Part shown: positions 1-64,000 of the stretch, piece by piece
Layout: the number at the start of each line of letters is the position of its first letter
Position numbering within the stretch: the stretch's first letter is position 1
Assembly (NCBI GenBank): GCA_022826195.1
Contig: JAJDVI010000058.1
Span: 62,001 to 126,000 of the forward strand
Length of the DNA stretch: 64,000 bases
Reading direction: 5' to 3'
DNA from: Acidobacteriota bacterium
GTDB lineage: Bacteria > Acidobacteriota > Vicinamibacteria > Marinacidobacterales > Marinacidobacteraceae
Program-made: the position numbers and the translations under genes
Notes under the pieces: model-generated
What the model saw: the letters and a program-made list of their open reading frames with translations, nothing else
The model's database searches: none
Told to the model about the DNA's origin: nothing

Positions 1-197
1 ACCCGGGCGTCGCGCTTGATGTTCCTGTCCTTGACCCGCCCGGCCGCCGAGTTGACCACGATGAGATCGCCGTCGGTCTCCGCCCAGACCGGGGACACCT
101 GGGGACTGCCGTCCGCCATCAGGGTGGCCAGGTGGACGTAGCAGCGGGTCGCCAGAAACTCCCGGACCTCGGGAGAGAGGGTGCTGGTTCGGGGCAT
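1..197 (-). CDS. PPOX-class pyridoxamine 5'-phosphate oxidase family protein (3' end outside window)
   Basis: Reverse-strand translation MPRTSTLSPEVREFLATRCYVHLATLMADGSPQVSPVWAETDGDLIVVNSAAGRVKDRNIKRDARV; typical flavin/F420 split-barrel N-terminus; runs off the window edge. Confidence 0.75.
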   Translation of the reverse strand, partial: MPRTSTLSPEVREFLATRCYVHLATLMADGSPQVSPVWAETDGDLIVVNSAAGRVKDRNIKRDAR

Positions 198-216
198 TCC
201 CGGTGTCTCCGGAGGG

Positions 217-1293
217 TCAGTTCGACGCGTCGATCTCGCGCTCGATCTCGGCCGTCAACTGCTCGAACGACACCGCGCCGCCGATGTACCGACCGTTCAC
301 GAACACGGCGGGAGTCCCGGTCTGTCCGAGGGCCAGGGCGGCGTCCAGATCCGTCTGCACCCGCTCATAGCTGCTGCCGGAGTTGAGGCACTGCGCGAAC
401 TCCTCGGTGTCCAGGCCGAGCACCCTGGCGTGCTGTTCCAGGCCGTCGAGCGAGATGTTGTCGTCCGCCCACAGCGCGTCGTGGTACTCCCAGAACTGCC
501 CCTGGTCCTCGGCGCAGACGGACGCTTCGTGCGCCTTCTGAGCCATCGGGTGCATGTTGCGCAGCGGGAAGTGCCGGAACACCAGGCGGACCTGGCTGGC
601 AAGGGCCTCGTCCTCCCGGAGCCGGTTGATCGACGCGTCGAAACGCCGGCAGAAGGGACACTCGAAGCAGGAGAAGACCACGAGCTCCACCGGAGCGCTG
701 TCCGGGCCGAGCGTAGCGTGACCCTCGGTTTCGATGGCGACCCGATAGGCGGGGACCGTCAGGTCCCAGTCGGCCTCGCGCAGCAGGCGGTTGCCCTCGA
801 GCTCGATGTTCCGCGCCATCTTCTGGTTGGCGATCTGCCGGCGAAGGTCGGTCGCGATGTCCTCGAGCGGGCGCCCGATCTGCTGGCGGTTCTGGTCGTA
901 GACGTACTGCAGTTCCTCGTCACTGACTTCCGGAAGGCCGATCTCCTGCGTGTAGTACTGGTTCAGGGTCATCCCTTTCTCGGCGGCGGCGGCAAGCATC
1001 ACCTGTTCGCGAGCCGCCCGCACCGCGCCCTGCTCGAGCAGGCTGTGGGTCTCGGTGTAGTAGTCGCTGCGCAACTGGGCGAGCTGGGATATGTCCCGGT
1101 CTCCCAGATCGTCGAGCGTGATCTCCTCGCCGTTCAGGACCCCGAGCACCTCCGAGTCCACTGTGTCGGGGAGCAGCGAGTCGGAGCCGGAAGCCTGGCC
1201 GCCGGAGCCGGCCACGGCCCCGCCGCAACTCGTAAGGGCAAGCAGCGCGGCGCCGGCAAGACACGGCGCCACCTTGACGAAGAACGTGCGCAT
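217..1293 (-). CDS. DsbA-like thiol-disulfide oxidoreductase lipoprotein with N-terminal helical (SurA-N-like) region
   Basis: ORF 217..1329; start taken at MRTFFVKVAPCLAGAALLALTSCGG (lipobox LTSC); CFECPFCRRF CxxC active site; C-terminal TGTPAVFVNGRYIGGA. Confidence 0.85.
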   Translation of the reverse strand: MRTFFVKVAPCLAGAALLALTSCGGAVAGSGGQASGSDSLLPDTVDSEVLGVLNGEEITLDDLGDRDISQLAQLRSDYYTETHSLLEQGAVRAAREQVMLAAAAEKGMTLNQYYTQEIGLPEVSDEELQYVYDQNRQQIGRPLEDIATDLRRQIANQKMARNIELEGNRLLREADWDLTVPAYRVAIETEGHATLGPDSAPVELVVFSCFECPFCRRFDASINRLREDEALASQVRLVFRHFPLRNMHPMAQKAHEASVCAEDQGQFWEYHDALWADDNISLDGLEQHARVLGLDTEEFAQCLNSGSSYERVQTDLDAALALGQTGTPAVFVNGRYIGGAVSFEQLTAEIEREIDASN

Positions 1294-1353
1294 CGGAGAT
1301 ACCTCGTGATCGGGCGAAGGGTCGGACATCCGCCGCGCTGGCGCCGGACCGCT

Positions 1354-1833
1354 CTACTGCGATTCGCCCGAGCGGGTAAGGATACTTCGCCCCGCCGGGC
1401 TCTCCACGAGGAGCGTGTAAGGCCCGTCGTTCAGGAGCGAGACCTCCATCATCGCGCCGAAGCGGCCGGTGCCCACCGGAACCCCGAGTTCCCGCAGCCG
1501 GGCGCAGAAGTCCTCGTAGAGCGCTTCGGCCTCGGGTCCCGGGGCGGCGCGGGTGAAGGACGGACGCCTTCCCTTGCGGCAGTTCCCGAGCAGGGTGAAC
1601 TGCGACACCGCGAGGACTTCCCCGCCGGTCTCGAGCACGCTCCGCTCCGGCTCCCCTTCGGGGGCCCGGAACATCCGCAGCCCGGCGATCTTCTTCGCGA
1701 GCCAGGCGGCGTCCTCCGCGGTGTCCGTGACGGAGACCCCGAGCAGCACCAGCAGCCCCGTCCCGATTTCGGAAACGAGTTCGCCGTCCACCGAGACCGA
1801 TGCGCGGCAGACCCGCTGGACGGCGGCGATCAT
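1354..1833 (-). CDS. dtd: D-aminoacyl-tRNA deacylase
   Basis: MIAAVQRVCRASVSVDGELVSEIGTGLLVLLGV...AVSQFTLLGNCRKGRRPSF; hallmark SQFTL motif. Confidence 0.95.
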   Translation of the reverse strand: MIAAVQRVCRASVSVDGELVSEIGTGLLVLLGVSVTDTAEDAAWLAKKIAGLRMFRAPEGEPERSVLETGGEVLAVSQFTLLGNCRKGRRPSFTRAAPGPEAEALYEDFCARLRELGVPVGTGRFGAMMEVSLLNDGPYTLLVESPAGRSILTRSGESQ

Positions 1834-3575
1834 CCCGGGATGCCCCGGGGCGGGCCGTCCCCCGTTCCCGGTGCGATGCCGTAGGCGCGGAGCAGGTCGG
1901 AGACCGTGACGACCGCCTCGAGCTGATGGAGGTCCACCCGGCTCACCACGGGCAGGGTGTCCATGCGGAGGCGGCCCATGGTGGCCAGGACGTGGTCGAT
2001 GGGCTGGTCGGCGTGCGCGTGCGGGAACTTCCGGCCGCGTACCAGGTCCCCGAGACGCTCCTGGTCCTGTCCCCAGGCATGGAACCGCTCCAGCTCGGCG
2101 AGCGTGATCAGCCCGGAGATCCGGTTGCCCTCCGCCACCGGCCAGGCCCGCTTGCCGCTGAGCGCCACCCGCTCGATGGCGTCCTCCACGGTGAGGCTCG
2201 GCGAGAGCAGCTCGCGCGGCGGGCGCATCGCCGCGCGGACCACGGGGTGCGGGTCCTCGTCCTCCGTCGAGGGAAGCTGGATCCCGTCCTGCGCCGCGAG
2301 CGCCTCGTACACGGACACCCGCTGGAGCCGCCGGGAGACGAAGAACGAGGTCAGGTTGGCGATCATCATCGGCACGATGACGGCGTAGCTCTGGGTGATC
2401 TCGAAGATCATGAACACCGACGCCATCGGCACCCGGAGGATCCCGGCGAAGGCCGCGCCCATCCCGACCAGCGAGTACGCCCCCGGGCCGGAGGCGAAGT
2501 CGAACCAGGTGTTGGCCAGACTGCCGACGACGCCCCCCAGCATGGCGCCGAGAAAGATGCTGGGGCCGAAGATCCCGCCCGCGTTCCCGGAGGCGTAGGC
2601 GAAGACCACCAGCGCCAGGTGGAGCGCCAGGAGGACCGCCATGGTTCCCATGGGCAGTTCACCGGCGAGCGCCTGGCCGACCGGGCCGTAGCCGACCTCG
2701 AAGAACCCGGGGAGCAGCACCCAGGCGGCGGCCACCGCGAGACCGCCGAAGGCCGGCTGGAACCAGCGGGTCGAGACCGGCAGCCGCCGGAACGCGGCGC
2801 GCAGCCAGAGAAGCGCGCGCACGAAGCCCACCGACATCAGCCCGCCGAGCACGCCGAGCACGGCGTAAATGAGCAGTTCCCAGGGCGACCCGAGTTCGTA
2901 GGCGGGGACCGAGAACAGCGGCTCGTCGCCGAGCGAGAGGCGGAGCACCAGCCAGCTCGCGACGGCGCTCAGGACGACGGAGCCGAGCACCCGGGCGTGC
3001 AGGTTGCCGACGATCTCCTCGAGCGAGAACAGGATCGCGGCGATCGGGGTGTTGAAGGCGGCCGCGATCGCCGCCGCGGTCCCGACGGGTACCAACTGCC
3101 GGCGCTGCTCGGTATCCAGGTGCAGCGCCTCTCCCACCGAAGAGGCGATCCCCGCGCCGATCTGCGCGGAGGGCCCCTCGCGTCCCAGCGGGATGCCGCT
3201 CCCCAGGGTGAGCACGCCGCAGAGGTACTTTCCGAAGGGCACCCGGAACGGAATCCGGCCGTCCTTCGCGACCAGCGCGGCCTTGGTCTGCGGAATGCCG
3301 CTGCCCCGCGCCCCCTCGAACCAGCGGTGCATCAGGAATCCGGCCGCCAGGGCCCCGAGTACGGGGGCGGCGAATCGGGCCGCGCCGAGCGCCGGGCCGT
3401 GGACCACGATGTCGGCGAGCCACTCGGTCACCACGATGAAGGACACGATGACCCCGCCCACCAGCGCCCCGATCCCGAGGTTGAGACCGGTGAAGAATCC
3501 CGAGCGGCGCAGGAACTCCCGCGAGGACGCCGCTTCGACGATTCGGGAGAGGGTGCGGGTGCGGAACCGGCTCAC
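1830..3575 (-). CDS. ClC-family chloride channel/antiporter with C-terminal CBS pair
   Basis: GSGIPQTKAAL, GREGPSAQIGAG, FNTPIAAILFSLEE motifs; C-terminal CBS-like region; GTG start; 4-nt overlaps with dtd and with the upstream symporter. Confidence 0.93.
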   Translation of the reverse strand: MSRFRTRTLSRIVEAASSREFLRRSGFFTGLNLGIGALVGGVIVSFIVVTEWLADIVVHGPALGAARFAAPVLGALAAGFLMHRWFEGARGSGIPQTKAALVAKDGRIPFRVPFGKYLCGVLTLGSGIPLGREGPSAQIGAGIASSVGEALHLDTEQRRQLVPVGTAAAIAAAFNTPIAAILFSLEEIVGNLHARVLGSVVLSAVASWLVLRLSLGDEPLFSVPAYELGSPWELLIYAVLGVLGGLMSVGFVRALLWLRAAFRRLPVSTRWFQPAFGGLAVAAAWVLLPGFFEVGYGPVGQALAGELPMGTMAVLLALHLALVVFAYASGNAGGIFGPSIFLGAMLGGVVGSLANTWFDFASGPGAYSLVGMGAAFAGILRVPMASVFMIFEITQSYAVIVPMMIANLTSFFVSRRLQRVSVYEALAAQDGIQLPSTEDEDPHPVVRAAMRPPRELLSPSLTVEDAIERVALSGKRAWPVAEGNRISGLITLAELERFHAWGQDQERLGDLVRGRKFPHAHADQPIDHVLATMGRLRMDTLPVVSRVDLHQLEAVVTVSDLLRAYGIAPGTGDGPPRGIPG

Positions 3576-5290
3576 GGCGTTCCTTCCTCCCCCCGCGTGT
3601 GGGCCGAGCTCCCGAGCAGCAGACCGACGCCCACGGTGACCGCCGTCCCGATCAGGTTGTAGTAGAGATAGGAAACACCCTCGATGCCGAGCGCCCGGGG
3701 GACCAGGTCCGCGGCCCAGACGGCGGCGACGCCGCAGAGCACCGCGGGGAAGGCCCGGCGGGCGCCCCGGTTCGGGAAGACGGCAGCGAGAACGAACGCC
3801 CCCAGGATGGGGCCGTAGAAGAAGGAACCGACCCGGTTCACCGCTTCCACCGCGGACCCGAGCCGCCCCATGTACAGGGCGGCCCCGGTGGCGACCGTGC
3901 CCCAGAAGAGGATCCCGATCCGCCCGGCGATCAGGTCATGCCGGTCGGACGTGGGACCGCGAACGAAGCGGTTCCGGAAACGCCGGTAGAAGTCCACCAC
4001 GCTGGCGGTCGAGAGCGCCGAAAGTTCCGACTCCACGGTGGACATCGCCGCGGCGAGCACCGCGATGAGGATCAGGCCGACGATCCCGGGGGGGAGCTGC
4101 GTGAACACGAAGGTCGGGAACACGTGGTTCGTGTCGCTCCAGGGTTCGCCCTTGACCTCGGCCGCGGTGCGCACCGCCTCGGCGCGCGTCTCCTGAAACG
4201 CCAGGTCCGCCGCCACGTAGCGCTCCTTCAGCGCCGCCTCGGAGGAGACCCCGTCCGCCTCCGCGTAGTCGAGGGCAGCGGTGCGGCGCTCGGCGAAGGC
4301 GGTCTCGTAGCGGGCCTCCATGGCCGCCATCGCCTCTGGCTCGGCGGCGCGCGTCTCGGCGAGCGTCACCGGATCGAAGAGCACGGGCGGCCTCTCGAAC
4401 TGGTAGAAGACGAAGAGGAGCGCCCCGGTCAGCAGGATCACGAACTGCACCGGCAGCTTGGCGAAGGCGTTGAAGATCAGCGAGAGGCGGCTCTCCCGGA
4501 GCGAACGTCCGGTGAGGTAGCGCTGGACCTGGCTCTGGTCGCAGCCGAAGTAGGAGAGCATCAGGAAGAGCCCGCCGAGGAGCCCCGTCCAGACCGTGTA
4601 GGTCTGGCGCGGGTCGGTGTCGAAGGACAGGGTCTCCAGGCGGCCCGTGGAACCGGCGAGCCGGAGCGCCTCCCCGAGGCCTATCTCGTCGGGCAGCCCC
4701 CAGATGACCGAACCGAGGCAGAACAGGATGCCGAGCAGGATGATCAGCATCTGCCAGGTCTCGACCCACATCACGGCGCGCATGCCCCCGAGCGCGGTGT
4801 AGATCGTGGCGAAGCCGCCGATGAGGAGAATCGTGAGCGTCGCGTCGAGCGAGAAGACCACCGAGAGGACGACCGACGGCGCGTAGATCACCACCGCCCC
4901 GGAGAGCGCCCTCCCGAAGAGGAAGAGCAGGCTGGTGAGGGACCGGGTGTGCGGGCCGCAGCGCTGCTCCAGGTACTCGTAGGCGGTGAAGACGCGCGCC
5001 CGGTAGAACAGCGGCACCAGGGTGACGCACAGGATCACCATGGCGATGGGCAGGCCGAAGTAGATCTGGATGAACCCCATCCCGTCCACGTAGGCCTGGC
5101 CGGTCGTGCCCACCAGCGTGATGGCGCTCGCCTGGGTGGCCATCACCGAGAGGCCCATCGCGTACCAGGGCATCGAGCGGCGCGCCAGGAAGTAGTCCTC
5201 GAGGCCCCGGTTCCCCCGCCCCGTCCAGTAGCCGACGGTGATGATCAGCCCGAAGTAGGCCGCGACGACGATCCAGTCGAGGAGTTGCAA
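3572..5290 (-). CDS. Sodium:solute symporter (SSS family)
   Basis: MQLLDWIVVAAYFGLIITVGYWTGR...DYFLARRSMPWYAMGLSVMATQASAITLVGTTGQAYVDGMGFIQIY; TTG start. Confidence 0.93.
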   Translation of the reverse strand: MQLLDWIVVAAYFGLIITVGYWTGRGNRGLEDYFLARRSMPWYAMGLSVMATQASAITLVGTTGQAYVDGMGFIQIYFGLPIAMVILCVTLVPLFYRARVFTAYEYLEQRCGPHTRSLTSLLFLFGRALSGAVVIYAPSVVLSVVFSLDATLTILLIGGFATIYTALGGMRAVMWVETWQMLIILLGILFCLGSVIWGLPDEIGLGEALRLAGSTGRLETLSFDTDPRQTYTVWTGLLGGLFLMLSYFGCDQSQVQRYLTGRSLRESRLSLIFNAFAKLPVQFVILLTGALLFVFYQFERPPVLFDPVTLAETRAAEPEAMAAMEARYETAFAERRTAALDYAEADGVSSEAALKERYVAADLAFQETRAEAVRTAAEVKGEPWSDTNHVFPTFVFTQLPPGIVGLILIAVLAAAMSTVESELSALSTASVVDFYRRFRNRFVRGPTSDRHDLIAGRIGILFWGTVATGAALYMGRLGSAVEAVNRVGSFFYGPILGAFVLAAVFPNRGARRAFPAVLCGVAAVWAADLVPRALGIEGVSYLYYNLIGTAVTVGVGLLLGSSAHTRGEEGTP

Positions 5291-5303
5291 GGACGGGCCT
5301 TCC

Positions 5304-5441
5304 CTAGGGCGCGAAGATCCGCGAGAACACGAAGAGCAGGACGTAGACGGAAAAAGCCGTCAGCAGGACCGCCGCGTAGAGCCGCCGCCAGGAGCGGAAG
5401 AACCCCCGCGGGGAAGGGGGTTGGTCAGAAGACGTTTCCAT
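5304..5441 (-). CDS. Small single-helix membrane protein directly upstream of the SSS symporter (45 aa)
   Basis: METSSDQPPSPRGFFRSWRRLYAAVLLTAFSVYVLLFVFSRIFAP; ATG at 5439-5441 with a GGAG upstream; 13 nt from the symporter start; same frame as the end of the long ORF 5304..6764. Confidence 0.6.
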   Translation of the reverse strand: METSSDQPPSPRGFFRSWRRLYAAVLLTAFSVYVLLFVFSRIFAP

Positions 5442-5564
5442 CGGTGCTCCGGGTTGACTCCCGGCGAGCGCACTAGACTCACGAGCCGGGCCAGGCGCCT
5501 TGGCGCCGCGCCGGGAGATTCTAGGAGGCGGGGCCTCCTTCTCCCACGCAAAGGGAGCGCAGTG

Positions 5565-8315
5565 ATGACCACTCCACGAAGAATGCGGCGGGGCGCACCT
5601 CTGACTCTCGCCCTGACAATGGCGGCAATCGCCGTCGCGGCGGCGGCGCCGGCCCAGCTCCGGCCCCTCGCCGAGGACCGGGGCGCCACCGGGCTCGGGC
5701 TCGCGCTCCGCAAGATCGGGAGCGGCGTTTCGGTGCTTACCGTCACGGCGCACCCGGACGACGAGAACAACGCGCTGCACGCCCTCCTCAGCCGCGGCCT
5801 GGGCGCCCGGGTCTCGCTGCTGACGCTGACGCGCGGCGGCGGCGGACAGAACGAGATCGGACCCGAACTCTTCGACGGCCTGCGCATCCTGCGGACCGAG
5901 GAACTCCGTACGTCCCACCAGCTCGACGCGGTGGAGCAGTACTTCGGGATGGTGTCCGACTTCGGATACTCGTTCAGCGTGGAAGAGACCCTCGATAAGT
6001 GGGACCGGGAGAAGACGCTCGGCGAGGTGGTGCGGGCAATCCGGACGCTCCGGCCCGACGTGGTGCTCACCCTGCCCCCTTCCGGGACCGGCGGCGGCCA
6101 GCATCACCAGGCGACGGGACGGCTCACGCACGAGGCCTTCGACGCCGCCGGCGATCCGGATCGCTTCCCGGAGCATGCCGAGCTCGGCCTCCTGCCCTGG
6201 CGGCCGGTGCGCCTGCTGGTCGGCGGCGTGGGCGGCGGCCCGGCTTCCGGTGATGCCCGGACCGTGCGGCTGGATACGGCTGTCTGGGACCCGCTCCTCG
6301 GCCGCACGTATGCCGACCTCGGTGCGGAAGCGCGCTCGGCCCACCGCTGCCAGGGGATGGGCCAGGTGCGCGGTGGGCCCAGCGGGTTTCCTTCGGTCCT
6401 GGCCGAGACCCGCGGCGCGGCGGACGGAACGGCGCTCGGACCGGAGGGGACGGACGGCCTCTTCGCCGGAATTCCGACCGGACTCGAGAGGCTCGATGAC
6501 TTCGTGTCCGGCAGCACCGAGGCGGTTGCGGAGACCCTGTCCCGGCTGACCACTCTCCGGGAGGCCGTGGCCGAAGCCGCCGGGGCATTTTCGGCGCTCG
6601 CACCCGCCGACACGCTCCCGGGTCTCCGGAAGGCGCTGACCGCGGCGCGCGGCCTGCGCCAGGGCGCGCTTCCCGACGGGCTGACCTCCGGCAGCCGGAC
6701 CGAGCTCGAGCACCGGATGGCGCTCCGGGAGGCCCAGATCCAGGAGGCGATCGCGCTCGCGCACGGACTCGTGGTGGACGCGGTGGCGGACACCGGAACG
6801 GCCGTTCCGGGCGGGCGGTTCGGCGCCCAGGTCTCCGTCCTCGGCGGACCGGCCGCGGCAGCGATCACCGGAATCGGAATCGAGGTTCCGGATGGCTGGC
6901 AGGTGCGCCAGCTGACCGCGGCGGCGGACGCGAGTCCGCGTCCCGGGCCACGACGGCGCCCCCTGCCACCTCCGATCGGCGCCGGCGACCTGCCTCTCGA
7001 GACGAGCTCCAGCCGCCCGCTGCGCGCGGAGTTCGGGGTCTCGGTGGCGGAGAACGCCGCCCTCAGCCGCCAGCCCTGGATCGACGACCCCGCTGCAGAC
7101 CGCTTCGACCCGCTGTCCGCGGAGTTGTTCGGCCTGGCGGCCCGGCCGCCCCAGGTCGTCGCGCGCGTTGCCTTCGAGTCCGCCGGCGTGCCCGTCGAGA
7201 TCTCGACCCCGGTCGAGTACCGCTACGAGGGGCCCTGGGTGGGGACGGAGAAACAGAAGGAAGTCTCGGTTCTCCCGCTCGCCTCGGTGGCCGTTTCACC
7301 CGAGATCGTCGTCTTTCCCCGCGGGCAGAACCCCCGCCGGCTCAGCGTCTCGGTCGTCTACCGCGGCGGCGGAGCGGCGGAGTTCCACGCCGCGCTTCAG
7401 GCCCCCGCGGGGTGGACCGTCGCCCCGGAGAGCGTTCCGGTCGCCTTTACCGGCCCCGGTGAGACCCGCGTCGAATTCGAGGTGAGCGCTCCGGCCGGAG
7501 CGGCGGACGGCGGCTACCGGCTCGCCGCTTCGGCGCGGCCCGCGGCGGGCGGCGACCCCTTCACCGAGACCGTCCAGAAGATCGCCTACCACCACATCGA
7601 GACGCGCTACCTGTTCCGCCCGGCGGAAGCCGCGGCCCGGGTGCTGGACGCCACCGTCGCCCCGGTCCACGTCGGCTACGTCGAGGGGGTCGGAGACGAA
7701 GTCGCCGAGGCCATCGCGCAACTCGGGGTACCCCTGACCTTCCTCGACGAAGCGGCGCTCGCCGAGGGCGACCTCTCGGTGTTCGACACCATCGTCCTCG
7801 GGGTGCGCGCCTATCTGGCCCGCCCCGATCTCCGGACGCACAACCAGCGCCTGCTCGACTACGTGGCCGGCGGAGGGACGCTCCTCGTCCAGTACAACAA
7901 GTTCGAGTTCAACGCCGGACCGTGGGGGCCGTATCCGATCTCGGTCGGACGGGGCCGGGTCACCGACGAAAACGCCCCGCTGCGGGTGCTGATTCCCGAT
8001 CATCCGGCCTTCACCGGGCCGAACCGGATCGGCGACTCCGACTGGGCCGGCTGGGTGCAGGAGCGCGGGCTCTACTTCCTCGCCCCGGACGGGGACCCCG
8101 CCTACCGGGACCTCCTCGCCTCCGAGGACCCCTTCGAATACAACGCCGGGGAGAAGCGCGGCATCCTGGTGGAGGCCCGCCACGGCGAGGGCCGCTGGCT
8201 CTACCTCGGCCTCGGGCTCTGGCGGCAGCTTCCCGCCGGCACCCCGGGCGCCTACCGGCTGCTCGCGAACCTGCTGAGTCTCGGGCACCAGCCAACCGGC
8301 ACGGACCAGCAATAG
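5565..8315 (+). CDS. Secreted PIG-L family deacetylase (LmbE-like) with long C-terminal region
   Basis: Start MTTPRRMRRGAPLTLALTMAAIAVAAAAPAQ; VTAHPDDENNALHALLSRGLGARVSLLTLTRGGGGQNEIG motif. Confidence 0.9.
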   Translation: MTTPRRMRRGAPLTLALTMAAIAVAAAAPAQLRPLAEDRGATGLGLALRKIGSGVSVLTVTAHPDDENNALHALLSRGLGARVSLLTLTRGGGGQNEIGPELFDGLRILRTEELRTSHQLDAVEQYFGMVSDFGYSFSVEETLDKWDREKTLGEVVRAIRTLRPDVVLTLPPSGTGGGQHHQATGRLTHEAFDAAGDPDRFPEHAELGLLPWRPVRLLVGGVGGGPASGDARTVRLDTAVWDPLLGRTYADLGAEARSAHRCQGMGQVRGGPSGFPSVLAETRGAADGTALGPEGTDGLFAGIPTGLERLDDFVSGSTEAVAETLSRLTTLREAVAEAAGAFSALAPADTLPGLRKALTAARGLRQGALPDGLTSGSRTELEHRMALREAQIQEAIALAHGLVVDAVADTGTAVPGGRFGAQVSVLGGPAAAAITGIGIEVPDGWQVRQLTAAADASPRPGPRRRPLPPPIGAGDLPLETSSSRPLRAEFGVSVAENAALSRQPWIDDPAADRFDPLSAELFGLAARPPQVVARVAFESAGVPVEISTPVEYRYEGPWVGTEKQKEVSVLPLASVAVSPEIVVFPRGQNPRRLSVSVVYRGGGAAEFHAALQAPAGWTVAPESVPVAFTGPGETRVEFEVSAPAGAADGGYRLAASARPAAGGDPFTETVQKIAYHHIETRYLFRPAEAAARVLDATVAPVHVGYVEGVGDEVAEAIAQLGVPLTFLDEAALAEGDLSVFDTIVLGVRAYLARPDLRTHNQRLLDYVAGGGTLLVQYNKFEFNAGPWGPYPISVGRGRVTDENAPLRVLIPDHPAFTGPNRIGDSDWAGWVQERGLYFLAPDGDPAYRDLLASEDPFEYNAGEKRGILVEARHGEGRWLYLGLGLWRQLPAGTPGAYRLLANLLSLGHQPTGTDQQ

Positions 8316-8432
8316 CGGCGGGGGGCGCGTCCGGGACCGCCCGCGAGGCGTCGCGGGCCGAATGACGTACGCTCTCGCGCCCCCGGCCGGCGGTAGCGGC
8401 CGGCCCGGTATCGAATTCCGACGGGACAACCC

Positions 8433-9878
8433 ATGAAGCGCGAGCGGATCGGACTCGTCCTCGGGCTGGCCCTGCTGGCCGGCATCGCCGTCGTCCCGAT
8501 CCCCGGCATCCCCGACGAGGCGCGCCGGATGCTGGCGGTGGCCGCGATCATGGCCACCTGGTGGGTGACCGAGGCGGCGCCGCTGGCGGTGACCTCGCTG
8601 TTGCCGCTCGTGCTCCTCCCGGCGTTCGGGATCACGAACGCGGCGGGGGCGGCGGCCCCCTACGCGAACCACCTCGTGTACCTTTTCCTCGGCGGGTTCA
8701 TGATCGCCCAGGCGATGCAGCGCTGGAACCTGCACCGGCGGATCGCGCTCCGGACGGTGCTGGCGATGGGCAGCTCGCCCCCCCGGCTGGTGCTCGGCTT
8801 CATGGCGGCGTCCGCGTTGTTGTCGATGTGGGTCTCCAACACGGCCACCACCGCGATGATGATGCCGATCGGGGTCGCGGTGATCGCGGAGATCTCGAGC
8901 GCGGTCCACGGGCCGCAGCGGCCCGCCCCCGGGGACTTCCCGTTCGCGGTCTGCCTGATGCTCGGCTGCGCCTACGGGGCGTCCATCGGTGGGTTCTCGA
9001 CCCTCATCGGGACGCCGCCCAACGTCTTCCTCGCCGGTTTCCTGAGCGAACAACTGGACATCCGGATCACCTTCGTGCGCTGGCTCGCCTTCGCGATGCC
9101 GCTGACGGTCCTCTTTCTCCCCCTGACCTGGCTCTGGCTCACCCGGGTGGCGTTTCCGATCCGCATCAAGGACATTCCCGGCGGCCGGGAGCCGGTCCGC
9201 GCCGCCTACCTGGCGCTCGGTCCGCTCTCGATCCCGGAGAAGCGCCTCGCGATCCTGTTCGGAGGCACCGCCCTGGCCTGGATGTTCCGCCCGGTCTGGA
9301 CCGGATTCCTGCCGACCGGCGGGCTCATCACCGATTCCACCATCGCCATGGCGGCAACGGTCCTCGCCTTCCTCGTCCCGGCCGGAAACGGCTCCGGGGA
9401 TCGGATTCTCAACTGGGAGTGGGGCGTGAAGATCCCCTGGGATGTCCTGATCCTGATCGGCGGCGGTTTCTCGCTCGCGAACGGTCTGGAGGTGAGCGGG
9501 CTCTCCCAGGTCCTGGGCGACCGCCTCGCCGGCGCCTCGGCGCTGCCGTTCCCGCTCTTCGTGATCATGGTGGTGGTCTTCATCATCCTGCTCACCGAGC
9601 TCGCCTCCAACCTGGCCTCGACCGCCATGATGGTCCCCATCCTCGCCGCGGTCGCGACGGGCGCCGGAATCCCGCCGCTGATGCTGCTGCTGCCGGTGAC
9701 GGTCGCGGCCTCCTGCGCGTTCATGCTGCCGGCGGCCACCCCGCCGAACGCCATCGTCTTCGGAACCGGACACTTCACGATCCCCCAGATGGTGCGCGCC
9801 GGCATCGGGGTGAACATCATCGGCGCGGTCCTCACCTGTCTGTTCGCGGTCTTCTGGGTCCCGGTGGTGTTCGGGTGA
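8433..9878 (+). CDS. DASS/SLC13 family sodium:anion symporter
   Basis: 481-aa polytopic protein; SNTATTAMMMPIG, GGFSTLIGTPPNVF, AASCAFMLPAATPPNAIVFGTGHF. Confidence 0.92.
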   Translation: MKRERIGLVLGLALLAGIAVVPIPGIPDEARRMLAVAAIMATWWVTEAAPLAVTSLLPLVLLPAFGITNAAGAAAPYANHLVYLFLGGFMIAQAMQRWNLHRRIALRTVLAMGSSPPRLVLGFMAASALLSMWVSNTATTAMMMPIGVAVIAEISSAVHGPQRPAPGDFPFAVCLMLGCAYGASIGGFSTLIGTPPNVFLAGFLSEQLDIRITFVRWLAFAMPLTVLFLPLTWLWLTRVAFPIRIKDIPGGREPVRAAYLALGPLSIPEKRLAILFGGTALAWMFRPVWTGFLPTGGLITDSTIAMAATVLAFLVPAGNGSGDRILNWEWGVKIPWDVLILIGGGFSLANGLEVSGLSQVLGDRLAGASALPFPLFVIMVVVFIILLTELASNLASTAMMVPILAAVATGAGIPPLMLLLPVTVAASCAFMLPAATPPNAIVFGTGHFTIPQMVRAGIGVNIIGAVLTCLFAVFWVPVVFG

Positions 9879-9897
9879 TCATTAGCATTCCGATGCC

Positions 9898-10581
9898 ATG
9901 AACGCCGCTGCCGAAGACCGCTTCACCGCCCGACTCTGGGCCGGGATCGACTCGATCTATCAGGACATCCTCCGCCATCCCTTCCTCGACGGACTGGCGG
10001 ACGGCAGTCTCGACCGGCAGGTATTCCGGTTCTATGTGCTGGAGGACGCGCTCTACCTGCACGAGTTCGCGCGGGCGGTCGCCATTCTGGGCGGGAAGGC
10101 CCCGCACCCGGACATCACCGCAGCGCTCTGCGGCGACGCGGTGGCGACCGTCGAGGCGGAGCGGGAGCAGCTCGGCCGCTTCATCAGCGAACTGGGTGGC
10201 TCCCGCGACGAACTTTTCGTCCGCCAGCCGGCGCCGACCAACCGCGCCTACACAAGCTATTTCCTCTCGCAGGTCCATGCGAAGCCCTTCCACGAGGGAC
10301 TCGCCGCCATCCTTCCCTGCTACTGGATCTACGCGGAGGTCGGCAAGGAACTGCTGCGCCGGCCCCCCTCCCCCGACCCGCTCTTCCGCCGCTGGATCGA
10401 GAGCTACGGCAGCGAAGAGTACGACGCGGTGGTGCAGCGGGTGGTGCAGCTCACCGACGACGTCGCCGAGGGTCTCGGCCCGGACGCCCGGAAGGCGATG
10501 GCCGGGCACTTCGCCATGAGTTCCCGCTACGAGTGGATGTTCTGGGACATGGCCTGGCGCCAGGAAGCCTGGCCCTTGTAG
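9898..10581 (+). CDS. tenA: Thiaminase II / TenA family aminohydrolase
   Basis: FYVLEDALYLHEFARAVAILGGKAP; ILPCYWIYAEVGKEL (catalytic Cys motif); WIESYGSEEYDAVV. Confidence 0.9.
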   Translation: MNAAAEDRFTARLWAGIDSIYQDILRHPFLDGLADGSLDRQVFRFYVLEDALYLHEFARAVAILGGKAPHPDITAALCGDAVATVEAEREQLGRFISELGGSRDELFVRQPAPTNRAYTSYFLSQVHAKPFHEGLAAILPCYWIYAEVGKELLRRPPSPDPLFRRWIESYGSEEYDAVVQRVVQLTDDVAEGLGPDARKAMAGHFAMSSRYEWMFWDMAWRQEAWPL

Positions 10582-10638
10582 CGACCCAAGGAACCGGGCG
10601 GGGACGCCCGCATGGCGTGGCTGGCGCCCACGCCGCGG

Positions 10639-12000
10639 TCAGCGGATCCAGACCGTCTTCCGGTTGGTGAACTCGATGAGGCCGTCCGGGCCGAGTTCGC
10701 GCCCGAACCCGCTGTCCTTGGTCCCGCCGAAGGGCACCCGGGGATCGGACTTGGTGATGCCGTTCACGAAGACGGCCCCCGATTCGATCTGCGGCACGAG
10801 CCGTTCCGCGCGCTCCGGATCGGCAGTCCAGAGCGAGGACCCGAGTCCGTAGTTCGTCCGGTTGGCGATCTCCACCGCCTCGGCTTCGTCGGCGAACGGG
10901 ATCACCGTCGCGACCGGCCCGAAGAGTTCCTCCCGGGCGGCCGGCGCACCCGCGGGCGGCGCCGCCAGGATCCCGGTCGCCGAGAAGAACCCGCGGCCCG
11001 GCGCGGTTCCCCGGTGGATGAGGTCCGTGCCGGCGCGGACCGACCGCGCCACCTGCTCTTCGAGACGGTCCCGGAGGTCTTTCCGGGCCAGCGGACCGAC
11101 CGCGGTCTCCGGCGCCAGCGGATCGCCCACCAGGGTTTCCCGGAACCGCCCCTCGAAGACTGGAAGGAACGAATCCAGCACGGTCCGCTGCACGAGGAAG
11201 CGCTTGGCGGCGATGCAGCTCTGGCCCGAGTTGATGAGCCGCGCCCCCGCCCCCGCGACGGCCGCCTCCTCGACGTCGCAGTCCTCGAACACGATGAAGG
11301 GATCGCTGCCGCCGAGCTCGGCGACCATCGGCTTGAGGTGACGGCCCGCGACCGCGGCCACTTCGCTGCCGGCGCGGGAACTCCCGGTCAGCGTCACGCC
11401 CCGGATCCGCCGGTCGGCGATGCACGAAGCCGCCTGCTCATTGGTCAGGAAGAGGTTCTGGATGAGCCCCTCCGGAGCTCCCGCCTCCCGGTAGAGCTCG
11501 ACGATGCGGAGCGCGCACTGGGGCACCGACGGCGCGTGCTTCAGCACCATCGGGTTTCCGGTGACGAAGTTGGGCGCGGAGACCCGGATGACCTGCCACA
11601 GCGGGAAGTTCCACGGCATGACGGCCAGGATCGGCCCGAGGGGGTCGTAGCGCACGTAGGCGTCGCTGCCGTCGGAGGGATAGTGGCGCGGCCGGAGCGA
11701 CTCCTCCGCGGTCTCCGCGTAGTGCCTCGCGACCCACGCGCACTTCCGCGCTTCAGCGACTCCCTGGGCGAGCGGCTTTCCCATCTCGAGCGCCATGAGC
11801 GCCGCCAGGTCGTCCGCCTGCGCCTCGAGCAGATCGGCCAGGCGCTCGTTCACCGCCCGGCGTTCGGCGAACGGGGACCGGCGCCAGGCGCGGAACACGG
11901 TGTCGGCGCGGTCCAGGGCGGCATCCACCTCGCGGTCGGCGGCCGTCGGGAACTCGGCCACCACCCCCTCGGTGGCGGGATTCAGGGTCCGGTAGAGCAT
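10639..12000 (-). CDS. NAD(P)-dependent aldehyde dehydrogenase (succinate-semialdehyde dehydrogenase-like)
   Basis: MLYRTLNPATEGVVAEFPTA...LGPILAVMPWNFPLWQVIR...VAELGGSDPFIV...NSGQSCIAAKRFLV; embedded in the 892-aa ORF 10639..13317. Confidence 0.92.
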   Translation of the reverse strand: MLYRTLNPATEGVVAEFPTAADREVDAALDRADTVFRAWRRSPFAERRAVNERLADLLEAQADDLAALMALEMGKPLAQGVAEARKCAWVARHYAETAEESLRPRHYPSDGSDAYVRYDPLGPILAVMPWNFPLWQVIRVSAPNFVTGNPMVLKHAPSVPQCALRIVELYREAGAPEGLIQNLFLTNEQAASCIADRRIRGVTLTGSSRAGSEVAAVAGRHLKPMVAELGGSDPFIVFEDCDVEEAAVAGAGARLINSGQSCIAAKRFLVQRTVLDSFLPVFEGRFRETLVGDPLAPETAVGPLARKDLRDRLEEQVARSVRAGTDLIHRGTAPGRGFFSATGILAAPPAGAPAAREELFGPVATVIPFADEAEAVEIANRTNYGLGSSLWTADPERAERLVPQIESGAVFVNGITKSDPRVPFGGTKDSGFGRELGPDGLIEFTNRKTVWIR

Positions 12001-13202
12001 CAGCGGCTCCCGCCGGGAGGGTGGAGGCGGTTGTACTTCGCTCCGACGTCCAGCAGGTCCTCGATCGAGATCGCCTCCCGGGTGTTGCCGTTCTTCCCGA
12101 CGACGGTAGTGGCCTTGAGCATCGAGTTGTAGACGGCTTCCTCGGTGGCCTCGATCGCGGCCTGGAAGAGCGGCGACAGCCGGTCGCCGCGCAAGACGGC
12201 CCCCTCGTCCACCGGAGAGTCGCTGCGGAAACCGGTGCGGAGCGCCGCCGCGGAGGAGAAGGTGATCACGAAGTCGCCGCTCCCGTGGGACGAGGTGGCC
12301 CCGGTGCGGGCGAGACCGAGCATGACCCGGCGCGCCAGCCGCGTGAGACCCGGCGAGCGGATGGGAGCATCCGTCGCGACCACCATCATGATGGACCCGT
12401 CCGGGTTGTCCAACGAGTCGTCGCCCGCAGCACCGTCGCCGCCGCGCAACTGGTCCCGCAGGTAGTAGCGGTCGAGCTCCTCGCCGACCGGGATCCCGTC
12501 CATGACGAGGACTCCCCCGTAGTTGCTCTGGACCAGCGCTCCGACCGTGTAGCCGCCGAGACTCCCGGGCAATCGGCGCGACGAGGTACCGATCCCGCCC
12601 TTCCAGCCGAAGGCGGAGGTTCCGGTGCCGGCGCCCACCGCGCCCTCCGCCACCGGTCCGGCGGACGCGGTCCGGATTGCCTCCAGCACGTGGCTCTCCT
12701 GCACGTGGAGTCCCCGGATGTTGTTGAGGAAGCCGTCGTTCGTCTCGCCTACCAGCGGGTTCACCGACCGCACGTCCTCGTTGCCGGGAAGGCCGAGGGT
12801 GTAGGTCACCACCGCGCGCGCCGCGTCCCAGACCGACAGCGTGTTGGTGAGCACGACCGGGGTCTCGATGGTCCCGAGCTCCACGACCTGGGTGGACCCG
12901 GCCAGCTTGCCGAAGGCGTTCCCGATATGGACGGCGCCCGGGACTTTCTCCTGGAAGATGTTGCCGGCGTGGGGCAGGATGGCGGTGACCCCGGTGCGGA
13001 TGTGGTCCCCCTCCATCAGGGTCACCTGCCCGACGAGGACGCCGGGGACGTCGGTGATGGCGTTCAGCGGCCCGGGGTCCAGGACTCCCGGCGACAGGCC
13101 GATGTCGCGGGCCCGGGGCCGGGATTCGCCCTGTCCGAGGGCGAGCGGAGCGGCGAGCAGGGCGATGGCGAGGACCGCCGGGATGCGGTGGACGTGTTTC
13201 AT
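12000..13202 (-). CDS. P1 family peptidase (DmpA/BapA-like), secreted
   Basis: Start MKHVHRIPAVLAIALLAAPLALG; ITDVPGVLVGQVTL; DGSIMMVVATDAPIRSPGLTRLARRVMLGLARTGATSSHGSGDF. Confidence 0.92.
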   Translation of the reverse strand: MKHVHRIPAVLAIALLAAPLALGQGESRPRARDIGLSPGVLDPGPLNAITDVPGVLVGQVTLMEGDHIRTGVTAILPHAGNIFQEKVPGAVHIGNAFGKLAGSTQVVELGTIETPVVLTNTLSVWDAARAVVTYTLGLPGNEDVRSVNPLVGETNDGFLNNIRGLHVQESHVLEAIRTASAGPVAEGAVGAGTGTSAFGWKGGIGTSSRRLPGSLGGYTVGALVQSNYGGVLVMDGIPVGEELDRYYLRDQLRGGDGAAGDDSLDNPDGSIMMVVATDAPIRSPGLTRLARRVMLGLARTGATSSHGSGDFVITFSSAAALRTGFRSDSPVDEGAVLRGDRLSPLFQAAIEATEEAVYNSMLKATTVVGKNGNTREAISIEDLLDVGAKYNRLHPPGGSR

Positions 13203-13315
13203 CGGAACCTCCGGAAGCGGGAGTCTCGGGGAAGAGTCCCGGAGGATACGGGAAGCGTCCTTCCCCTCGACGGCACGGAACATTCCCGGCGCCCGGGTCG
13301 TAAGCTCCACCCGTC

Positions 13316-14119
13316 ATGGTTCACGGGAATGCGTCCGGCCGCGGCCTGGGCCGCCACCCTCTGGCCCTCGTGTTCGGGGCGTTTGCCGTAGCCGGCTCCG
13401 CCAACTGCGCTGTCCCGTTCCAGACCGAGCCGAACGTCGAGGAGACGGAGACGTTCACCGAGCCGTTCGCGGCGGGAGCGCTTCTCGATCTGAGAAACAT
13501 CAACGGACGCGTGGCGATCACCGCGTGGGACCGGGACGAGGCGGAGATCGTGGCGCGGAAGGTGGGGCCGAGCAGCGCCGCGCTCGAGGACATCCGGATC
13601 GAGCTCAACCGTTCGTCGCGCGGGCTCCAGGTGCGCACGCGCTACCCGAAGAAAGGCCGGATGTGGGGGCAGCGGTACGGCAGCGTCCACTACTCCATCC
13701 GGCTGCCGGAGAGCGCCGATCTCAGGATCTCCACCGTCCACGGACCCGTCGAGGTGGCGGAATTCTCGGGCGAGCTCGAGGCGCAGACGGTCAACGGTTC
13801 GCTCCGCCTGACGGGGCACCGGGGGAGCGTGAACGCCAAGACGGTCAACGGGCAGATCGATTGTGAGCTCGATGGCTTCGGCGAGGGCGAGAGCCACTCC
13901 CTTCGCACCGTGAACGGCCGGGTGCGCCTGACCCTGGGCCCCGAAGCCCGCGGCCGGGTCGATGCCCGGGCGATCAACGGCCGGGTGATCATGGAACTCG
14001 CCGACCTGGAGCATCTGGACACCCCCACCCGGCGCCACAAGCGAGTCCAGGTGCGCGACGGTGGCGGCGAGTGCCGGGTCCGAACCGTGAACGGCACCAT
14101 CCACGTCACCGACGACTAG
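13316..14119 (+). CDS. DUF4097-like beta-repeat protein (putative adhesin fold)
   Basis: Repeating (T/A)(V/I)(N/H)Gxhxh units: NINGRVAI, TVHGPVEV, TVNGSLRL, TVNGQIDC, TVNGRVRL, AINGRVIM, TVNGTIHV. Confidence 0.75.
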   Translation: MVHGNASGRGLGRHPLALVFGAFAVAGSANCAVPFQTEPNVEETETFTEPFAAGALLDLRNINGRVAITAWDRDEAEIVARKVGPSSAALEDIRIELNRSSRGLQVRTRYPKKGRMWGQRYGSVHYSIRLPESADLRISTVHGPVEVAEFSGELEAQTVNGSLRLTGHRGSVNAKTVNGQIDCELDGFGEGESHSLRTVNGRVRLTLGPEARGRVDARAINGRVIMELADLEHLDTPTRRHKRVQVRDGGGECRVRTVNGTIHVTDD

Positions 14120-14171
14120 CAACACCGAACTCGCGGCCGCCCGCTCCGCTCACCGGGTATAAACCCCGGCC

Positions 14172-15194
14172 ATGAACCGATTCGTGCGCGCTGGCGCCGC
14201 TTCCCTCATCCTCGTTCTCGCTTCGCAGGCGTCGGGACAAGCGCTCCCGGAGGTCCACCTCATCGGCACCGGGGGCACGATCTCCGGGGGCGCGGGCGGA
14301 CCGCTGAACGCCGGCGATCTCCGGGCCGCCCTGCCCGGCCTGGACTCCGTGGCCTCGGTCACCACCGAGGACTTCGTCCGCATCGGAAGTTCCCGGATGC
14401 ATCCGGAGCTCCAGTTCGAGCTCGCGGAGCGGATTGCCGCGGTCTTCGCCGAGCGGCCGGAACTGGCCGGGATCGTGGTGACGCACGGCACCGACTCCCT
14501 CGAGGAAACCGCCTTCCTGCTGGACCTTGTGCTGCCTTCCGGCCGCCCGGTGGTGTTTGCGGCCGCGCAGCGCCCGCCCCGCTACGAGGACTCCGACGGA
14601 CCGCGCAACCTGCTCGATGCGATCCGGGTCGCCGGTTCGGACCGAAGCCGCGGCCTGGGCGTCCTCGTCGTGCTGAACGGCCAGATCCACGCCGCGCGCG
14701 AGGTGAAGAAGACCCACTCCATCGCCCTGCACGCGTTCGCCTCACCCGACACCGGGCCGGTGGGCATGGTGGACGAGGGAACGGTGCTGCTCTTCACGAC
14801 TCCGGCCCGCCGCCTCCACCTTCCCACCGCCCGCGTCGAGCCGGCGGTGGAACTGGTCCGGCTCACCGCCGGCGGCGGGGCCTCCGTGATTCACGCGGCG
14901 ACCGAGGCCGGCGTCCAGGGCCTGGTGGTGGAGGTCTTCGGCCGCGGCAACGCACCGCCACCGGTCGCCGAAGCGGTGGACGCCGCAATGCAGGCCGGCG
15001 CGGTGGTGGTGTTCGTGACTCGTACCGGGGCGGGCCGGGTGGTGCTTTCGGACGCCCAGCGGGAGCGGGGGATCCTCTCCGGAGGGGACCTCGACGGCCT
15101 GAAGGCCCGCATTCTGCTCACCGTGGCGCTGGGAGCCGGACGGAACGCCGACGAGATCGGCGCGGCGTTCTCGAGGCTGTCGGGAGCCGGGTGA
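14172..15194 (+). CDS. Secreted type II-like asparaginase
   Basis: Signal peptide then VHLIGTGGTISGGAGG...VVTHGTDSLEETAFLLDLVLPSGRPVVFAAAQRP; both asparaginase threonine signatures. Confidence 0.93.
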   Translation: MNRFVRAGAASLILVLASQASGQALPEVHLIGTGGTISGGAGGPLNAGDLRAALPGLDSVASVTTEDFVRIGSSRMHPELQFELAERIAAVFAERPELAGIVVTHGTDSLEETAFLLDLVLPSGRPVVFAAAQRPPRYEDSDGPRNLLDAIRVAGSDRSRGLGVLVVLNGQIHAAREVKKTHSIALHAFASPDTGPVGMVDEGTVLLFTTPARRLHLPTARVEPAVELVRLTAGGGASVIHAATEAGVQGLVVEVFGRGNAPPPVAEAVDAAMQAGAVVVFVTRTGAGRVVLSDAQRERGILSGGDLDGLKARILLTVALGAGRNADEIGAAFSRLSGAG

Positions 15195-15211
15195 CCGGGC
15201 CCGGACGCTCG

Positions 15212-16132
15212 TCAGCGCAGCACGAGGCGAAGGGGCGGCCCCGCGCCGCGTGAGAGAACGACGGCTTCCGACGGTTGGAGCGTGACGACGGTGTAATCCC
15301 CGACCCGGTCGCCGACCCCGACCAGGGTGGTCTCGCCCCGGTAGAAGAGGGCGGCCCGGATGGGCGTGCCGGAGCCGACGTCCACGAAGCCGTGGAGTTC
15401 GGGAGTCTCGAGGCGCGGCTCGTAGGACGGGGTCGCCGTGTCCGGATGCTGCTCGGGCAACTCTTCGACACGGGCGCCGGCGGCGGACGCGGGATCCGCC
15501 TCGATCGGCTCGGCGACCGCGAGGGGAACCGACGCGTCCGGTCCCGGAACCGTCTCCAGCCAGGTGGCCAGTTGCTCCAGCCGCGGATCCTCAGCCAACC
15601 GGCGCGCGTCGGCGGCGGTGAACGTGGCCGCCGGATCCGGCCAGAGGACGAGAACCGCGGCGGTGAGCGTGCCGAGGCCGCCCCGGACCGCGAGGGTTGC
15701 CCGCTCGACGCGCAGCGGCCATCCCGTCCCCTCCACGCCGGCCAGGAACCGCGACAGGGAATCGGGATCGCCCAGCGCCGTGATCCCGGCTTCGGCGCCC
15801 GCGGTCCCCTCCGGCGGGCGAAGGAGTGGCTGGAGCCGGAGCTGCGAGAGCTCCACCCCGGCTTCGCCGGCCATCCGCACCAGGAACTCGCGCGTCCCCG
15901 CGGCGCTCGCGGGTGGCGCGGCGCGGCCGGCGAGCCGCTCCGAGACCCGCAGCAGGCGCTCGCGGCGCACCCGCTCCGCCGCCGTCCGGGTGCTCTCCCG
16001 AGCCGACCGGGTCTGCACTTTGAGCGCCGCGGCGAGCTCGGCCGAAGCGCGCCTCGCCTCACCCCACACGAGCCAGGCGAGCGAGAAGGACAGCAGGGCG
16101 AGCAGAACCCGGAGCCGGAGGCGTTGGTCCAT
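15212..16132 (-). CDS. PilO/GspM-like N-terminal region joined to PilP/GspC-like C-terminal domain
   Basis: MDQRLRLRVLLALLSFSLAWLVWGEARRASAELAAAL...; C-terminus ELHGFVDVGSGTPIRAALFYRGETTLVGVGDRVGDYTVVTLQPSEAVVLSRG. Confidence 0.6.
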   Translation of the reverse strand: MDQRLRLRVLLALLSFSLAWLVWGEARRASAELAAALKVQTRSARESTRTAAERVRRERLLRVSERLAGRAAPPASAAGTREFLVRMAGEAGVELSQLRLQPLLRPPEGTAGAEAGITALGDPDSLSRFLAGVEGTGWPLRVERATLAVRGGLGTLTAAVLVLWPDPAATFTAADARRLAEDPRLEQLATWLETVPGPDASVPLAVAEPIEADPASAAGARVEELPEQHPDTATPSYEPRLETPELHGFVDVGSGTPIRAALFYRGETTLVGVGDRVGDYTVVTLQPSEAVVLSRGAGPPLRLVLR

Positions 16133-16136
16133 GGTC

Positions 16137-16673
16137 CTACCGCCCCATGGCAAGCTGGGCGGTGATCCGGACCAGCGCCGTTCCGTCCGTCTGGCGGGTT
16201 TCGCTGATGACCTCGGTCGAGAGAACCGAATCGTGGCCCGCCAGTTCGGCAAGGAAGGCAGCGACGGCCGTCGCCGAGACGGCGTCGGCCGCGATGACCG
16301 CCTCGACCCGGCCCGGCCCGGCGGCCGGCCGCACTTCGATGCCGGCAAGCCGGACTCCGGACGGCGCCGTTCCCCGCACCGTGTCCAGGGCGGCGCTGAT
16401 GGCGGGGGCATCGAGCACTCCGGCGAAGAGGAGGGCGGCCGCCTCCCGGGCGTGGCCGGGCTCGAGCGCCGCAGGACCGGCCGTGACGCCCGCCCCGGAG
16501 GATCCAGCCGGCCCGGCGGGGCCCGCGGCCCCGAGGTCCGCTCGCGCGCTCCAGAGCGAGGCGCCACCCCACAGGACCATCAGCAGGCCCCCCAGGATCA
16601 GCGCGTCCAGGGCTCGCAGGAAACCCGGCCGGACGGTCTTTCCGAGCTGAATGCCGGCAGGCGCGCGACCCAT
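16137..16673 (-). CDS. PilN-like type IV pilus/type II secretion assembly protein
   Basis: Single N-terminal TM then PilN-like fold region; FLRALDALILGGLLMVLWGGASLWSARADLG; between PilM-like and PilO-like genes. Confidence 0.6.
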   Translation of the reverse strand: MGRAPAGIQLGKTVRPGFLRALDALILGGLLMVLWGGASLWSARADLGAAGPAGPAGSSGAGVTAGPAALEPGHAREAAALLFAGVLDAPAISAALDTVRGTAPSGVRLAGIEVRPAAGPGRVEAVIAADAVSATAVAAFLAELAGHDSVLSTEVISETRQTDGTALVRITAQLAMGR

Positions 16674-16682
16674 GGCGCGCTG

Positions 16683-17618
16683 CTACGCCTCGGTGACGGC
16701 GACGGGAGCCGGGTCGAGCGGCGCCGGCCGCTCGCCGGCCCGCCGCAGCAGCGCCGCGAGAGCCGCGTCGGTCACCGGAGACACCGCGGGGGTCCCTCCG
16801 TCCTCCTGCGCGTCCCGGGCTTCCGCAAGCGTCAGCCCCATCGGGCGCACGAGGTCGGCGACCGCCGCGGCCCCGTCCCCCAGGATCGAAACGGCGTATC
16901 TCCCGTCCTCGCTGGCCCGCCGAACGGCCAGCGCCGGAGGATCGGGGTCCAGTGCGGCGCGGAGCTTCATCCGGAAACCCGTGAGCCGTTCTGCCGCGGC
17001 GGTGACGAGAACGAAGTGGCGCTGGTGAAGCAGCAGGAGAAGACGCCGCTCCGACTTGCCCCCGGCGCGTCCCAGCCACTCGGGGAGGAGGGCCAGGCTC
17101 GTGGCGTCCACCCACCGCACGCGCAGTCCCGCCGCTTCGGCGGCCGCCTCGTACTGCCGGGCGACCGGCGAACCCGTCACCGCACCGAGCACGGACCGGC
17201 GACCGAGCGGACCGGAAGCCAGGGTCCCGAACCGGAACCGGCCGTCGAGTTCGGAGGGAGACGGCGCCGAAGTCGTGGCCAACCCGCGGACCAGTTCCGA
17301 GCGGAGCCGGCGCACCGCTCGGGAACCCGCACTTTCGGAGAAGCCGGCGTGGGCGGCGCGGTCCGGCAACGCGATCACCGCGTCCCGGAAGGCGCCGTCC
17401 GGAGCCGCAAGAGCCCGCAGAGCCGCCTGCACTGCCCGGGCCGCTTCCACCGAAGACGCCAGGTTCGGCTCGGTCGGCGAAGGCGCGACGAAGTCCGCGG
17501 GCAGACGCCACCGGACCCAACGGCCATCGCCCGCGCGAATCAAGAGGTGGTCTCGGCGGAAGGTCATCGCCACGGCCCGGCCGCGCGAACCGAAGCGAGG
17601 AAGCGGTGACGAGGGCAA
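16683..17618 (-). CDS. PilM/GspL-like actin-fold protein
   Basis: First gene of the trio; MTFRRDHLLIRAGDGRWVRWRLP... (alternative start at 17567); lies upstream of the PilN-like gene. Confidence 0.5.
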   Translation of the reverse strand: MPSSPLPRFGSRGRAVAMTFRRDHLLIRAGDGRWVRWRLPADFVAPSPTEPNLASSVEAARAVQAALRALAAPDGAFRDAVIALPDRAAHAGFSESAGSRAVRRLRSELVRGLATTSAPSPSELDGRFRFGTLASGPLGRRSVLGAVTGSPVARQYEAAAEAAGLRVRWVDATSLALLPEWLGRAGGKSERRLLLLLHQRHFVLVTAAAERLTGFRMKLRAALDPDPPALAVRRASEDGRYAVSILGDGAAAVADLVRPMGLTLAEARDAQEDGGTPAVSPVTDAALAALLRRAGERPAPLDPAPVAVTEA

Positions 17619-17648
17619 GACTCCAACCGGAGGGATGGATTTAGCCTA

Positions 17649-17847
17649 GCAGCCGGTGAGGAAACTCACGCGGCATTCGACGCCCGCTGGATCCCCGCTG
17701 AAACGCTCGCCTTCGGCTCGCTCGTCGTTGCGCTTCGGTCGAAATACACCCGGTATTCCTCCCTCGCGCGCCTTGTCAGCGAGGCCCAGCGGGCACCAGT
17801 TCTCCCGGTGGGGGGTCGGTGCTCACGCCAGTTCCCCCACCGGCTGC
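17649..17847. repeat. Structured dispersed intergenic element, copy 1 (199 bp)
   Basis: Ends GCAGCCGGTGAGGAAACT...AGTTCCCCCACCGGCTGC (terminal inverted repeat); reverse-complement homolog of 58417-58597. Confidence 0.9.
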
Positions 17848-18136
17848 CAGCAGTCCGGAACGCCGGGACCGGGAGCTCCGGAGACGATTCTTCGTGAGAA
17901 GAGCGGGCACGGGAACGCGTTCGGAATGGTAGGATCGGCGGTCGGGCTGCGGACGGTCTCCGTCCGTGCGAACGAGCGCGGCGGCCATTTCGTCCGCGTG
18001 ACGACCGGCCGAACGAGGTCCAGCGTTTCGAGCTGGCGCACGTCGTTCGGCGGCCGGTCCGGGCGCCGGGATCCGAGCGATTCCCCAAGTGTTCCCGGGT
18101 CGGAGCGAATCCCTAACGTCCACAATCTGGAGCAGC

Positions 18137-20203
18137 ATGCGCGACTATCAGACCGCCGAACTTCGCAACCTCGCCGTAGTCGGACATGGAACGTCCGGCA
18201 AGACCACGCTCGTGTCGGCTCTCCTCTACGCCGCCGGCGCCGTGACCCGCCTTGCCCGGGTGGAAGATGGAAACACCACGACGGACTTCGAAGAGGACGA
18301 GATCGAGCGCGGCATCAGCCTGAGCGCGGCGCCCACCCACTTCGACTGGGGCGGGGTCAAGGTCAATCTGGTGGACACCCCGGGGTACAGCAACTTCCTC
18401 ACCGAGGCAAAGCTGGCCATGCCGGTCGCCGACACCGCGCTCATTTCGGTCTGCGCCGTCGATGGGGTGGGGGTCAACACCGAGCGGGTCTGGAACTTTG
18501 CGGAAGAGAACCGCGCGGCCGCCATCTTCGCGATCACCCGCATGGACCGCGACCGGGCGTCGTTCGAACGCACCCTGAGTTCGATCCGGGAGACCTTCGG
18601 ACGCACCGCGATCCCGGTCCAGTTGCCCATCGGAAGCGAGTCCGGGTTTGCCGGGGTCGTGGACCTCATCACGATGAAGGCGATCAGCGGTCCCGGGCCG
18701 GAGGGGAAGGGCGCGAAGACGGGCGACGTTCCCGCCGAGCTTCAGGAGCAGGCCGAGGCGGCGCGCAACGAACTCATGGAGATGATCGCCGAATCGGACG
18801 AGGAACTGCTGGACCGGTTCTTCTCCGAGGGAGAGCTGTGTGCGGACGAGATGATTCAGGGGCTCAAGTCGGCCGTCGCCGCCCGTTCCATCTTCCCGGT
18901 GGTCGCGGTTACCGGCACGCACAACGTGGGAACCACGGCGCTCCTCGATCTGATCGTCGCGGCCGCCCCGGATCCGACCGGACGCGGGCCCGCGCGCGGG
19001 GTCGATGGTGACGGAGAGCCGGTCGAGCGGGAGGTGGACGGGGGCGCGCCGGCCAGCGTCTATGTGTACAAGACCATCGCCGACCCCTTCGCCGGGCGTC
19101 TGAGCCTTTTCCGGGTCATGACCGGAACCGTCGGTCCCGAGACCCAGCTCAGGAACCTGACCACCGGGGGAACCGGGCGTACCGGTGGCGTGAACGTCGT
19201 GAACGGGAAGGCCATGGAGGCGGTATCGAAGCTGTCAGCCGGCGATCTCGGATGTTTCGCCAAGCTGCGGGACACGTACACCGGAGACACGCTCGGCGCC
19301 GACAACGGGATCCGTTTCGTGCGTCCCGAAGTGCCGCACCCGGTCATCAGCTTCGCCATCGAGCCCAAGTCGCGGGGCGACGAGGAAAAGATCTCCCAGG
19401 CCCTGCAGCGGCTTCGCGAAGAAGACCTCACCCTGAAGTTCGAGCGCGACCAGGAGCTGCTCCTCTCGGGGACGGGACAGCTCCACATCGAGGTCGTGGT
19501 ATCCCGGCTGAAGCGGAAGTTCGGCGTCGAAGTCGATCTGAAACCGCCGCGGGTGCCGTATCGCGAGACGATCACGGTGACCGCCGAAGCCCACGGGCGG
19601 CACAAGAAACAGACCGGCGGACACGGCCAGTTCGCCGACTGCCACGTGCGCGTCGAGCCGATGGAACGCGGCGGCGACTTCGAATTCGCGAGCGAGGTCG
19701 TGGGCGGCGCGATCCCGCGCCAGTTCATCCCCGCTATCGAGAAGGGCTTCCAGGAAGCCCGGCAGAAGGGATACCTGGCCGGTTATCCCGTCGTGGACTT
19801 CAAGGCGACGGTGTTCGACGGGAAGTTCCACACCGTCGATTCGTCAGAAATCGCCTTCAAGATCGCGGCGTCCCTCGCGTTCAAGGACGCGATGTCCAAG
19901 TGCCGACCGACGCTTCTCGAACCGATCATGTCCGTCGTGATCACCGTTCCGGACGAGAACACGGGAGATGTCCTGGGCGACCTGAACTCCCGCCGCGGCC
20001 GAACCCAGGGCATGGACCGGAAGGGCTCGCAGACCGCGATCACGGCGCAGGCCCCCATGGCCGAGATGCTCACCTACGAGCCGACGCTGACCTCGCTCAC
20101 CGGGGGACGCGGGGGTTTCCACATGGAGTTTTCCCACTACGACCCGGTCCCGGGGAACCTGGCGAAGGCGCTGATCGAGGCGTACCGGTCGCGGAACGAC
20201 TAG
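18137..20203 (+). CDS. Elongation factor G-like GTPase (second EF-G paralog)
   Basis: MRDYQTAELRNLAVVGHGTSGKTTLVSALLY...LVDTPGYSNF...full EF-G domain architecture ending LTGGRGGFHMEFSHYDPVPGNLAKALIEAYRSRND. Confidence 0.93.
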   Translation: MRDYQTAELRNLAVVGHGTSGKTTLVSALLYAAGAVTRLARVEDGNTTTDFEEDEIERGISLSAAPTHFDWGGVKVNLVDTPGYSNFLTEAKLAMPVADTALISVCAVDGVGVNTERVWNFAEENRAAAIFAITRMDRDRASFERTLSSIRETFGRTAIPVQLPIGSESGFAGVVDLITMKAISGPGPEGKGAKTGDVPAELQEQAEAARNELMEMIAESDEELLDRFFSEGELCADEMIQGLKSAVAARSIFPVVAVTGTHNVGTTALLDLIVAAAPDPTGRGPARGVDGDGEPVEREVDGGAPASVYVYKTIADPFAGRLSLFRVMTGTVGPETQLRNLTTGGTGRTGGVNVVNGKAMEAVSKLSAGDLGCFAKLRDTYTGDTLGADNGIRFVRPEVPHPVISFAIEPKSRGDEEKISQALQRLREEDLTLKFERDQELLLSGTGQLHIEVVVSRLKRKFGVEVDLKPPRVPYRETITVTAEAHGRHKKQTGGHGQFADCHVRVEPMERGGDFEFASEVVGGAIPRQFIPAIEKGFQEARQKGYLAGYPVVDFKATVFDGKFHTVDSSEIAFKIAASLAFKDAMSKCRPTLLEPIMSVVITVPDENTGDVLGDLNSRRGRTQGMDRKGSQTAITAQAPMAEMLTYEPTLTSLTGGRGGFHMEFSHYDPVPGNLAKALIEAYRSRND

Positions 20204-20223
20204 CCGGTGCTCCGCGGAGCGGA

Positions 20224-20395
20224 GCGCCGGCTTGGAACGCCGGCTTCAGCCGGCACGGCCCGCCGCAGGCGGGCGGCGGGACGGACCCCATCCGCCCGAT
20301 GGCTCCGCTCTGCGCCATGCATCCGGGGTAGCGACGAACCGCCCGCGGCCCTGGGGGCCGCTGTGCGGGCTGAAGCCGGCGTTCCAGGCCGGCGC
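20224..20395. repeat. Long inverted repeat (REP-like), arms 20224-20251 and 20368-20395
   Basis: gcgccggcttggaacgccggcttcagcc vs reverse complement of ggctgaagccggcgttccaggccggcgc: 27/28 identical. Confidence 0.85.
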
Positions 20396-20561
20396 GTCAC
20401 CTTGGCTATCGGGCGCCGCGCCGAGGTGGGAACCGTCGCTTCCGTGTGCGGGTACGACGTGGGCGGGGGGGGGGCCCCCCCCGGGCCGGGGGGGGAACCG
20501 GCGGTCCGGTGTGCGGTTCCGAGGGGGGCGGTGGGGAGCCCCGCGCGTGCCGGTCTGGAGA

Positions 20562-20577
20562 CCGGCGTTCCAGGCCG
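20562..20577. repeat. Third, partial copy of the REP-like unit
   Basis: ccggcgttccaggccg is identical to 20376-20391; adjacent to the rplQ stop codon. Confidence 0.7.
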
Positions 20578-20931
20578 TCAGTCGACGAACTCGATGCGTG
20601 CCATGGGGGCGCCGTCGCCCTGGCGCGGACCGAGCTTGAGGATCCGGGTATAGCCGCCGGGACGCTCCTGGAAGCGCGGCGCCACCTCGCTGAAGAGGTG
20701 ACGGACCACCGTTTTCCGCGGCAGGATCTGGAGCGCGCGGCGACGCGCCGCCAGGTCCGACCGGCGCCCGAGCGTAACGAGCCGCTCGACGAACGGGCGC
20801 ACTTCCTTCGCCTTGGCCAGGGTGGTGCGCAGGTGTCCGTGCTCGATCAGGGTGGCGGCCAGATTCCGCAGCAGGGCGCGCCGGTGCGATGGCCGGCGGC
20901 CGAGCTTGCGGTGTGCCATCTGGTGACGCAT
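20578..20931 (-). CDS. rplQ: 50S ribosomal protein L17
   Basis: MRHQMAHRKLGRRPSHRRALLRNLAATLIEHGHLRTTLAKAKEVRP. Confidence 0.97.
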   Translation of the reverse strand: MRHQMAHRKLGRRPSHRRALLRNLAATLIEHGHLRTTLAKAKEVRPFVERLVTLGRRSDLAARRRALQILPRKTVVRHLFSEVAPRFQERPGGYTRILKLGPRQGDGAPMARIEFVD

Positions 20932-20932
20932 T

Positions 20933-21880
20933 TCAGTTCTGTCCCATGCCGAGCTTCAGGCCGAGACCGTCGAGAATCCGCTCGACTTCCTCGATGCTCT
21001 TCCGCCCGATGTTCTGCTCGCGCAGCAACTCCGATTCGCTCTTGACCACGAGGTCGCCGATCGTGGATATGTCGGCGTTCCGCAGTCCGTTGTAGGCGCG
21101 GACCGAAAGCTGGTCCGCATAGTCGTCGATGGACGTGTTGCGATGCAACTCGTAGGCCTTCTGCTCGTCGCTGATCACGACGTCTTCGGTCGCTTCGCCC
21201 TCGCCGCCCACGAAGATTCCCAGCATCTCCCTGAGCAGGCGGGCTGCGATGGTGACCGCCTCCTGGGGCCGGATCGAACCGTTGGTGTGCACGTCGATCA
21301 CGAGCTTGTCCAGGTCCGTGTCCTGACCCACCCGCGCCGGCTCAACCTTGTAGTTGACCTTGCGGACCGGAGAGTGCGTCGAATCGAGCGGGATGTAGCC
21401 GACTTCCAGGTCCGTGTCCCGGTTCCGCTCCGCCTGGATGTAGCCGCGGCCATTCTTCACCCGCATTTCGATGTCCAGCTCCGCCGGCTGGGTGATGGTC
21501 GCGAGGTGCACGTCCGGGTCCAGGATCTCGACATTGGGGTCCGTCTCGATGTCCCCCGAGGTCAGGGAACCGGCCTTCCTGCCCTTCAGCCGGATGGTCC
21601 TCGGCTGCGCCCCATGGAGCCGCAGGGGGATCCGCTTGATGTTCAGAATGATGTCCAGGGTGTCTTCCTTGACCCCCGGAATCGTTGACATCTCGTGCTG
21701 GACACCGTCGAACTTGACCGCCGTGACGGCCGCGCCCTGGATGGAGGAAATCAGCAACCGGCGCAGGGCGTTGCCGATGGTGACTCCGTAGCCCCGCTCA
21801 AAGGGATGAGCGGAAAACCGACCGAAGTCGTCACTGCTGGTTTCGATGTTGAGGCCGCTCGGCCTCCGAAGTTCAGACAT
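20933..21880 (-). CDS. rpoA: RNA polymerase alpha subunit
   Basis: FGRFSAHPFERGYGVTIGNALRRLLISSIQGAAVTAV; alpha-CTD SEL...REQNIGRKSIEEVERIL. Confidence 0.98.
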   Translation of the reverse strand: MSELRRPSGLNIETSSDDFGRFSAHPFERGYGVTIGNALRRLLISSIQGAAVTAVKFDGVQHEMSTIPGVKEDTLDIILNIKRIPLRLHGAQPRTIRLKGRKAGSLTSGDIETDPNVEILDPDVHLATITQPAELDIEMRVKNGRGYIQAERNRDTDLEVGYIPLDSTHSPVRKVNYKVEPARVGQDTDLDKLVIDVHTNGSIRPQEAVTIAARLLREMLGIFVGGEGEATEDVVISDEQKAYELHRNTSIDDYADQLSVRAYNGLRNADISTIGDLVVKSESELLREQNIGRKSIEEVERILDGLGLKLGMGQN

Positions 21881-21910
21881 AAGCGCCGTCTCTCCTTTCT
21901 TTCTGCCCCG

Positions 21911-22543
21911 TTAGCGCGAGTAGAGCTCGACGATGAGCTGGTCGCGGATCTTCAGTTGCGGGTCTTCGCCGGACGGGAGCGTGACCACCCGGCCCGACGC
22001 CACGTCATCGTCTTCGCGCTGGAGCCACTCCGGAACCGTGCGGCCTTCGGCGCGCTCCAGGACCAGTTTGAAGAAGTCCTTCTTGCGCGTCTTGTCGCAG
22101 ACGCGGATCACATCTCCCTGGTCGATGATCTTGGACGGAATGTCCACGCGTTTCCCGTTCACCTCAACGTGTCCGTGCCGGACAAAGAGCCGGGCGGCGG
22201 CCCGGGAGGGAGCGAGACCCAATCGGTAGACCGCGTTGTCGAGCCGCCGCTCCAGGAGCTGGAGCAGGAACGTGCCGGTGACGGCGCGCTCGCGTTCGGC
22301 GCGATCGAAGTACAGGCGGAACTGACGCTCGAGCAGGCCATAGGCGCGCTTCGCCTTCTGCTTCTCGCGAAGCTGAAGTCCGTAGCCCTGAACGCGGCTG
22401 CGACGGGTCTTCCCGTGGGCTCCGGGTGCGAAGTTGCGCTTGTCGATGGCGCACTTCGGGCTGAGGCAGCGATCGCCCTTCAGGAAGAGCTTGGCCCCCT
22501 CCCGGCGGCAGAGCCGGCAGACGGGACCTCGATATCTCGCCAA
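21911..22543 (-). CDS. rpsD: 30S ribosomal protein S4
   Basis: MARYRGPVCRLCRREGAKLFLKGDRC...LQLLERRLDNAVYRLG. Confidence 0.98.
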   Translation of the reverse strand: MARYRGPVCRLCRREGAKLFLKGDRCLSPKCAIDKRNFAPGAHGKTRRSRVQGYGLQLREKQKAKRAYGLLERQFRLYFDRAERERAVTGTFLLQLLERRLDNAVYRLGLAPSRAAARLFVRHGHVEVNGKRVDIPSKIIDQGDVIRVCDKTRKKDFFKLVLERAEGRTVPEWLQREDDDVASGRVVTLPSGEDPQLKIRDQLIVELYSR

Positions 22544-22552
22544 GATGTCCTC

Positions 22553-22954
22553 CTAGTTCCGGCGCTTTTTTGGTGGCCGGCACCCGTTGTGCGGAATCGG
22601 GGTGACGTCCTTGATCGACTTCACCTCGATACCGGCGGCCGAGACGGCACGGATCGCGGCTTCGCGTCCGGCGCCGGGGCCTTTCACCTTGACATCCACA
22701 TGAGTGCAGCCAAGGGCGCGAGCCTCCCGTGAGGCGGCGCCCGCCGCCTGCTGCGCCGCGAACGGCGTCTGTTTCCGGGAACCCTTGAAGCCCTGCGATC
22801 CGGCGCTGGCCCAGCAGACCACGTTTCCGGCCGGATCCGCGAAAGTGATGATCGTGTTGTGGTACGTCGCCTGGATCGACACGACGCCGGCGGTCAGCGT
22901 GCGCTTCTCGCGCTTCTTTCCCGTGCGGCGGCGGGCTGTCTTCTTCGTTGCCAT
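22553..22954 (-). CDS. rpsK: 30S ribosomal protein S11
   Basis: [52 protein letters not shown]...[13 protein letters not shown]. Confidence 0.98.
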
Positions 22955-22971
22955 GTGGTGTTCCTGTTCCC

Positions 22972-23337
22972 TTAACGCCGGCGCATCCCGACCCGGCGAG
23001 GACCGCGGCGGGTCCGGGCGTTGGTCTTGGTGCGCTGGCCCCGTGCGGGGAGACCCCGGCGATGACGGAGCCCGCGATAGCACCCGATGTCCATGAGGCG
23101 TTTCAGATCCATCGAGATCCGCTTCCTCAGGTCTCCTTCAACGCCGCCTTCGTCGTCGATGGCCCGGCCGATCTGGCTGACCTCCTCCTCGGTCAGGTCG
23201 CTGACCCGGCGGTGGCGTTCGATCCCGACCTTGTCGAGGATCGTCGCCGCGCGGTGGGACCCCACGCCGTAGATGTACGTCAGCCCGATATCGATGCGCT
23301 TGGCGCGCGGCAGATCAACGCCGGCAATTCTGGCCAT
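22972..23337 (-). CDS. rpsM: 30S ribosomal protein S13
   Basis: [26 protein letters not shown]...[24 protein letters not shown]. Confidence 0.98.
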
Positions 23338-23424
23338 CGGTCAGTCTCTCCCTGTTGGTGTCGTCCGGCCCGGCCCACAATCGGACCGGCACGGAATTCC
23401 GCTTGCCGAGGTCGTCACGGTCTG

Positions 23425-23538
23425 TTACCCCTGCCGCTGCTTGTGTTTCGGGTTTTCGCAGATCACCCGCACGACCCCTCGGCGGCGGACGATCTTGCAC
23501 TTGGCGCAGATACGCCGAACGGAAGCGCGAACCTTCAT
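23425..23538 (-). CDS. rpmJ: 50S ribosomal protein L36 (zinc-binding form)
   Basis: Not in ORF track; reverse-strand [37 protein letters not shown], 37 aa. Confidence 0.96.
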
Positions 23539-23548
23539 GTTGCCGCTC

Positions 23549-23770
23549 CTACTTGCACCGGTAGACGATCCGGCCGCGGCTCAGATCGTAGGGGGAGAGT
23601 TCCACCAGCACGCGGTCTCCCGGCAGCACCTTGATGAAGCTCTTCCGCATCTTTCCCGACACGTGGGCGAGCACCTTGTGATCGCCCGTATCGAGCTTGA
23701 CCCGGAACATGGCGTTGGGCAGAGGCTCCATGACGGTCGCCTCCACGGAAATAGCGTCTTCCTTAGACAT
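23549..23770 (-). CDS. infA: Translation initiation factor IF-1
   Basis: [43 protein letters not shown]. Confidence 0.98.
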
Positions 23771-24554
23771 GGTCTTCCTCTGAACCCGGGGTGGCCGGGT
23801 TCGTCTTTCTGGGCTCCGCGAGGATCCAGGGACCGCCCTCCATGACCGCGATGGATCGTTCGAAATGCGCGGAGGCGCTGCCGTCCACGGTAACGACCGT
23901 CCAGCGATCCCGCTTCACGCGCACGTCCGGGCTCCCGCGATTCACCATCGGTTCGATCGCGATCACGGCGCCCGGGATCAGGCGGGTCCGTTTGCGAGGA
24001 TCATAGAAGTTCGGGATCCAGGGCTCCGCGTGCAGGCTGGTTCCGATCCCGTGCCCGCCGTACTCGCGCACCACGGAGTAGCCGTGGCTCTCGGCATGGG
24101 TCTGCACGGCCTGCCCGATGTCCGAAACGCTGTTTCCGGGGAGGGCGGCTCCGATTCCGGCGTGGAGAGCCCCCTCGGTCACCTCCAGCAGGCGGGCCAC
24201 TTTCTCGTCGATCTCTCCGACCGCGACGGTCGTCGCGTTGTCCCCGTAGTAGCCGTCCACGATGCAGCCGAAGTCGAGGCTCACGATGTCGCCCTCCTTC
24301 AGCTTCCGCCAGCGGGAGGGGATGCCGTGGACGACCTCCTCGTTGATCGAAACGCACAGGGTCGCGGGAAACCCGTGATATCCCTTGAAGGCCGGAGGCA
24401 CCCCGTGGCGACGCAGGTTGTCGGCGGCCACGCGGTCGAGGTAGGCGGTGGTCACTCCCGGCTCCACGGTGCGGGCTAGCAGGTCCAGTGTCTCCACCGT
24501 GATCGCGTTGGCCTGGTGGAGCTTGTCCAGCTCGACGTCGGATCGGGAAATCAC
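23763..24554 (-). CDS. map: Methionine aminopeptidase type I
   Basis: GTG start overlapping the adk stop; [42 protein letters not shown]. Confidence 0.95.
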
Positions 24555-25132
24555 TGGGTCACCAACTGCGCCGCGGCGAACGGCAGGGCCGCGCACAGAC
24601 GGCCGAAGACCTCGTCGCGAGACCCGAGTCCCGGGATGTTGACGGCGCGGTCTCCGTAGTAGTCGAGGAGCGGCAGCGACTCGGACTCGTAGACCTCGAG
24701 CCGGCGGCGGAAGGCGTCCTCGCTGTCGTCCTGCCGGCCGTCCGTGCCGCGCCGGCCGCGGACCCGGGCGGCGAGTTCCACCGCCGGAACGGCGATGTTC
24801 GCAATCCACTCGGTGGCTCCGAGCCTCGCGAGGACCTCGCCAAGCGCCCGGGCCTGCGCCCGGTTCCGCGGATAGCCGTCGAGAATGAAGCCCCGGCTGC
24901 AGTCGGGAGCGGAGACCCGCTCTTCGACGATGCCCAGGACGATCTCGTCGCTCACCAGGCGGCCGGCCGCCATGATGTCGCGGGCCGCCACGCCGAGTTC
25001 CGTTCCATCCGCGACCGCCTGCCGGAGAATGGCCCCGGTCGAAATGTGGGGCAACCCCAGCGACTCGGCGAGCCGCTCCGCCTGGGTCCCCTTTCCGGAC
25101 CCGGGAGCGCCGAGGAGAATGACCGCGTTCAT
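24551..25132 (-). CDS. adk: Adenylate kinase, short-LID form
   Basis: MNAVILLGAPGSGKGTQAERLAESLGLPHISTGAILR...FILDGYPRNRAQA; short RGRRGTDGRQDDSEDAFRRRL in place of a long LID. Confidence 0.95.
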   Translation of the reverse strand: MNAVILLGAPGSGKGTQAERLAESLGLPHISTGAILRQAVADGTELGVAARDIMAAGRLVSDEIVLGIVEERVSAPDCSRGFILDGYPRNRAQARALGEVLARLGATEWIANIAVPAVELAARVRGRRGTDGRQDDSEDAFRRRLEVYESESLPLLDYYGDRAVNIPGLGSRDEVFGRLCAALPFAAAQLVTQ

Positions 25133-25149
25133 GTCAGCTCCGGGGCGCC

Positions 25150-26535
25150 TCAGCCGCGACGTCCACGAATCCGGCCCCGCTGCAGGAAGCCTTCGTAGTT
25201 GCGCATGATGAGCTGGCTTTCCACCTGCTGCGCGGTGTCCATGGCGACCCCGACCACGATGAGGATGGAAGTGCCGCCGAAGTAGAACGTCACCCCCATG
25301 CCCTCGGTGATGAAGGTCGGCAGGACCGAATCGAGCCACGGCCCGACCACCGGGATCGGAGCCACGGTGAACCCGTTCAGAAGGAACTCGGGAAGGACCG
25401 CGACCGCCGCCAGATAGATGGCGCCCACGAAGGTGAGCTTCCCGAGCACGGCGTCCAGATAGCGCGCCGTCGGACGCCCGGGCCGGATGCCCGGGACGTA
25501 CCCGCCGCTCTTCCGCATGTTGTCCGCCACGTCGGCGGGCTTGAAGACGATGGCGGTGTAGAAGTAGCAGAAGAACAGGATCGAGACGACGTAGAGCAGG
25601 GTGTAGAGCGGCATGCCCCAGCGAAGCTGCTCGGCGATGGCGGCCATCCAGCGGCTCTCGGTGAAGAGCGAGGCGAACGTCTGCGGCAGGGCAATGATCG
25701 AGCTGGCGAAGATCACCGGAATCACGCCCCCGGTGTTGATCTTCAGCGGGATGTGCGTGGACTGTCCCTGGTACATCCGGCGGCCGACGAACCGCTTCGC
25801 GTACTGCACCGGAACCCGCCGCTGGCCACGCTCGACGAACACGATGAACGCGAGGACCGCGATCATGAAGACGACGAGGAGGGCCACGCCGAAGACCGTC
25901 TGCTGTCCGACGCGGATGTTCTGAACCGTGGTGAGAATGGCCGACGGGAACATCACCACGATCCCCGCGAAGATCAGCAGCGACATCCCGTTGCCGATTC
26001 CGCGCTCCGTGATCTGCTCGCCGATCCACATGATGAACACCGTGCCGGCGGTCATCGTGAGGATGGTCATCAGGGTGAAGGAGAGCCCGGGTTCGTTCAC
26101 CAGGTTCATCCCGTCGGGAAGGGCCTGGCTCTGCAGGAAGACCGCGATGCTCGCCGACTGGATCACCGCGAGGATCACCGTGCCGTAGCGGGTGTACTGG
26201 GTGATCTTCTTGCGCCCGAGCTCCCCCTCCTTGCTGAGCTTCTCCAGATACGGCCACACCAGCGTCAGGAGCTGCAGGATGATCGACGCGCTGATGTAGG
26301 GCATTATGCCGAGCGCGAACACCGTGACCTGCGAGAGGTTGCCCCCGGAGAACATGTCCACGAAACCGAACCAGGTCGCGCGGTTCTGTTCGAAGAAGGC
26401 CGTCAGGGCCGCCGGGTTGACGCCGGGCGTGGGGACGTGGTTCCCGAGCCGGTACACGGCGAGCATGCCGAGCGTGAACAGAATCCGGGTACGAAGATCC
26501 GGAATCCGGACGATGCTGCGGACGGCGTTGATCAC
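25150..26535 (-). CDS. secY: Preprotein translocase subunit SecY
   Basis: 461-aa polytopic; [41 protein letters not shown] start overlapping the rplO stop. Confidence 0.97.
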
Positions 26536-27077
26536 GTCTGGTCTTCAGAGTTGCCGGCGTTCGCGCCGATGAGGTCCACGGTCCCGCCGGCGGCTTCGAT
26601 CTTGCGGCGGGCGGAAGCGCTGAAGGCGTGGGCCCGCACGGTGAGGCGCCGCTCCAGCTCACCCCCGCCAAGGACCTTGATGCGGAACGGCCGCGGGCGG
26701 ACCAGCAACGGAGATCCTTCCGGATCAGGCCGGTAGATCCGCGCGCCCTGGATCAGGCGGGCGGCCACCAGCTCGATCTCGCCGACGGTCGCACCGTCCT
26801 CGAAACGGTTGAGGTCGCCCAGATTGACGACCTCCTGACGGGTCCGGAAGATGTTGGTGAACCCGCGCTTCGGCACCCGCCGCACGAGCGGCATCTGGCC
26901 GCCCTCGAAGCCGCGGCGGAGCGAGTACCCGGACCGCGACTTGGCTCCCTTGTGGCCGCGGCCGGCGGTCTTGCCGGTTCCCGATCCGGGGCCGCGTCCC
27001 ACCCGCTTGCGGGGTCGGACGGCGCCCTCGGGCGGCGCCAGTTCATGAAGGCTCACTTGCTCGTCCTCATTCGCCAT
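26532..27077 (-). CDS. rplO: 50S ribosomal protein L15
   Basis: [26 protein letters not shown]...[18 protein letters not shown]. Confidence 0.97.
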
Positions 27078-27321
27078 CGGCCGATCCGGCCGTCTCCTGC
27101 GTCTCGGTCGCTTCGACGATCCGGACGAGGTGCGGAACCCGCCGCACCATCCCCCGGATCATGGGGTTGTCCGGCCGGGAAGCGGTCGCTCCCAGGCGGC
27201 GAAGCCCCAGGCCCTTCACGACCTCGCGCTGATAGCGGGTCGTGCCGGCCAGTCCGCGCACGAGTTGCACGACGATCCTCGCCCCTCCCGGGGCCGCGGC
27301 GTTGTCTTCTGGCTGCGTCAT
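27067..27321 (-). CDS. rpmD: 50S ribosomal protein L30
   Basis: [54 protein letters not shown]. Confidence 0.95.
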
Positions 27322-27325
27322 GGCT

Positions 27326-27892
27326 CTAGGCCCGGATCTCCGCCTCGATGTGGCTCACGTCCTTCCCCCGGAGTTCCGCCACCGCGGTCTTCGAGCGAAG
27401 GGAGAGGAGCGCGACCATCGTCGCTTCCACCACGTTCTTCGGATTGGCGGTTCCGAGCGACTTGGTCAGGATGTCCTTGATTCCGGCGAGCTCGATGACG
27501 GCGCGCACCGGACCGCCGGCGATCACCCCGGTTCCCTCCGAGGCCGGCTTCAGCAGGACGCGGCCCGCTCCGAACACCCCCACGACCTCGTGAGCGATGC
27601 TCGTTCCCTCGCGGGGAACCGTGGTCAGATTCTTCTTGGCGATCTCGATTCCCTTCTTGATCGCCGCCGGCACCTCGCGCGCCTTGCCGAGACCGAAACC
27701 CACGCGGCCGTCCTCGTTTCCAACGACAACCAGGGCGGAAAAGGACAGGTTCTTCCCGCCCTTGACCACCTTGGTCACCCGGTTGATCGAGACGACCTTG
27801 TCCTTGAGATCGGGATCGCCGGTCCGCTCCACCTGCGTGTTGCGCGAACCGCTCCGAGGCCTCGACCGGCCGCCCGCGTCCATGTTCAGCAC
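27326..27892 (-). CDS. rpsE: 30S ribosomal protein S5
   Basis: [44 protein letters not shown]. Confidence 0.97.
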
Positions 27893-28239
27893 TGAACCCC
27901 TCCATTCCTCACCGCGTCGGCGAGGGCCTTGATCCGGCCGTGGTAGCGGGATCCGCCGCGATCGAAGACCACGGTCTCGATGCCGGCGGCGCGGGCCCGC
28001 TCGGCCAGCTTCTCGCCGACCAGCGCGGCGCCCCTGGCGTTTCCACCGCTCTCGATCCCGGTCTCGCGGCTTCCCGCGGCAACGAGGGTCGTGCCGGCGG
28101 CGTCATCGATCACCTGCGCGTAGATGTGCTTCAACGAGCGATAGACCGCCAGCCGCGGGCGCGCGGCGGTGCCGGTGATCTTCTTGCGAATGCGGGCATG
28201 GATGCGCCGCCTTCGCTGGCGGCGGGTCGTGATTCGCAT
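27886..28239 (-). CDS. rplR: 50S ribosomal protein L18
   Basis: [46 protein letters not shown]...[23 protein letters not shown]. Confidence 0.97.
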
Positions 28240-28258
28240 GGCTCCTCGGTCCTCGGGA

Positions 28259-28792
28259 TCAGGCTCCGGTCTTTCCTGCCTTCTTGATGAGGCGCTCGCC
28301 GGTGTAGCGAACCCCCTTCTGCTTGTACGGGTCCGGCTTGCGGAGCGCGCGGATGCGCGCCGCCACCTGCCCGACGGCCTGCTTGTCGGCGCCCGACACG
28401 ACGACGTGGGTGTTCTTCTCGACCTGGACGTCGATCCCGTCAGGCAACGCCAACTCGATGGGGTGGGAATACCCCAGCGCGAACGAGACATTCCGTCCCT
28501 TCACCTGCGCCCGGTACCCGACTCCCACGATGTCCAGTTCCTTCTTGAAGCCCTCGGAAACCCCGGTCACCGCGTTCGCGAGGAGCGCCCGGGTGAGGCC
28601 CCAGTAGGCCCGGTTGCCCGAGGTTTCCCGGAGGGACACCTGAGCCACGCTGCCATCGAGTTTCACCTCGATGCCCGGGAGGACCGGACTCGTGAGGACG
28701 CCCTTCGGACCCTTCACGCGGGCCTCGGAACTCTGGATCGTGATCGAGACCCCCGACGGAACGGGGATCGGCTTGGCGCCTATGCGGGACAT
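28259..28792 (-). CDS. rplF: 50S ribosomal protein L6
   Basis: [34 protein letters not shown]...[14 protein letters not shown]. Confidence 0.97.
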
Positions 28793-28808
28793 GCGAACAA
28801 CCCTCGGG

Positions 28809-29204
28809 CTACCACACCTGGCAAAGGACTTCGCCGCCCACGCCGAGATGGCGCGCCTGGCGGCCCGTCATCACTCCGCGGGAGGTCGACAGCAGGGTGA
28901 CGCCGAGCCCTCCCTGCGCCTTGGGAATCCTGTCGTGGGAGACGTAGACCCGGGTGCCGGGCCGCGAAACCCGCTTGAGCCCGGACAGCGCCTCCCGGTT
29001 GCCGGGGAGGCGCCGCAGCTTGATGCGGATCGCGTCCTGCGGCGGAACGGAGCGCCGCTCCCACCCGTCCACGTATCCCTCCTCCTGGAGGATGCGGGCG
29101 ATCTCCTCCTTCAGCTTCGAGGCGGGAATCTCGACGAAGTCGTGCCGCGCCTGAATCGCGTTGCGAATCCGGGTGAGCATGTCGGCCACCGGGTCAGACC
29201 ACAT
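28809..29204 (-). CDS. rpsH: 30S ribosomal protein S8
   Basis: [36 protein letters not shown]...[28 protein letters not shown]. Confidence 0.97.
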
Positions 29205-29216
29205 CAGCGCGCCTCC

Positions 29217-29402
29217 CTACCAACTCGCCTTGATGACGCCCGGGATCTCTCCCGCGAGCGCCAGCTTCCGGAAACACAGCCGGCAGAGCCCGAACTTCCG
29301 GAGATAGGCCCGTGGGCGGCCACAGCTCAGGCAGCGGTTGTAGCGCCGCACCTCGAACTTGGGCCGCTTCCTTGCCTTGGCAATGAGCGATTTCTTCGCC
29401 AA
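29217..29402 (-). CDS. rpsN: 30S ribosomal protein S14 type Z
   Basis: 61 aa; [38 protein letters not shown]. Confidence 0.97.
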
Positions 29403-29435
29403 AACTCTTTCCTCTGCTTGTTCAGCTCGTGAGTA

Positions 29436-29984
29436 CTACGCTTCCCGGCGGGCGAACGGCATCCCGAAGGCACGGAGCAGCTCTCGCGCGTCCTCGTCGC
29501 TCGTCGCGGTCGTGCAGATGGTCACGTTCATCCCGAGGGTCCTCTCGATCTTCGAGTAGTCGATCTCGGGGAACACGGATTGGTCCGTCAGGCCCAGGGT
29601 GTAGTTGCCCCGGCCGTCGAAGGCCCGGTCCGAAACGCCGCGAAAGTCGTGCACCCGCGGCAACGCGATGTTGATGAGCCGGTCCATGAATTCGTACATC
29701 CGGACTCCGCGCAGCGTGACCCGCGCGCCCACCGGCATGCCGTCCCGGATCTTGAAGTTGGCGATGGACTTCCGGGCCCTGGTCACCACCGGCCGCTGCC
29801 CGGTGATCGCCGTCAGGTCCGCGACCGCGGCGTCGATGAACCGGTGCTCCCGCGCCCCTTCTCCGACGCCCATGTTGACGACGACCTTGGTGACTCGGGG
29901 TACCGCATGCACGCTGGCAATCTGCAGTCTGGTGCGCAGATCGGGAGCGATGGTTTCCCGATACCGGGAACGAAGGCGGCTCAC
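29436..29984 (-). CDS. rplE: 50S ribosomal protein L5
   Basis: GTG start; VPRVTKVVVNMGVGEGAREHRFIDAA...RARKSIANFKIRDGMPVGARVTLRG. Confidence 0.97.
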   Translation of the reverse strand: MSRLRSRYRETIAPDLRTRLQIASVHAVPRVTKVVVNMGVGEGAREHRFIDAAVADLTAITGQRPVVTRARKSIANFKIRDGMPVGARVTLRGVRMYEFMDRLINIALPRVHDFRGVSDRAFDGRGNYTLGLTDQSVFPEIDYSKIERTLGMNVTICTTATSDEDARELLRAFGMPFARREA

Positions 29985-30334
29985 TTGTCGATCACTCCCT
30001 GGGAACGGACGCTCACCCGAACCTTGCGCCCATCGGTCAGCCGGGTCCTCCCGATCCGGGTCGGGAGATTGGTCTCCGGGTCCACGATCATCACGTTGCT
30101 GATCGCGATCGAGGCTTCCCGTTCGACGACGCCACCCTTGATGTTCGCCCGCGGGTTGGCCTTCGTGTGCCGCTTGATCATGTTGATGCCCTCGACGAGC
30201 ACGCGTCCGGTTTCCGGAAAGACGCGGAGAATGCGTCCCCGCTTCCCCAGGTCGCTCCCGGCCGTGATCTGGACGAGGTCGTTCTTGCGCACGTGCAGCC
30301 GCCGCGGCGGCGGCGCGCTCTTCTTCCGGGACAT
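29981..30334 (-). CDS. rplX: 50S ribosomal protein L24
   Basis: HVRKNDLVQITAGSDLGKRGRILRVFPETGRVLVEGINMIKRHTKAN. Confidence 0.96.
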   Translation of the reverse strand: MSRKKSAPPPRRLHVRKNDLVQITAGSDLGKRGRILRVFPETGRVLVEGINMIKRHTKANPRANIKGGVVEREASIAISNVMIVDPETNLPTRIGRTRLTDGRKVRVSVRSQGVIDK

Positions 30335-30336
30335 CG

Positions 30337-30705
30337 TCAGAGGACCTCCGGAGCAAGCGACACGATCTTCATGAACTGACGCTCGCGCAGTTCGCGGGCA
30401 ACCGGACCGAACACCCGGGTTCCGGTGGGCTCGCGCTGCTCGTTGATCAGCACCGCGGCGTTGTCACCGAAGCGGATGTAGGACCCGTCCGCGCGGCGGT
30501 GTTCCTTGCGGGTCCTCACGATCACCGCCTGGACGACCGTCCCTTTCTTGACCGCGCTCCCCGGCGCGGCTTCGCGCACCGAAGCGGTGATGATGTCCCC
30601 CAGCCGGGCGATGCGACCCACGCCGCCGCCGAGCGGAAGGATGCAGGTGACCCGGCGGGCGCCGGAGTTGTCGGCGACCTGCAGCACCGACTGCATCTGG
30701 ATCAC
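30337..30705 (-). CDS. rplN: 50S ribosomal protein L14
   Basis: GTG start overlapping the rpsQ stop; [22 protein letters not shown]...[24 protein letters not shown]. Confidence 0.97.
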
Positions 30706-30947
30706 TTGGCGCGCTCCACAACGTTGAGCAGCCGGAAACGTTTCGTCCGGGAAAGCGGACGGCATTCCTCGATCTGGACGCGGTCTCCGACCCGGCCCTC
30801 GTTCTTCTCGTCGTGAACCGCAAAGCGCGTGGATTTGCGGTACCGGCGCTTGTAGAGGCGGTGTTCCACCAGGCGCTCGACGAGCACGGTGATGGTCTTC
30901 TCGGCGCCGCTGGCGACCACGGTTCCGGTCCTGATCAGTCTTGGCAT
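30702..30947 (-). CDS. rpsQ: 30S ribosomal protein S17
   Basis: [49 protein letters not shown]. Confidence 0.96.
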
Positions 30948-30973
30948 GACGGTTCTTCTCTTGTTCACCCGCC

Positions 30974-31204
30974 TCAGGAATCCGAGGCGCCGCTCCCCGG
31001 GGAATCGGTCCCGATCTCGAGCTCGCGCTCCCTCACGATCGTCTGGAGCCGGGCGACCTGGCGCCGCAGCAGTTTGACCTTGTGCGTGTGACCGAGCTGG
31101 CCGGTGGCGGCCTCGAGCCGGGCATCGAACAGCTCCCGCGTCGTTTCCTGCTGCTTCCTCACGAGTTCGTCGTGGGTCAACTCGCGAATCCGGGCGGCCT
31201 TCAC
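30974..31204 (-). CDS. rpmC: 50S ribosomal protein L29
   Basis: [61 protein letters not shown]. Confidence 0.95.
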
Positions 31205-31623
31205 GACGATTCCTCCTCAAAGCGGCCGACGAACTGCGTCCGCACCGGAAGCTTGTGGCTCGCCCGGCGCATCGCCTCGATGGCCTGGTCGCGGGCGACG
31301 CCCTCCATTTCGAAGAGGACCCGTCCCGGACGCACCACCGCGACCCATCCCTCGGGACCGCCCTTGCCCTTGCCCATGCGCGTCTCCTGGGGTTTCTTCG
31401 TCAGCGGCTTGTCCGGAAAGATCCGGATCCAGACCCGGCCGGTCCGCTTGATGAAGCGGGTGATGGCCACCCGCGCCGACTCGATCTGGCGGTTCGTGAT
31501 CCATCCCGGCTCCAGCGTCTTGAGCCCGTAGTCTCCGAACGCCACGGTCTGCCCGGTCCAGGACTTGCCGCGCATACGGCCGCGCTGCTGTTTCCGGTAC
31601 CGCGTCTTCTTCGGCATCAGCAT
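31201..31623 (-). CDS. rplP: 50S ribosomal protein L16
   Basis: [57 protein letters not shown]. Confidence 0.97.
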
Positions 31624-31654
31624 GGCGTTTCTCCTCGGGGACTCCCTTCAGGGC

Positions 31655-32353
31655 TCAACCGGCGCTTGCCTCTTCGGAGCCGGAAGCCGACGGCTTCAGG
31701 GAGATCTCGGGACGTCCCGGCCGGCTCACCGCGTCGCTGACGCCCCGGTAAACCCAACACTTGACCCCGATCTGACCGTAAGTCGTGAAGGCCTCGGCGA
31801 GGCCGTATTCGATGTCGGCCCGCAGCGTGTGGAGCGGGAGCTGTCCCTCCAGGTACCACTCCGCCCGGGCGATGTCGGCGCCGTTGAGCCGCCCGGCGCA
31901 CCGGATGCGGACGCCCTTGGCGCCGTTCCGCATGGTGTTCTCGACGGCCTTCCGCATCGCGCGCCGGAACGCGATCCGCTTCTCCAGCTGGAGGGCGATG
32001 GACTCGGCGACCAGCTGCGGGTCGAGTTCGGGCTTGATCACCTCGAGGGGCCGGATGTGGACTTCCTTGCCGGTGCGTTTGCGAAGATCGCGCGTCAGCT
32101 TCTCCACTTCCGTTCCCTTGCGCCCGATGATGATTCCCGGCCTCGAGGTGTGGATGTAGATGTTGAGCTTGTTGCCCGGCCGCTCGATTTCCACCCGCGA
32201 AATGCCCGCGTGGTACAGGCGGCGCTTGAGAAGACGCCGCAGCTTCAGGTCCTCGTGCAGCGAATCCCGATAGGCGCTGTCCGCAAACCAGCGGGAGCGC
32301 CAGGTCTTGCTGTAGCCGAGCCGGAAGCCGTGCGGGTGTACTTTTTGACCCAT
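31655..32353 (-). CDS. rpsC: 30S ribosomal protein S3
   Basis: [24 protein letters not shown]...[18 protein letters not shown]. Confidence 0.97.
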
Positions 32354-32355
32354 TC

Positions 32356-32715
32356 CTATTCCTCTTCGACCGCGGTCACGCGGATCGTGTAGTGGGTGGT
32401 TCGCCGCCGGATGCGGCGGATACGGGCCCTCCGGCCGCTCCGGGCGATCGCCCGGGCCGGCCCCTGGTCGGCGAAGGCCTCGGAGACCATGAGCCTGTCC
32501 TCATCGATCCGCTTCGCTTCGGCGAGGGCCTTCGTCTGGGCGTTCGCGATGGCCGACCGCAACACCTTCTCGATGATGGGCGCCGGCGCGCGATTCGTGT
32601 TCTGCAGCACCGAGATGGCGTCCGCCGCGGGCTTGTCGCGGATGAGGTCGAGAACGAGCCGGGCCTTCTGAACCGAACCGGGAACCGCCGTCGCCCGGGC
32701 CACCGCTTCGATCAC
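32356..32715 (-). CDS. rplV: 50S ribosomal protein L22
   Basis: [47 protein letters not shown]. Confidence 0.96.
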
Positions 32716-32743
32716 GGCGTCACCCCCATTCGTGAGAGGAGTC

Positions 32744-33028
32744 TCATCGCCGTGCCCTCGACTTCTCGGTCTTCACCTTGTGGCCCTTGAAGGTCCGGGT
32801 CGGCGAGAACTCGCCGAGCTTGTGGCCCACCATGTTGTCGGTCACGTAGACCGGGATGAACTTGCGGCCGTTGTGAACGGCGAAGGTCAGGCCCACCATC
32901 TGCGGAACGATCGTGGAGCGCCGCGACCACGTCTTGATGATCGTCTGCCGGCGCGCGACGTGCGCGTCCTCGACCTTCCGGATCAGGCTTTCCTCGATGT
33001 ACGGGCCCTTTTGAATCGAACGCGGCAT
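32744..33028 (-). CDS. rpsS: 30S ribosomal protein S19
   Basis: [23 protein letters not shown]...[51 protein letters not shown]. Confidence 0.97.
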
Positions 33029-33083
33029 TCTGTGGTCCTTTTCTGATCCCTGTTCCGATCTGGTGGTGTGGGGTGTCCTCGGC

Positions 33084-33917
<834 letters not shown>

Positions 33918-34208
33918 TTACACGCCCTTGAAGATCTCGATGACGTGGCCCTCCTCGAGGGTCACGTACGCCTTCTTCCAGTTGGGGCGCCGTCCGACGA
34001 AGCGGCCCCAGCGCTTGTTCTTGCCGGTGAAGTTGGAGGTGCGGACATCCTTGACCTCCACCTCGAACAGACTCTCGACGGCGCGGCGGATCTGGATCTT
34101 GTTGGCCTTCGGGCTCACCCGGAAAGCGACGACGTTCTGGGTTTCCCGGAGGCGCTCCGCCTTTTCGGTGGTGAGCGGTTCGAGGATGACGCGGTCGGCT
34201 TCCATCAT
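33918..34208 (-). CDS. rplW: 50S ribosomal protein L23
   Basis: [57 protein letters not shown]. Confidence 0.95.
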   Translation of the reverse strand: MMEADRVILEPLTTEKAERLRETQNVVAFRVSPKANKIQIRRAVESLFEVEVKDVRTSNFTGKNKRWGRFVGRRPNWKKAYVTLEEGHVIEIFKGV

Positions 34209-34930
34209 TTGCCTCCCTGTCTGCCTCTCTGTCCAGGGGCCCCTGCTTCGGACAGCTTCTCGGAGAGCGCGGCGAGCGCGGAACGCCGGATGAGCACCGT
34301 CTTCGCCTTGAGGACCTCGTAGCAGTGGAGCGCCCTCACCGAAACGACCTCGACCGCCGGCAGGTTCCTCGTCGACAGGTAGAGGTCGTCGGAGGGCGCC
34401 GTCTCCACGATCAGGATGCGTCCGCCGGTCGAACCCCACTCGCCCAGGCGGCGCAGCACTGCCCGGGTGGAAGGCCCCTCGAGACCGAAGTCGTCGAAGA
34501 CGCGCAACCGCCCTTCGCTCGCGCACAGCGAGAGCGCGGAGCGGAGCGCGCCGCGCTGCATGCGGCCCGGCAGCCGGTAGCTGTAGTCGCGAGGCTGCGG
34601 TCCGAACACGGTCCCGCCGCCCCGCCACAAGGGGGTGCGGCGGCTGCCGACGCGCGCGTTGCCGGTGCCCTTCTGCCGCCACGGCTTGCGGCCGCCTCCG
34701 GCGACGAGCGCGCGGTTCTTGGTCGCATGGGTCCCGGCGCGCCGGCCCGCCATGTACTGGCGAACGGCGTCGTAGTGGAGGCCCGGCCTCACCGGCGCCG
34801 CGAAGACGGCCGGATCGAGTTCCACCTCGCCGCCTTCGGAATCACGGGCGACCACGGAACCGGCGCGCTGAGGGTCTTCGGCCTCGGGTACGCCTTCCGT
34901 CGGAAGCGCTTCTTGCTCTGCCACGGTCAC
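34205..34930 (-). CDS. rplD: 50S ribosomal protein L4
   Basis: [52 protein letters not shown]. Confidence 0.97.
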
Positions 34931-34967
34931 TTTCGTTCTTCCTGTCTTCTCTCGGTTGCCGCTCTCG

Positions 34968-35597
34968 TCAGGCCTTGCGAATCTCGACGGTCCCGCCGCG
35001 AGGTCCGGGGACGGCGCCCCGCACCGCCACCAGGTTTTCCTGCGCGTCCACCCGAACGATCCGGAGGTTCCGGACCGTCACGCGCTCCCGGCCGTGCTGG
35101 CCGGGAAGACGGGTGCCCGGGAGCACCCGTGAGGGCGTCGCGCACATGCCGATCGCGCCCGGGGCGCGGTGGAACTTGGAACCGTGCGACTTCGGCCCGC
35201 CGTGGAAGCCGTGCCGCTTCATCACGCCGGCGAAGCCCTTGCCCTTGCTGACTCCGGTGATCCGGACCACGTCGTCCGGCGAGAACACCTCGGCGCCGAG
35301 CCGGGAACCGATCTCCAGATCCTCGCCCGAATCCGCCTCGAACTCGCGCAGTACCGAGGCGGCGGGGACTCCGGCAGCCTTCAGCCGGGCGGCGAGCGCC
35401 CGGTTGCGGGCCGGGCGGCTCCCCGGGCCGCGGGGCCGCTCGAGGCCGACCTGAACGGCTTCGTAGCCGTCGGCCGCCGCCGTCTTCTTCTGGACGACGA
35501 CGCAGGGGCCCACCCGGATCAGGGTGACCGGAATCACCCGGCCGTCGTCCCCGAAATGCTGGGCCATCCCCAGCTTCGTGCCCAGCAGTCCGTTCAT
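34968..35597 (-). CDS. rplC: 50S ribosomal protein L3
   Basis: MNGLLGTKLGMAQHFGDDGRVIPVTLI...GVSKGKGFAGVMKRHGFHGGPKSHGSKFHRAPGAIG. Confidence 0.98.
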   Translation of the reverse strand: MNGLLGTKLGMAQHFGDDGRVIPVTLIRVGPCVVVQKKTAAADGYEAVQVGLERPRGPGSRPARNRALAARLKAAGVPAASVLREFEADSGEDLEIGSRLGAEVFSPDDVVRITGVSKGKGFAGVMKRHGFHGGPKSHGSKFHRAPGAIGMCATPSRVLPGTRLPGQHGRERVTVRNLRIVRVDAQENLVAVRGAVPGPRGGTVEIRKA

Positions 35598-35627
35598 CGA
35601 TCTTCCTCCGCGATTCCTGTGCGTTCC

Positions 35628-35960
35628 CTACTTGGCCTGCGGCTCGCCGGCGACCATCGCCTTGATCTCGACATGAACGCCGGCCGGAAGATCCAGGCGC
35701 GACAGCGCATCGACCGTGGTCGGCGTGGACCCCAGGATGTCCAGCAGCCGCTTGTGCGTCCGGAGTTCGAACTGCTCGCGGGACTTCTTGTCCACGTGCG
35801 GAGAGCGAAGCACGGTGTAACGGTTCTTGACCGTCGGCAACGGAATCGGGCCGGCGACCGTGGCGCCGGTCCGCTTCGCCGTCTCCACGATCTCACTGGT
35901 GGACTGGTCCAGCAGGCGGTGATCGAACGCCTTGAGTCGGATGCGGATCTTTTCGTTCAT
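35628..35960 (-). CDS. rpsJ: 30S ribosomal protein S10
   Basis: [39 protein letters not shown]...[12 protein letters not shown]. Confidence 0.98.
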
Positions 35961-35976
35961 CGGGTTGCAGTCCTCG

Positions 35977-38049
<2,073 letters not shown>

Positions 38050-38156
38050 GGGAATTGAAGGGCGTTGGCTGTCTTGAGGATGATCCGACGGGAGGCGAGA
38101 AGTGGGGAAAAGGGTCCGAATTGCCTGCGGTTCGATTCGCGCGCCGTGACGAACGG

Positions 38157-38215
38157 ATCGAGTCCGCCTCACCGGGCCATTGGGGCCCGATCGGGCTGGA
38201 CTCAGCAGTCGATCT
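38157..38215 (-). other. Nested stem-loop in the long rpsG-fusA spacer
   Basis: GAGTCC (38160-38165)/GGACTC (38198-38203) enclosing GGGCC (38174-38178)-ATTGG-GGCCC (38184-38188). Confidence 0.4.
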
Positions 38216-38303
38216 CATCTGGCGAAATCGTGCTCGCTTCCTGAATGGCAGTTCCTCCGATGCGTTGTTTGCCGATGGATGTCTGTTTGGCCTGGAAGGG
38301 CGG

Positions 38304-38774
38304 TTACCAGCGGTGGTGGGCGAAGGCCTTGTTCGCCTCCGCCATCTTGTGGGTGTCTTCCCGCTTCTTGATGGCCCCACCCCGATTCTGGGAGGCGTCG
38401 AGCAGCTCGCCCGCCAGCTTCTCCGCCATCGTCTTCTCCGGCCGCTTCCGGGCGTACCCCACGATCCAGCGCAGGGACAGCGACGTGCGCCGCTCGGGAC
38501 GCACCTCGTACGGCACCTGGACGTTGGCGCCGCCTTTCCGGCGGCTCTTCACCTCGAGCGTCGGCTTGACGTTCTGGACGGCCTCGCGGAAGGTCGTGAG
38601 CGGCTCGCCGCCCGTCTTGTCCTTGATGCGGTCGAAGGCCCCGTACACGATGGACTCGGCCGTCGACTTCTTCCCGTCCAGCATCACCTTGTTGATGAAC
38701 GATGAGACGAGCGCGCTCTGGTAGCGGGCGTCCGGAGCGGGTTGCCGCTTCGGCACGTCACGGCGTCTGGACAT
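38304..38774 (-). CDS. rpsG: 30S ribosomal protein S7
   Basis: [50 protein letters not shown]. Confidence 0.98.
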
Positions 38775-38812
38775 CTCCTGAATCTCTCTTGCGTAAGGGG
38801 CGTCTCTACCGG

Positions 38813-39187
38813 TCAGCTCTTGGGACGCTTCGTTCCGTACTTGGACCGGCCGTTCTTGCGCCCGTCCACTCCGGTCGCGTCGAGAGCCCCCCGGATCACG
38901 TGGTACCGCACGCCCGGAAGATCCTTCACCCGGCCGCCGCGCAGGAGCACGATGGAGTGTTCCTGCAGGGAGTGCCCGACCCCGGGAATGTAGGTCGTGA
39001 CCTCGATCCCGTTGGTGAGCCGCACCCGGGCGACTTTCCTGAGCGCCGAGTTCGGCTTCTTGGGGTTGATGGTGAAGACCCGCACGCACACTCCCCTCCG
39101 CTGCGGACACCGCTGGAGCGCCGGAGAGTCGGTGGCCGGGGCCATCCGCTTCCGTCCGCGGCGGACAAGCTGGTGAATCGTGGGCAT
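38813..39187 (-). CDS. rpsL: 30S ribosomal protein S12
   Basis: [60 protein letters not shown]. Confidence 0.98.
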
Positions 39188-39410
39188 GGGGGAATCGGGT
39201 CCGGAGGGAAATGCTGCGCCCCCGGGGGGGCAGGGAAACTGGGACGTGCACCGCCCACCCATCAGGGCTCGCAAAAGGCGATCGGCGGCTGTTTCCCGGG
39301 GGAAACGATGACGTCCACGACGCTCGAAGAGTGCGTTTTGGGCGCTTAGCGGACGAAGGATTTTACGCGCTGGCGCGCGTACGTGTCAAATCCCAGCAGC
39401 CGGCTCGAGA

Positions 39411-39430
39411 CGCCGCCGCGAGCGGCGGCG
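39411..39430 (-). terminator. Strong hairpin downstream of rpoC (possible terminator/processing site)
   Basis: cgccgccg-cgag-cggcggcg, perfect 8-bp stem, 57 nt after the rpoC stop; no clear U-tract. Confidence 0.4.
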
Positions 39431-39486
39431 GCCGCGGCCGGAACCCCGGCGCAAACGAGTGCTTCCGGGGCTTCGGGGAGACCGCG

Positions 39487-42400
39487 TCAGTGGATCTCTT
39501 CGGCCAGTTCGGCTTCCGGATTCGGGTCTTCCTGGAGCATCGCCTGCCGGTGCGCATCGATCTCCTCCGGCAGCACGAAGCGCCGGTGCTCCCGGAGCCC
39601 GGTACCCGCCGGAATCAGCCGGCCCATGATGACGTTCTCCTTGAGCCCGCGGAGATAGTCGACCTTGCCGGTGAGCGACGCTTCGGTCAGGACCTTGGTG
39701 GTCTCCTGGAACGACGCGGCCGAGATGAAGCTGTCCGTGGCGAGCGAGGCCTTGGTGAGGCCGAGCAGCATCGGTTCTCCCTGGGCCGCCTGCCCGCCCT
39801 CCGCCTGGGCCTTGCGGTTCGCCTGGGCGAACTCGTGCCGATCCACGGTCGCGTCCACGATCAGGTCGGTGTCCCCGACATCGGTGACGCGCACCCAGCG
39901 CATCATCCGGCTGATGATGACTTCGATGTGCTTGTCATCGATCACCACGCCCTGCAGGCGATACACCTCCTGGATCTCGTGGACGAGATACCGCTGCAGC
40001 TCGCCTTCGCCGAGGACCCGGAGGATGTCGTGCGGATTGCGCGGACCGTCCATGAGCGGGTCGCCCGCCCGGACTTCCTCGTTCTCCCGGACACTGATGT
40101 GGACACCACGCGGCACTTCGTACTCGCGCACGTCGTCGGTGACCTGCGAAGTCACGCTGATGACGCGCTTGCCCTTGCGGACGTCGCCGTACTGCAGCCG
40201 CCCGTCGATCTCGCTGATCAGGGCGGGCGCCTTCGGCGGCCGGGCCTCGAAGAGCTCGACGACGCGCGGCAGGCCTCCGGTGATGTCCTTCGTCTTGGTG
40301 GTCTCCCGCGGAATCTTGGCGAGCACGTCGCCCGGACGGACGGCGTCATTCTCCTCGACCTCGAGGTGGGCGCGCGAGGGCATCAGGTAGGTCCGGGGGT
40401 CCTCACCCGGGGCGCCCTGAATCTCGATCCGCGGCTCGAACCGGTCGTCCGGGGACTCGATGATCACCGCCTGCGACCGGAAGGTGACGTTGTCCACCTC
40501 CTGGATCATCGTCACGTCCGCGATGATGTCCCGGAATCGGACCGTCCCCTCCTCCTCGGCCAGGATCGAGAAGCTGTAGGGATCCCATTCGACGATCACC
40601 TGGCCGCTGCTCACGGCGCTGCCGGGGGCCGCCTTGATCCGGGCGCCGTATACGACGGGATGGCTCTCCAGGATCCGTCCCTCGCCGTCGCCCACCTCCA
40701 CGGTGCCGGCGCGGTTGATGACCACCAGGTTGCCGTGGCGATCCTCGACCGTGCGCAGGTTTTCCGAGAACTGCATCACGCCGTCGTGGCGCGCCTCGAG
40801 GGCCGAGTTCTCGAAGACGCTGGCCGTCCCGCCGATGTGGAAGGTCCGCATGGTCAACTGGGTGCCGGGCTCGCCGATCGACTGAGCCGCGATGATGCCT
40901 ACCGCCTCTCCCAGATCCACGAGGCGCCCGGTGGCCAGGTTCCGGCCGTAACACATCGCGCAGACGCCCCGCCGCGCATCGCAGGTGAGGACCGAGCGGA
41001 TCTTGACCCGGGCCACGCCCGAACCCTCGATCGCGGTCGCGATCTCCTCGCTGATCTCCTCGCCGGCGTCGACGATGAGGTCCCCGCGGAAGTCCTTGAC
41101 GGCCTCGAGGCTGACCCTGCCCACGATGCGGTCCCGAAGCGGCTCGATGACCTCTCCGGCCTCGATGATGGGCTCGGCGTAGATGCCCCGGAGGGTCCCG
41201 CAATCGACCAGGGTGACGATCACGTCCTGGGCCACGTCGGCAAGCCGGCGGGTGAGGTAGCCGGCGTCCGCGGTGCGGAGCGCCGTATCCGCCAGACCCT
41301 TTCGCGCCCCGTTGGTCGAGATGAAGTACTGGATGACGCTGAGCCCCTCGCGGAAGTTGCTGGTAATCGGGGTCTCGATGATCTCTCCGGAGGTCTTGGC
41401 CATCAGCCCCCGCATGCCGGCGAGCTGCCGAATCTGCTTCTCGCTGCCCCGGGCGCCGGAGTCCACCATCATGAAGACGGGGCTGAACCGCCCGGTCTCC
41501 CGCTCCCTGACCTGCATGGTCTTCAGCATGTCTTCGGCCACCTTGTTGGTGGCGTTCGACCAGACGTCGATGACCTTGTTGTACCGCTCTCCGTGGGTGA
41601 TCGCACCCTGCTGGTACTGCTCGTCAACCCGGCCGACCTCTTCCTTGGCCTCCTCGACCAGACGCGCCTTGTTCGGCGGGACCACGAGGTCGCCGAGTCC
41701 GATGGACGTTCCGCTGCGGGTCGCGTACTCGAAGCCGACATCCTTCAGCGCGTCGAGAACGTCGGCGGTGGTCTCGAGCCCGTGGCGCAGATAGACGAGA
41801 CGGACGAGGCTCTGAATGCCCTTCTTCTTGAGCACACCGTTCACGAACGGCAGGTCCTCGGGCAGCCGGTCGTTCAGGAGCACTCTCCCGACCGTGGTTT
41901 CGATCCGCCTTCCCTCGCTGCTCGCGACCTTCACCCGCAGCAGGTCCTGGCTGTCGTGCGTCTCCAGGAGTTCGCCCGAGTAGCGCAACTGAATCGGCGT
42001 CAGGGTGGCGACCTGTCCGCTCTCGTGAGCGAGCAGTACCTCCTCGATCGAGGAGAAAGCCTGTTTTTCCTCCGGCGGAGTCACCTGCGGCTTGGTCAGG
42101 TAGTAGATTCCGAGGACCATGTCCTGCGTCGGGACGGCCAGCGGTCCGCCGTGCGCGGGCGAGAGGATGTTTCGCGAGGAACGCATCAACAGCGACGCCT
42201 CCACCTGCGCCTCGGGGCTCAGGGGAACGTGGACCGCCATCTGATCGCCATCGAAATCGGCGTTGAACGCGCTGCAGACCAGCGGGTGGATCCGGATCGC
42301 CTTCCCCTCGACCAGAACCGGCTCGAATGCCTGGATGCCGAGCCGGTGCAGCGTCGGGGCGCGGTTGAGCAGCACGGAATGCTCGCTGATGACCTCTTCG

Positions 42401-43827
42401 AGGTAGTCCCAGACCTCGGGACGCTGTTCCTCCACGAGTTCGCGGGCCTGCTTGATCGTCGCTGCCAGCCCCTCGTGCTCCAGCCTGTTGAACAGGAAGG
42501 GCTTGAACAGCTCGAGCGCCATCTTCTTGGGAAGGCCGCACTGATGGACCTTCAGCTCCGGGCCCACCACGATGACGGACCGGCCGGAGTAGTCCACCCG
42601 CTTGCCGAGCAGGTTCTGGCGGAACCGGCCCTGCTTCCCCTTGAGCGTGTCGGAGAGGGACTTGAGCGGGCGGTTGTTCGTGCCCTTCAGGACGCGGCCG
42701 CGGCGGCCGTTGTCGAAGAGGGCGTCCACGGCTTCCTGGAGCATGCGCTGCTCGTTCCGGACGATCACGTCGGGGGCGCGCAGTTCAAGCAGCCGCCGAA
42801 GCCGATTGTTGCGGTTGATGACCTTCCGGTAGAGCTCGTTGAGATCGCTGGTGGCGAAGCGTCCACCATCGAGGGGCACCAGCGGACGAAGGTCCGGCGG
42901 GATCACCGGGATGACGTCCATGATCATCCACTCGGGCAGGTTCCCCGACTTCCGGAACGCGTCCACGACCTTCAGCCGCTTCGCCGCCTTGGTCCGCTTC
43001 TGGATGGACCGCTCGTGGCGCATGGCGTGCCGCAACTCGACCGCGAGGCTCTCGAGATCCGCTTCGTGAAGCAGTTGCTTGGCGGCTCCGGCTCCCATTC
43101 CCGCCCGGTAGGTGCTTCCGGGGCGCTTCAGCTTCTCGCGGAATTCGTTGTCGGTCCGGCCGAAGAGGCGCTTGAGCAGCCGATCCTGGTCTTCGGTGAC
43201 CACCTGGCCCTTGCGGAGGGTCCCGAGCCTGATGTTGCCCACCGTGCAGCCCTGGTCTCCCTCGTCGAAGGAGAAGGCGAAGAGCTGCTGCAGCAACTGC
43301 GCCTCCTCGAGCGTGAGCGTGACTTCCTTTTCCCGCAGGAGCGAGATGTCAACGTCGCCGGGATCGAGGACGACGTACGACTCGTAGTAGAGGATTCGTT
43401 CGAGTTCCCGCGGGGTCAGATCCAGGACCTGGCCGATACGGCTCGGCGGGACCTTGAAGAACCAGACGTGGGAAACCGGGCACGCCAGCTCGATGTGTCC
43501 CAGCCGGCTGCGGCGGACCGAGGCCTGCGTGACCTCCACGCCGCACTTGTCACAGATGACGCCCCGGTGCTTCATGCGCTTGTACTTGCCGCACAAACAC
43601 TCCCAGTCGCTGATGGGACCAAAGATCTGAGCGCAGAAAAGTCCGCCCCGTTCCGGCTTCAGGGTCCGGTAGTTGATGGTCTCGGCTTTCGTGACCTCTC
43701 CGTGGGACCACGCCCTGATCTTTTCGGGCGACGCGATCGAGATCTTGATGGCGTCGAAATCAGAGCTGAAGGTTTCCCTTTCCTCAAGGTCCGGGAAGAC
43801 TCCGGCGGTTTCCCTGGTTGTCTGCAT
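39487..43827 (-). CDS. rpoC: RNA polymerase beta' subunit
   Basis: 1446 aa; [54 protein letters not shown]. Confidence 0.98.
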
Positions 43828-43858
43828 TTCGTCCCTCTCGATTGTTGGTGTTTCTCGA

Positions 43859-46800
43859 TCAGTTCTTGGCGCGGATCAGTTCGATGTCGAGCCCCAGGCT
43901 CTGGATTTCCGCCATCAGCACCTTGAACGATGCCGGCACCTCGGGCGAATAGCTCGTGTCGCCCTTCACGATGGACTCGTAGACCTTCGCGCGGCCGCGA
44001 ACGTCGTCCGACTTCACGGTCAGGATCTCCTGGAGCGTGTGAGCGGCGCCGTAGGCTTCGATCGCCCACACTTCCATCTCGCCGAACCGCTGACCGCCGA
44101 ACTGCGCCTTTCCGCCAAGCGGCTGCTGCGTGATCAGGCTGTAGGGCCCGATGCTCCGAGCGTGCATCTTGTCGTCCACGAGGTGCCCGAGCTTGAGCAT
44201 GTAGATGTACCCGGAAGTAACCGGCTGATCGAAGGGTCTCCCGGTGCGGCCGTCGTAGAGAACGGTCTTACCGTCCTCGAGGACATTCGGCCGCAGGCCA
44301 TCCTCCTCGTCGGCCCGCTCGTTGGCCTCCTCGAGGAGTTTGCGGATGTCGGTCTCCCGGGCCCCGTCGAAGACGGGCGTGGCGAAGTGGCGATCCAGCA
44401 CGCGCGCCGCCCAGCCAAGGTGCGTCTCGAGGACCTGGCCGATGTTCATCCGCGACGGAACGCCCAGCGGGTTCAGGATGATGTCCACCGGGGTGCCGTC
44501 CGGCAGGAACGGCATGTCCTCGACGGGCACGATCTTGGCAATGACGCCCTTGTTGCCGTGCCGGCCGGCCATCTTGTCGCCCACGCTGAGCTTCCGCTTC
44601 ATGGCGACGTAAACCTTGACCATCTTGATGACGCCGGGCGGAAGATCGTCCCCCTGGCTCACCACGGCCTGCTGCTCGTCGCGGCGAACCGAGAGCAGGT
44701 CCAGCTGTTCCTCGGTCTTTTCCTGGATCTCCTGGATCTCGTCCCGCACGTCGTCGGCAAGATCGGTTTCGAACAGGGGAACGAAGTCCAGCCGCTTCAA
44801 CAGCTCCTTCCGGGTCAGGCGCGTGCCCTTCTTGAGCTCGACTTCGCCGGTGGCGGGGTTCATGCAGTCCTCGACCAGACGGGCGCCCACCATGCGGTCC
44901 ACGATGCGCTTGTCGCACTCCTCGCGCAGGATCCGCTCCTCGTCGCGGTAGTCGCGCTCGATGGCCTCGATGTCGTCCGCCTCGATCGACAGCGCGCGCT
45001 CGTCGCGGTTCGCATCCTTCCGGTGGAAGACGCGCACGTCGACGACCACTCCCTCGACCCCTGACGGGCACTTGAGCGAAGAGTTCTTGACGTCTCCCGC
45101 CTTGTCTCCAAAGATGGCCCGGAGGAGCTTCTCCTCCGGGGTCAGCTGGGCTTCGGCCTTGGGAGTGACCCGCCCGACCAGGATGTCGCCGGGACTGACC
45201 CGGGCGCCGATGCGGACGATTCCCGACTCGTCGAGATTCCTGAGGAAGCTCTCCGCGACGCCGGGCACCTCGCGCGTGATGGACTCCGGACCCAGCTTGG
45301 TGTCCCGCGCCTGCACCGTGTGCTCTTCGATGTGGATCGAGGTGTAGCTGTCGTCCTGGACGAGCCGCTCCGAAACGATGATCGCGTCCTCGAAGTTGTA
45401 GCCGCGCCACGGCATGAAGGCGACGAGCACGTTCCGGCCGAGCGCCAGTTCGCCGCCGTCGGTGCACGGTCCGTCGGCGATGATCTGACCCTTCGCGACG
45501 CGTTCGCCCACCTCGACGAGCGGCTTCTGGTTGATGGAGGTGTTCTGGTTGGAGCGGCGGAATTTCTTCAACCGGTAGATGCTGGCCCCGATCTCGGTCT
45601 CGCCGCCCCCGTCGCTCTCCTTGCGGACGATGATCCGGCGCCCGTCGACCCGGTCCACGACCCCGTTCTCCCGGCACACGATGACCGATCCGGAATCGCG
45701 GGCGGTCACGAACTCCATGCCCGTGCCCACGAGCGGCGCCTCCGCCGTGATGAGGGGGACCGCCTGACGCTGCATGTTCGAGCCCATCAGGGCCCGGTTC
45801 GCATCGTCGTTCTCGAGGAAGGGCACCAGCGAGGCCGCCACCGAGACGATCTGCTTCGGGGACACGTCGATGAAGTCGACGTTCTCCCTCGGCGCGGGCA
45901 CGAACTCGCCCTCGTGACGGCAGTTGACCCGTGAGTCCAGAAGCTCGCCGCGCTCGCCCACCCGGGCGTTCGCCTGCGCAATCGTGTGGCGTTCCTCCTC
46001 GAGCGCCGACAGGTAGAACGCGTGCGGAATGACAGTGGCGGTCTTGCGGCGGCGCCCGATCTTGGCGTTGGCCGCCTCGGCGTCCTTCCGCGGAACGATG
46101 CCGCCGGCCTCGAGCTTGGTGTCCCCGGGATCCTCGACCCGGACGTAGTCCACGATCCGGCCGTCCGCGACCTTCCGGTAAGGACTCTGGATGAAACCGT
46201 AGTTGTCGATCGTCGCGTAGCAGGAGAGCGAGCTGATCAGCCCGATGTTCGGACCTTCCGGCGTCTCGATGGGACAGATCCGCCCGTAGTGCGTCGCGTG
46301 GACATCCCGCACGTCGAACTTGGCGCGGTCACGCGAGAGTCCTCCCGGACCCAGCGCCGAGAGACGGCGCTTGTGCGTCACCTCGGACAGCGGATTCGTC
46401 TGTTCCATGAACTGCGAGAGCTGGGAGGCGCCGAAGAACTCGCGCACGGCGGCGGTCACCGGCTTCGCGTTGATGAGGTCCCGCGGCATCGCGGTCGTCA
46501 TCTCCTGATACACGTTCATCTTTTCGCGAATCGCGCGCTCCATCCGGACGAGACCCAGGCGGAACTGGTTCTCGAGGAGTTCGCCGACCGACCGGACGCG
46601 GCGGTTGCCGAGGTGGTCGATGTCGTCCGCCCGATAGCCGCTCTCGCCGCGGGTGAGCCGCAGGAGGTAGTCCAGAACGAGAACGAAGTCCTCTTCCGCG
46701 AGGATCGTCCGGTTGGGATCCATCTCGCGCTCGAGTTTGGTCGCCAGCTTGCGGCGGCCGACCCGGGAGAAGTCGTACTTCTGTTCATTGAAGAACAGGT

Positions 46801-48082
46801 TGTGGAGCAGGGTCCGGGAGCTTTCCACCGTCGGCTGGTCGCCGGGACGCTGCCGGCGATAGAGCTCGACGAGCGCTCCGTCGACACTCTCGGCGTTCGG
46901 CGCGTCCGTGCCCCGCTGCCGCGTGAGGGGATCCTTGTCCAGGGTGTCGGCCAGGACGGTGCCTACCGGATCCGCGCCCGGCAGCACGACCCGGATCGGG
47001 CCTGCGTCGCCGAGTTCCTCCACGAGTTCCGGGGTCAGCCGCGTGTTGGCCGGAACCTCCTCACCGGTGTCCGGAATCGTCACGGCGACGGCCAGCCGGA
47101 AACCGCCGAGGGCCTCGAGATGGAAGTCCAGCGCCTTCCGGTCCTGCCGGGTGAGCCTCCGGATGTCACCCCGGCTGATGCGTTTCCCGCCTTCGATGAC
47201 GACCTCGCCGTCCGACTCGATGTCCCGCTCGATGCGCTCGTCGAGGAGCATCTCCTTCAGCGTTTCGGTCAGCGGCAGCCGGACCCGGTCCCCGGCGAGC
47301 GTCGCTTCGTGCGGATGAAAGAAGCGCGCCAGGATCGATTCCGTCTTCCCGAACCCGAGCGCCCTGAGGAAGATCGTGGCCGGAAAGCGCTTCTTGCGGT
47401 CGATGCGGACCTGCAGGAGCCCCCGCGCATCCGTCTCGAACTCGAGCCAGGAGCCCCGATAAGGCACGACCTGGGCCAGAAAACAACCGCGCTCGGCCTC
47501 ATGGAAGAAGACTCCCGGCGAACGATGCAGCTGGGAGACCACGACGCGCTCGGTCCCGTTGATGATGAACGTTCCGTTCTCGGTCATCAGCGGGATGTCG
47601 CCGAAGAAGACCTCCTCTTCCTTGATGTCGTGGATCGACCGCTGGTTGGTTTCCGGATCCCGGTCCCAGACGGTCAGCCTGATCTTGACCTTCAGGGGTA
47701 CGGCGTAGGTCTTGCCGCGCTGCTGGCACTGCTCCACATCGTGCTCGACCTTCAGGTGGACCCGGTCCCCGCAGTAGTTGCAGACCGAGCCGTTCCGGGT
47801 GTGTTCGATGCCCTCGAGCTCGCCGCAACTGCAGGCCCAGCGGCCTACGGAGTACTCGAGAAAGTCCAGTTCGCAGTTATCGCGAAAGTCCTTGATGGGG
47901 AAGATGGACCGAAACACGGCCTGGAGGCCGATCTCCTCGCGATCCTGGGGCTGCAGGTCTTTCTGCAGGAATCGGTCGTACGACCGATGCTGGACCTCGA
48001 TGAGCTTGGGCAGCGGGATCGACGCACGAATGCGGGAGAAGTCGTGCCGCGGTTTCTTCGGAGTGATTTCAGCGGTCAGCAT
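43859..48082 (-). CDS. rpoB: RNA polymerase beta subunit
   Basis: 1407 aa; [39 protein letters not shown]...[25 protein letters not shown]. Confidence 0.98.
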
Positions 48083-48178
48083 GAGGACGACCTGTTCGCG
48101 TTGCTACGAGACACCCGACGCGGGCCGCCAGGGTGCGCCCCGATGGGTCGGGAGATAGTCCGGACGGCCGCTGCCGCC

Positions 48179-48206
48179 GGCCGATGGCGGGGCTCCGCCA
48201 TCGGCC
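48179..48206 (-). promoter_or_regulatory. Perfect 12-bp stem hairpin in the rplL-rpoB spacer (attenuator/processing-site candidate)
   Basis: ggccgatggcgg-ggct-ccgccatcggcc. Confidence 0.6.
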
Positions 48207-48263
48207 GAGCGCGGGACGCGGCGAAACCGGGGAAAAGAACTTGGCAAAGGAGACGCACCCGAT

Positions 48264-48653
48264 CTACTTGATTTCGATCGTCGCGCCGACCTCCTTGAAG
48301 CGCTCCTGGATCGCCTTGGCCTCCTCCATGGGAATGGCCTCCTTGACCGCCTTGGGAGCCTCTTCCACGAGTGTCTTCGCCTCCCGGAGGCCCAGACTCG
48401 TCAGTTCGCGCACGGCCTTGATGACCTGAACCCGGTTCGGCCCGGTCTCCGTGAGCACGGCGTCGAACTCCGTCTGTTCCTCGACCGGCGCGGCGTCACC
48501 GCCGCCGGCCGCGACCGCCACCGGCATTGCCGCCGCGGCGGAAACTCCAAGTTCATCTTCGAGCGCCTTGACGAGTTCGGACAACTCCAACACGGTGAGC
48601 TGCTTGATGTGGTTGACAACGTCCTGCTGGCTGATTGTCGACATGGTGGGCAT
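48264..48653 (-). CDS. rplL: 50S ribosomal protein L7/L12
   Basis: [24 protein letters not shown]...[45 protein letters not shown]. Confidence 0.97.
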
Positions 48654-48745
48654 CTACTCCTTACGCCTTGAATCGGAAATGGGCAAAGTGCGTGACAACG
48701 AAGGACCGGCGGCGAGCGCCCGGGTCCGATGCCATGGGTTGAGGG

Positions 48746-49282
48746 TCACGGGGCGGCGCCCCCGCCGGCGGCGGCCTTTTCTTCGGCTGCCTTGAGCACG
48801 AGCACGAGGTTCCGGGGAACCCCTTCGAGGACGTTCATCAGGTTCCGGATGGGCGCCGCGATGACGCCGACGAGCTGGCCGCGAAGGGCCTCCTGGCCCG
48901 GAAGCTTCGCCAGGGCCTCGAACTGCTGCGGATCGACCTGCTGGTCGGAAACGACCCCGCCCTTGTACTGGAAGGCCTCGAAGTCCTTCGTCCCCTCGTG
49001 GAGAACCTTGGCCAGGGCCACGGGGTCTTCCTCGCTCCAGGCAAGACCGGTCATCCCGACGAGCTGGCCCTCCAATCCGGAAATGCCGACCTCCTCGAAG
49101 GCCCATCGTGCGGTGCTGTTCTTTACGACCCGGTACCTGCCGCCGGCTTCCCGGACCCGGCGGCGCAGGTCCGTGACATCGGCCACCGAAAGACCGCGGT
49201 AGTCGAAAGAAAACACCGCGGTCTGCGATTTGAGTAGCGCGGCGAGCGACGTAGCCGCTTCCCGCTTCTCCATGCGTTGCAT
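48746..49282 (-). CDS. rplJ: 50S ribosomal protein L10
   Basis: AALLKSQTAVFSFDYRGLSVADVTDLRRRVREAGGRYRVVKNSTARWA. Confidence 0.95.
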   Translation of the reverse strand: MQRMEKREAATSLAALLKSQTAVFSFDYRGLSVADVTDLRRRVREAGGRYRVVKNSTARWAFEEVGISGLEGQLVGMTGLAWSEEDPVALAKVLHEGTKDFEAFQYKGGVVSDQQVDPQQFEALAKLPGQEALRGQLVGVIAAPIRNLMNVLEGVPRNLVLVLKAAEEKAAAGGGAAP

Positions 49283-49315
49283 CGTTTCGACCCTTTCCCT
49301 GATCTCCGGTTGCGC

Positions 49316-50005
49316 CTACTTGGCTCCGACCAGCGAAGGACTGATGCGGAGGCCGGGGCTCATCGTCGAACTGATGGCGACGCTCCGGATGTAGCGCCCC
49401 TTGGCTGCCGCCGGCCTCGATCGAACCACGGCGGAGACGAAGGCCAGCGTGTTCTCCACCAGTCGTTCGTCGGAAAAGGAGAGCTTCCCCACCGGCGCGT
49501 GGATGTTCGAGGTCTTGTCCACGCGATAGTCGACCTTGCCGGCCTTGATCTCCTGGACGGCCTTCGCCACGTCGAAGGTGACGGTTCCGGACTTGGGATT
49601 GGGCATCAGTCCCCGCGGTCCCAGAATCCGTCCGAGCTTGCCGACCGAACGCATCATGTCCGGCGTCGCCACCACGGCCTCGAAGTCCAGAAAGCCGCCC
49701 TGGATGCGGGCCACCATGTCGTCTCCGCCCACCTCGTCGGCGCCCGCTTCCTCGGCTTCCTTGGCTTTTTCGCCCGAAGCGATCACGACGACGCGGCGCG
49801 AGATACCAAGTCCGTGAGGGAGGACCACCGAACCACGCACCATCTGGTCCGCGTGCCGCGGATCGACCCCGAGCCGCATGGCGATCTCGGCAGTCTCGTC
49901 GAAGGAGGCGAAGCTCGCGCTCTTGAGCGACTTGAACACCTCGTCCAGCGTTTCCGGCTGTGAATCGGCGAGCGTCGTCTTCGCCGCCTGGTACTTCTTT
50001 CCCAT
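49316..50005 (-). CDS. rplA: 50S ribosomal protein L1
   Basis: [83 protein letters not shown]. Confidence 0.97.
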
Positions 50006-50022
50006 GATTTGTCCCTGAACCG

Positions 50023-50442
50023 TCAGGCCACTTCGATGCCCATGCTGCGGGCCGTTCCCTCGACGATGCGCCGCGCGGCGTCGATGTCGACGGCGTTGAG
50101 GTCCTTCATCTTGATCTGGGCGATTTCCTCCACCTGGCTGACCGTTACCTTGCCCACCCGCATCCGGTTGGGCTCACCCGATCCCTTCGCGATTCCCGCC
50201 GCGCGCTTCAGCAGCACGGCCGCGGGCGGCGTCTTGGTGATGAAGCTGAAGGACCGATCCTGGTAGACCGTGACCACGCAGGGGATGATCATGCCGGGGT
50301 CGTTCTGGGTCTTGGCGTTGAAGGACTTGCAGAAGTCCATGATGTTGATGCCGTGCTGTCCGAGCGCCGGCCCGACGGGCGGCGCCGGGGTCGCCTTGCC
50401 GGCGGGCAACTGGATCTTCGCGACCGCGAGCACTTTCTTCAT
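50023..50442 (-). CDS. rplK: 50S ribosomal protein L11
   Basis: [37 protein letters not shown]. Confidence 0.98.
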
Positions 50443-50473
50443 TGCATGTTTCTCCGATCGGAACCCGGGCCCC

Positions 50474-51001
50474 TCAAACCTTCTCCACCTCGAGGAACTC
50501 CAGTTCCACGGGAGTCGAGCGTCCGAAGATCGTGACCATGACCTTCACCTTGTTGCGGTCCGGCTGGACTTCGTCCACGACCCCCTGAAAGCCGTTGAAG
50601 GGGCCGTGGATGATGCGGACCGACTCGCCCGTCTGGAAGGTGTGCCGCAGCTTGGGCGCCTGCGTTGCGTCGTCCATCTGTTCGCGAATCCGGAGGACCT
50701 CGTCGTCCGGCATCGGCTGGGGCTTGTGCGGCGGTACGAACCCCATGACCTTGTCGGTGTTCTTGACGACCTGCCAGGTATCGGCGTTCATCTCCATGTT
50801 GACGAGCACGTAGCCGGGATACACCTGCTTGGTCGTCACCACGCGGCGTCCGCCCCGCATCTCCACGACCTTCTCGGTGGGGATCAGGATCTCGCCGATC
50901 TGCTCCCCGAGTCCATAGGCGTTGGCCCGATGGCGCAGGGCTTCCTTCACGCTCTCCTCGAATTTGGAGTGCGTCGAGACGATGAACCACTCTCTGGCCA
51001 T
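50474..51001 (-). CDS. nusG: Transcription termination/antitermination protein NusG
   Basis: [23 protein letters not shown]...[54 protein letters not shown]. Confidence 0.97.
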
Positions 51002-51005
51002 GGAA

Positions 51006-51215
51006 CTACCCGATCAGGTTCGTGATGAAGGCCGAGATGTACGACATGACCACGTCGAGGCCGTAGAGATAGAACCCGAAGAAGAAGACCGTGATGAGCA
51101 CGATGATCGTGGTTCCGCGGACTTCGTCCCGCGTCGGCCAGGTGACCTTGTCCAGTTCTCCCCTCACGTCCCCGAGGAACGTGCGGGCCGAGCCGATTCT
51201 TTCGAGCACGCTCAC
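51006..51215 (-). CDS. secE: Preprotein translocase subunit SecE
   Basis: FLGDVRGELDKVTWPTRDEVRGTTIIVLITVFFFGFYLYGLDVVMSYI; GTG start chosen within ORF 51006..51287. Confidence 0.9.
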   Translation of the reverse strand: MSVLERIGSARTFLGDVRGELDKVTWPTRDEVRGTTIIVLITVFFFGFYLYGLDVVMSYISAFITNLIG

Positions 51216-51257
51216 GAGGACAACCTCATTCGCCGGAGCTTCGAAGGAACGTGGGGA

Positions 51258-51333
51258 TGGCAGGCCAGGAGGGGATCGAACCCCCAACCCCCGGTTTTGG
51301 AGACCGGTGCTCTGCCAATTGAGCTACTGGCCT
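51258..51333 (-). tRNA. tRNA-Trp(CCA)
   Basis: AGGCCAGTAGCTCAATTGGCAGAGCACCGGTCTCCAAAACCGGGGGTTGGGGGTTCGATCCCCTCCTGGCCTGCCA; anticodon loop CTCCAAA; 3' CCA encoded. Confidence 0.96.
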
Positions 51334-51351
51334 TCGCACCCCTCACGGTAG

Positions 51352-51516
51352 TCAACGCGTCTCCCGATGCAGTACGTGCGTCCGGCAGAAACGGCAGAAC
51401 TTGCGCAACTCCATCCGGCCCGGATGGGTTGCCCGGTTCTTCGTCGTGGAATACGTCCGCCGCTTGCAGTCGGTGCATGCCAGCGTGACGATCTGCCGCT
51501 TCTTTTCGCGAGCCAT
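51352..51516 (-). CDS. rpmG: 50S ribosomal protein L33 (zinc-binding form)
   Basis: Not in ORF track; [54 protein letters not shown]. Confidence 0.95.
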
Positions 51517-51618
51517 GCCGTTTTCCCGTCGCTTCTACTCCGCTCAGATGTTTCGAGGATGGCCCTCCCGCGGCCGACTCACGCCGTCCGCGGGAGGACC
51601 GGTGCGTGCGCTCGCCGT

Positions 51619-52806
<1,188 letters not shown>

Positions 52807-52873
52807 CTGGTCTTCTCCTTGTTTGCTGCGAGACCTGAGATTCAGATCGTCCCCGGGGGGACGGAGGCGAGAG

Positions 52874-52948
<75 letters not shown>

Positions 52949-52975
52949 GGAGACGAGGGCGGGGGACCCCTGGCA

Positions 52976-53051
52976 TGGAGCGGGAGACGGGATTCGGACC
53001 CGCGACCCTCAGCTTGGAAGGCTGATGCTCTGCCAACTGAGCTACTCCCGC
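52976..53051 (-). tRNA. tRNA-Gly(TCC)
   Basis: GCGGGAGTAGCTCAGTTGGCAGAGCATCAGCCTTCCAAGCTGAGGGTCGCGGGTCCGAATCCCGTCTCCCGCTCCA; anticodon loop CTTCCAA. Confidence 0.96.
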
Positions 53052-53162
53052 GTGATGGAATGAAGGGACCGCCGACGGTGGACGCGCTACCGCGAGCCGG
53101 AGCGAGCTGTTGTCGGTGGTCAAGGCAGTGGGTGGGTTCGGTTGGGGAAACTCCGGAAGAGG

Positions 53163-53249
53163 TGGTGGAGCGGGGAGGATTCGAACCTCCGAAGGCGTAA
53201 AGCCGGCAGGTTTACAGCCTGCTGCGTTTGGCCGCTTCGCTACCACTCC
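53163..53249 (-). tRNA. tRNA-Tyr(GTA), long variable arm
   Basis: Class II tRNA with anticodon stem-loop GCAGGCTGTAAACCTGC, variable arm, T-arm GGAGGTTCGAATCCTCC and encoded CCA. Confidence 0.94.
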
Positions 53250-53385
53250 GCCCGGGAAACTCCGCCGCTCACGAGACGGGAGAGCAACCTCCCTGATAAT
53301 CAGCCGGCCGATCCGGAACGGGTCGTCCAGATCAGTCCCCCCGGACCCAGCGCGATCCGGTCCGATGCGGTCTGGCCCGATCCGG

Positions 53386-53458
53386 AGCTGGCGAAGGGAC
53401 TTGAACCCTTGACCGGCTGATTACAAATCAGCTGCTCTGCCTCCTGAGCTACGCCAGC
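53386..53458 (-). tRNA. tRNA-Thr(TGT)
   Basis: GCTGGCGTAGCTCAGGAGGCAGAGCAGCTGATTTGTAATCAGCCGGTCAAGGGTTCAAGTCCCTTCGCCAGCT; anticodon TGT; CCA not encoded. Confidence 0.95.
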
Positions 53459-53503
53459 GTGCACCGGCGAACGGTTGAGTATAGGAGCGCGCGCGTACGA
53501 GTG

Positions 53504-54346
53504 TCAACTGCGAATCGGGATTCCTGTCTCCGGCCCCGTTTCGGAGGCCCGGAGCGCCTGCTGGCGGACCGCTTCATAGAGCACGATCCCGGTCGCCACC
53601 GAAACGTTCAGCGACCGAACCGATCCCAACTGCGGCAGGGAAACCAGGACCTCGCACTCCCTCGACACCCCGGCCGCGAGACCCCGGCCCTCGGACCCCA
53701 CGACGAGGACGGTGGGCTGGGTCCAGTCGAACTCGTGCCAGCGGACCTTCGCCCGCGGCGTGAGGCCCACGGTCCAGTACCCGTGAGCCCGGAGCGCCCG
53801 CAGGGCGTTCGCGGCCCCCGGGATCCGGATCAGCCGGGCGCGGGCGATGGCCCCCGCCGACGCCGCGACGGCAACGGGCGAGGGAGGGGCCGCGCCGCGC
53901 CGCGGAACGAGCACCGCATCCACTCCGGCGCCGTCCGCCGCGCGGACCAGGGCGCCGAAGTTCCGCGGGTCCTCGATGCGGTCGAGCAGCAGCAGGCGAC
54001 TGGGCTTCGGGTCCAGCGACAACACCTCGCCGAGGGCCAACCACCGCACCGGCGACACCTCGCAGGCCGCCCCCTGGTGGCGCGCGCCCTCCGAGATCCG
54101 GTCCAGGACCTGATTCGGAACCCGCTGCAGCGGGACGCCCCGGGCTCGTGCGATCTTGAGCAGGGCCTGATGGCGGCTCTCCAGCCGTCCCGTCCGGACG
54201 AGCACGCGCCGGACCTGGTTCGGGATGCCCTGCAGCGTCTCCTCCACCCGGGCGGGGCCGAAGACCCAGGTCGCGGCCCGGTCTTCGCCGGTCTCGTCCA
54301 CGGAGCCGCCGGATCTCGCCGGGCGGCGCTTCCCCGGGCGGGTCAT
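53504..54346 (-). CDS. rlmB: SpoU-family 23S rRNA 2'-O-methyltransferase (RlmB-like)
   Basis: ATWVFGPARVEETLQG...LLLLDRIEDPRNFGALVRAADGAGVDAVLVP...VLVVGSEGRGL...VRSLNVSVATGIVLYEAVRQ. Confidence 0.88.
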   Translation of the reverse strand: MTRPGKRRPARSGGSVDETGEDRAATWVFGPARVEETLQGIPNQVRRVLVRTGRLESRHQALLKIARARGVPLQRVPNQVLDRISEGARHQGAACEVSPVRWLALGEVLSLDPKPSRLLLLDRIEDPRNFGALVRAADGAGVDAVLVPRRGAAPPSPVAVAASAGAIARARLIRIPGAANALRALRAHGYWTVGLTPRAKVRWHEFDWTQPTVLVVGSEGRGLAAGVSRECEVLVSLPQLGSVRSLNVSVATGIVLYEAVRQQALRASETGPETGIPIRS

Positions 54347-55593
54347 CCCGGAGGCGATGGCGGCTCCGGGAATCGTGACCGCGGATCGAGGCGGACGAGG
54401 GCCTTCGCCGCCAGCCCCTCGCCCCTTCCCGTGAAGCCCATGCCGTCCGTGGTCGTCGCCTTGAGACCCACGGCGTCCGGCGCAATACCGAGCAGGTCGC
54501 CGAGCCGCCGCCGCATCTCCTCGATCCGGGGAGCGAGGCGGGGACGCTCGGCGATGACGGTGAGGTCCACCTGGCCCGGTCCGTAGCCGGCGCGGGCGGC
54601 GACCTCGAGCGCCCGCCGCACGAACCGTTCGCTCGCCGCGCCCCGAAGCGCCGGATCGGACGAGGGGAAGAGCGCCCCGATGTCCGGCCCGGCCACCCCG
54701 CCGAGGATCGCGTCGGTGAGGGCATGAAGGACGGCGTCCCCGTCGGAGTGCCCTTCCAGCGCGGGAACGCCCGGAAACGCAATTCCCCCGAGCTGGAGGG
54801 TTCCCCGCGTCCCGAAGCGGTGGGCGTCGAAGCCGAACCCGAGGCGCGGCATCCCGGACGCCGCGCCCAGCAGGGTTCGCGCGACCTCCAGGTCGGTCGG
54901 ACGGGTCACCTTCAGGTTCCGTGGGCTCCCCTCGACCACCCGCACGGGATGTCCCGCGGCCCGCACCAGCGACGCCTCGTCGGTTCCGCTCAGCCCGGCC
55001 TCCTCCGCCCGGGCAAGCGACTCCCGGAGCAGGCTCCGCCGGAAACACTGCGGCGTCTGGACGGCGACGGTGCGGTCCCGATCCACCAGGCTCTCCACGT
55101 TCCCGTCGCCGCCGACCCGCCAGAGCGTGTCCGGCGGGCGGCACCCGGGGATCGCCGCGCCGTGGCGGCGGGCCGTCTCGATGACTTCCTCGACGAGCGG
55201 CAGCGGCGGCGCCGGCCTCGCGCCGTCGTGAACGGCGACCAGGTCCGCCACCGCACCCTCGGCCTCCACGAACCGGGCGTCGAGCGCCTCGAGGCCGCGC
55301 GCCGTCGATTCCTGGCGGGAAGCCCCTCCGGGACAACAGGAGACCCGGCCCCCTTCCGGGCCCAGGTGAGGACGGAGTTCCGCCTGCCAGGATTCGAATC
55401 CCTCCTCCGGCAGCACCAGCACCAGCCGGGCCACGCTTTCCGAAGCAAGTACCGCGCGGACGGAATGAACGACGAGCGGCAGACCGAGAAGCGGCTGGAA
55501 CTGCTTCGGAGCGGCGCCGGCGCCGAACCGGGTGCCCGAACCGGCTGCCACGACGACCGCTCCGACCCGCATGGTGTTCCGCTCCTCCGCCAC
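54343..55593 (-). CDS. ispDF: Bifunctional IspD/IspF
   Basis: N-terminal IspD (VGAVVVAAGSGTRFGAGAAPKQFQPLLG) fused to IspF (RLGFGFDAHRFG...LEGHSDGDAVLHALTDAILGGVAGPDIG). Confidence 0.95.
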   Translation of the reverse strand: MAEERNTMRVGAVVVAAGSGTRFGAGAAPKQFQPLLGLPLVVHSVRAVLASESVARLVLVLPEEGFESWQAELRPHLGPEGGRVSCCPGGASRQESTARGLEALDARFVEAEGAVADLVAVHDGARPAPPLPLVEEVIETARRHGAAIPGCRPPDTLWRVGGDGNVESLVDRDRTVAVQTPQCFRRSLLRESLARAEEAGLSGTDEASLVRAAGHPVRVVEGSPRNLKVTRPTDLEVARTLLGAASGMPRLGFGFDAHRFGTRGTLQLGGIAFPGVPALEGHSDGDAVLHALTDAILGGVAGPDIGALFPSSDPALRGAASERFVRRALEVAARAGYGPGQVDLTVIAERPRLAPRIEEMRRRLGDLLGIAPDAVGLKATTTDGMGFTGRGEGLAAKALVRLDPRSRFPEPPSPPG

Positions 55594-55599
55594 CGGCAG

Positions 55600-56985
55600 T
55601 CAGGGCTGGCCCATCACGGCCAGCGCCTCGTCCAGGGTTTCGGCCGCGACGAGATCGATGCCCGCCGGCGTTTCGGCGCTACCGGCCTTCCCCGGGTTCA
55701 TCACCGCCCGGCGGTACCCCAGTCGCGCCGCCTCCCGCAGCCGCGCCCCCGCCTGATGAACCGGCCGCACCTCCCCGGAGAGTCCGACCTCGCCGACGAA
55801 GACGGTCCCCGGCGGCACCGGGACTCCCCGCCGCCGGGAAACCACCGCCGCCAGCAGGCCCAGGTCGGCGGCCGGCTCGTTCACCGTGAGGCCCCCGGTC
55901 ACCGACACGTAGACATCGCTCCGCAGCAGCCCTCCGCCTCCTCCCGTCTCGAGGACCGCCAGCAGCACCGCCAGCCGGCCGCTGTCGAACCCCACCGGAA
56001 CGCGCCGGGGATAGGCGAGCGGGCTTTCGGCGAGCAATACCTGGATCTCGGCGAGGAGGGGCCTCGTTCCCTCGAGCGTACAGACGACGGCCGATCCAGG
56101 TTGCGGGGGCCCCCCGCTGAGGAACAGTTCGGAGGGGTTCGGGACCGGGACGAGTCCCTCTCCGGTCATGTCGAACACCCCGAGTTCCCCGGCGGCGCCG
56201 AACCGGTTCTTGACCGCGCGGAGCAGCCGGTGCGACTGCCTCCGGTCGCCCTCGAAGTGCAGCACGGTGTCCACCATGTGCTCGAGGGTGCGGGGACCGG
56301 CGATCGCGCCGTCCTTGTTGACATGGCCGATGATGAAGACGGGAACCCGCGTCGACTTGGCGAAGAGCACGAGCGAGGCCGCCGACTCCCGAACCTGGGT
56401 GACGGTTCCCGGAGCGCCGCTGATGTCGGGCGAGTGGACGCACTGCACGGAATCGAGCACCAGGAGCCCCGGTTCCGCGGACTGGGCCGCTTCGAGGATG
56501 CGCGGCATGCTCGTCTCCGAGAGGAGGAGGAGCGAATCCGGCTGGAGTCCGAGCCGTTCGCCGCGCAGCTTGAGCTGGTGTTCGGATTCCTCCCCGCTGA
56601 CGTAGAGCACGGGCTCTCCGGAGCCGGCCGCCGCGGCGGCCAACTGAAGGAGGAGGGTGCTCTTGCCCGCCCCCGGCTCTCCCGCAACCAGGACAGCCGA
56701 GCCGGGCACCACCCCGCCACCCAGGACGCGGTCGAGTTCCGGAATGCCAAGCGGACGGCGGGGCGCCGTCCGGGTGTCTACCTCCTTCCAGGAGACCGGC
56801 GCCGCGGCGCCGGCGCCCGCCGCCGCGGCGAACCCACGCCAGCGTCCACCGGCGGCGCCCTCCGGCGGCGCCTCGTGTTCGACGAGCGGGGTCTGGGAGG
56901 AACAGGACGGGCAGTACCCCATCCAGCGGGAGTAGTCCTGTCCGCACTCCACGCAGGCGAAGCGAACGTTGGACTGCCTGGGCAC
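55600..56985 (-). CDS. radA: DNA repair protein RadA/Sms
   Basis: FACVECGQDYSRWMGYCPSC zinc finger; VLVAGEPGAGKSTLLLQLA; KNRFGAAGELGVFDM. Confidence 0.96.
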   Translation of the reverse strand: MPRQSNVRFACVECGQDYSRWMGYCPSCSSQTPLVEHEAPPEGAAGGRWRGFAAAAGAGAAAPVSWKEVDTRTAPRRPLGIPELDRVLGGGVVPGSAVLVAGEPGAGKSTLLLQLAAAAAGSGEPVLYVSGEESEHQLKLRGERLGLQPDSLLLLSETSMPRILEAAQSAEPGLLVLDSVQCVHSPDISGAPGTVTQVRESAASLVLFAKSTRVPVFIIGHVNKDGAIAGPRTLEHMVDTVLHFEGDRRQSHRLLRAVKNRFGAAGELGVFDMTGEGLVPVPNPSELFLSGGPPQPGSAVVCTLEGTRPLLAEIQVLLAESPLAYPRRVPVGFDSGRLAVLLAVLETGGGGGLLRSDVYVSVTGGLTVNEPAADLGLLAAVVSRRRGVPVPPGTVFVGEVGLSGEVRPVHQAGARLREAARLGYRRAVMNPGKAGSAETPAGIDLVAAETLDEALAVMGQP

Positions 56986-56989
56986 CGGT

Positions 56990-58399
56990 TCACCAACCGG
57001 TTTCCTCGTCCGGGCCGGGATAGGCGTCCCGGCCCGCCTCCTCGTCGGCGGGGGTCATGAAGCGGGTGTACTGGCCTTGCCAGGAGAGCTTGATGCTGCC
57101 GACCGGGCCGTTCCGGTTCTTCGCCACGATGATCCGGCGTTCCTCCCGGAAGGGTGGCTTCGCCTGACCGGCGCCGTTCTCACCGCCAGGTCCCTCCTTG
57201 TTCCTGAGACGATGGATGAAGATCACGATATCCGCGTCCTGCTCGAGCGCGCCGGACTCGCGCAGGTCGGAGAGCCGGGGCGCGGTCCACTGCCCGGTGC
57301 GCTGCTCGGGCGCCCGGCTGAGCTGGGAAAGCGCCAGGACCGGAACGTCGAGCTCCTTGGCCAGCAGTTTGAGCGAACGGCTGATCTCGGCGATCTCCAG
57401 GTTCCGGTTCTCGAAGCGCCGGGATCCGGGGTCCGCGCCGCGCATCAGTTGGAGATAGTCGATGACGAGCAGGTCGAGTCCATCCTCACGGCTCAGCTTG
57501 CGCGCCTTGGAGCGGAGTTCGACGGGGTTCACGTTCGAGTCGTCCACGTAGATCGGCATGCGGGCAACGGCGGGAAGGGTGTTCTGGATGAGGCGGCGAT
57601 CTCGCTCGTTGAGCAGCCCGGGGCGGGAGAGCTGCCGCGAATCCACCCGCGCCTGGGAAAAAAGGAGACGCGCGGCGATCTGCCGGCGGGGCATTTCCAG
57701 GCTGAAGAACAACACGCGCTTGCCGGCGTGCCCGGCCGCTTCGGCGATGTTCAGCGCCAGACTGGTCTTGCCCTCGCCGGGCCGGGCCCCGATCAGGATC
57801 AGGTCCGCCTTGCGGAGGCCCCCCATCAGGTTGTCGAGGTCCTGAAAACCGGTGCGGATCCCCGAGAATCCCTCGCGCTGGCGGCCGGACTCCTCGGCGA
57901 GGAGGCCGAGATCCTCGGTGAGCCGCACCGGGCCGGCGGCGAAGGTGCCTTCGGCGATGGCGAACAGGTCCTGTTCGGCCGCGGCCAGGATCTCCTGCGG
58001 GGAGTCCCGGATCGCGTCGCTCGCGATGCGGCTGCCGAAATGGTGGAGTTCACGGCTGAGCGCCCGTTCGCGGACCAGCCTGGCGTAGTCCGCGGCGTTC
58101 GACGAACGGGCCACCCCATCGAGCAGTTCACTCAGGTAGCCGGCGCCGCCGGCGGCGTCCAGCTTCCCGTTCCGCTCGAGTTCCGCGCGAACGGTCAGCA
58201 GGTCGATCTTCCGCAGTTCGGGAGCATCGTCGAGTTCACAGAAGGCCTCGAAGATCCGCTGGTGGCGAACGTCGAGGAAATCCCTGGCCTTCAGGATTTC
58301 CCGCACGGAGTCGAGCTGACTCCGGTCCACCAGGACCGCGCCGAGGACCGCTCGCTCGGCTGCCAGGTCGTGCGGGAGGCGGACGGCTTCGTCCGGCAC
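56990..58399 (-). CDS. dnaB: Replicative DNA helicase DnaB
   Basis: GTG start; PHDLAAERAVLGAVLVDRSQLDSV; LILIGARPGEGKTSLALNIAE; DLLVIDYLQLMRG. Confidence 0.97.
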   Translation of the reverse strand: MPDEAVRLPHDLAAERAVLGAVLVDRSQLDSVREILKARDFLDVRHQRIFEAFCELDDAPELRKIDLLTVRAELERNGKLDAAGGAGYLSELLDGVARSSNAADYARLVRERALSRELHHFGSRIASDAIRDSPQEILAAAEQDLFAIAEGTFAAGPVRLTEDLGLLAEESGRQREGFSGIRTGFQDLDNLMGGLRKADLILIGARPGEGKTSLALNIAEAAGHAGKRVLFFSLEMPRRQIAARLLFSQARVDSRQLSRPGLLNERDRRLIQNTLPAVARMPIYVDDSNVNPVELRSKARKLSREDGLDLLVIDYLQLMRGADPGSRRFENRNLEIAEISRSLKLLAKELDVPVLALSQLSRAPEQRTGQWTAPRLSDLRESGALEQDADIVIFIHRLRNKEGPGGENGAGQAKPPFREERRIIVAKNRNGPVGSIKLSWQGQYTRFMTPADEEAGRDAYPGPDEETGW

Positions 58400-58416
58400 G
58401 GACAGACGCCTCGCTA

Positions 58417-58597
58417 GCAGCCTGTGGTGGAACTGGCGTGAGCACCGAGACGCCCGCTGAGCCTCGCTGACAAGGCGCGCGAGGAGGGAATACCGGGTGT
58501 ATTCCGACCGAAGCGCAACGATGAGCGAGGCGCAGGCGAGCGGTTCAGCGGGGATTCAGCGGGTGTCGAATGCCGCGCGAGTTTCACCACAGGCTGC
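58417..58597. repeat. Structured dispersed intergenic element, copy 2 (181 bp, inverted relative to copy 1)
   Basis: GCAGCCTGTGGTGGAACT...AGTTTCACCACAGGCTGC termini; highly similar to the reverse complement of 17649-17847; lies between rplI and dnaB. Confidence 0.9.
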
Positions 58598-58689
58598 TCG
58601 GGATTTTCCGCTGAGGAAGTGACGCGGCTCAGCCGGAGTCCGTCATGGCCGGGCCGCGTGACGTCTTCCACGGGCTGCTCCGGGCGGGG

Positions 58690-59274
58690 TCAGTCCTCCG
58701 CGTCGTCCGCTTCCTCGGAGGAGGCCTGAGGGACGGCCTCATCGTCATCGGATTCGGAGTCGGCGGCCCGTTTTGCCGACACCTCCGTCGGGATGTCGGG
58801 CACCGGCTCCACTCCGAGGGACCCGGCGGCGACCGGGGAGACCTCGATCGGAAGATCGACCTCGATTTCGCTGTGGAGCCGGACCACGGCCGACGCCTCG
58901 CCCGCCACCTTGATCGGGCCACCGAGAATGATGCGGTTCCGGGCGATCTCGAAGCCGCCCTCGGCGAGTTGCCGGGCAATGTCCTGCACGGACACCGAGC
59001 CGTACAGCTCGTTGGAATCGGTCTTGACCCGGCGCTCGAAACGGAGAGTGTGGCCCTCGAGGGAACGGGCGAGAGCCTCGGCCGCCTCCCGTTCCTTGAT
59101 CCGCTCGACCGCCCAGACCTTTCTCGCTTCGGCGACCTCCCGGCGGTTCTCTTCCGTGATCGGAACCGCGATCCGGCGGGGGAGCAGGTAGTTCCTGGCG
59201 TAACCCGGACGGACGTTGACTTCGTCGCCCGGTTCACCCAGGGCGTCCACGGGCTGTTTCAGCAGCAGGCGCAT
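58690..59274 (-). CDS. rplI: 50S ribosomal protein L9 with acidic C-terminal tail
   Basis: MRLLLKQPVDALGEPGDEVNVRPGYARNYLLPRRIAVPIT; tail ADSESDDDEAVPQASSEEADDAED. Confidence 0.95.
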   Translation of the reverse strand: MRLLLKQPVDALGEPGDEVNVRPGYARNYLLPRRIAVPITEENRREVAEARKVWAVERIKEREAAEALARSLEGHTLRFERRVKTDSNELYGSVSVQDIARQLAEGGFEIARNRIILGGPIKVAGEASAVVRLHSEIEVDLPIEVSPVAAGSLGVEPVPDIPTEVSAKRAADSESDDDEAVPQASSEEADDAED

Positions 59275-59295
59275 GGCTCTTTCCCTCGCCAGCCT

Positions 59296-59541
59296 CTATT
59301 CGTAGGGCAGGAGCGCCATCTGCCGGGCGCGCTTGATGGCGACCCGGATCTGGCGCTGGGCCCGGGCGCTGGCGCGCGACACCCGCCGCGGGGCGATCTT
59401 GGCGCGGTCGCCGAGGAACTCGCGCAGAAAATCCACGTCCTTCCAGTCCACTCGGTCCACGCCATTCAGCAGTGGATTGACTCGCACGCGCCGGGCGGAT
59501 TGCCGGCGGCGGCGGCGAGGGGTCGCGGGCCTGTCGCTCAT
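59296..59541 (-). CDS. rpsR: 30S ribosomal protein S18
   Basis: [51 protein letters not shown]. Confidence 0.97.
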
Positions 59542-60119
59542 GATGTCTCCTCCTCATTCTGAGTGGACGCGTCCGGTGGCGCGGCCTCCCCGGCGTCGGG
59601 CTCCCCGGCCGCCTCTTCGGGCGGCTTGGCGGCAGCCTCGCCGGCCGCCTCCCCGGGGGGCTTGGCGGCACCCTCGCCGGCCGTTTCGCCGGACGGCTGG
59701 GCGGCAGGTTCGGCAGCTTCCTCAGCGGCTGCTTCCGCCGCCTTGGCGGCGGCCTCGGCAGCCGCGGCGGCCGCGCGGGCGGCTCGTTCCTCCCGCCGGC
59801 GCAGGTCTGCGGCCTGGTCCCGCTCGCGGGTTTCCTTGTCCGTCCGCAACACGATGAAGCGCAGCACGCCCTCGGCGAGGCGGACGCGGCTTTCGATTCC
59901 CCGGATGGAGGCCGGGGGCGCATCGAAGTAACAAAGGATGTAGAGGCCTTCATGGTGCCCGGCGATGGGGTACGCCAGCCGCCGCCGCTCCCAGGGTTTG
60001 AGGCTGACGATCTCGCCCCCCTGCCCCTTCACGATGCCCTCCACCCGCTCGACCACCGCCAGGGAAGCAGAGTCGTCAAGGGTCGGATCCAGAATGAACA
60101 TGAACTCGTAGCCGTTCAT
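59538..60119 (-). CDS. rpsF: 30S ribosomal protein S6 with long Ala/Glu-rich C-terminal repeat extension
   Basis: [67 protein letters not shown]; alternative start at 60173. Confidence 0.94.
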
Positions 60120-60246
60120 GAGGGAATCCGGTGGGGGCGGCGCCGCCGTCCGGGGACTCGACTGTTCGCTCATTCGAGAGTGTCTCCAGCGTCACCTGTG
60201 ACGCACCCCGCAGGGAACCGTGCGGGAATCTGCGGGCGGCTCCGCA

Positions 60247-60942
60247 TCAGGCAGCCGCCCGGTTGAACCGGTTCATGGCAGTTTCGATCCCCTGCCCGAC
60301 CGCGGTTTCGATGGCCCGCACCGCGCGCTCCAACAGATCGTCCACCGCCGCGGCCTCCGGCGGGGCAAAGTGAGAGAGCACGAAGTCAGCCGGATCTTCT
60401 CCGGCCGGGGGATTCCCGATCCCGAGGCGCATCCTGGGAATCTCGTCGGTCCCGAGCGAGGCAAGGATGGACGCGAGACCGTTGTGGCCCCCGTCGCTGC
60501 CACGGCGGCGGGTCCTGATCGTTCCGAGCGGCAGGGCGTAGTCGTCGCAGACGACGAGCGTCTCTTCCGGCGAACGGCCCTCACTCTGGAGAAGGCGCCG
60601 CACCGGACCCCCGCTCCGATTCATGTAACCCATGGGACGCAGCAGGCCGACCTTCCGTCCGGCGATCTCGGCCTCGACGAGAAGGCCCCCGTCGAAGTGC
60701 CGGGTCCGAACGGACCGCTCTCCGAGGAGCGCGGCCACGGCATCAAAGCCGATGTTGTGCCGGGTCCCCTCATACCGGACCCCGGGATTGCCGAGCCCCA
60801 CCACGATCTGCACCGGAACCTCGACGCGAGCCGGTGTCTCGTGCGGCGTCCCGCCGGGGGCGCCGCCGGTCAGGCCCGCGGGAGGATCGCTCACCGCGGT
60901 CGCCGGCCACGGAGCGGCCCGGGGAAAGGGACTGGGCAACAC
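60247..60942 (-). CDS. pth: Peptidyl-tRNA hydrolase
   Basis: QIVVGLGNPGVRYEGTRHNIGFDAVAAL...LLRPMGYMNRSGGPVRRLL; start uncertain (N-terminal extension). Confidence 0.92.
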   Translation of the reverse strand: MLPSPFPRAAPWPATAVSDPPAGLTGGAPGGTPHETPARVEVPVQIVVGLGNPGVRYEGTRHNIGFDAVAALLGERSVRTRHFDGGLLVEAEIAGRKVGLLRPMGYMNRSGGPVRRLLQSEGRSPEETLVVCDDYALPLGTIRTRRRGSDGGHNGLASILASLGTDEIPRMRLGIGNPPAGEDPADFVLSHFAPPEAAAVDDLLERAVRAIETAVGQGIETAMNRFNRAAA

Positions 60943-60966
60943 GCTGGATCAGAAGGGTTCCGCCGG

Positions 60967-61587
60967 TCACTCTTCCGGCTCTTCTTCGTCTTCTTCACTC
61001 TCGTCTTCCTGCTCGGGCTCGTCGGTTCCCTTCGGCGGAGAGACGTGAACGATGACCACGTCCCGCTCCGTCGCGAGGGTGAGTCCCTCCGGCAGGCCGA
61101 TGTCCGCCGCCCGGACGGTGTCGCCGTAGTCGAGCTCGCCCACGGCGAGAGGAAGGTACTCCGGAATGTCGTGCGGCAGGCAGCTGACGGCGAGCGATCG
61201 GCTGATGAAGTCGAGGTGGCCGCCACGCTTGACGCCGACGGACTCGCCTTCGAGGTGAACGGGAACGTGCCACTCCGAAGCCTTGTCCGGGTCCACGCGC
61301 ATGAGGTCCGCATGCAGGACCGAATGGTCGAGCGGATGCAGTTGGTAGTCGTGGATCATCACCTGCTCCGCGCTCTCGTCGCCGTCGATCTCGAGCGAGA
61401 AGATGGTGTTCACTCCCCGCGGCGACCGGACGATGTCGGTGACGTGGCGGGGTGAGACGGTGAGCGAACGGGAGCCGGCGGAGCCGCCATAGACGACGGC
61501 CGGAATCATCCCGGCCGCCCGCAGGCGGCGGTTCGGCCCCTTGCCGACGGCAGTGCGGGAACTCGCGGGAATCGAGAGCTGAGCCAT
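60967..61587 (-). CDS. rplY: 50S ribosomal protein L25/CTC with acidic tail
   Basis: MAQLSIPASSRTAVGKGPNRRLRAAGMIPAVVYGG...VPVHLEGESVGVKRGGHLDF; tail EPEQEDESEEDEEEPEE. Confidence 0.93.
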   Translation of the reverse strand: MAQLSIPASSRTAVGKGPNRRLRAAGMIPAVVYGGSAGSRSLTVSPRHVTDIVRSPRGVNTIFSLEIDGDESAEQVMIHDYQLHPLDHSVLHADLMRVDPDKASEWHVPVHLEGESVGVKRGGHLDFISRSLAVSCLPHDIPEYLPLAVGELDYGDTVRAADIGLPEGLTLATERDVVIVHVSPPKGTDEPEQEDESEEDEEEPEE

Positions 61588-61720
61588 GGGGTGTGCGTGG
61601 GGTTGTTCGTGATGGACAGGGTTGCGCGGAGGCCCGGGAACGGGAAGAGGGGACGCGGGCAGCGTCGTCCTCGAAGGTCCTTCTCGGCGGGCTCCGGAGG
61701 AGTGCGACCCAAGAAGTCCG

Positions 61721-61746
61721 GTGGATGCCGCCGCGGCGCCATCCAC
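61721..61746 (-). other. Hairpin in the prs-rplY spacer
   Basis: gtggatg (61721-61727) / catccac (61740-61746) with GC-rich 12-nt interior. Confidence 0.35.
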
Positions 61747-61890
61747 TCCTCAGCGGCGATGCAGGGCGCGGAAGTCTAGCAGGCAGGATCGCTGAATTGC
61801 GCGTGGGGAAACTCGCGACGCCACCTCCGGCTCGCGTCATGGCGCGGCGGTGGAGTACGGCGGGCCGCGGTTGCGCCACGCGCCGCGGGG

Positions 61891-62883
61891 TCAGACGAAG
61901 AGGGAGCTGACCGAGTCCTCCCCGTGCACGCTCTCGATCGCCCGGGCGAAGAGCGAAGCCACGGACAGGACCTCGATCTTGCTGCCCGGCGCGCGCGCTT
62001 CGGGCGCCAGGGGAATCGTGTCCCCCACGATGAGGCGTTCGAGCCGGCCGTTCCGGATCCGTTCCACCGCGGGCCCGGAAAGCACCGCGTGGGTGCATAC
62101 GGCGAGCACCCGGGTCGCCCCATCCTGATGGAGCGCTTCCGCGGCGCGGACGAGCGTCCCGGCGGAGTCGACGATGTCGTCCACGATCACCGCGGGCCGG
62201 CCCCGCACGTCGCCCACCACATGCATGGTCTCGACTTCGTTGTCGCTGCCGCGCCGCTTGTCCATGACCGCGATGCCGACTCCGAGTTTCTTGCCGTAGG
62301 CGCGCGCCCGTTCCACGCCCCCGGCGTCCGGCGAAACGACCACCGGCCTGTCCAGCTCGAGGCGCGGCAGGTGGTCCAGCACCACCGGAGTCGCGTACAG
62401 GTGATCCACCGGAATGTCGAAGAACCCCTGGATCTGGCCGACGTGGAGGTCCATGCAGATGACCCGGTGCACCCCGGCGACCGTCAGCAGGTCGGCCACC
62501 AGTTTCGCGGAGATCGGGACCCGGGGACGGTCCTTCCGGTCCTGGCGGGCGTACCCGTAGTAGGGGATCACCGCGTTGATCCGGGCCGCCGACGCCCGTT
62601 TGAGCGCGTCCACCATGATGAGGAGTTCCATCAGGTTTTCGTTGACGGGCGGCGACGTGGACTGGATCACGAAGGCGTCCGCGCCGCGGACGTTGTCCCT
62701 GATCTGGAAGCGGACCTCTCCGTCCCGAAAACGGTCCAGCGTCGCCTCCGAGAGGGGAACGCCGAGGTTCCGCGCGATCGCGGCCGCCAGGTCGGGATTG
62801 GAGGAGCCCCCGATGACCTTCAGTTCGCCCGCAAAGCCATGGGTCGGGCTCTGGCACTGGCGGTCGGGGGTGGATCCGGTCAT
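61891..62883 (-). CDS. prs: Ribose-phosphate pyrophosphokinase
   Basis: ADAFVIQSTSPPVNENLMELLIMVDALKRASAARINAVIPYYGYARQDRK; PVVVSPDAGGVERARAYG; VIVDDIVDSAGTLVRAAEAL. Confidence 0.97.
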   Translation of the reverse strand: MTGSTPDRQCQSPTHGFAGELKVIGGSSNPDLAAAIARNLGVPLSEATLDRFRDGEVRFQIRDNVRGADAFVIQSTSPPVNENLMELLIMVDALKRASAARINAVIPYYGYARQDRKDRPRVPISAKLVADLLTVAGVHRVICMDLHVGQIQGFFDIPVDHLYATPVVLDHLPRLELDRPVVVSPDAGGVERARAYGKKLGVGIAVMDKRRGSDNEVETMHVVGDVRGRPAVIVDDIVDSAGTLVRAAEALHQDGATRVLAVCTHAVLSGPAVERIRNGRLERLIVGDTIPLAPEARAPGSKIEVLSVASLFARAIESVHGEDSVSSLFV

Positions 62884-62968
62884 CTCGGTCGGGCGGACGG
62901 CGCGGGGCGGACGCCCAGCGGGGAGCGCCCGCGTCGGAGAATCACGGACCGATCACCGGAACTGCGGG

Positions 62969-63040
62969 CTGGGGCGGAAGGATTCGAACCCTCGTAGACC
63001 GGAACCAAAACCCGGCGCCTATCCCCTCGGCCACGCCCCA
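62969..63040 (-). tRNA. tRNA-Gln(TTG)
   Basis: TGGGGCGTGGCCGAGGGGATAGGCGCCGGGTTTTGGTTCCGGTCTACGAGGGTTCGAATCCTTCCGCCCCA; anticodon TTG. Confidence 0.94.
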
Positions 63041-64000
63041 TCCGGCCAGTTTCCCTGAAGGGCCGCCCGGTGTTCGCTGCGGGTGATCGTGCGGGTCGCG
63101 ATTGCCCGAAGGTTAGCCTCCGAAAGGCGGGCGGCCGCGCGCGCCGCCTGCTCCCGGCCGGCAAAGACGCCGAACACCGCCGAACCGCTTCCCGACATGG
63201 CCGTCTCCAAGGCTCCGGCGGCCTTCAGGGCGCTCCGCATCCTCGAAATGGCGTCGGGAGGCCGGGTCGTTTGCAGCACGGTGGACCGTTCGAGGTCGTT
63301 CGGGAAGCAGCCCGCGAGGAGCTTGCCACTGAGTTGGGGCCCCGAGGGACCCGACGCGAGAAACCGTACCAGACTATCGGGCCGTTCGGACCCGTCCTCT
63401 CGGCGAGGAGCAGCCGGCGGTTTCGGCAGACCGCGATAGGCCTCCGGGGTCGAGATACCGAACTCCGGAATCAGGAGGACCAGCGGAAGTTCCGCTGCGT
63501 CGGCCAGCGGGAAGACGTGCTCGCCGCGGCCGGTGGCAAGCGCCAGCCCCCCGTAGAGGAAGAAAGGCGCGTCCATTCCGACCTCGACCAACACGCGGTG
63601 CAGGACGCGGCGGCTCAGGCCGAGGCCGAACAGGCGGTTGAGACCGATGAGCGCCGCCGCGGCGTCCGAGCTTCCGCCGCCGAGTCCGCGGCCGGCCGGA
63701 ATCGTCTTTCGGAGCCGGATGCGCGCCCCGGGAAGGCGCCGGCCGAGCCGGTCCTCGAGCCGCGCCGCGGCACGGAGCACCAGGTTCGTCTGATCCGTGG
63801 GGATCGAGGGGCTGTCGCATTCCAGCCGCAGCCCCTCTCCGCCCGCCTCGAAGACGAGGGCGTCCCAGAGATCCACGCCGGCCAGCAGGGTGCGGACCGT
63901 GTGGTACCCGTCGGGCCGCCGCGAGAGGACCCGCAGGCCCAGGTTGATCTTGGCGGGAGTTCTGATTCCCAGGCGGCGGGCGGTGGGGTCCGGACCGGCC
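63019..64000 (-). CDS. ispE: 4-diphosphocytidyl-2-C-methyl-D-erythritol kinase (5' end outside window)
   Basis: TPAKINLGLRVLSRRPDGYHTVRTLLAGVDLWD...TIPAGRGLGGGSSDAAAALIGLNRLFGLGL; ends PDGAWPRG* inside tRNA-Gln. Confidence 0.93.
   Translation of the reverse strand, partial: AGPDPTARRLGIRTPAKINLGLRVLSRRPDGYHTVRTLLAGVDLWDALVFEAGGEGLRLECDSPSIPTDQTNLVLRAAARLEDRLGRRLPGARIRLRKTIPAGRGLGGGSSDAAAALIGLNRLFGLGLSRRVLHRVLVEVGMDAPFFLYGGLALATGRGEHVFPLADAAELPLVLLIPEFGISTPEAYRGLPKPPAAPRREDGSERPDSLVRFLASGPSGPQLSGKLLAGCFPNDLERSTVLQTTRPPDAISRMRSALKAAGALETAMSGSGSAVFGVFAGREQAARAAARLSEANLRAIATRTITRSEHRAALQGNWPDGAWPRG

Follow-up and report, generated by a model that had tools for sequence, protein, structure and literature searches.

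Two related blocks that lie in opposite orientations in the window (the whole 64,000-nucleotide stretch of Acidobacteriota DNA analysed here) raise the question of what kind of dispersed element keeps its two arms matched while their sequence changes. The first-pass annotation described the blocks as inverted copies of one structured element, and both are as described: their ends form imperfect terminal inverted repeats, both arms change jointly at repeat positions 7 and 12, and an inner pair covaries between the copies (GCCCGCTGG/CCAGCGGGC versus ACCCGCTGA/TCAGCGGGC). The GGAATAC-ACCCG-GTATTCC hairpin is likewise present, the mismatch in copy 1 being one A.C. The CCTCGC/GCGAGG hairpin described for both copies is no helix of the family consensus. 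Against the covariance model R1, which was built from 14 copies of the same genome, copy 1 gives an E-value of 8.5e-24 and copy 2 scores 186 bits. The basic unit is 181 nt, and a secondary insertion of 18 nt brings copy 1 to 199 nt. The features are collected in Table 1, where + for copy 1 is the written orientation, from left to right terminal repeat, and the putative folded strand is the opposite one.

Table 1. Positions of the two element copies and of their parts and junctions in the window.
Feature	Position	Strand	Basis or remark
Copy 1	17649..17847	+	Full 181-nt element plus 18-nt secondary insertion; own-genome search
Copy 1, left arm of outer stem (GCAGCCGGTGAGGAAACTCACGCGGCA)	17649..17675	+	Helices 1-3 of the consensus fold
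Copy 1, conserved apical core (CGTTGCGCTTCGGTCGAAATACACCCGGTATTCCTCCCTCGCGCGCCTTG)	17726..17775	+	GCGTTGC...CGCGCCTTG motifs kept in homologues of other families and classes
Copy 1, 18-nt secondary insertion (ACCAGTTCTCCCGGTGGG; part of repeated CCAGTTCTCCCGGTGGGGG)	17795..17812 (about)	+	Alignment to 181-nt copies
Copy 1, left junction TA	17647..17648	+	Empty sites read ..GCCTAGCAG..
Copy 1, right junction dinucleotide CA (TA in empty allele)	17848..17849	+	
Copy 2	58417..58597	-	Full 181-nt element, same family as copy 1, opposite orientation
Copy 2, right junction TA (element orientation)	58415..58416	-	
Copy 2, left junction GA (element orientation; TA in empty alleles)	58598..58599	-	

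A 20-nt sequence of the CCCCCACCGGGAGAACTGG type (window 17795-17814) interrupts element copies at no fewer than seven different positions and in both orientations (L004, L005, L016, L049, L058, L064, L067, L068, L078, L084, L092 and L098). Each such insert adds a net 18 nt and resembles a separate micro-insertion; the sequence occurs about 35 times per 615 kb of loci. In two copies (L017 and L002) an additional segment rich in hairpins, roughly 90 nt long, follows CGCGGCATTC, at one and the same internal position.

The element is not confined to the two copies of the window. In the draft genome (3.85 Mb) DNA searches and R1 reveal 20 clear copies, most of them exactly 181 nt long. All seven genomes of the same genus contain the family, with 6 to at least 44 matches each when 44 candidates per genome were scored, counts in which strong copies also score weakly on the other strand, and most sister species carry more copies than the genome of the window. 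An exact 40-nt core pattern matched 103 stretches in public species genomes; among the matches listed, the record titles are all Acidobacteria or Acidobacteriota. Covariance models also detect true homologues in further families and classes of the phylum; at E <= 1e-6, 33 of the 297 genomes sampled contain them. Homologues outside the family or class measure 151-164 nt, the whole range being 151-181 nt, and across the phylum a genome may hold up to dozens of copies. The distant homologues share core strings such as CATTCGA, GATGCATCCCG, GCGTTGCTC, TCGCGCCTTG and GGGCGCCTCG, and their outer stems, for instance CCTGGCGGG/CCCGCCAGG, have diverged strongly but remain self-complementary.

No described family accounts for these sequences. 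Scanning with Rfam (release 15), at gathering as well as permissive thresholds, gave no family match to the element, only tRNAs in the window and chance-level matches elsewhere, and no coding match turned up. The 181-nt unit, with its complementary ends, is non-coding and contains no conserved ORF. Plasmid, phage and viral-contig collections yielded no homologue, and the literature searched contained no description of an Acidobacteria repeat of this kind. The initial description of a dispersed structured element outside the known families therefore stands. Weak-scoring core-like hairpins (GCGTTGC...GCGCCTTG) with unrelated stems are present in IMG/VR viral contig sequence (L263, 3154-3350; L264, 5247-5471); these are possibly very distant relatives.

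In the class-wide alignment 92% of the cells pair and both sides have changed in 45 of the 59 pairs; the covariation score is 0.343, compared with 0.048-0.067 after the 3′ partners have been shifted by 1-3 columns, and none of 500 shuffles scored as high. Since this alignment had been fitted to the covariance model, a second test used 61 copies of 181 nt without gaps, whose alignment was fitted to no model. Here 95.6% of the cells pair (36-44% when slid), double changes occur in 31 pairs (7-13 when slid), and the score is 0.21 (0.02-0.04 when slid). Core columns 78-117 were fixed by the search pattern in most of these copies, and their invariance is therefore no evidence. At the extreme ends, the two terminal bases are paired with each other in 92 of 98 copies. 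The compensatory changes first noticed between two copies are thus genuine, for the covariation is very strong and collapses in the shifted-pair controls. Across the phylum the stems covary, whereas the internal loops and the unpaired letters of the core stay conserved, so that homogenisation of the arms alone is insufficient.

The mismatches that are tolerated within the stems are biased with respect to strand. An A.C opposition on one strand is G.U (or G.T) on the complementary strand. Counting only pairs with a Watson-Crick consensus, we found 100 A.C cells versus 17 G.U cells in the written orientation (about 6:1; p~1e-15), and since the copies share ancestry such p-values overstate independence; the better argument is the agreement of three data sets, the ratio being 47:12 in the class alignment and 37:11 in the phylum alignment. 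Mutation bias does not explain the excess, because the corresponding transition classes number 61 v 93 in loops and 225 v 140 in stems, the loops leaning the opposite way. The tolerated A.C excess indicates that the molecule which folds is the reverse complement of the written orientation. That the copies keep one hairpin fold although the letters of the stems vary suggests that one particular strand acts as a folded RNA or as single-stranded DNA.

The joined flanks of 13 copies from the genome of the window were searched in seven sister genomes, and at least 12 of the 13 have empty orthologous sites in relatives, seen as uninterrupted flank matches; the copy 1 site is empty in five sister species. 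The insertions are precise: they lie at TA, sometimes CA, dinucleotides and lengthen the site by about 183 nt net, from which we conclude that the element is mobile and MITE-like. This reading, one of those first offered, is upheld by short length, lack of coding capacity, terminal inverted repeats and filled and empty sites alike. The cleanest case is L010, where the filled site reads GCACTA[G...C]TAGCG and the empty site GCACTAGCG. TA stands at the right junction in 68 of 98 copies, at the left in 46 and at both in 32. About ten targets read CA in relatives, and there the filled site usually keeps TA on the right. Strict TA duplication is unproven, since the right TA is far better kept than the left and CA targets occur; the junction is TA-type, its net gain reflecting either target duplication or a TA borne by the element. 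A 4-bp YTAR duplication of the IS5 type was considered and dropped, since the terminal base pairs with its far-end partner and does not track the outer base.

Most copies are intergenic, and the target is mostly YTAR, probably often within a stop codon. By crude ORF calls, 27 of the 98 copies abut an ORF end by 1 nt, which is what one would expect if insertion took place at TA+R in a stop codon and the element, by its purine end, restored the codon. The orthologous site of copy 2 is empty in three relatives and occupied by another subfamily in two (G002 and G007), which is 77% identical to the copy in the genome of the window (G000), with 14 double-changed pairs; in G005 this locus holds an element within an element. 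One site can therefore be hit repeatedly or overwritten. Nested elements (L101, 2051; L039, 6382; L050, 1105; L081, 4524) lie at the same position of the host copy's apical core, which suggests a preferred target inside the element's own core.

Several explanations of these data have to be weighed. Were this a plain MITE, its arms would be complementary only through cruciform or template-switch repair copying and its fold would have no function. The arms do match better within a copy than between copies, and a long imperfect palindrome inserted at TA resembles known MITEs (PMC2229807). Arm copying, however, should erase internal loops, whereas these loops and the unpaired core letters persist across classes despite fully changed flanking stems; nor does homogenisation at the DNA level predict the A.C over G.U strand bias. 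Arm homogenisation, which the first-pass annotation had allowed, is thus disfavoured as the main cause, the same loops being unpaired phylum-wide and the mismatches strand-biased, and we regard the plain MITE as improbable. Far less credible is a fixed, non-mobile regulatory RNA, for example a terminator or a 3′ UTR element, whose copies spread together with genes. The intergenic position of nearly all copies, the abutted ORF ends and an excess of copies co-directional with both neighbouring genes (39 vs 21) agree with it, but precise empty sites, nested elements and different subfamilies at one orthologous site do not. Moreover, read-through mRNAs would, given the weak orientation bias, contain the non-wobble strand rather than the putative folding strand. 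As a complete account, a fixed RNA is refuted by the empty sites, although regulation could be a secondary role.

The junctions bear on a further possibility, which we consider unlikely: a recombinase, rather than a TA-duplicating transposase, would move an element that carries its own flanking dinucleotide, by way of a circular intermediate and a 2-bp crossover. The right TA found even where relatives read CA (nested L101, L039, L050 and L081; also L005, L007 and L012) and the variable left NA are congruent with this, whereas the clean TA/TA versus TA cases (L010, L096 and L004) resemble simple duplication.

We favour, as the probable explanation, a non-autonomous MITE-like mobile DNA element that is selected to fold, the folded strand being the reverse complement. 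Such an element would insert precisely at TA-type dinucleotides, mostly YTAR between genes, with the gain of about 183 nt. Its sequence would be maintained for folding into a long hairpin that has internal loops and a conserved core at its apex; the folding strand, as RNA or single-stranded DNA, would presumably be the reverse complement of the written orientation. A putative trans-acting enzyme would move the element and recognise the fold or the core, and the folded strand may serve a cellular or transposition function. A bolder version, which we put forward tentatively and think rather doubtful, is that these are phylum-wide mobile structured RNAs or ssDNAs, in which the fold of one strand is the transposition substrate or guide and is recognised by an enzyme through its loops, while the terminal repeats drift but go on pairing. 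The family is real, mobile and structured; it is ordinary as a MITE and unusual in its selection for a single-stranded fold.

No autonomous element with matching ends was found using end patterns and the DDE_3, DDE_1 and Y1 genes examined; these genes were few, and neither an element nor matching ends accompanied them. None of the unpaired end-like sequences in the genome of the window flanks a transposase. IS630-type DDE_3 was not found in that genome, and the DDE_3 genes of G001 and G004 are without these ends. Because the genome is a 93% complete draft, the absence of a mobiliser is not decisive. A contig-end region repeated three times in the same genome (L280, L281 and L282, on contigs C20, C68 and C40) holds a single end-like sequence (TAGCAGCCTCTTGTGGAACTGGCGTGAGCACCGAG), next to which lie PPK2-like and HU-like reading frames. 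No second end was found there, and the region yielded no autonomous partner.

The element is best filed as a variant of the TA-targeting bacterial MITEs, and is possibly a mobile structured RNA. Correia/NEMIS, RUP and ERIC are MITEs of this type (PMC2229807). Like these and Nezha, it is shorter than 200 bp, non-coding, flanked by TA junctions, bounded by terminal inverted repeats, dispersed between genes and able to form a long hairpin. Unlike them, it has a fold that is kept by compensatory change across the phylum and a conserved looped core; it is also G+C-rich, and its terminal repeats differ between lineages. RUP has IS630-Spn1 as its partner, whereas no partner IS was found for this element, and none of the DDE_3 genes examined has the same ends, as an IS630/Tc1-mariner-derived MITE such as RUP would imply. 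The CIR repeats of Caulobacter and Brucella are dispersed and intergenic, with RNA-like stem-loop models and a TA motif (PMC2229807). Compared by description, CIR and the element share these characteristics, but CIR is without terminal inverted repeats.

One fold and one set of loops kept phylum-wide, with rewritten stems and strand-specific wobble, point to selection on a single-stranded form. Bacterial MITEs are usually viewed as decaying IS fragments and their hairpins as by-products. The present element allows a test of whether some MITEs are in truth mobile RNAs or elements recognised as ssDNA and, with its many empty sites in uncultured Acidobacteriota, offers a well-resolved system. In integron attC sites, too, the structure is conserved, the sequence is free and one strand folds; the element differs in having no gene cassettes or integrase and in inserting at dispersed TA-type sites.

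REP/BIME sequences, which are associated with RAYT (an IS200/IS605-like Y1 transposase), are likewise extragenic palindromes in many copies, and RAYT-type genes are present in the genus of the window's genome. REP units, however, are hairpins of 20-40 nt by a Y1 gene, whereas the element is 160-181 nt long and multi-helix, with TA junctions. The REP-like reading proposed at the outset thus fails on size and fold, and no copy adjoins any Y1 transposase gene examined. The retron reading raised along with it, which would call for a reverse transcriptase beside an msr-msd locus, is likewise unsupported by the analysis, in which ORFs were listed around copy 1. The Y1 genes lie near a different repeat (L278): a palindromic repeat (GGAACGCCGGCTTCAGCCGG) is arranged in tandem at L278 1025-1435, the locus of a sister-genome Y1 (RAYT-type) transposase gene, and is found inverted in the window at 20224-20395.

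Follow-up and report, generated by a model that had tools for sequence, protein, structure and literature searches.

What a 179-nt quasi-palindrome is doing between rplI and dnaB, and whether it controls the replicative helicase gene beside it, is the question that this locus raises. The window, by which we mean the whole 64,000-nt stretch of DNA analyzed, carries the usual gene order rpsF-rpsR-rplI-dnaB, verified here by profile matches, and the element interrupts that run in the rplI-dnaB spacer. The original prediction had located the element to within about 1 nt and had set its edge against a presumed dnaB Shine-Dalgarno sequence, and both points held. It had also proposed that dnaB mRNA would carry the fold and could be regulated by it, and those proposals fared differently, as described below. 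The parts of the locus are as follows, with helices P1 to P5 taken from RNAalifold on 77 copies (alignment A1).

56990 to 58399, minus strand: dnaB, replicative helicase, GTG start (PF00772, PF03796, and TIGR00665 above cut-off; N and C domains)
58409 to 58412, minus strand: dnaB Shine-Dalgarno sequence GAGG, native, 9 nt before the GTG and the same in relatives with an empty site
58414 to 58417, no strand: target duplication, dnaB-side copy, CTAG intact (empty sites in G003 and G006 read ..CCCTAGCGAGG..)
58418 to 58596, plus strand (the fold-conserved strand, antisense to rplI-dnaB): element copy 2, an IS1182-type MITE of 179 nt with a structured core (covariance model R1, 91 bits, E 1.7e-16; BLAST family in its own genome; comparison of filled and empty sites)
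58416 to 58444, plus strand: P1 5' arm, terminal stem including the terminal inverted repeat (A1 columns 14-42)
58449 to 58470, plus strand: P2 and P3 5' arms (A1 columns 47-70; double compensatory change in 9/9 P2 pairs)
58477 to 58516, plus strand: P4 hairpin, with two symmetric internal loops that are conserved tandem G·A mismatches on the plus strand (A1 columns 77-116)
58525 to 58541, plus strand: P5 hairpin, found in this genus and absent from the class-level 158-nt form (A1 columns 125-142; double change in 5/5 pairs)
58545 to 58567, plus strand: P3 and P2 3' arms (A1 columns 146-169)
58571 to 58598, plus strand: P1 3' arm, terminal stem (A1 columns 173-201)
58597 to 58600, no strand: target duplication, rplI-side copy, CTCG, one substitution off CTAG (sequence against the empty sites)
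58690 to 59274, minus strand: rplI, ribosomal protein L9 (PF01281, PF03948, and TIGR00158)
59296 to 59541: rpsR (S18)
59538 to 60173: rpsF (S6)
17650 to 17846, minus strand: element copy 1, inverted relative to copy 2 and carrying an extra 18-nt insert (R1, 45.5 bits, minus strand)

How the element came to lie in the spacer is answered by its relatives. Among eight genomes of the same genus, the rplI-dnaB spacer is filled in four (the source genome, G000, and G002, G005, and G007) and empty in four (G001, G003, G004, and G006). The empty site in G003 and G006 reads ..CCCTAGCGAGGCGTC.., and filled sites, on the coding strand, read CNAG or TCAG, then CAGCC...GGCTG, then CTAG and CGAGGCG. Read against each other, the filled and empty sites show CTAG as a 4-bp duplication at dnaB whose rplI-side copy has since mutated. 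Further filled/empty pairs back a 4-bp duplication elsewhere (L174/L195, L004/L150, and L181/L122), and class-level copies are flanked by the nonpalindromic direct duplications TTAT, TTGA, TTAC, and TTTA.

The element is also abundant. The source genome (3.85 Mb in 107 contigs) contains 27 BLAST matches, of which some 20 are near-full-length copies and the rest fragments, and 19 covariance-model matches; other members of the genus have 3 to 54 model matches per genome, and the named relatives in which the core pattern occurs are MAGs from the Acidobacteriota. Copies 1 and 2 of the window are ~90% complementary over 150 nt, far beyond chance, and nearly all copies end in CAGYCYGTGG..CCACRGRCTG, which are terminal inverted repeats. 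By sequence comparison, then, the element is an insertion of the nonautonomous DNA transposon (MITE) class: short, noncoding, multicopy, and interspersed, with terminal inverted repeats, a target duplication, and empty sites.

Regulation of dnaB by the element is possible but unsupported. One explanation for the locus is that the element serves as a cis-acting dnaB leader whose fold governs how the transcript is translated, terminated, or processed and separates dnaB expression from that of the ribosomal protein genes. The element does lie inside the operon and abut the Shine-Dalgarno sequence, and a minus-strand transcript would also form a long hairpin, with a predicted energy of -105.5 kcal/mol and a z-score of -6.9 against dinucleotide shuffles. 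The better fold, however, is on the plus strand of the window (-126.2 kcal/mol; z-score, -9.2), antisense to dnaB, such that dnaB mRNA would carry only the weaker-folding complement. Thus, the idea that the dnaB transcript carries the fold survives in part, as the complement still folds, but the conserved strand is the other one and any effect on dnaB is probably small. In the spacers of close relatives, the comparison that the original prediction proposed, the element is present in only four of eight species, and the Shine-Dalgarno sequence and GTG are identical in filled and empty genomes. Moreover, when 230 or 330 nt upstream was included, the predicted probability that the Shine-Dalgarno sequence is unpaired was 0.27 to 0.50 in filled species and 0.08 to 0.54 in empty ones. 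The two states are therefore not separated by how accessible the Shine-Dalgarno sequence and start are predicted to be, and Shine-Dalgarno sequestration was rejected. A leader regulating dnaB or ribosomal proteins would also recur in the same context and in sense orientation, but the other copies sit in many different gene contexts and without fixed orientation. We conclude that the element at dnaB looks tolerated rather than regulatory, and that a cis-acting leader is very unlikely. Effects on readthrough, processing, or mRNA half-life at dnaB are possible.

The copy in the source genome belongs to a subfamily different from that of G002, G005, and G007, and the filled species are not grouped in a tree of the flanking genes. 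Over those genes, the filled G002 and the empty G003 share 94.8% identity. The differing subfamilies occupy exactly the same site in the same orientation (L078, L079, L084, and L081), and in G005 a second element is nested within the first. Recurrent insertion at a preferred site and gene conversion plus loss are both possible.

Elsewhere, the element lands at gene ends. With a crude gene caller (codon-position GC) applied locus by locus, gene 3' ends lay within 6 nt of an element boundary in 49/127 cases and gene 5' ends in 7/127. Placement at 3' ends follows from the target, as YTAR contains TAA or TAG and a stop codon at the site is thus retained through the duplication. Among genus-level copies in tandem gene contexts, the fold-conserved strand was sense 21 times and antisense 37 times, and at the class level 8 and 8, counts that include copies not all independent. 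Thus, there is no fixed orientation to genes of the kind expected of a cis leader.

How the element moves is suggested by its ends. Locus L166 is a 1.47-kb insertion sequence reading TTAG-CAGCCCGTGGCAAAAGTCC..GGACTTTTGCCACGGGCTG-TTAG, with the same ends as the MITE, and it encodes a 451-amino-acid transposase with DUF772 and DDE domains whose best-scoring family is IS1182. The partner transposases scored 170.6 (L166) and 175.1 bits against NF033551 (NCBIfam IS1182), below the curated cut-off of 270, and thus we call them IS1182-like. Seven related copies with the same ends are present in G032, with duplications TTAG/TTAG, GTAG/GTAG, and CTAG/CTAG. The complete genome G266 has four DUF772 loci, two of which have clear ends, target duplications (CTAT/CTAT and CTAC/CTAC), and a 62%-identical transposase, and there the autonomous insertion sequence occurs together with 35 short-element matches in one genome. 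The ends CAGCCCGTGGTGAAAGT are common to the partner and the short element. The two share only about the outer 17 to 20 nt, however, and the conserved fold was not seen in the insertion sequence. A 4-bp target duplication is also made by ISPse1, a published IS1182 member (PMC3281130).

The partner is confined to other genomes in our survey. A matching transposase was found neither in the source genome nor in the other seven genomes of the genus, and so mobility there may be extinct or may be due to an undetected transposase. The DUF772 transposases of G001 were ruled out as partners because their ends differ (TAGGAGCCTGTCCCGTAG). A RAYT/Y1 mover was also rejected, as the source genome yielded a single Y1-type transposase gene (C67:212-919; L070), and no element ends lie beside it. 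Since the repeat does not flank that single Y1_Tnp gene, the element does not belong with REP/REPIN-RAYT systems, and the 4-bp duplications set it apart from IS200/IS605, which makes no target duplication.

The interior of the element is conserved as a fold. We used two independent alignments: A1, with 77 unique genus-level copies, and A2, with 24 class-level copies of ~158 nt. RNAalifold gave 63 pairs in A1, 38 with compensatory double change. Transposase recognition alone could keep the ends alike, and therefore the terminal stem was left out of the interior test. In the 36 interior pairs of A1, 98.1% of cells were paired and 20/36 pairs had a double change, the corresponding shuffled values being 88.1% and 11.4 (0/500), and sliding the partner by 1 to 3 columns dropped pairing to 29 to 45%. 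In A2, 96.0% of cells were paired and 17/33 pairs had a double change (0/500 shuffles). The copies are related, so the cells in these counts are not independent events.

The fold is kept on one strand. G·U outnumbered A·C in cells by 404:22 in A1 (about 18:1) and 104:10 in A2, and counted as column types the ratios were less extreme, at 42:17 and 21:8. The conserved strand was the more stable in 77/77 copies of A1 and 22/24 of A2, with a consensus energy for the genus set of -101.4 kcal/mol versus -37.5 for the opposite strand. The symmetric loops of P4 contain tandem G·A mismatches at the relevant columns in 70 to 76 of 77 copies, and these mismatches exist on that strand only. At the class level, L142 (6412-6569) and L257 have a fully Watson-Crick P4 (GATTCGGG/CCCGAATC) in place of tandem G·A, and thus having a helix there seems more important than having the mismatches. 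Judged from both alignments, the interior is a structured module (P2-P3-P4, plus P5 in the genus) that compensatory changes maintain on a single strand, and we infer that the selected molecule is RNA, with selection acting at the RNA level. No Rfam model matched over the element at gathering score; below-threshold hits were to irrelevant miRNA and lncRNA models.

The most surprising result is that one core lies between several different terminal repeats. From a phylum-wide sample of 297 Acidobacteriota genomes, model R1 recovered the element in at least 49, in a scan that scored ten candidates per genome, often with all ten filled. Core model R2 added two further genomes with 47 and 68 copies, the latter the highest per genome. 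Reading 20 distant matches gave the core consensus GCGCCCGGCTGGCAAGGCGCGACGAGGGAGAATACCGGGAGTATTYGACCGAGGAGCAACGC, framed by terminal repeats of at least six different types: CAGYCCGTGG, TCCCCTGGAATCG, TGTCCTGGAACCG, TGTYGCGTWTCRG, TGTCCCGTCTCAG, GGGYCNGTC, TGCCCCGATTCCG, and GCCCTGGCCGG. Varied ends around the same core mean that the terminal stem is retained as a stem while its sequence changes. Distant copies of the core nearly all adjoin TAG or TTA sites. Partner insertion sequences for the other terminal-repeat types (e.g., TGTCGCG, TCCCCTGG, and GGGYC ends) were not found in the genomes searched.

The core was not detected in G009, a genome of the same family, and plasmids, phages, and viral contigs gave no match by BLAST or exact pattern. 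One MAG contig assigned to Gemmatimonadetes (L158; JAGWBR010000033.1) has genus-type fragments. The genome gave a single weak match of 36.5 bits, and misbinning is thus likelier than spread to Gemmatimonadota.

We think it probable that the element is a MITE moved by an IS1182-like transposase, tolerated at dnaB, and conserved in its interior as a one-strand RNA module. An IS1182-like DDE transposase would recognize CAGYC(C/T)GTGG ends, move the MITE in trans, and insert it into 4-bp YTAR-type sites (CTAG, TTAA), duplicating them. As such sites hold TAA or TAG, many copies would come to rest at stop codons and other gene boundaries and leave genes unbroken, and one copy would have landed in the CTAG upstream of the dnaB Shine-Dalgarno sequence with the ribosome-binding site intact. 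When a copy is transcribed, as some presumably are, a folded RNA would act from the conserved strand. By analogy to NEMIS and ERIC transcripts, its likeliest role may be that of a compact RNA that lies within readthrough transcripts and undergoes processing or recognition by a protein. We tentatively suggest that the folded RNA keeps insertions from harming neighboring transcripts, a proposal in which we have less than even confidence.

Other explanations account for parts of the evidence. Perhaps the core is a gene for a trans-acting noncoding RNA, serving the host or the element, that has come under successive transposon ends with the MITE merely its vehicle. Phylum-wide conservation of the core under at least six terminal repeats and as many as 68 copies per genome fit such a gene, but the copies are numerous and scattered, no conserved promoter was identified in them, and failure to detect the core in G009 indicates that it is not essential to hosts; we regard this explanation as unlikely. 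Alternatively, the folded strand might act as a single-stranded DNA hairpin in replication or transposition, like the ends of REP/REPIN or IS200/IS605. Single-stranded DNA hairpins are known transposase substrates, DNA too accommodates stable tandem G·A pairs, and a strand-specific fold with G·T and tandem G·A pairs could arise in either molecule. The 4-bp duplications and the DDE partner, however, are signs of transposition as double-stranded DNA, the sole Y1 transposase detected in the source genome lacks these ends, and the copies listed for G266 occur on either strand and are not obviously segregated along the chromosome. Selection on single-stranded DNA thus seems quite improbable.

Finally, the palindrome might persist without selection if its arms were homogenized. 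Template switching or gene conversion can bring the arms of a long quasi-palindrome back into agreement, and the different subfamilies at the same dnaB site hint at conversion between copies. Homogenization would not account for the bulges and asymmetric loops that are kept, the one-sided G·U/A·C bias, or the unpaired loop bases that are among the most conserved, and we give it almost no weight. Returning to the conserved RNA module, we speculate that it is phylum-wide, mobile, and noncoding, built on a tandem G·A helix, acting from one strand, and repackaged between different transposon ends, such that the ends change and the RNA is conserved. This broader proposal may be correct, but we would not yet bet on it.

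Bacterial MITEs are usually regarded as insertion sequence remnants whose interior is passive. In this family, conservation lies in the interior, where both independent alignments show a one-strand fold maintained by compensatory change and where one core is framed by at least six different end pairs across Acidobacteriota. If the interior acts as RNA, the element would offer a clear example of a structured RNA under selection within a small DNA transposon. The family's autonomous and short members occur together in one complete genome, where they can be tested. The dnaB site adds a caution, in that a striking fold beside a ribosome-binding site can turn out to be an insertion that is simply tolerated. 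Literature searches of partial coverage returned no description of this element, and what we consider new is a MITE whose interior rather than its ends is conserved.

The element resembles known systems in part. It shares with the IS1182 family and its MITEs the ends (CAGCCCGTGGTGAAAGT), a 4-bp YTAR-type duplication, and DUF772 and DDE domains in the autonomous partner's transposase, but the partner transposases fall under the NCBIfam cut-off, and the short element has only the ends in common and carries a conserved fold not seen in the insertion sequence. It is like the REP/REPIN repeats with RAYT in being short, palindromic, and intergenic, and unlike them in having 4-bp duplications and no RAYT beside the repeat. 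NEMIS/Correia elements of Neisseria are 100 to 200 bp and mostly intergenic, with inverted ends, a target duplication, and long stem-loop transcripts (PMC2229807). The present element is similar in size, inverted ends, duplication, and location, whereas NEMIS has a TA target and other ends, and its long stem-loops are proposed RNase III substrates rather than a multihelix core with conserved G·A loops. In Streptococcus pneumoniae, RUP is a short element for which mobilization by an identifiable insertion sequence transposase, through ends that the two share, has been proposed (PMC2229807); it differs in its IS630-Spn1 partner and TA ends, and no conserved RNA core is reported there. The ERIC/IRU and YPAL elements of enterobacteria are imperfect palindromes of 127 to 168 bp, multicopy, with RNA hairpins that affect neighboring genes (PMC2267715, PMC2229807), and as of the 2007 review they still lacked a transposase partner. 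They too are multicopy imperfect palindromes, and they differ from the present element in target and sequence. We know of no equivalent in ERIC/IRU or YPAL of a core shared under different ends.

Several other repeats were noted. In G005, G006, and G007, elements are nested in elements at the same internal point, GGCGCG^TGAGG, at no fewer than four loci (L058, L059, L060, and L061), and either the point is a preferred self-target or the composite itself moves. In the source genome, an unrelated ~100-nt palindromic repeat lies at nearly the same place inside two element copies (C96:69844-70141 and C3:25637-25914; L010/L024 and L015/L025). Copy 1 (17645-17851) contains an inserted short unit, GGCCAGTTCTCCCGGTGGGGGCC or its complement, which recurs in L002, L003, L004, and L010, in the G001 rplI-dnaB spacer (L085), and elsewhere and may be a separate small repeat family. 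The window also contains a long inverted repeat at 20224-20395, unrelated to the MITE, with 53-nt arms that are 81% complementary and 66 nt apart and with GAAGCCGGCGTTCC. Five tRNA genes are grouped on the minus strand at 51261-53458.
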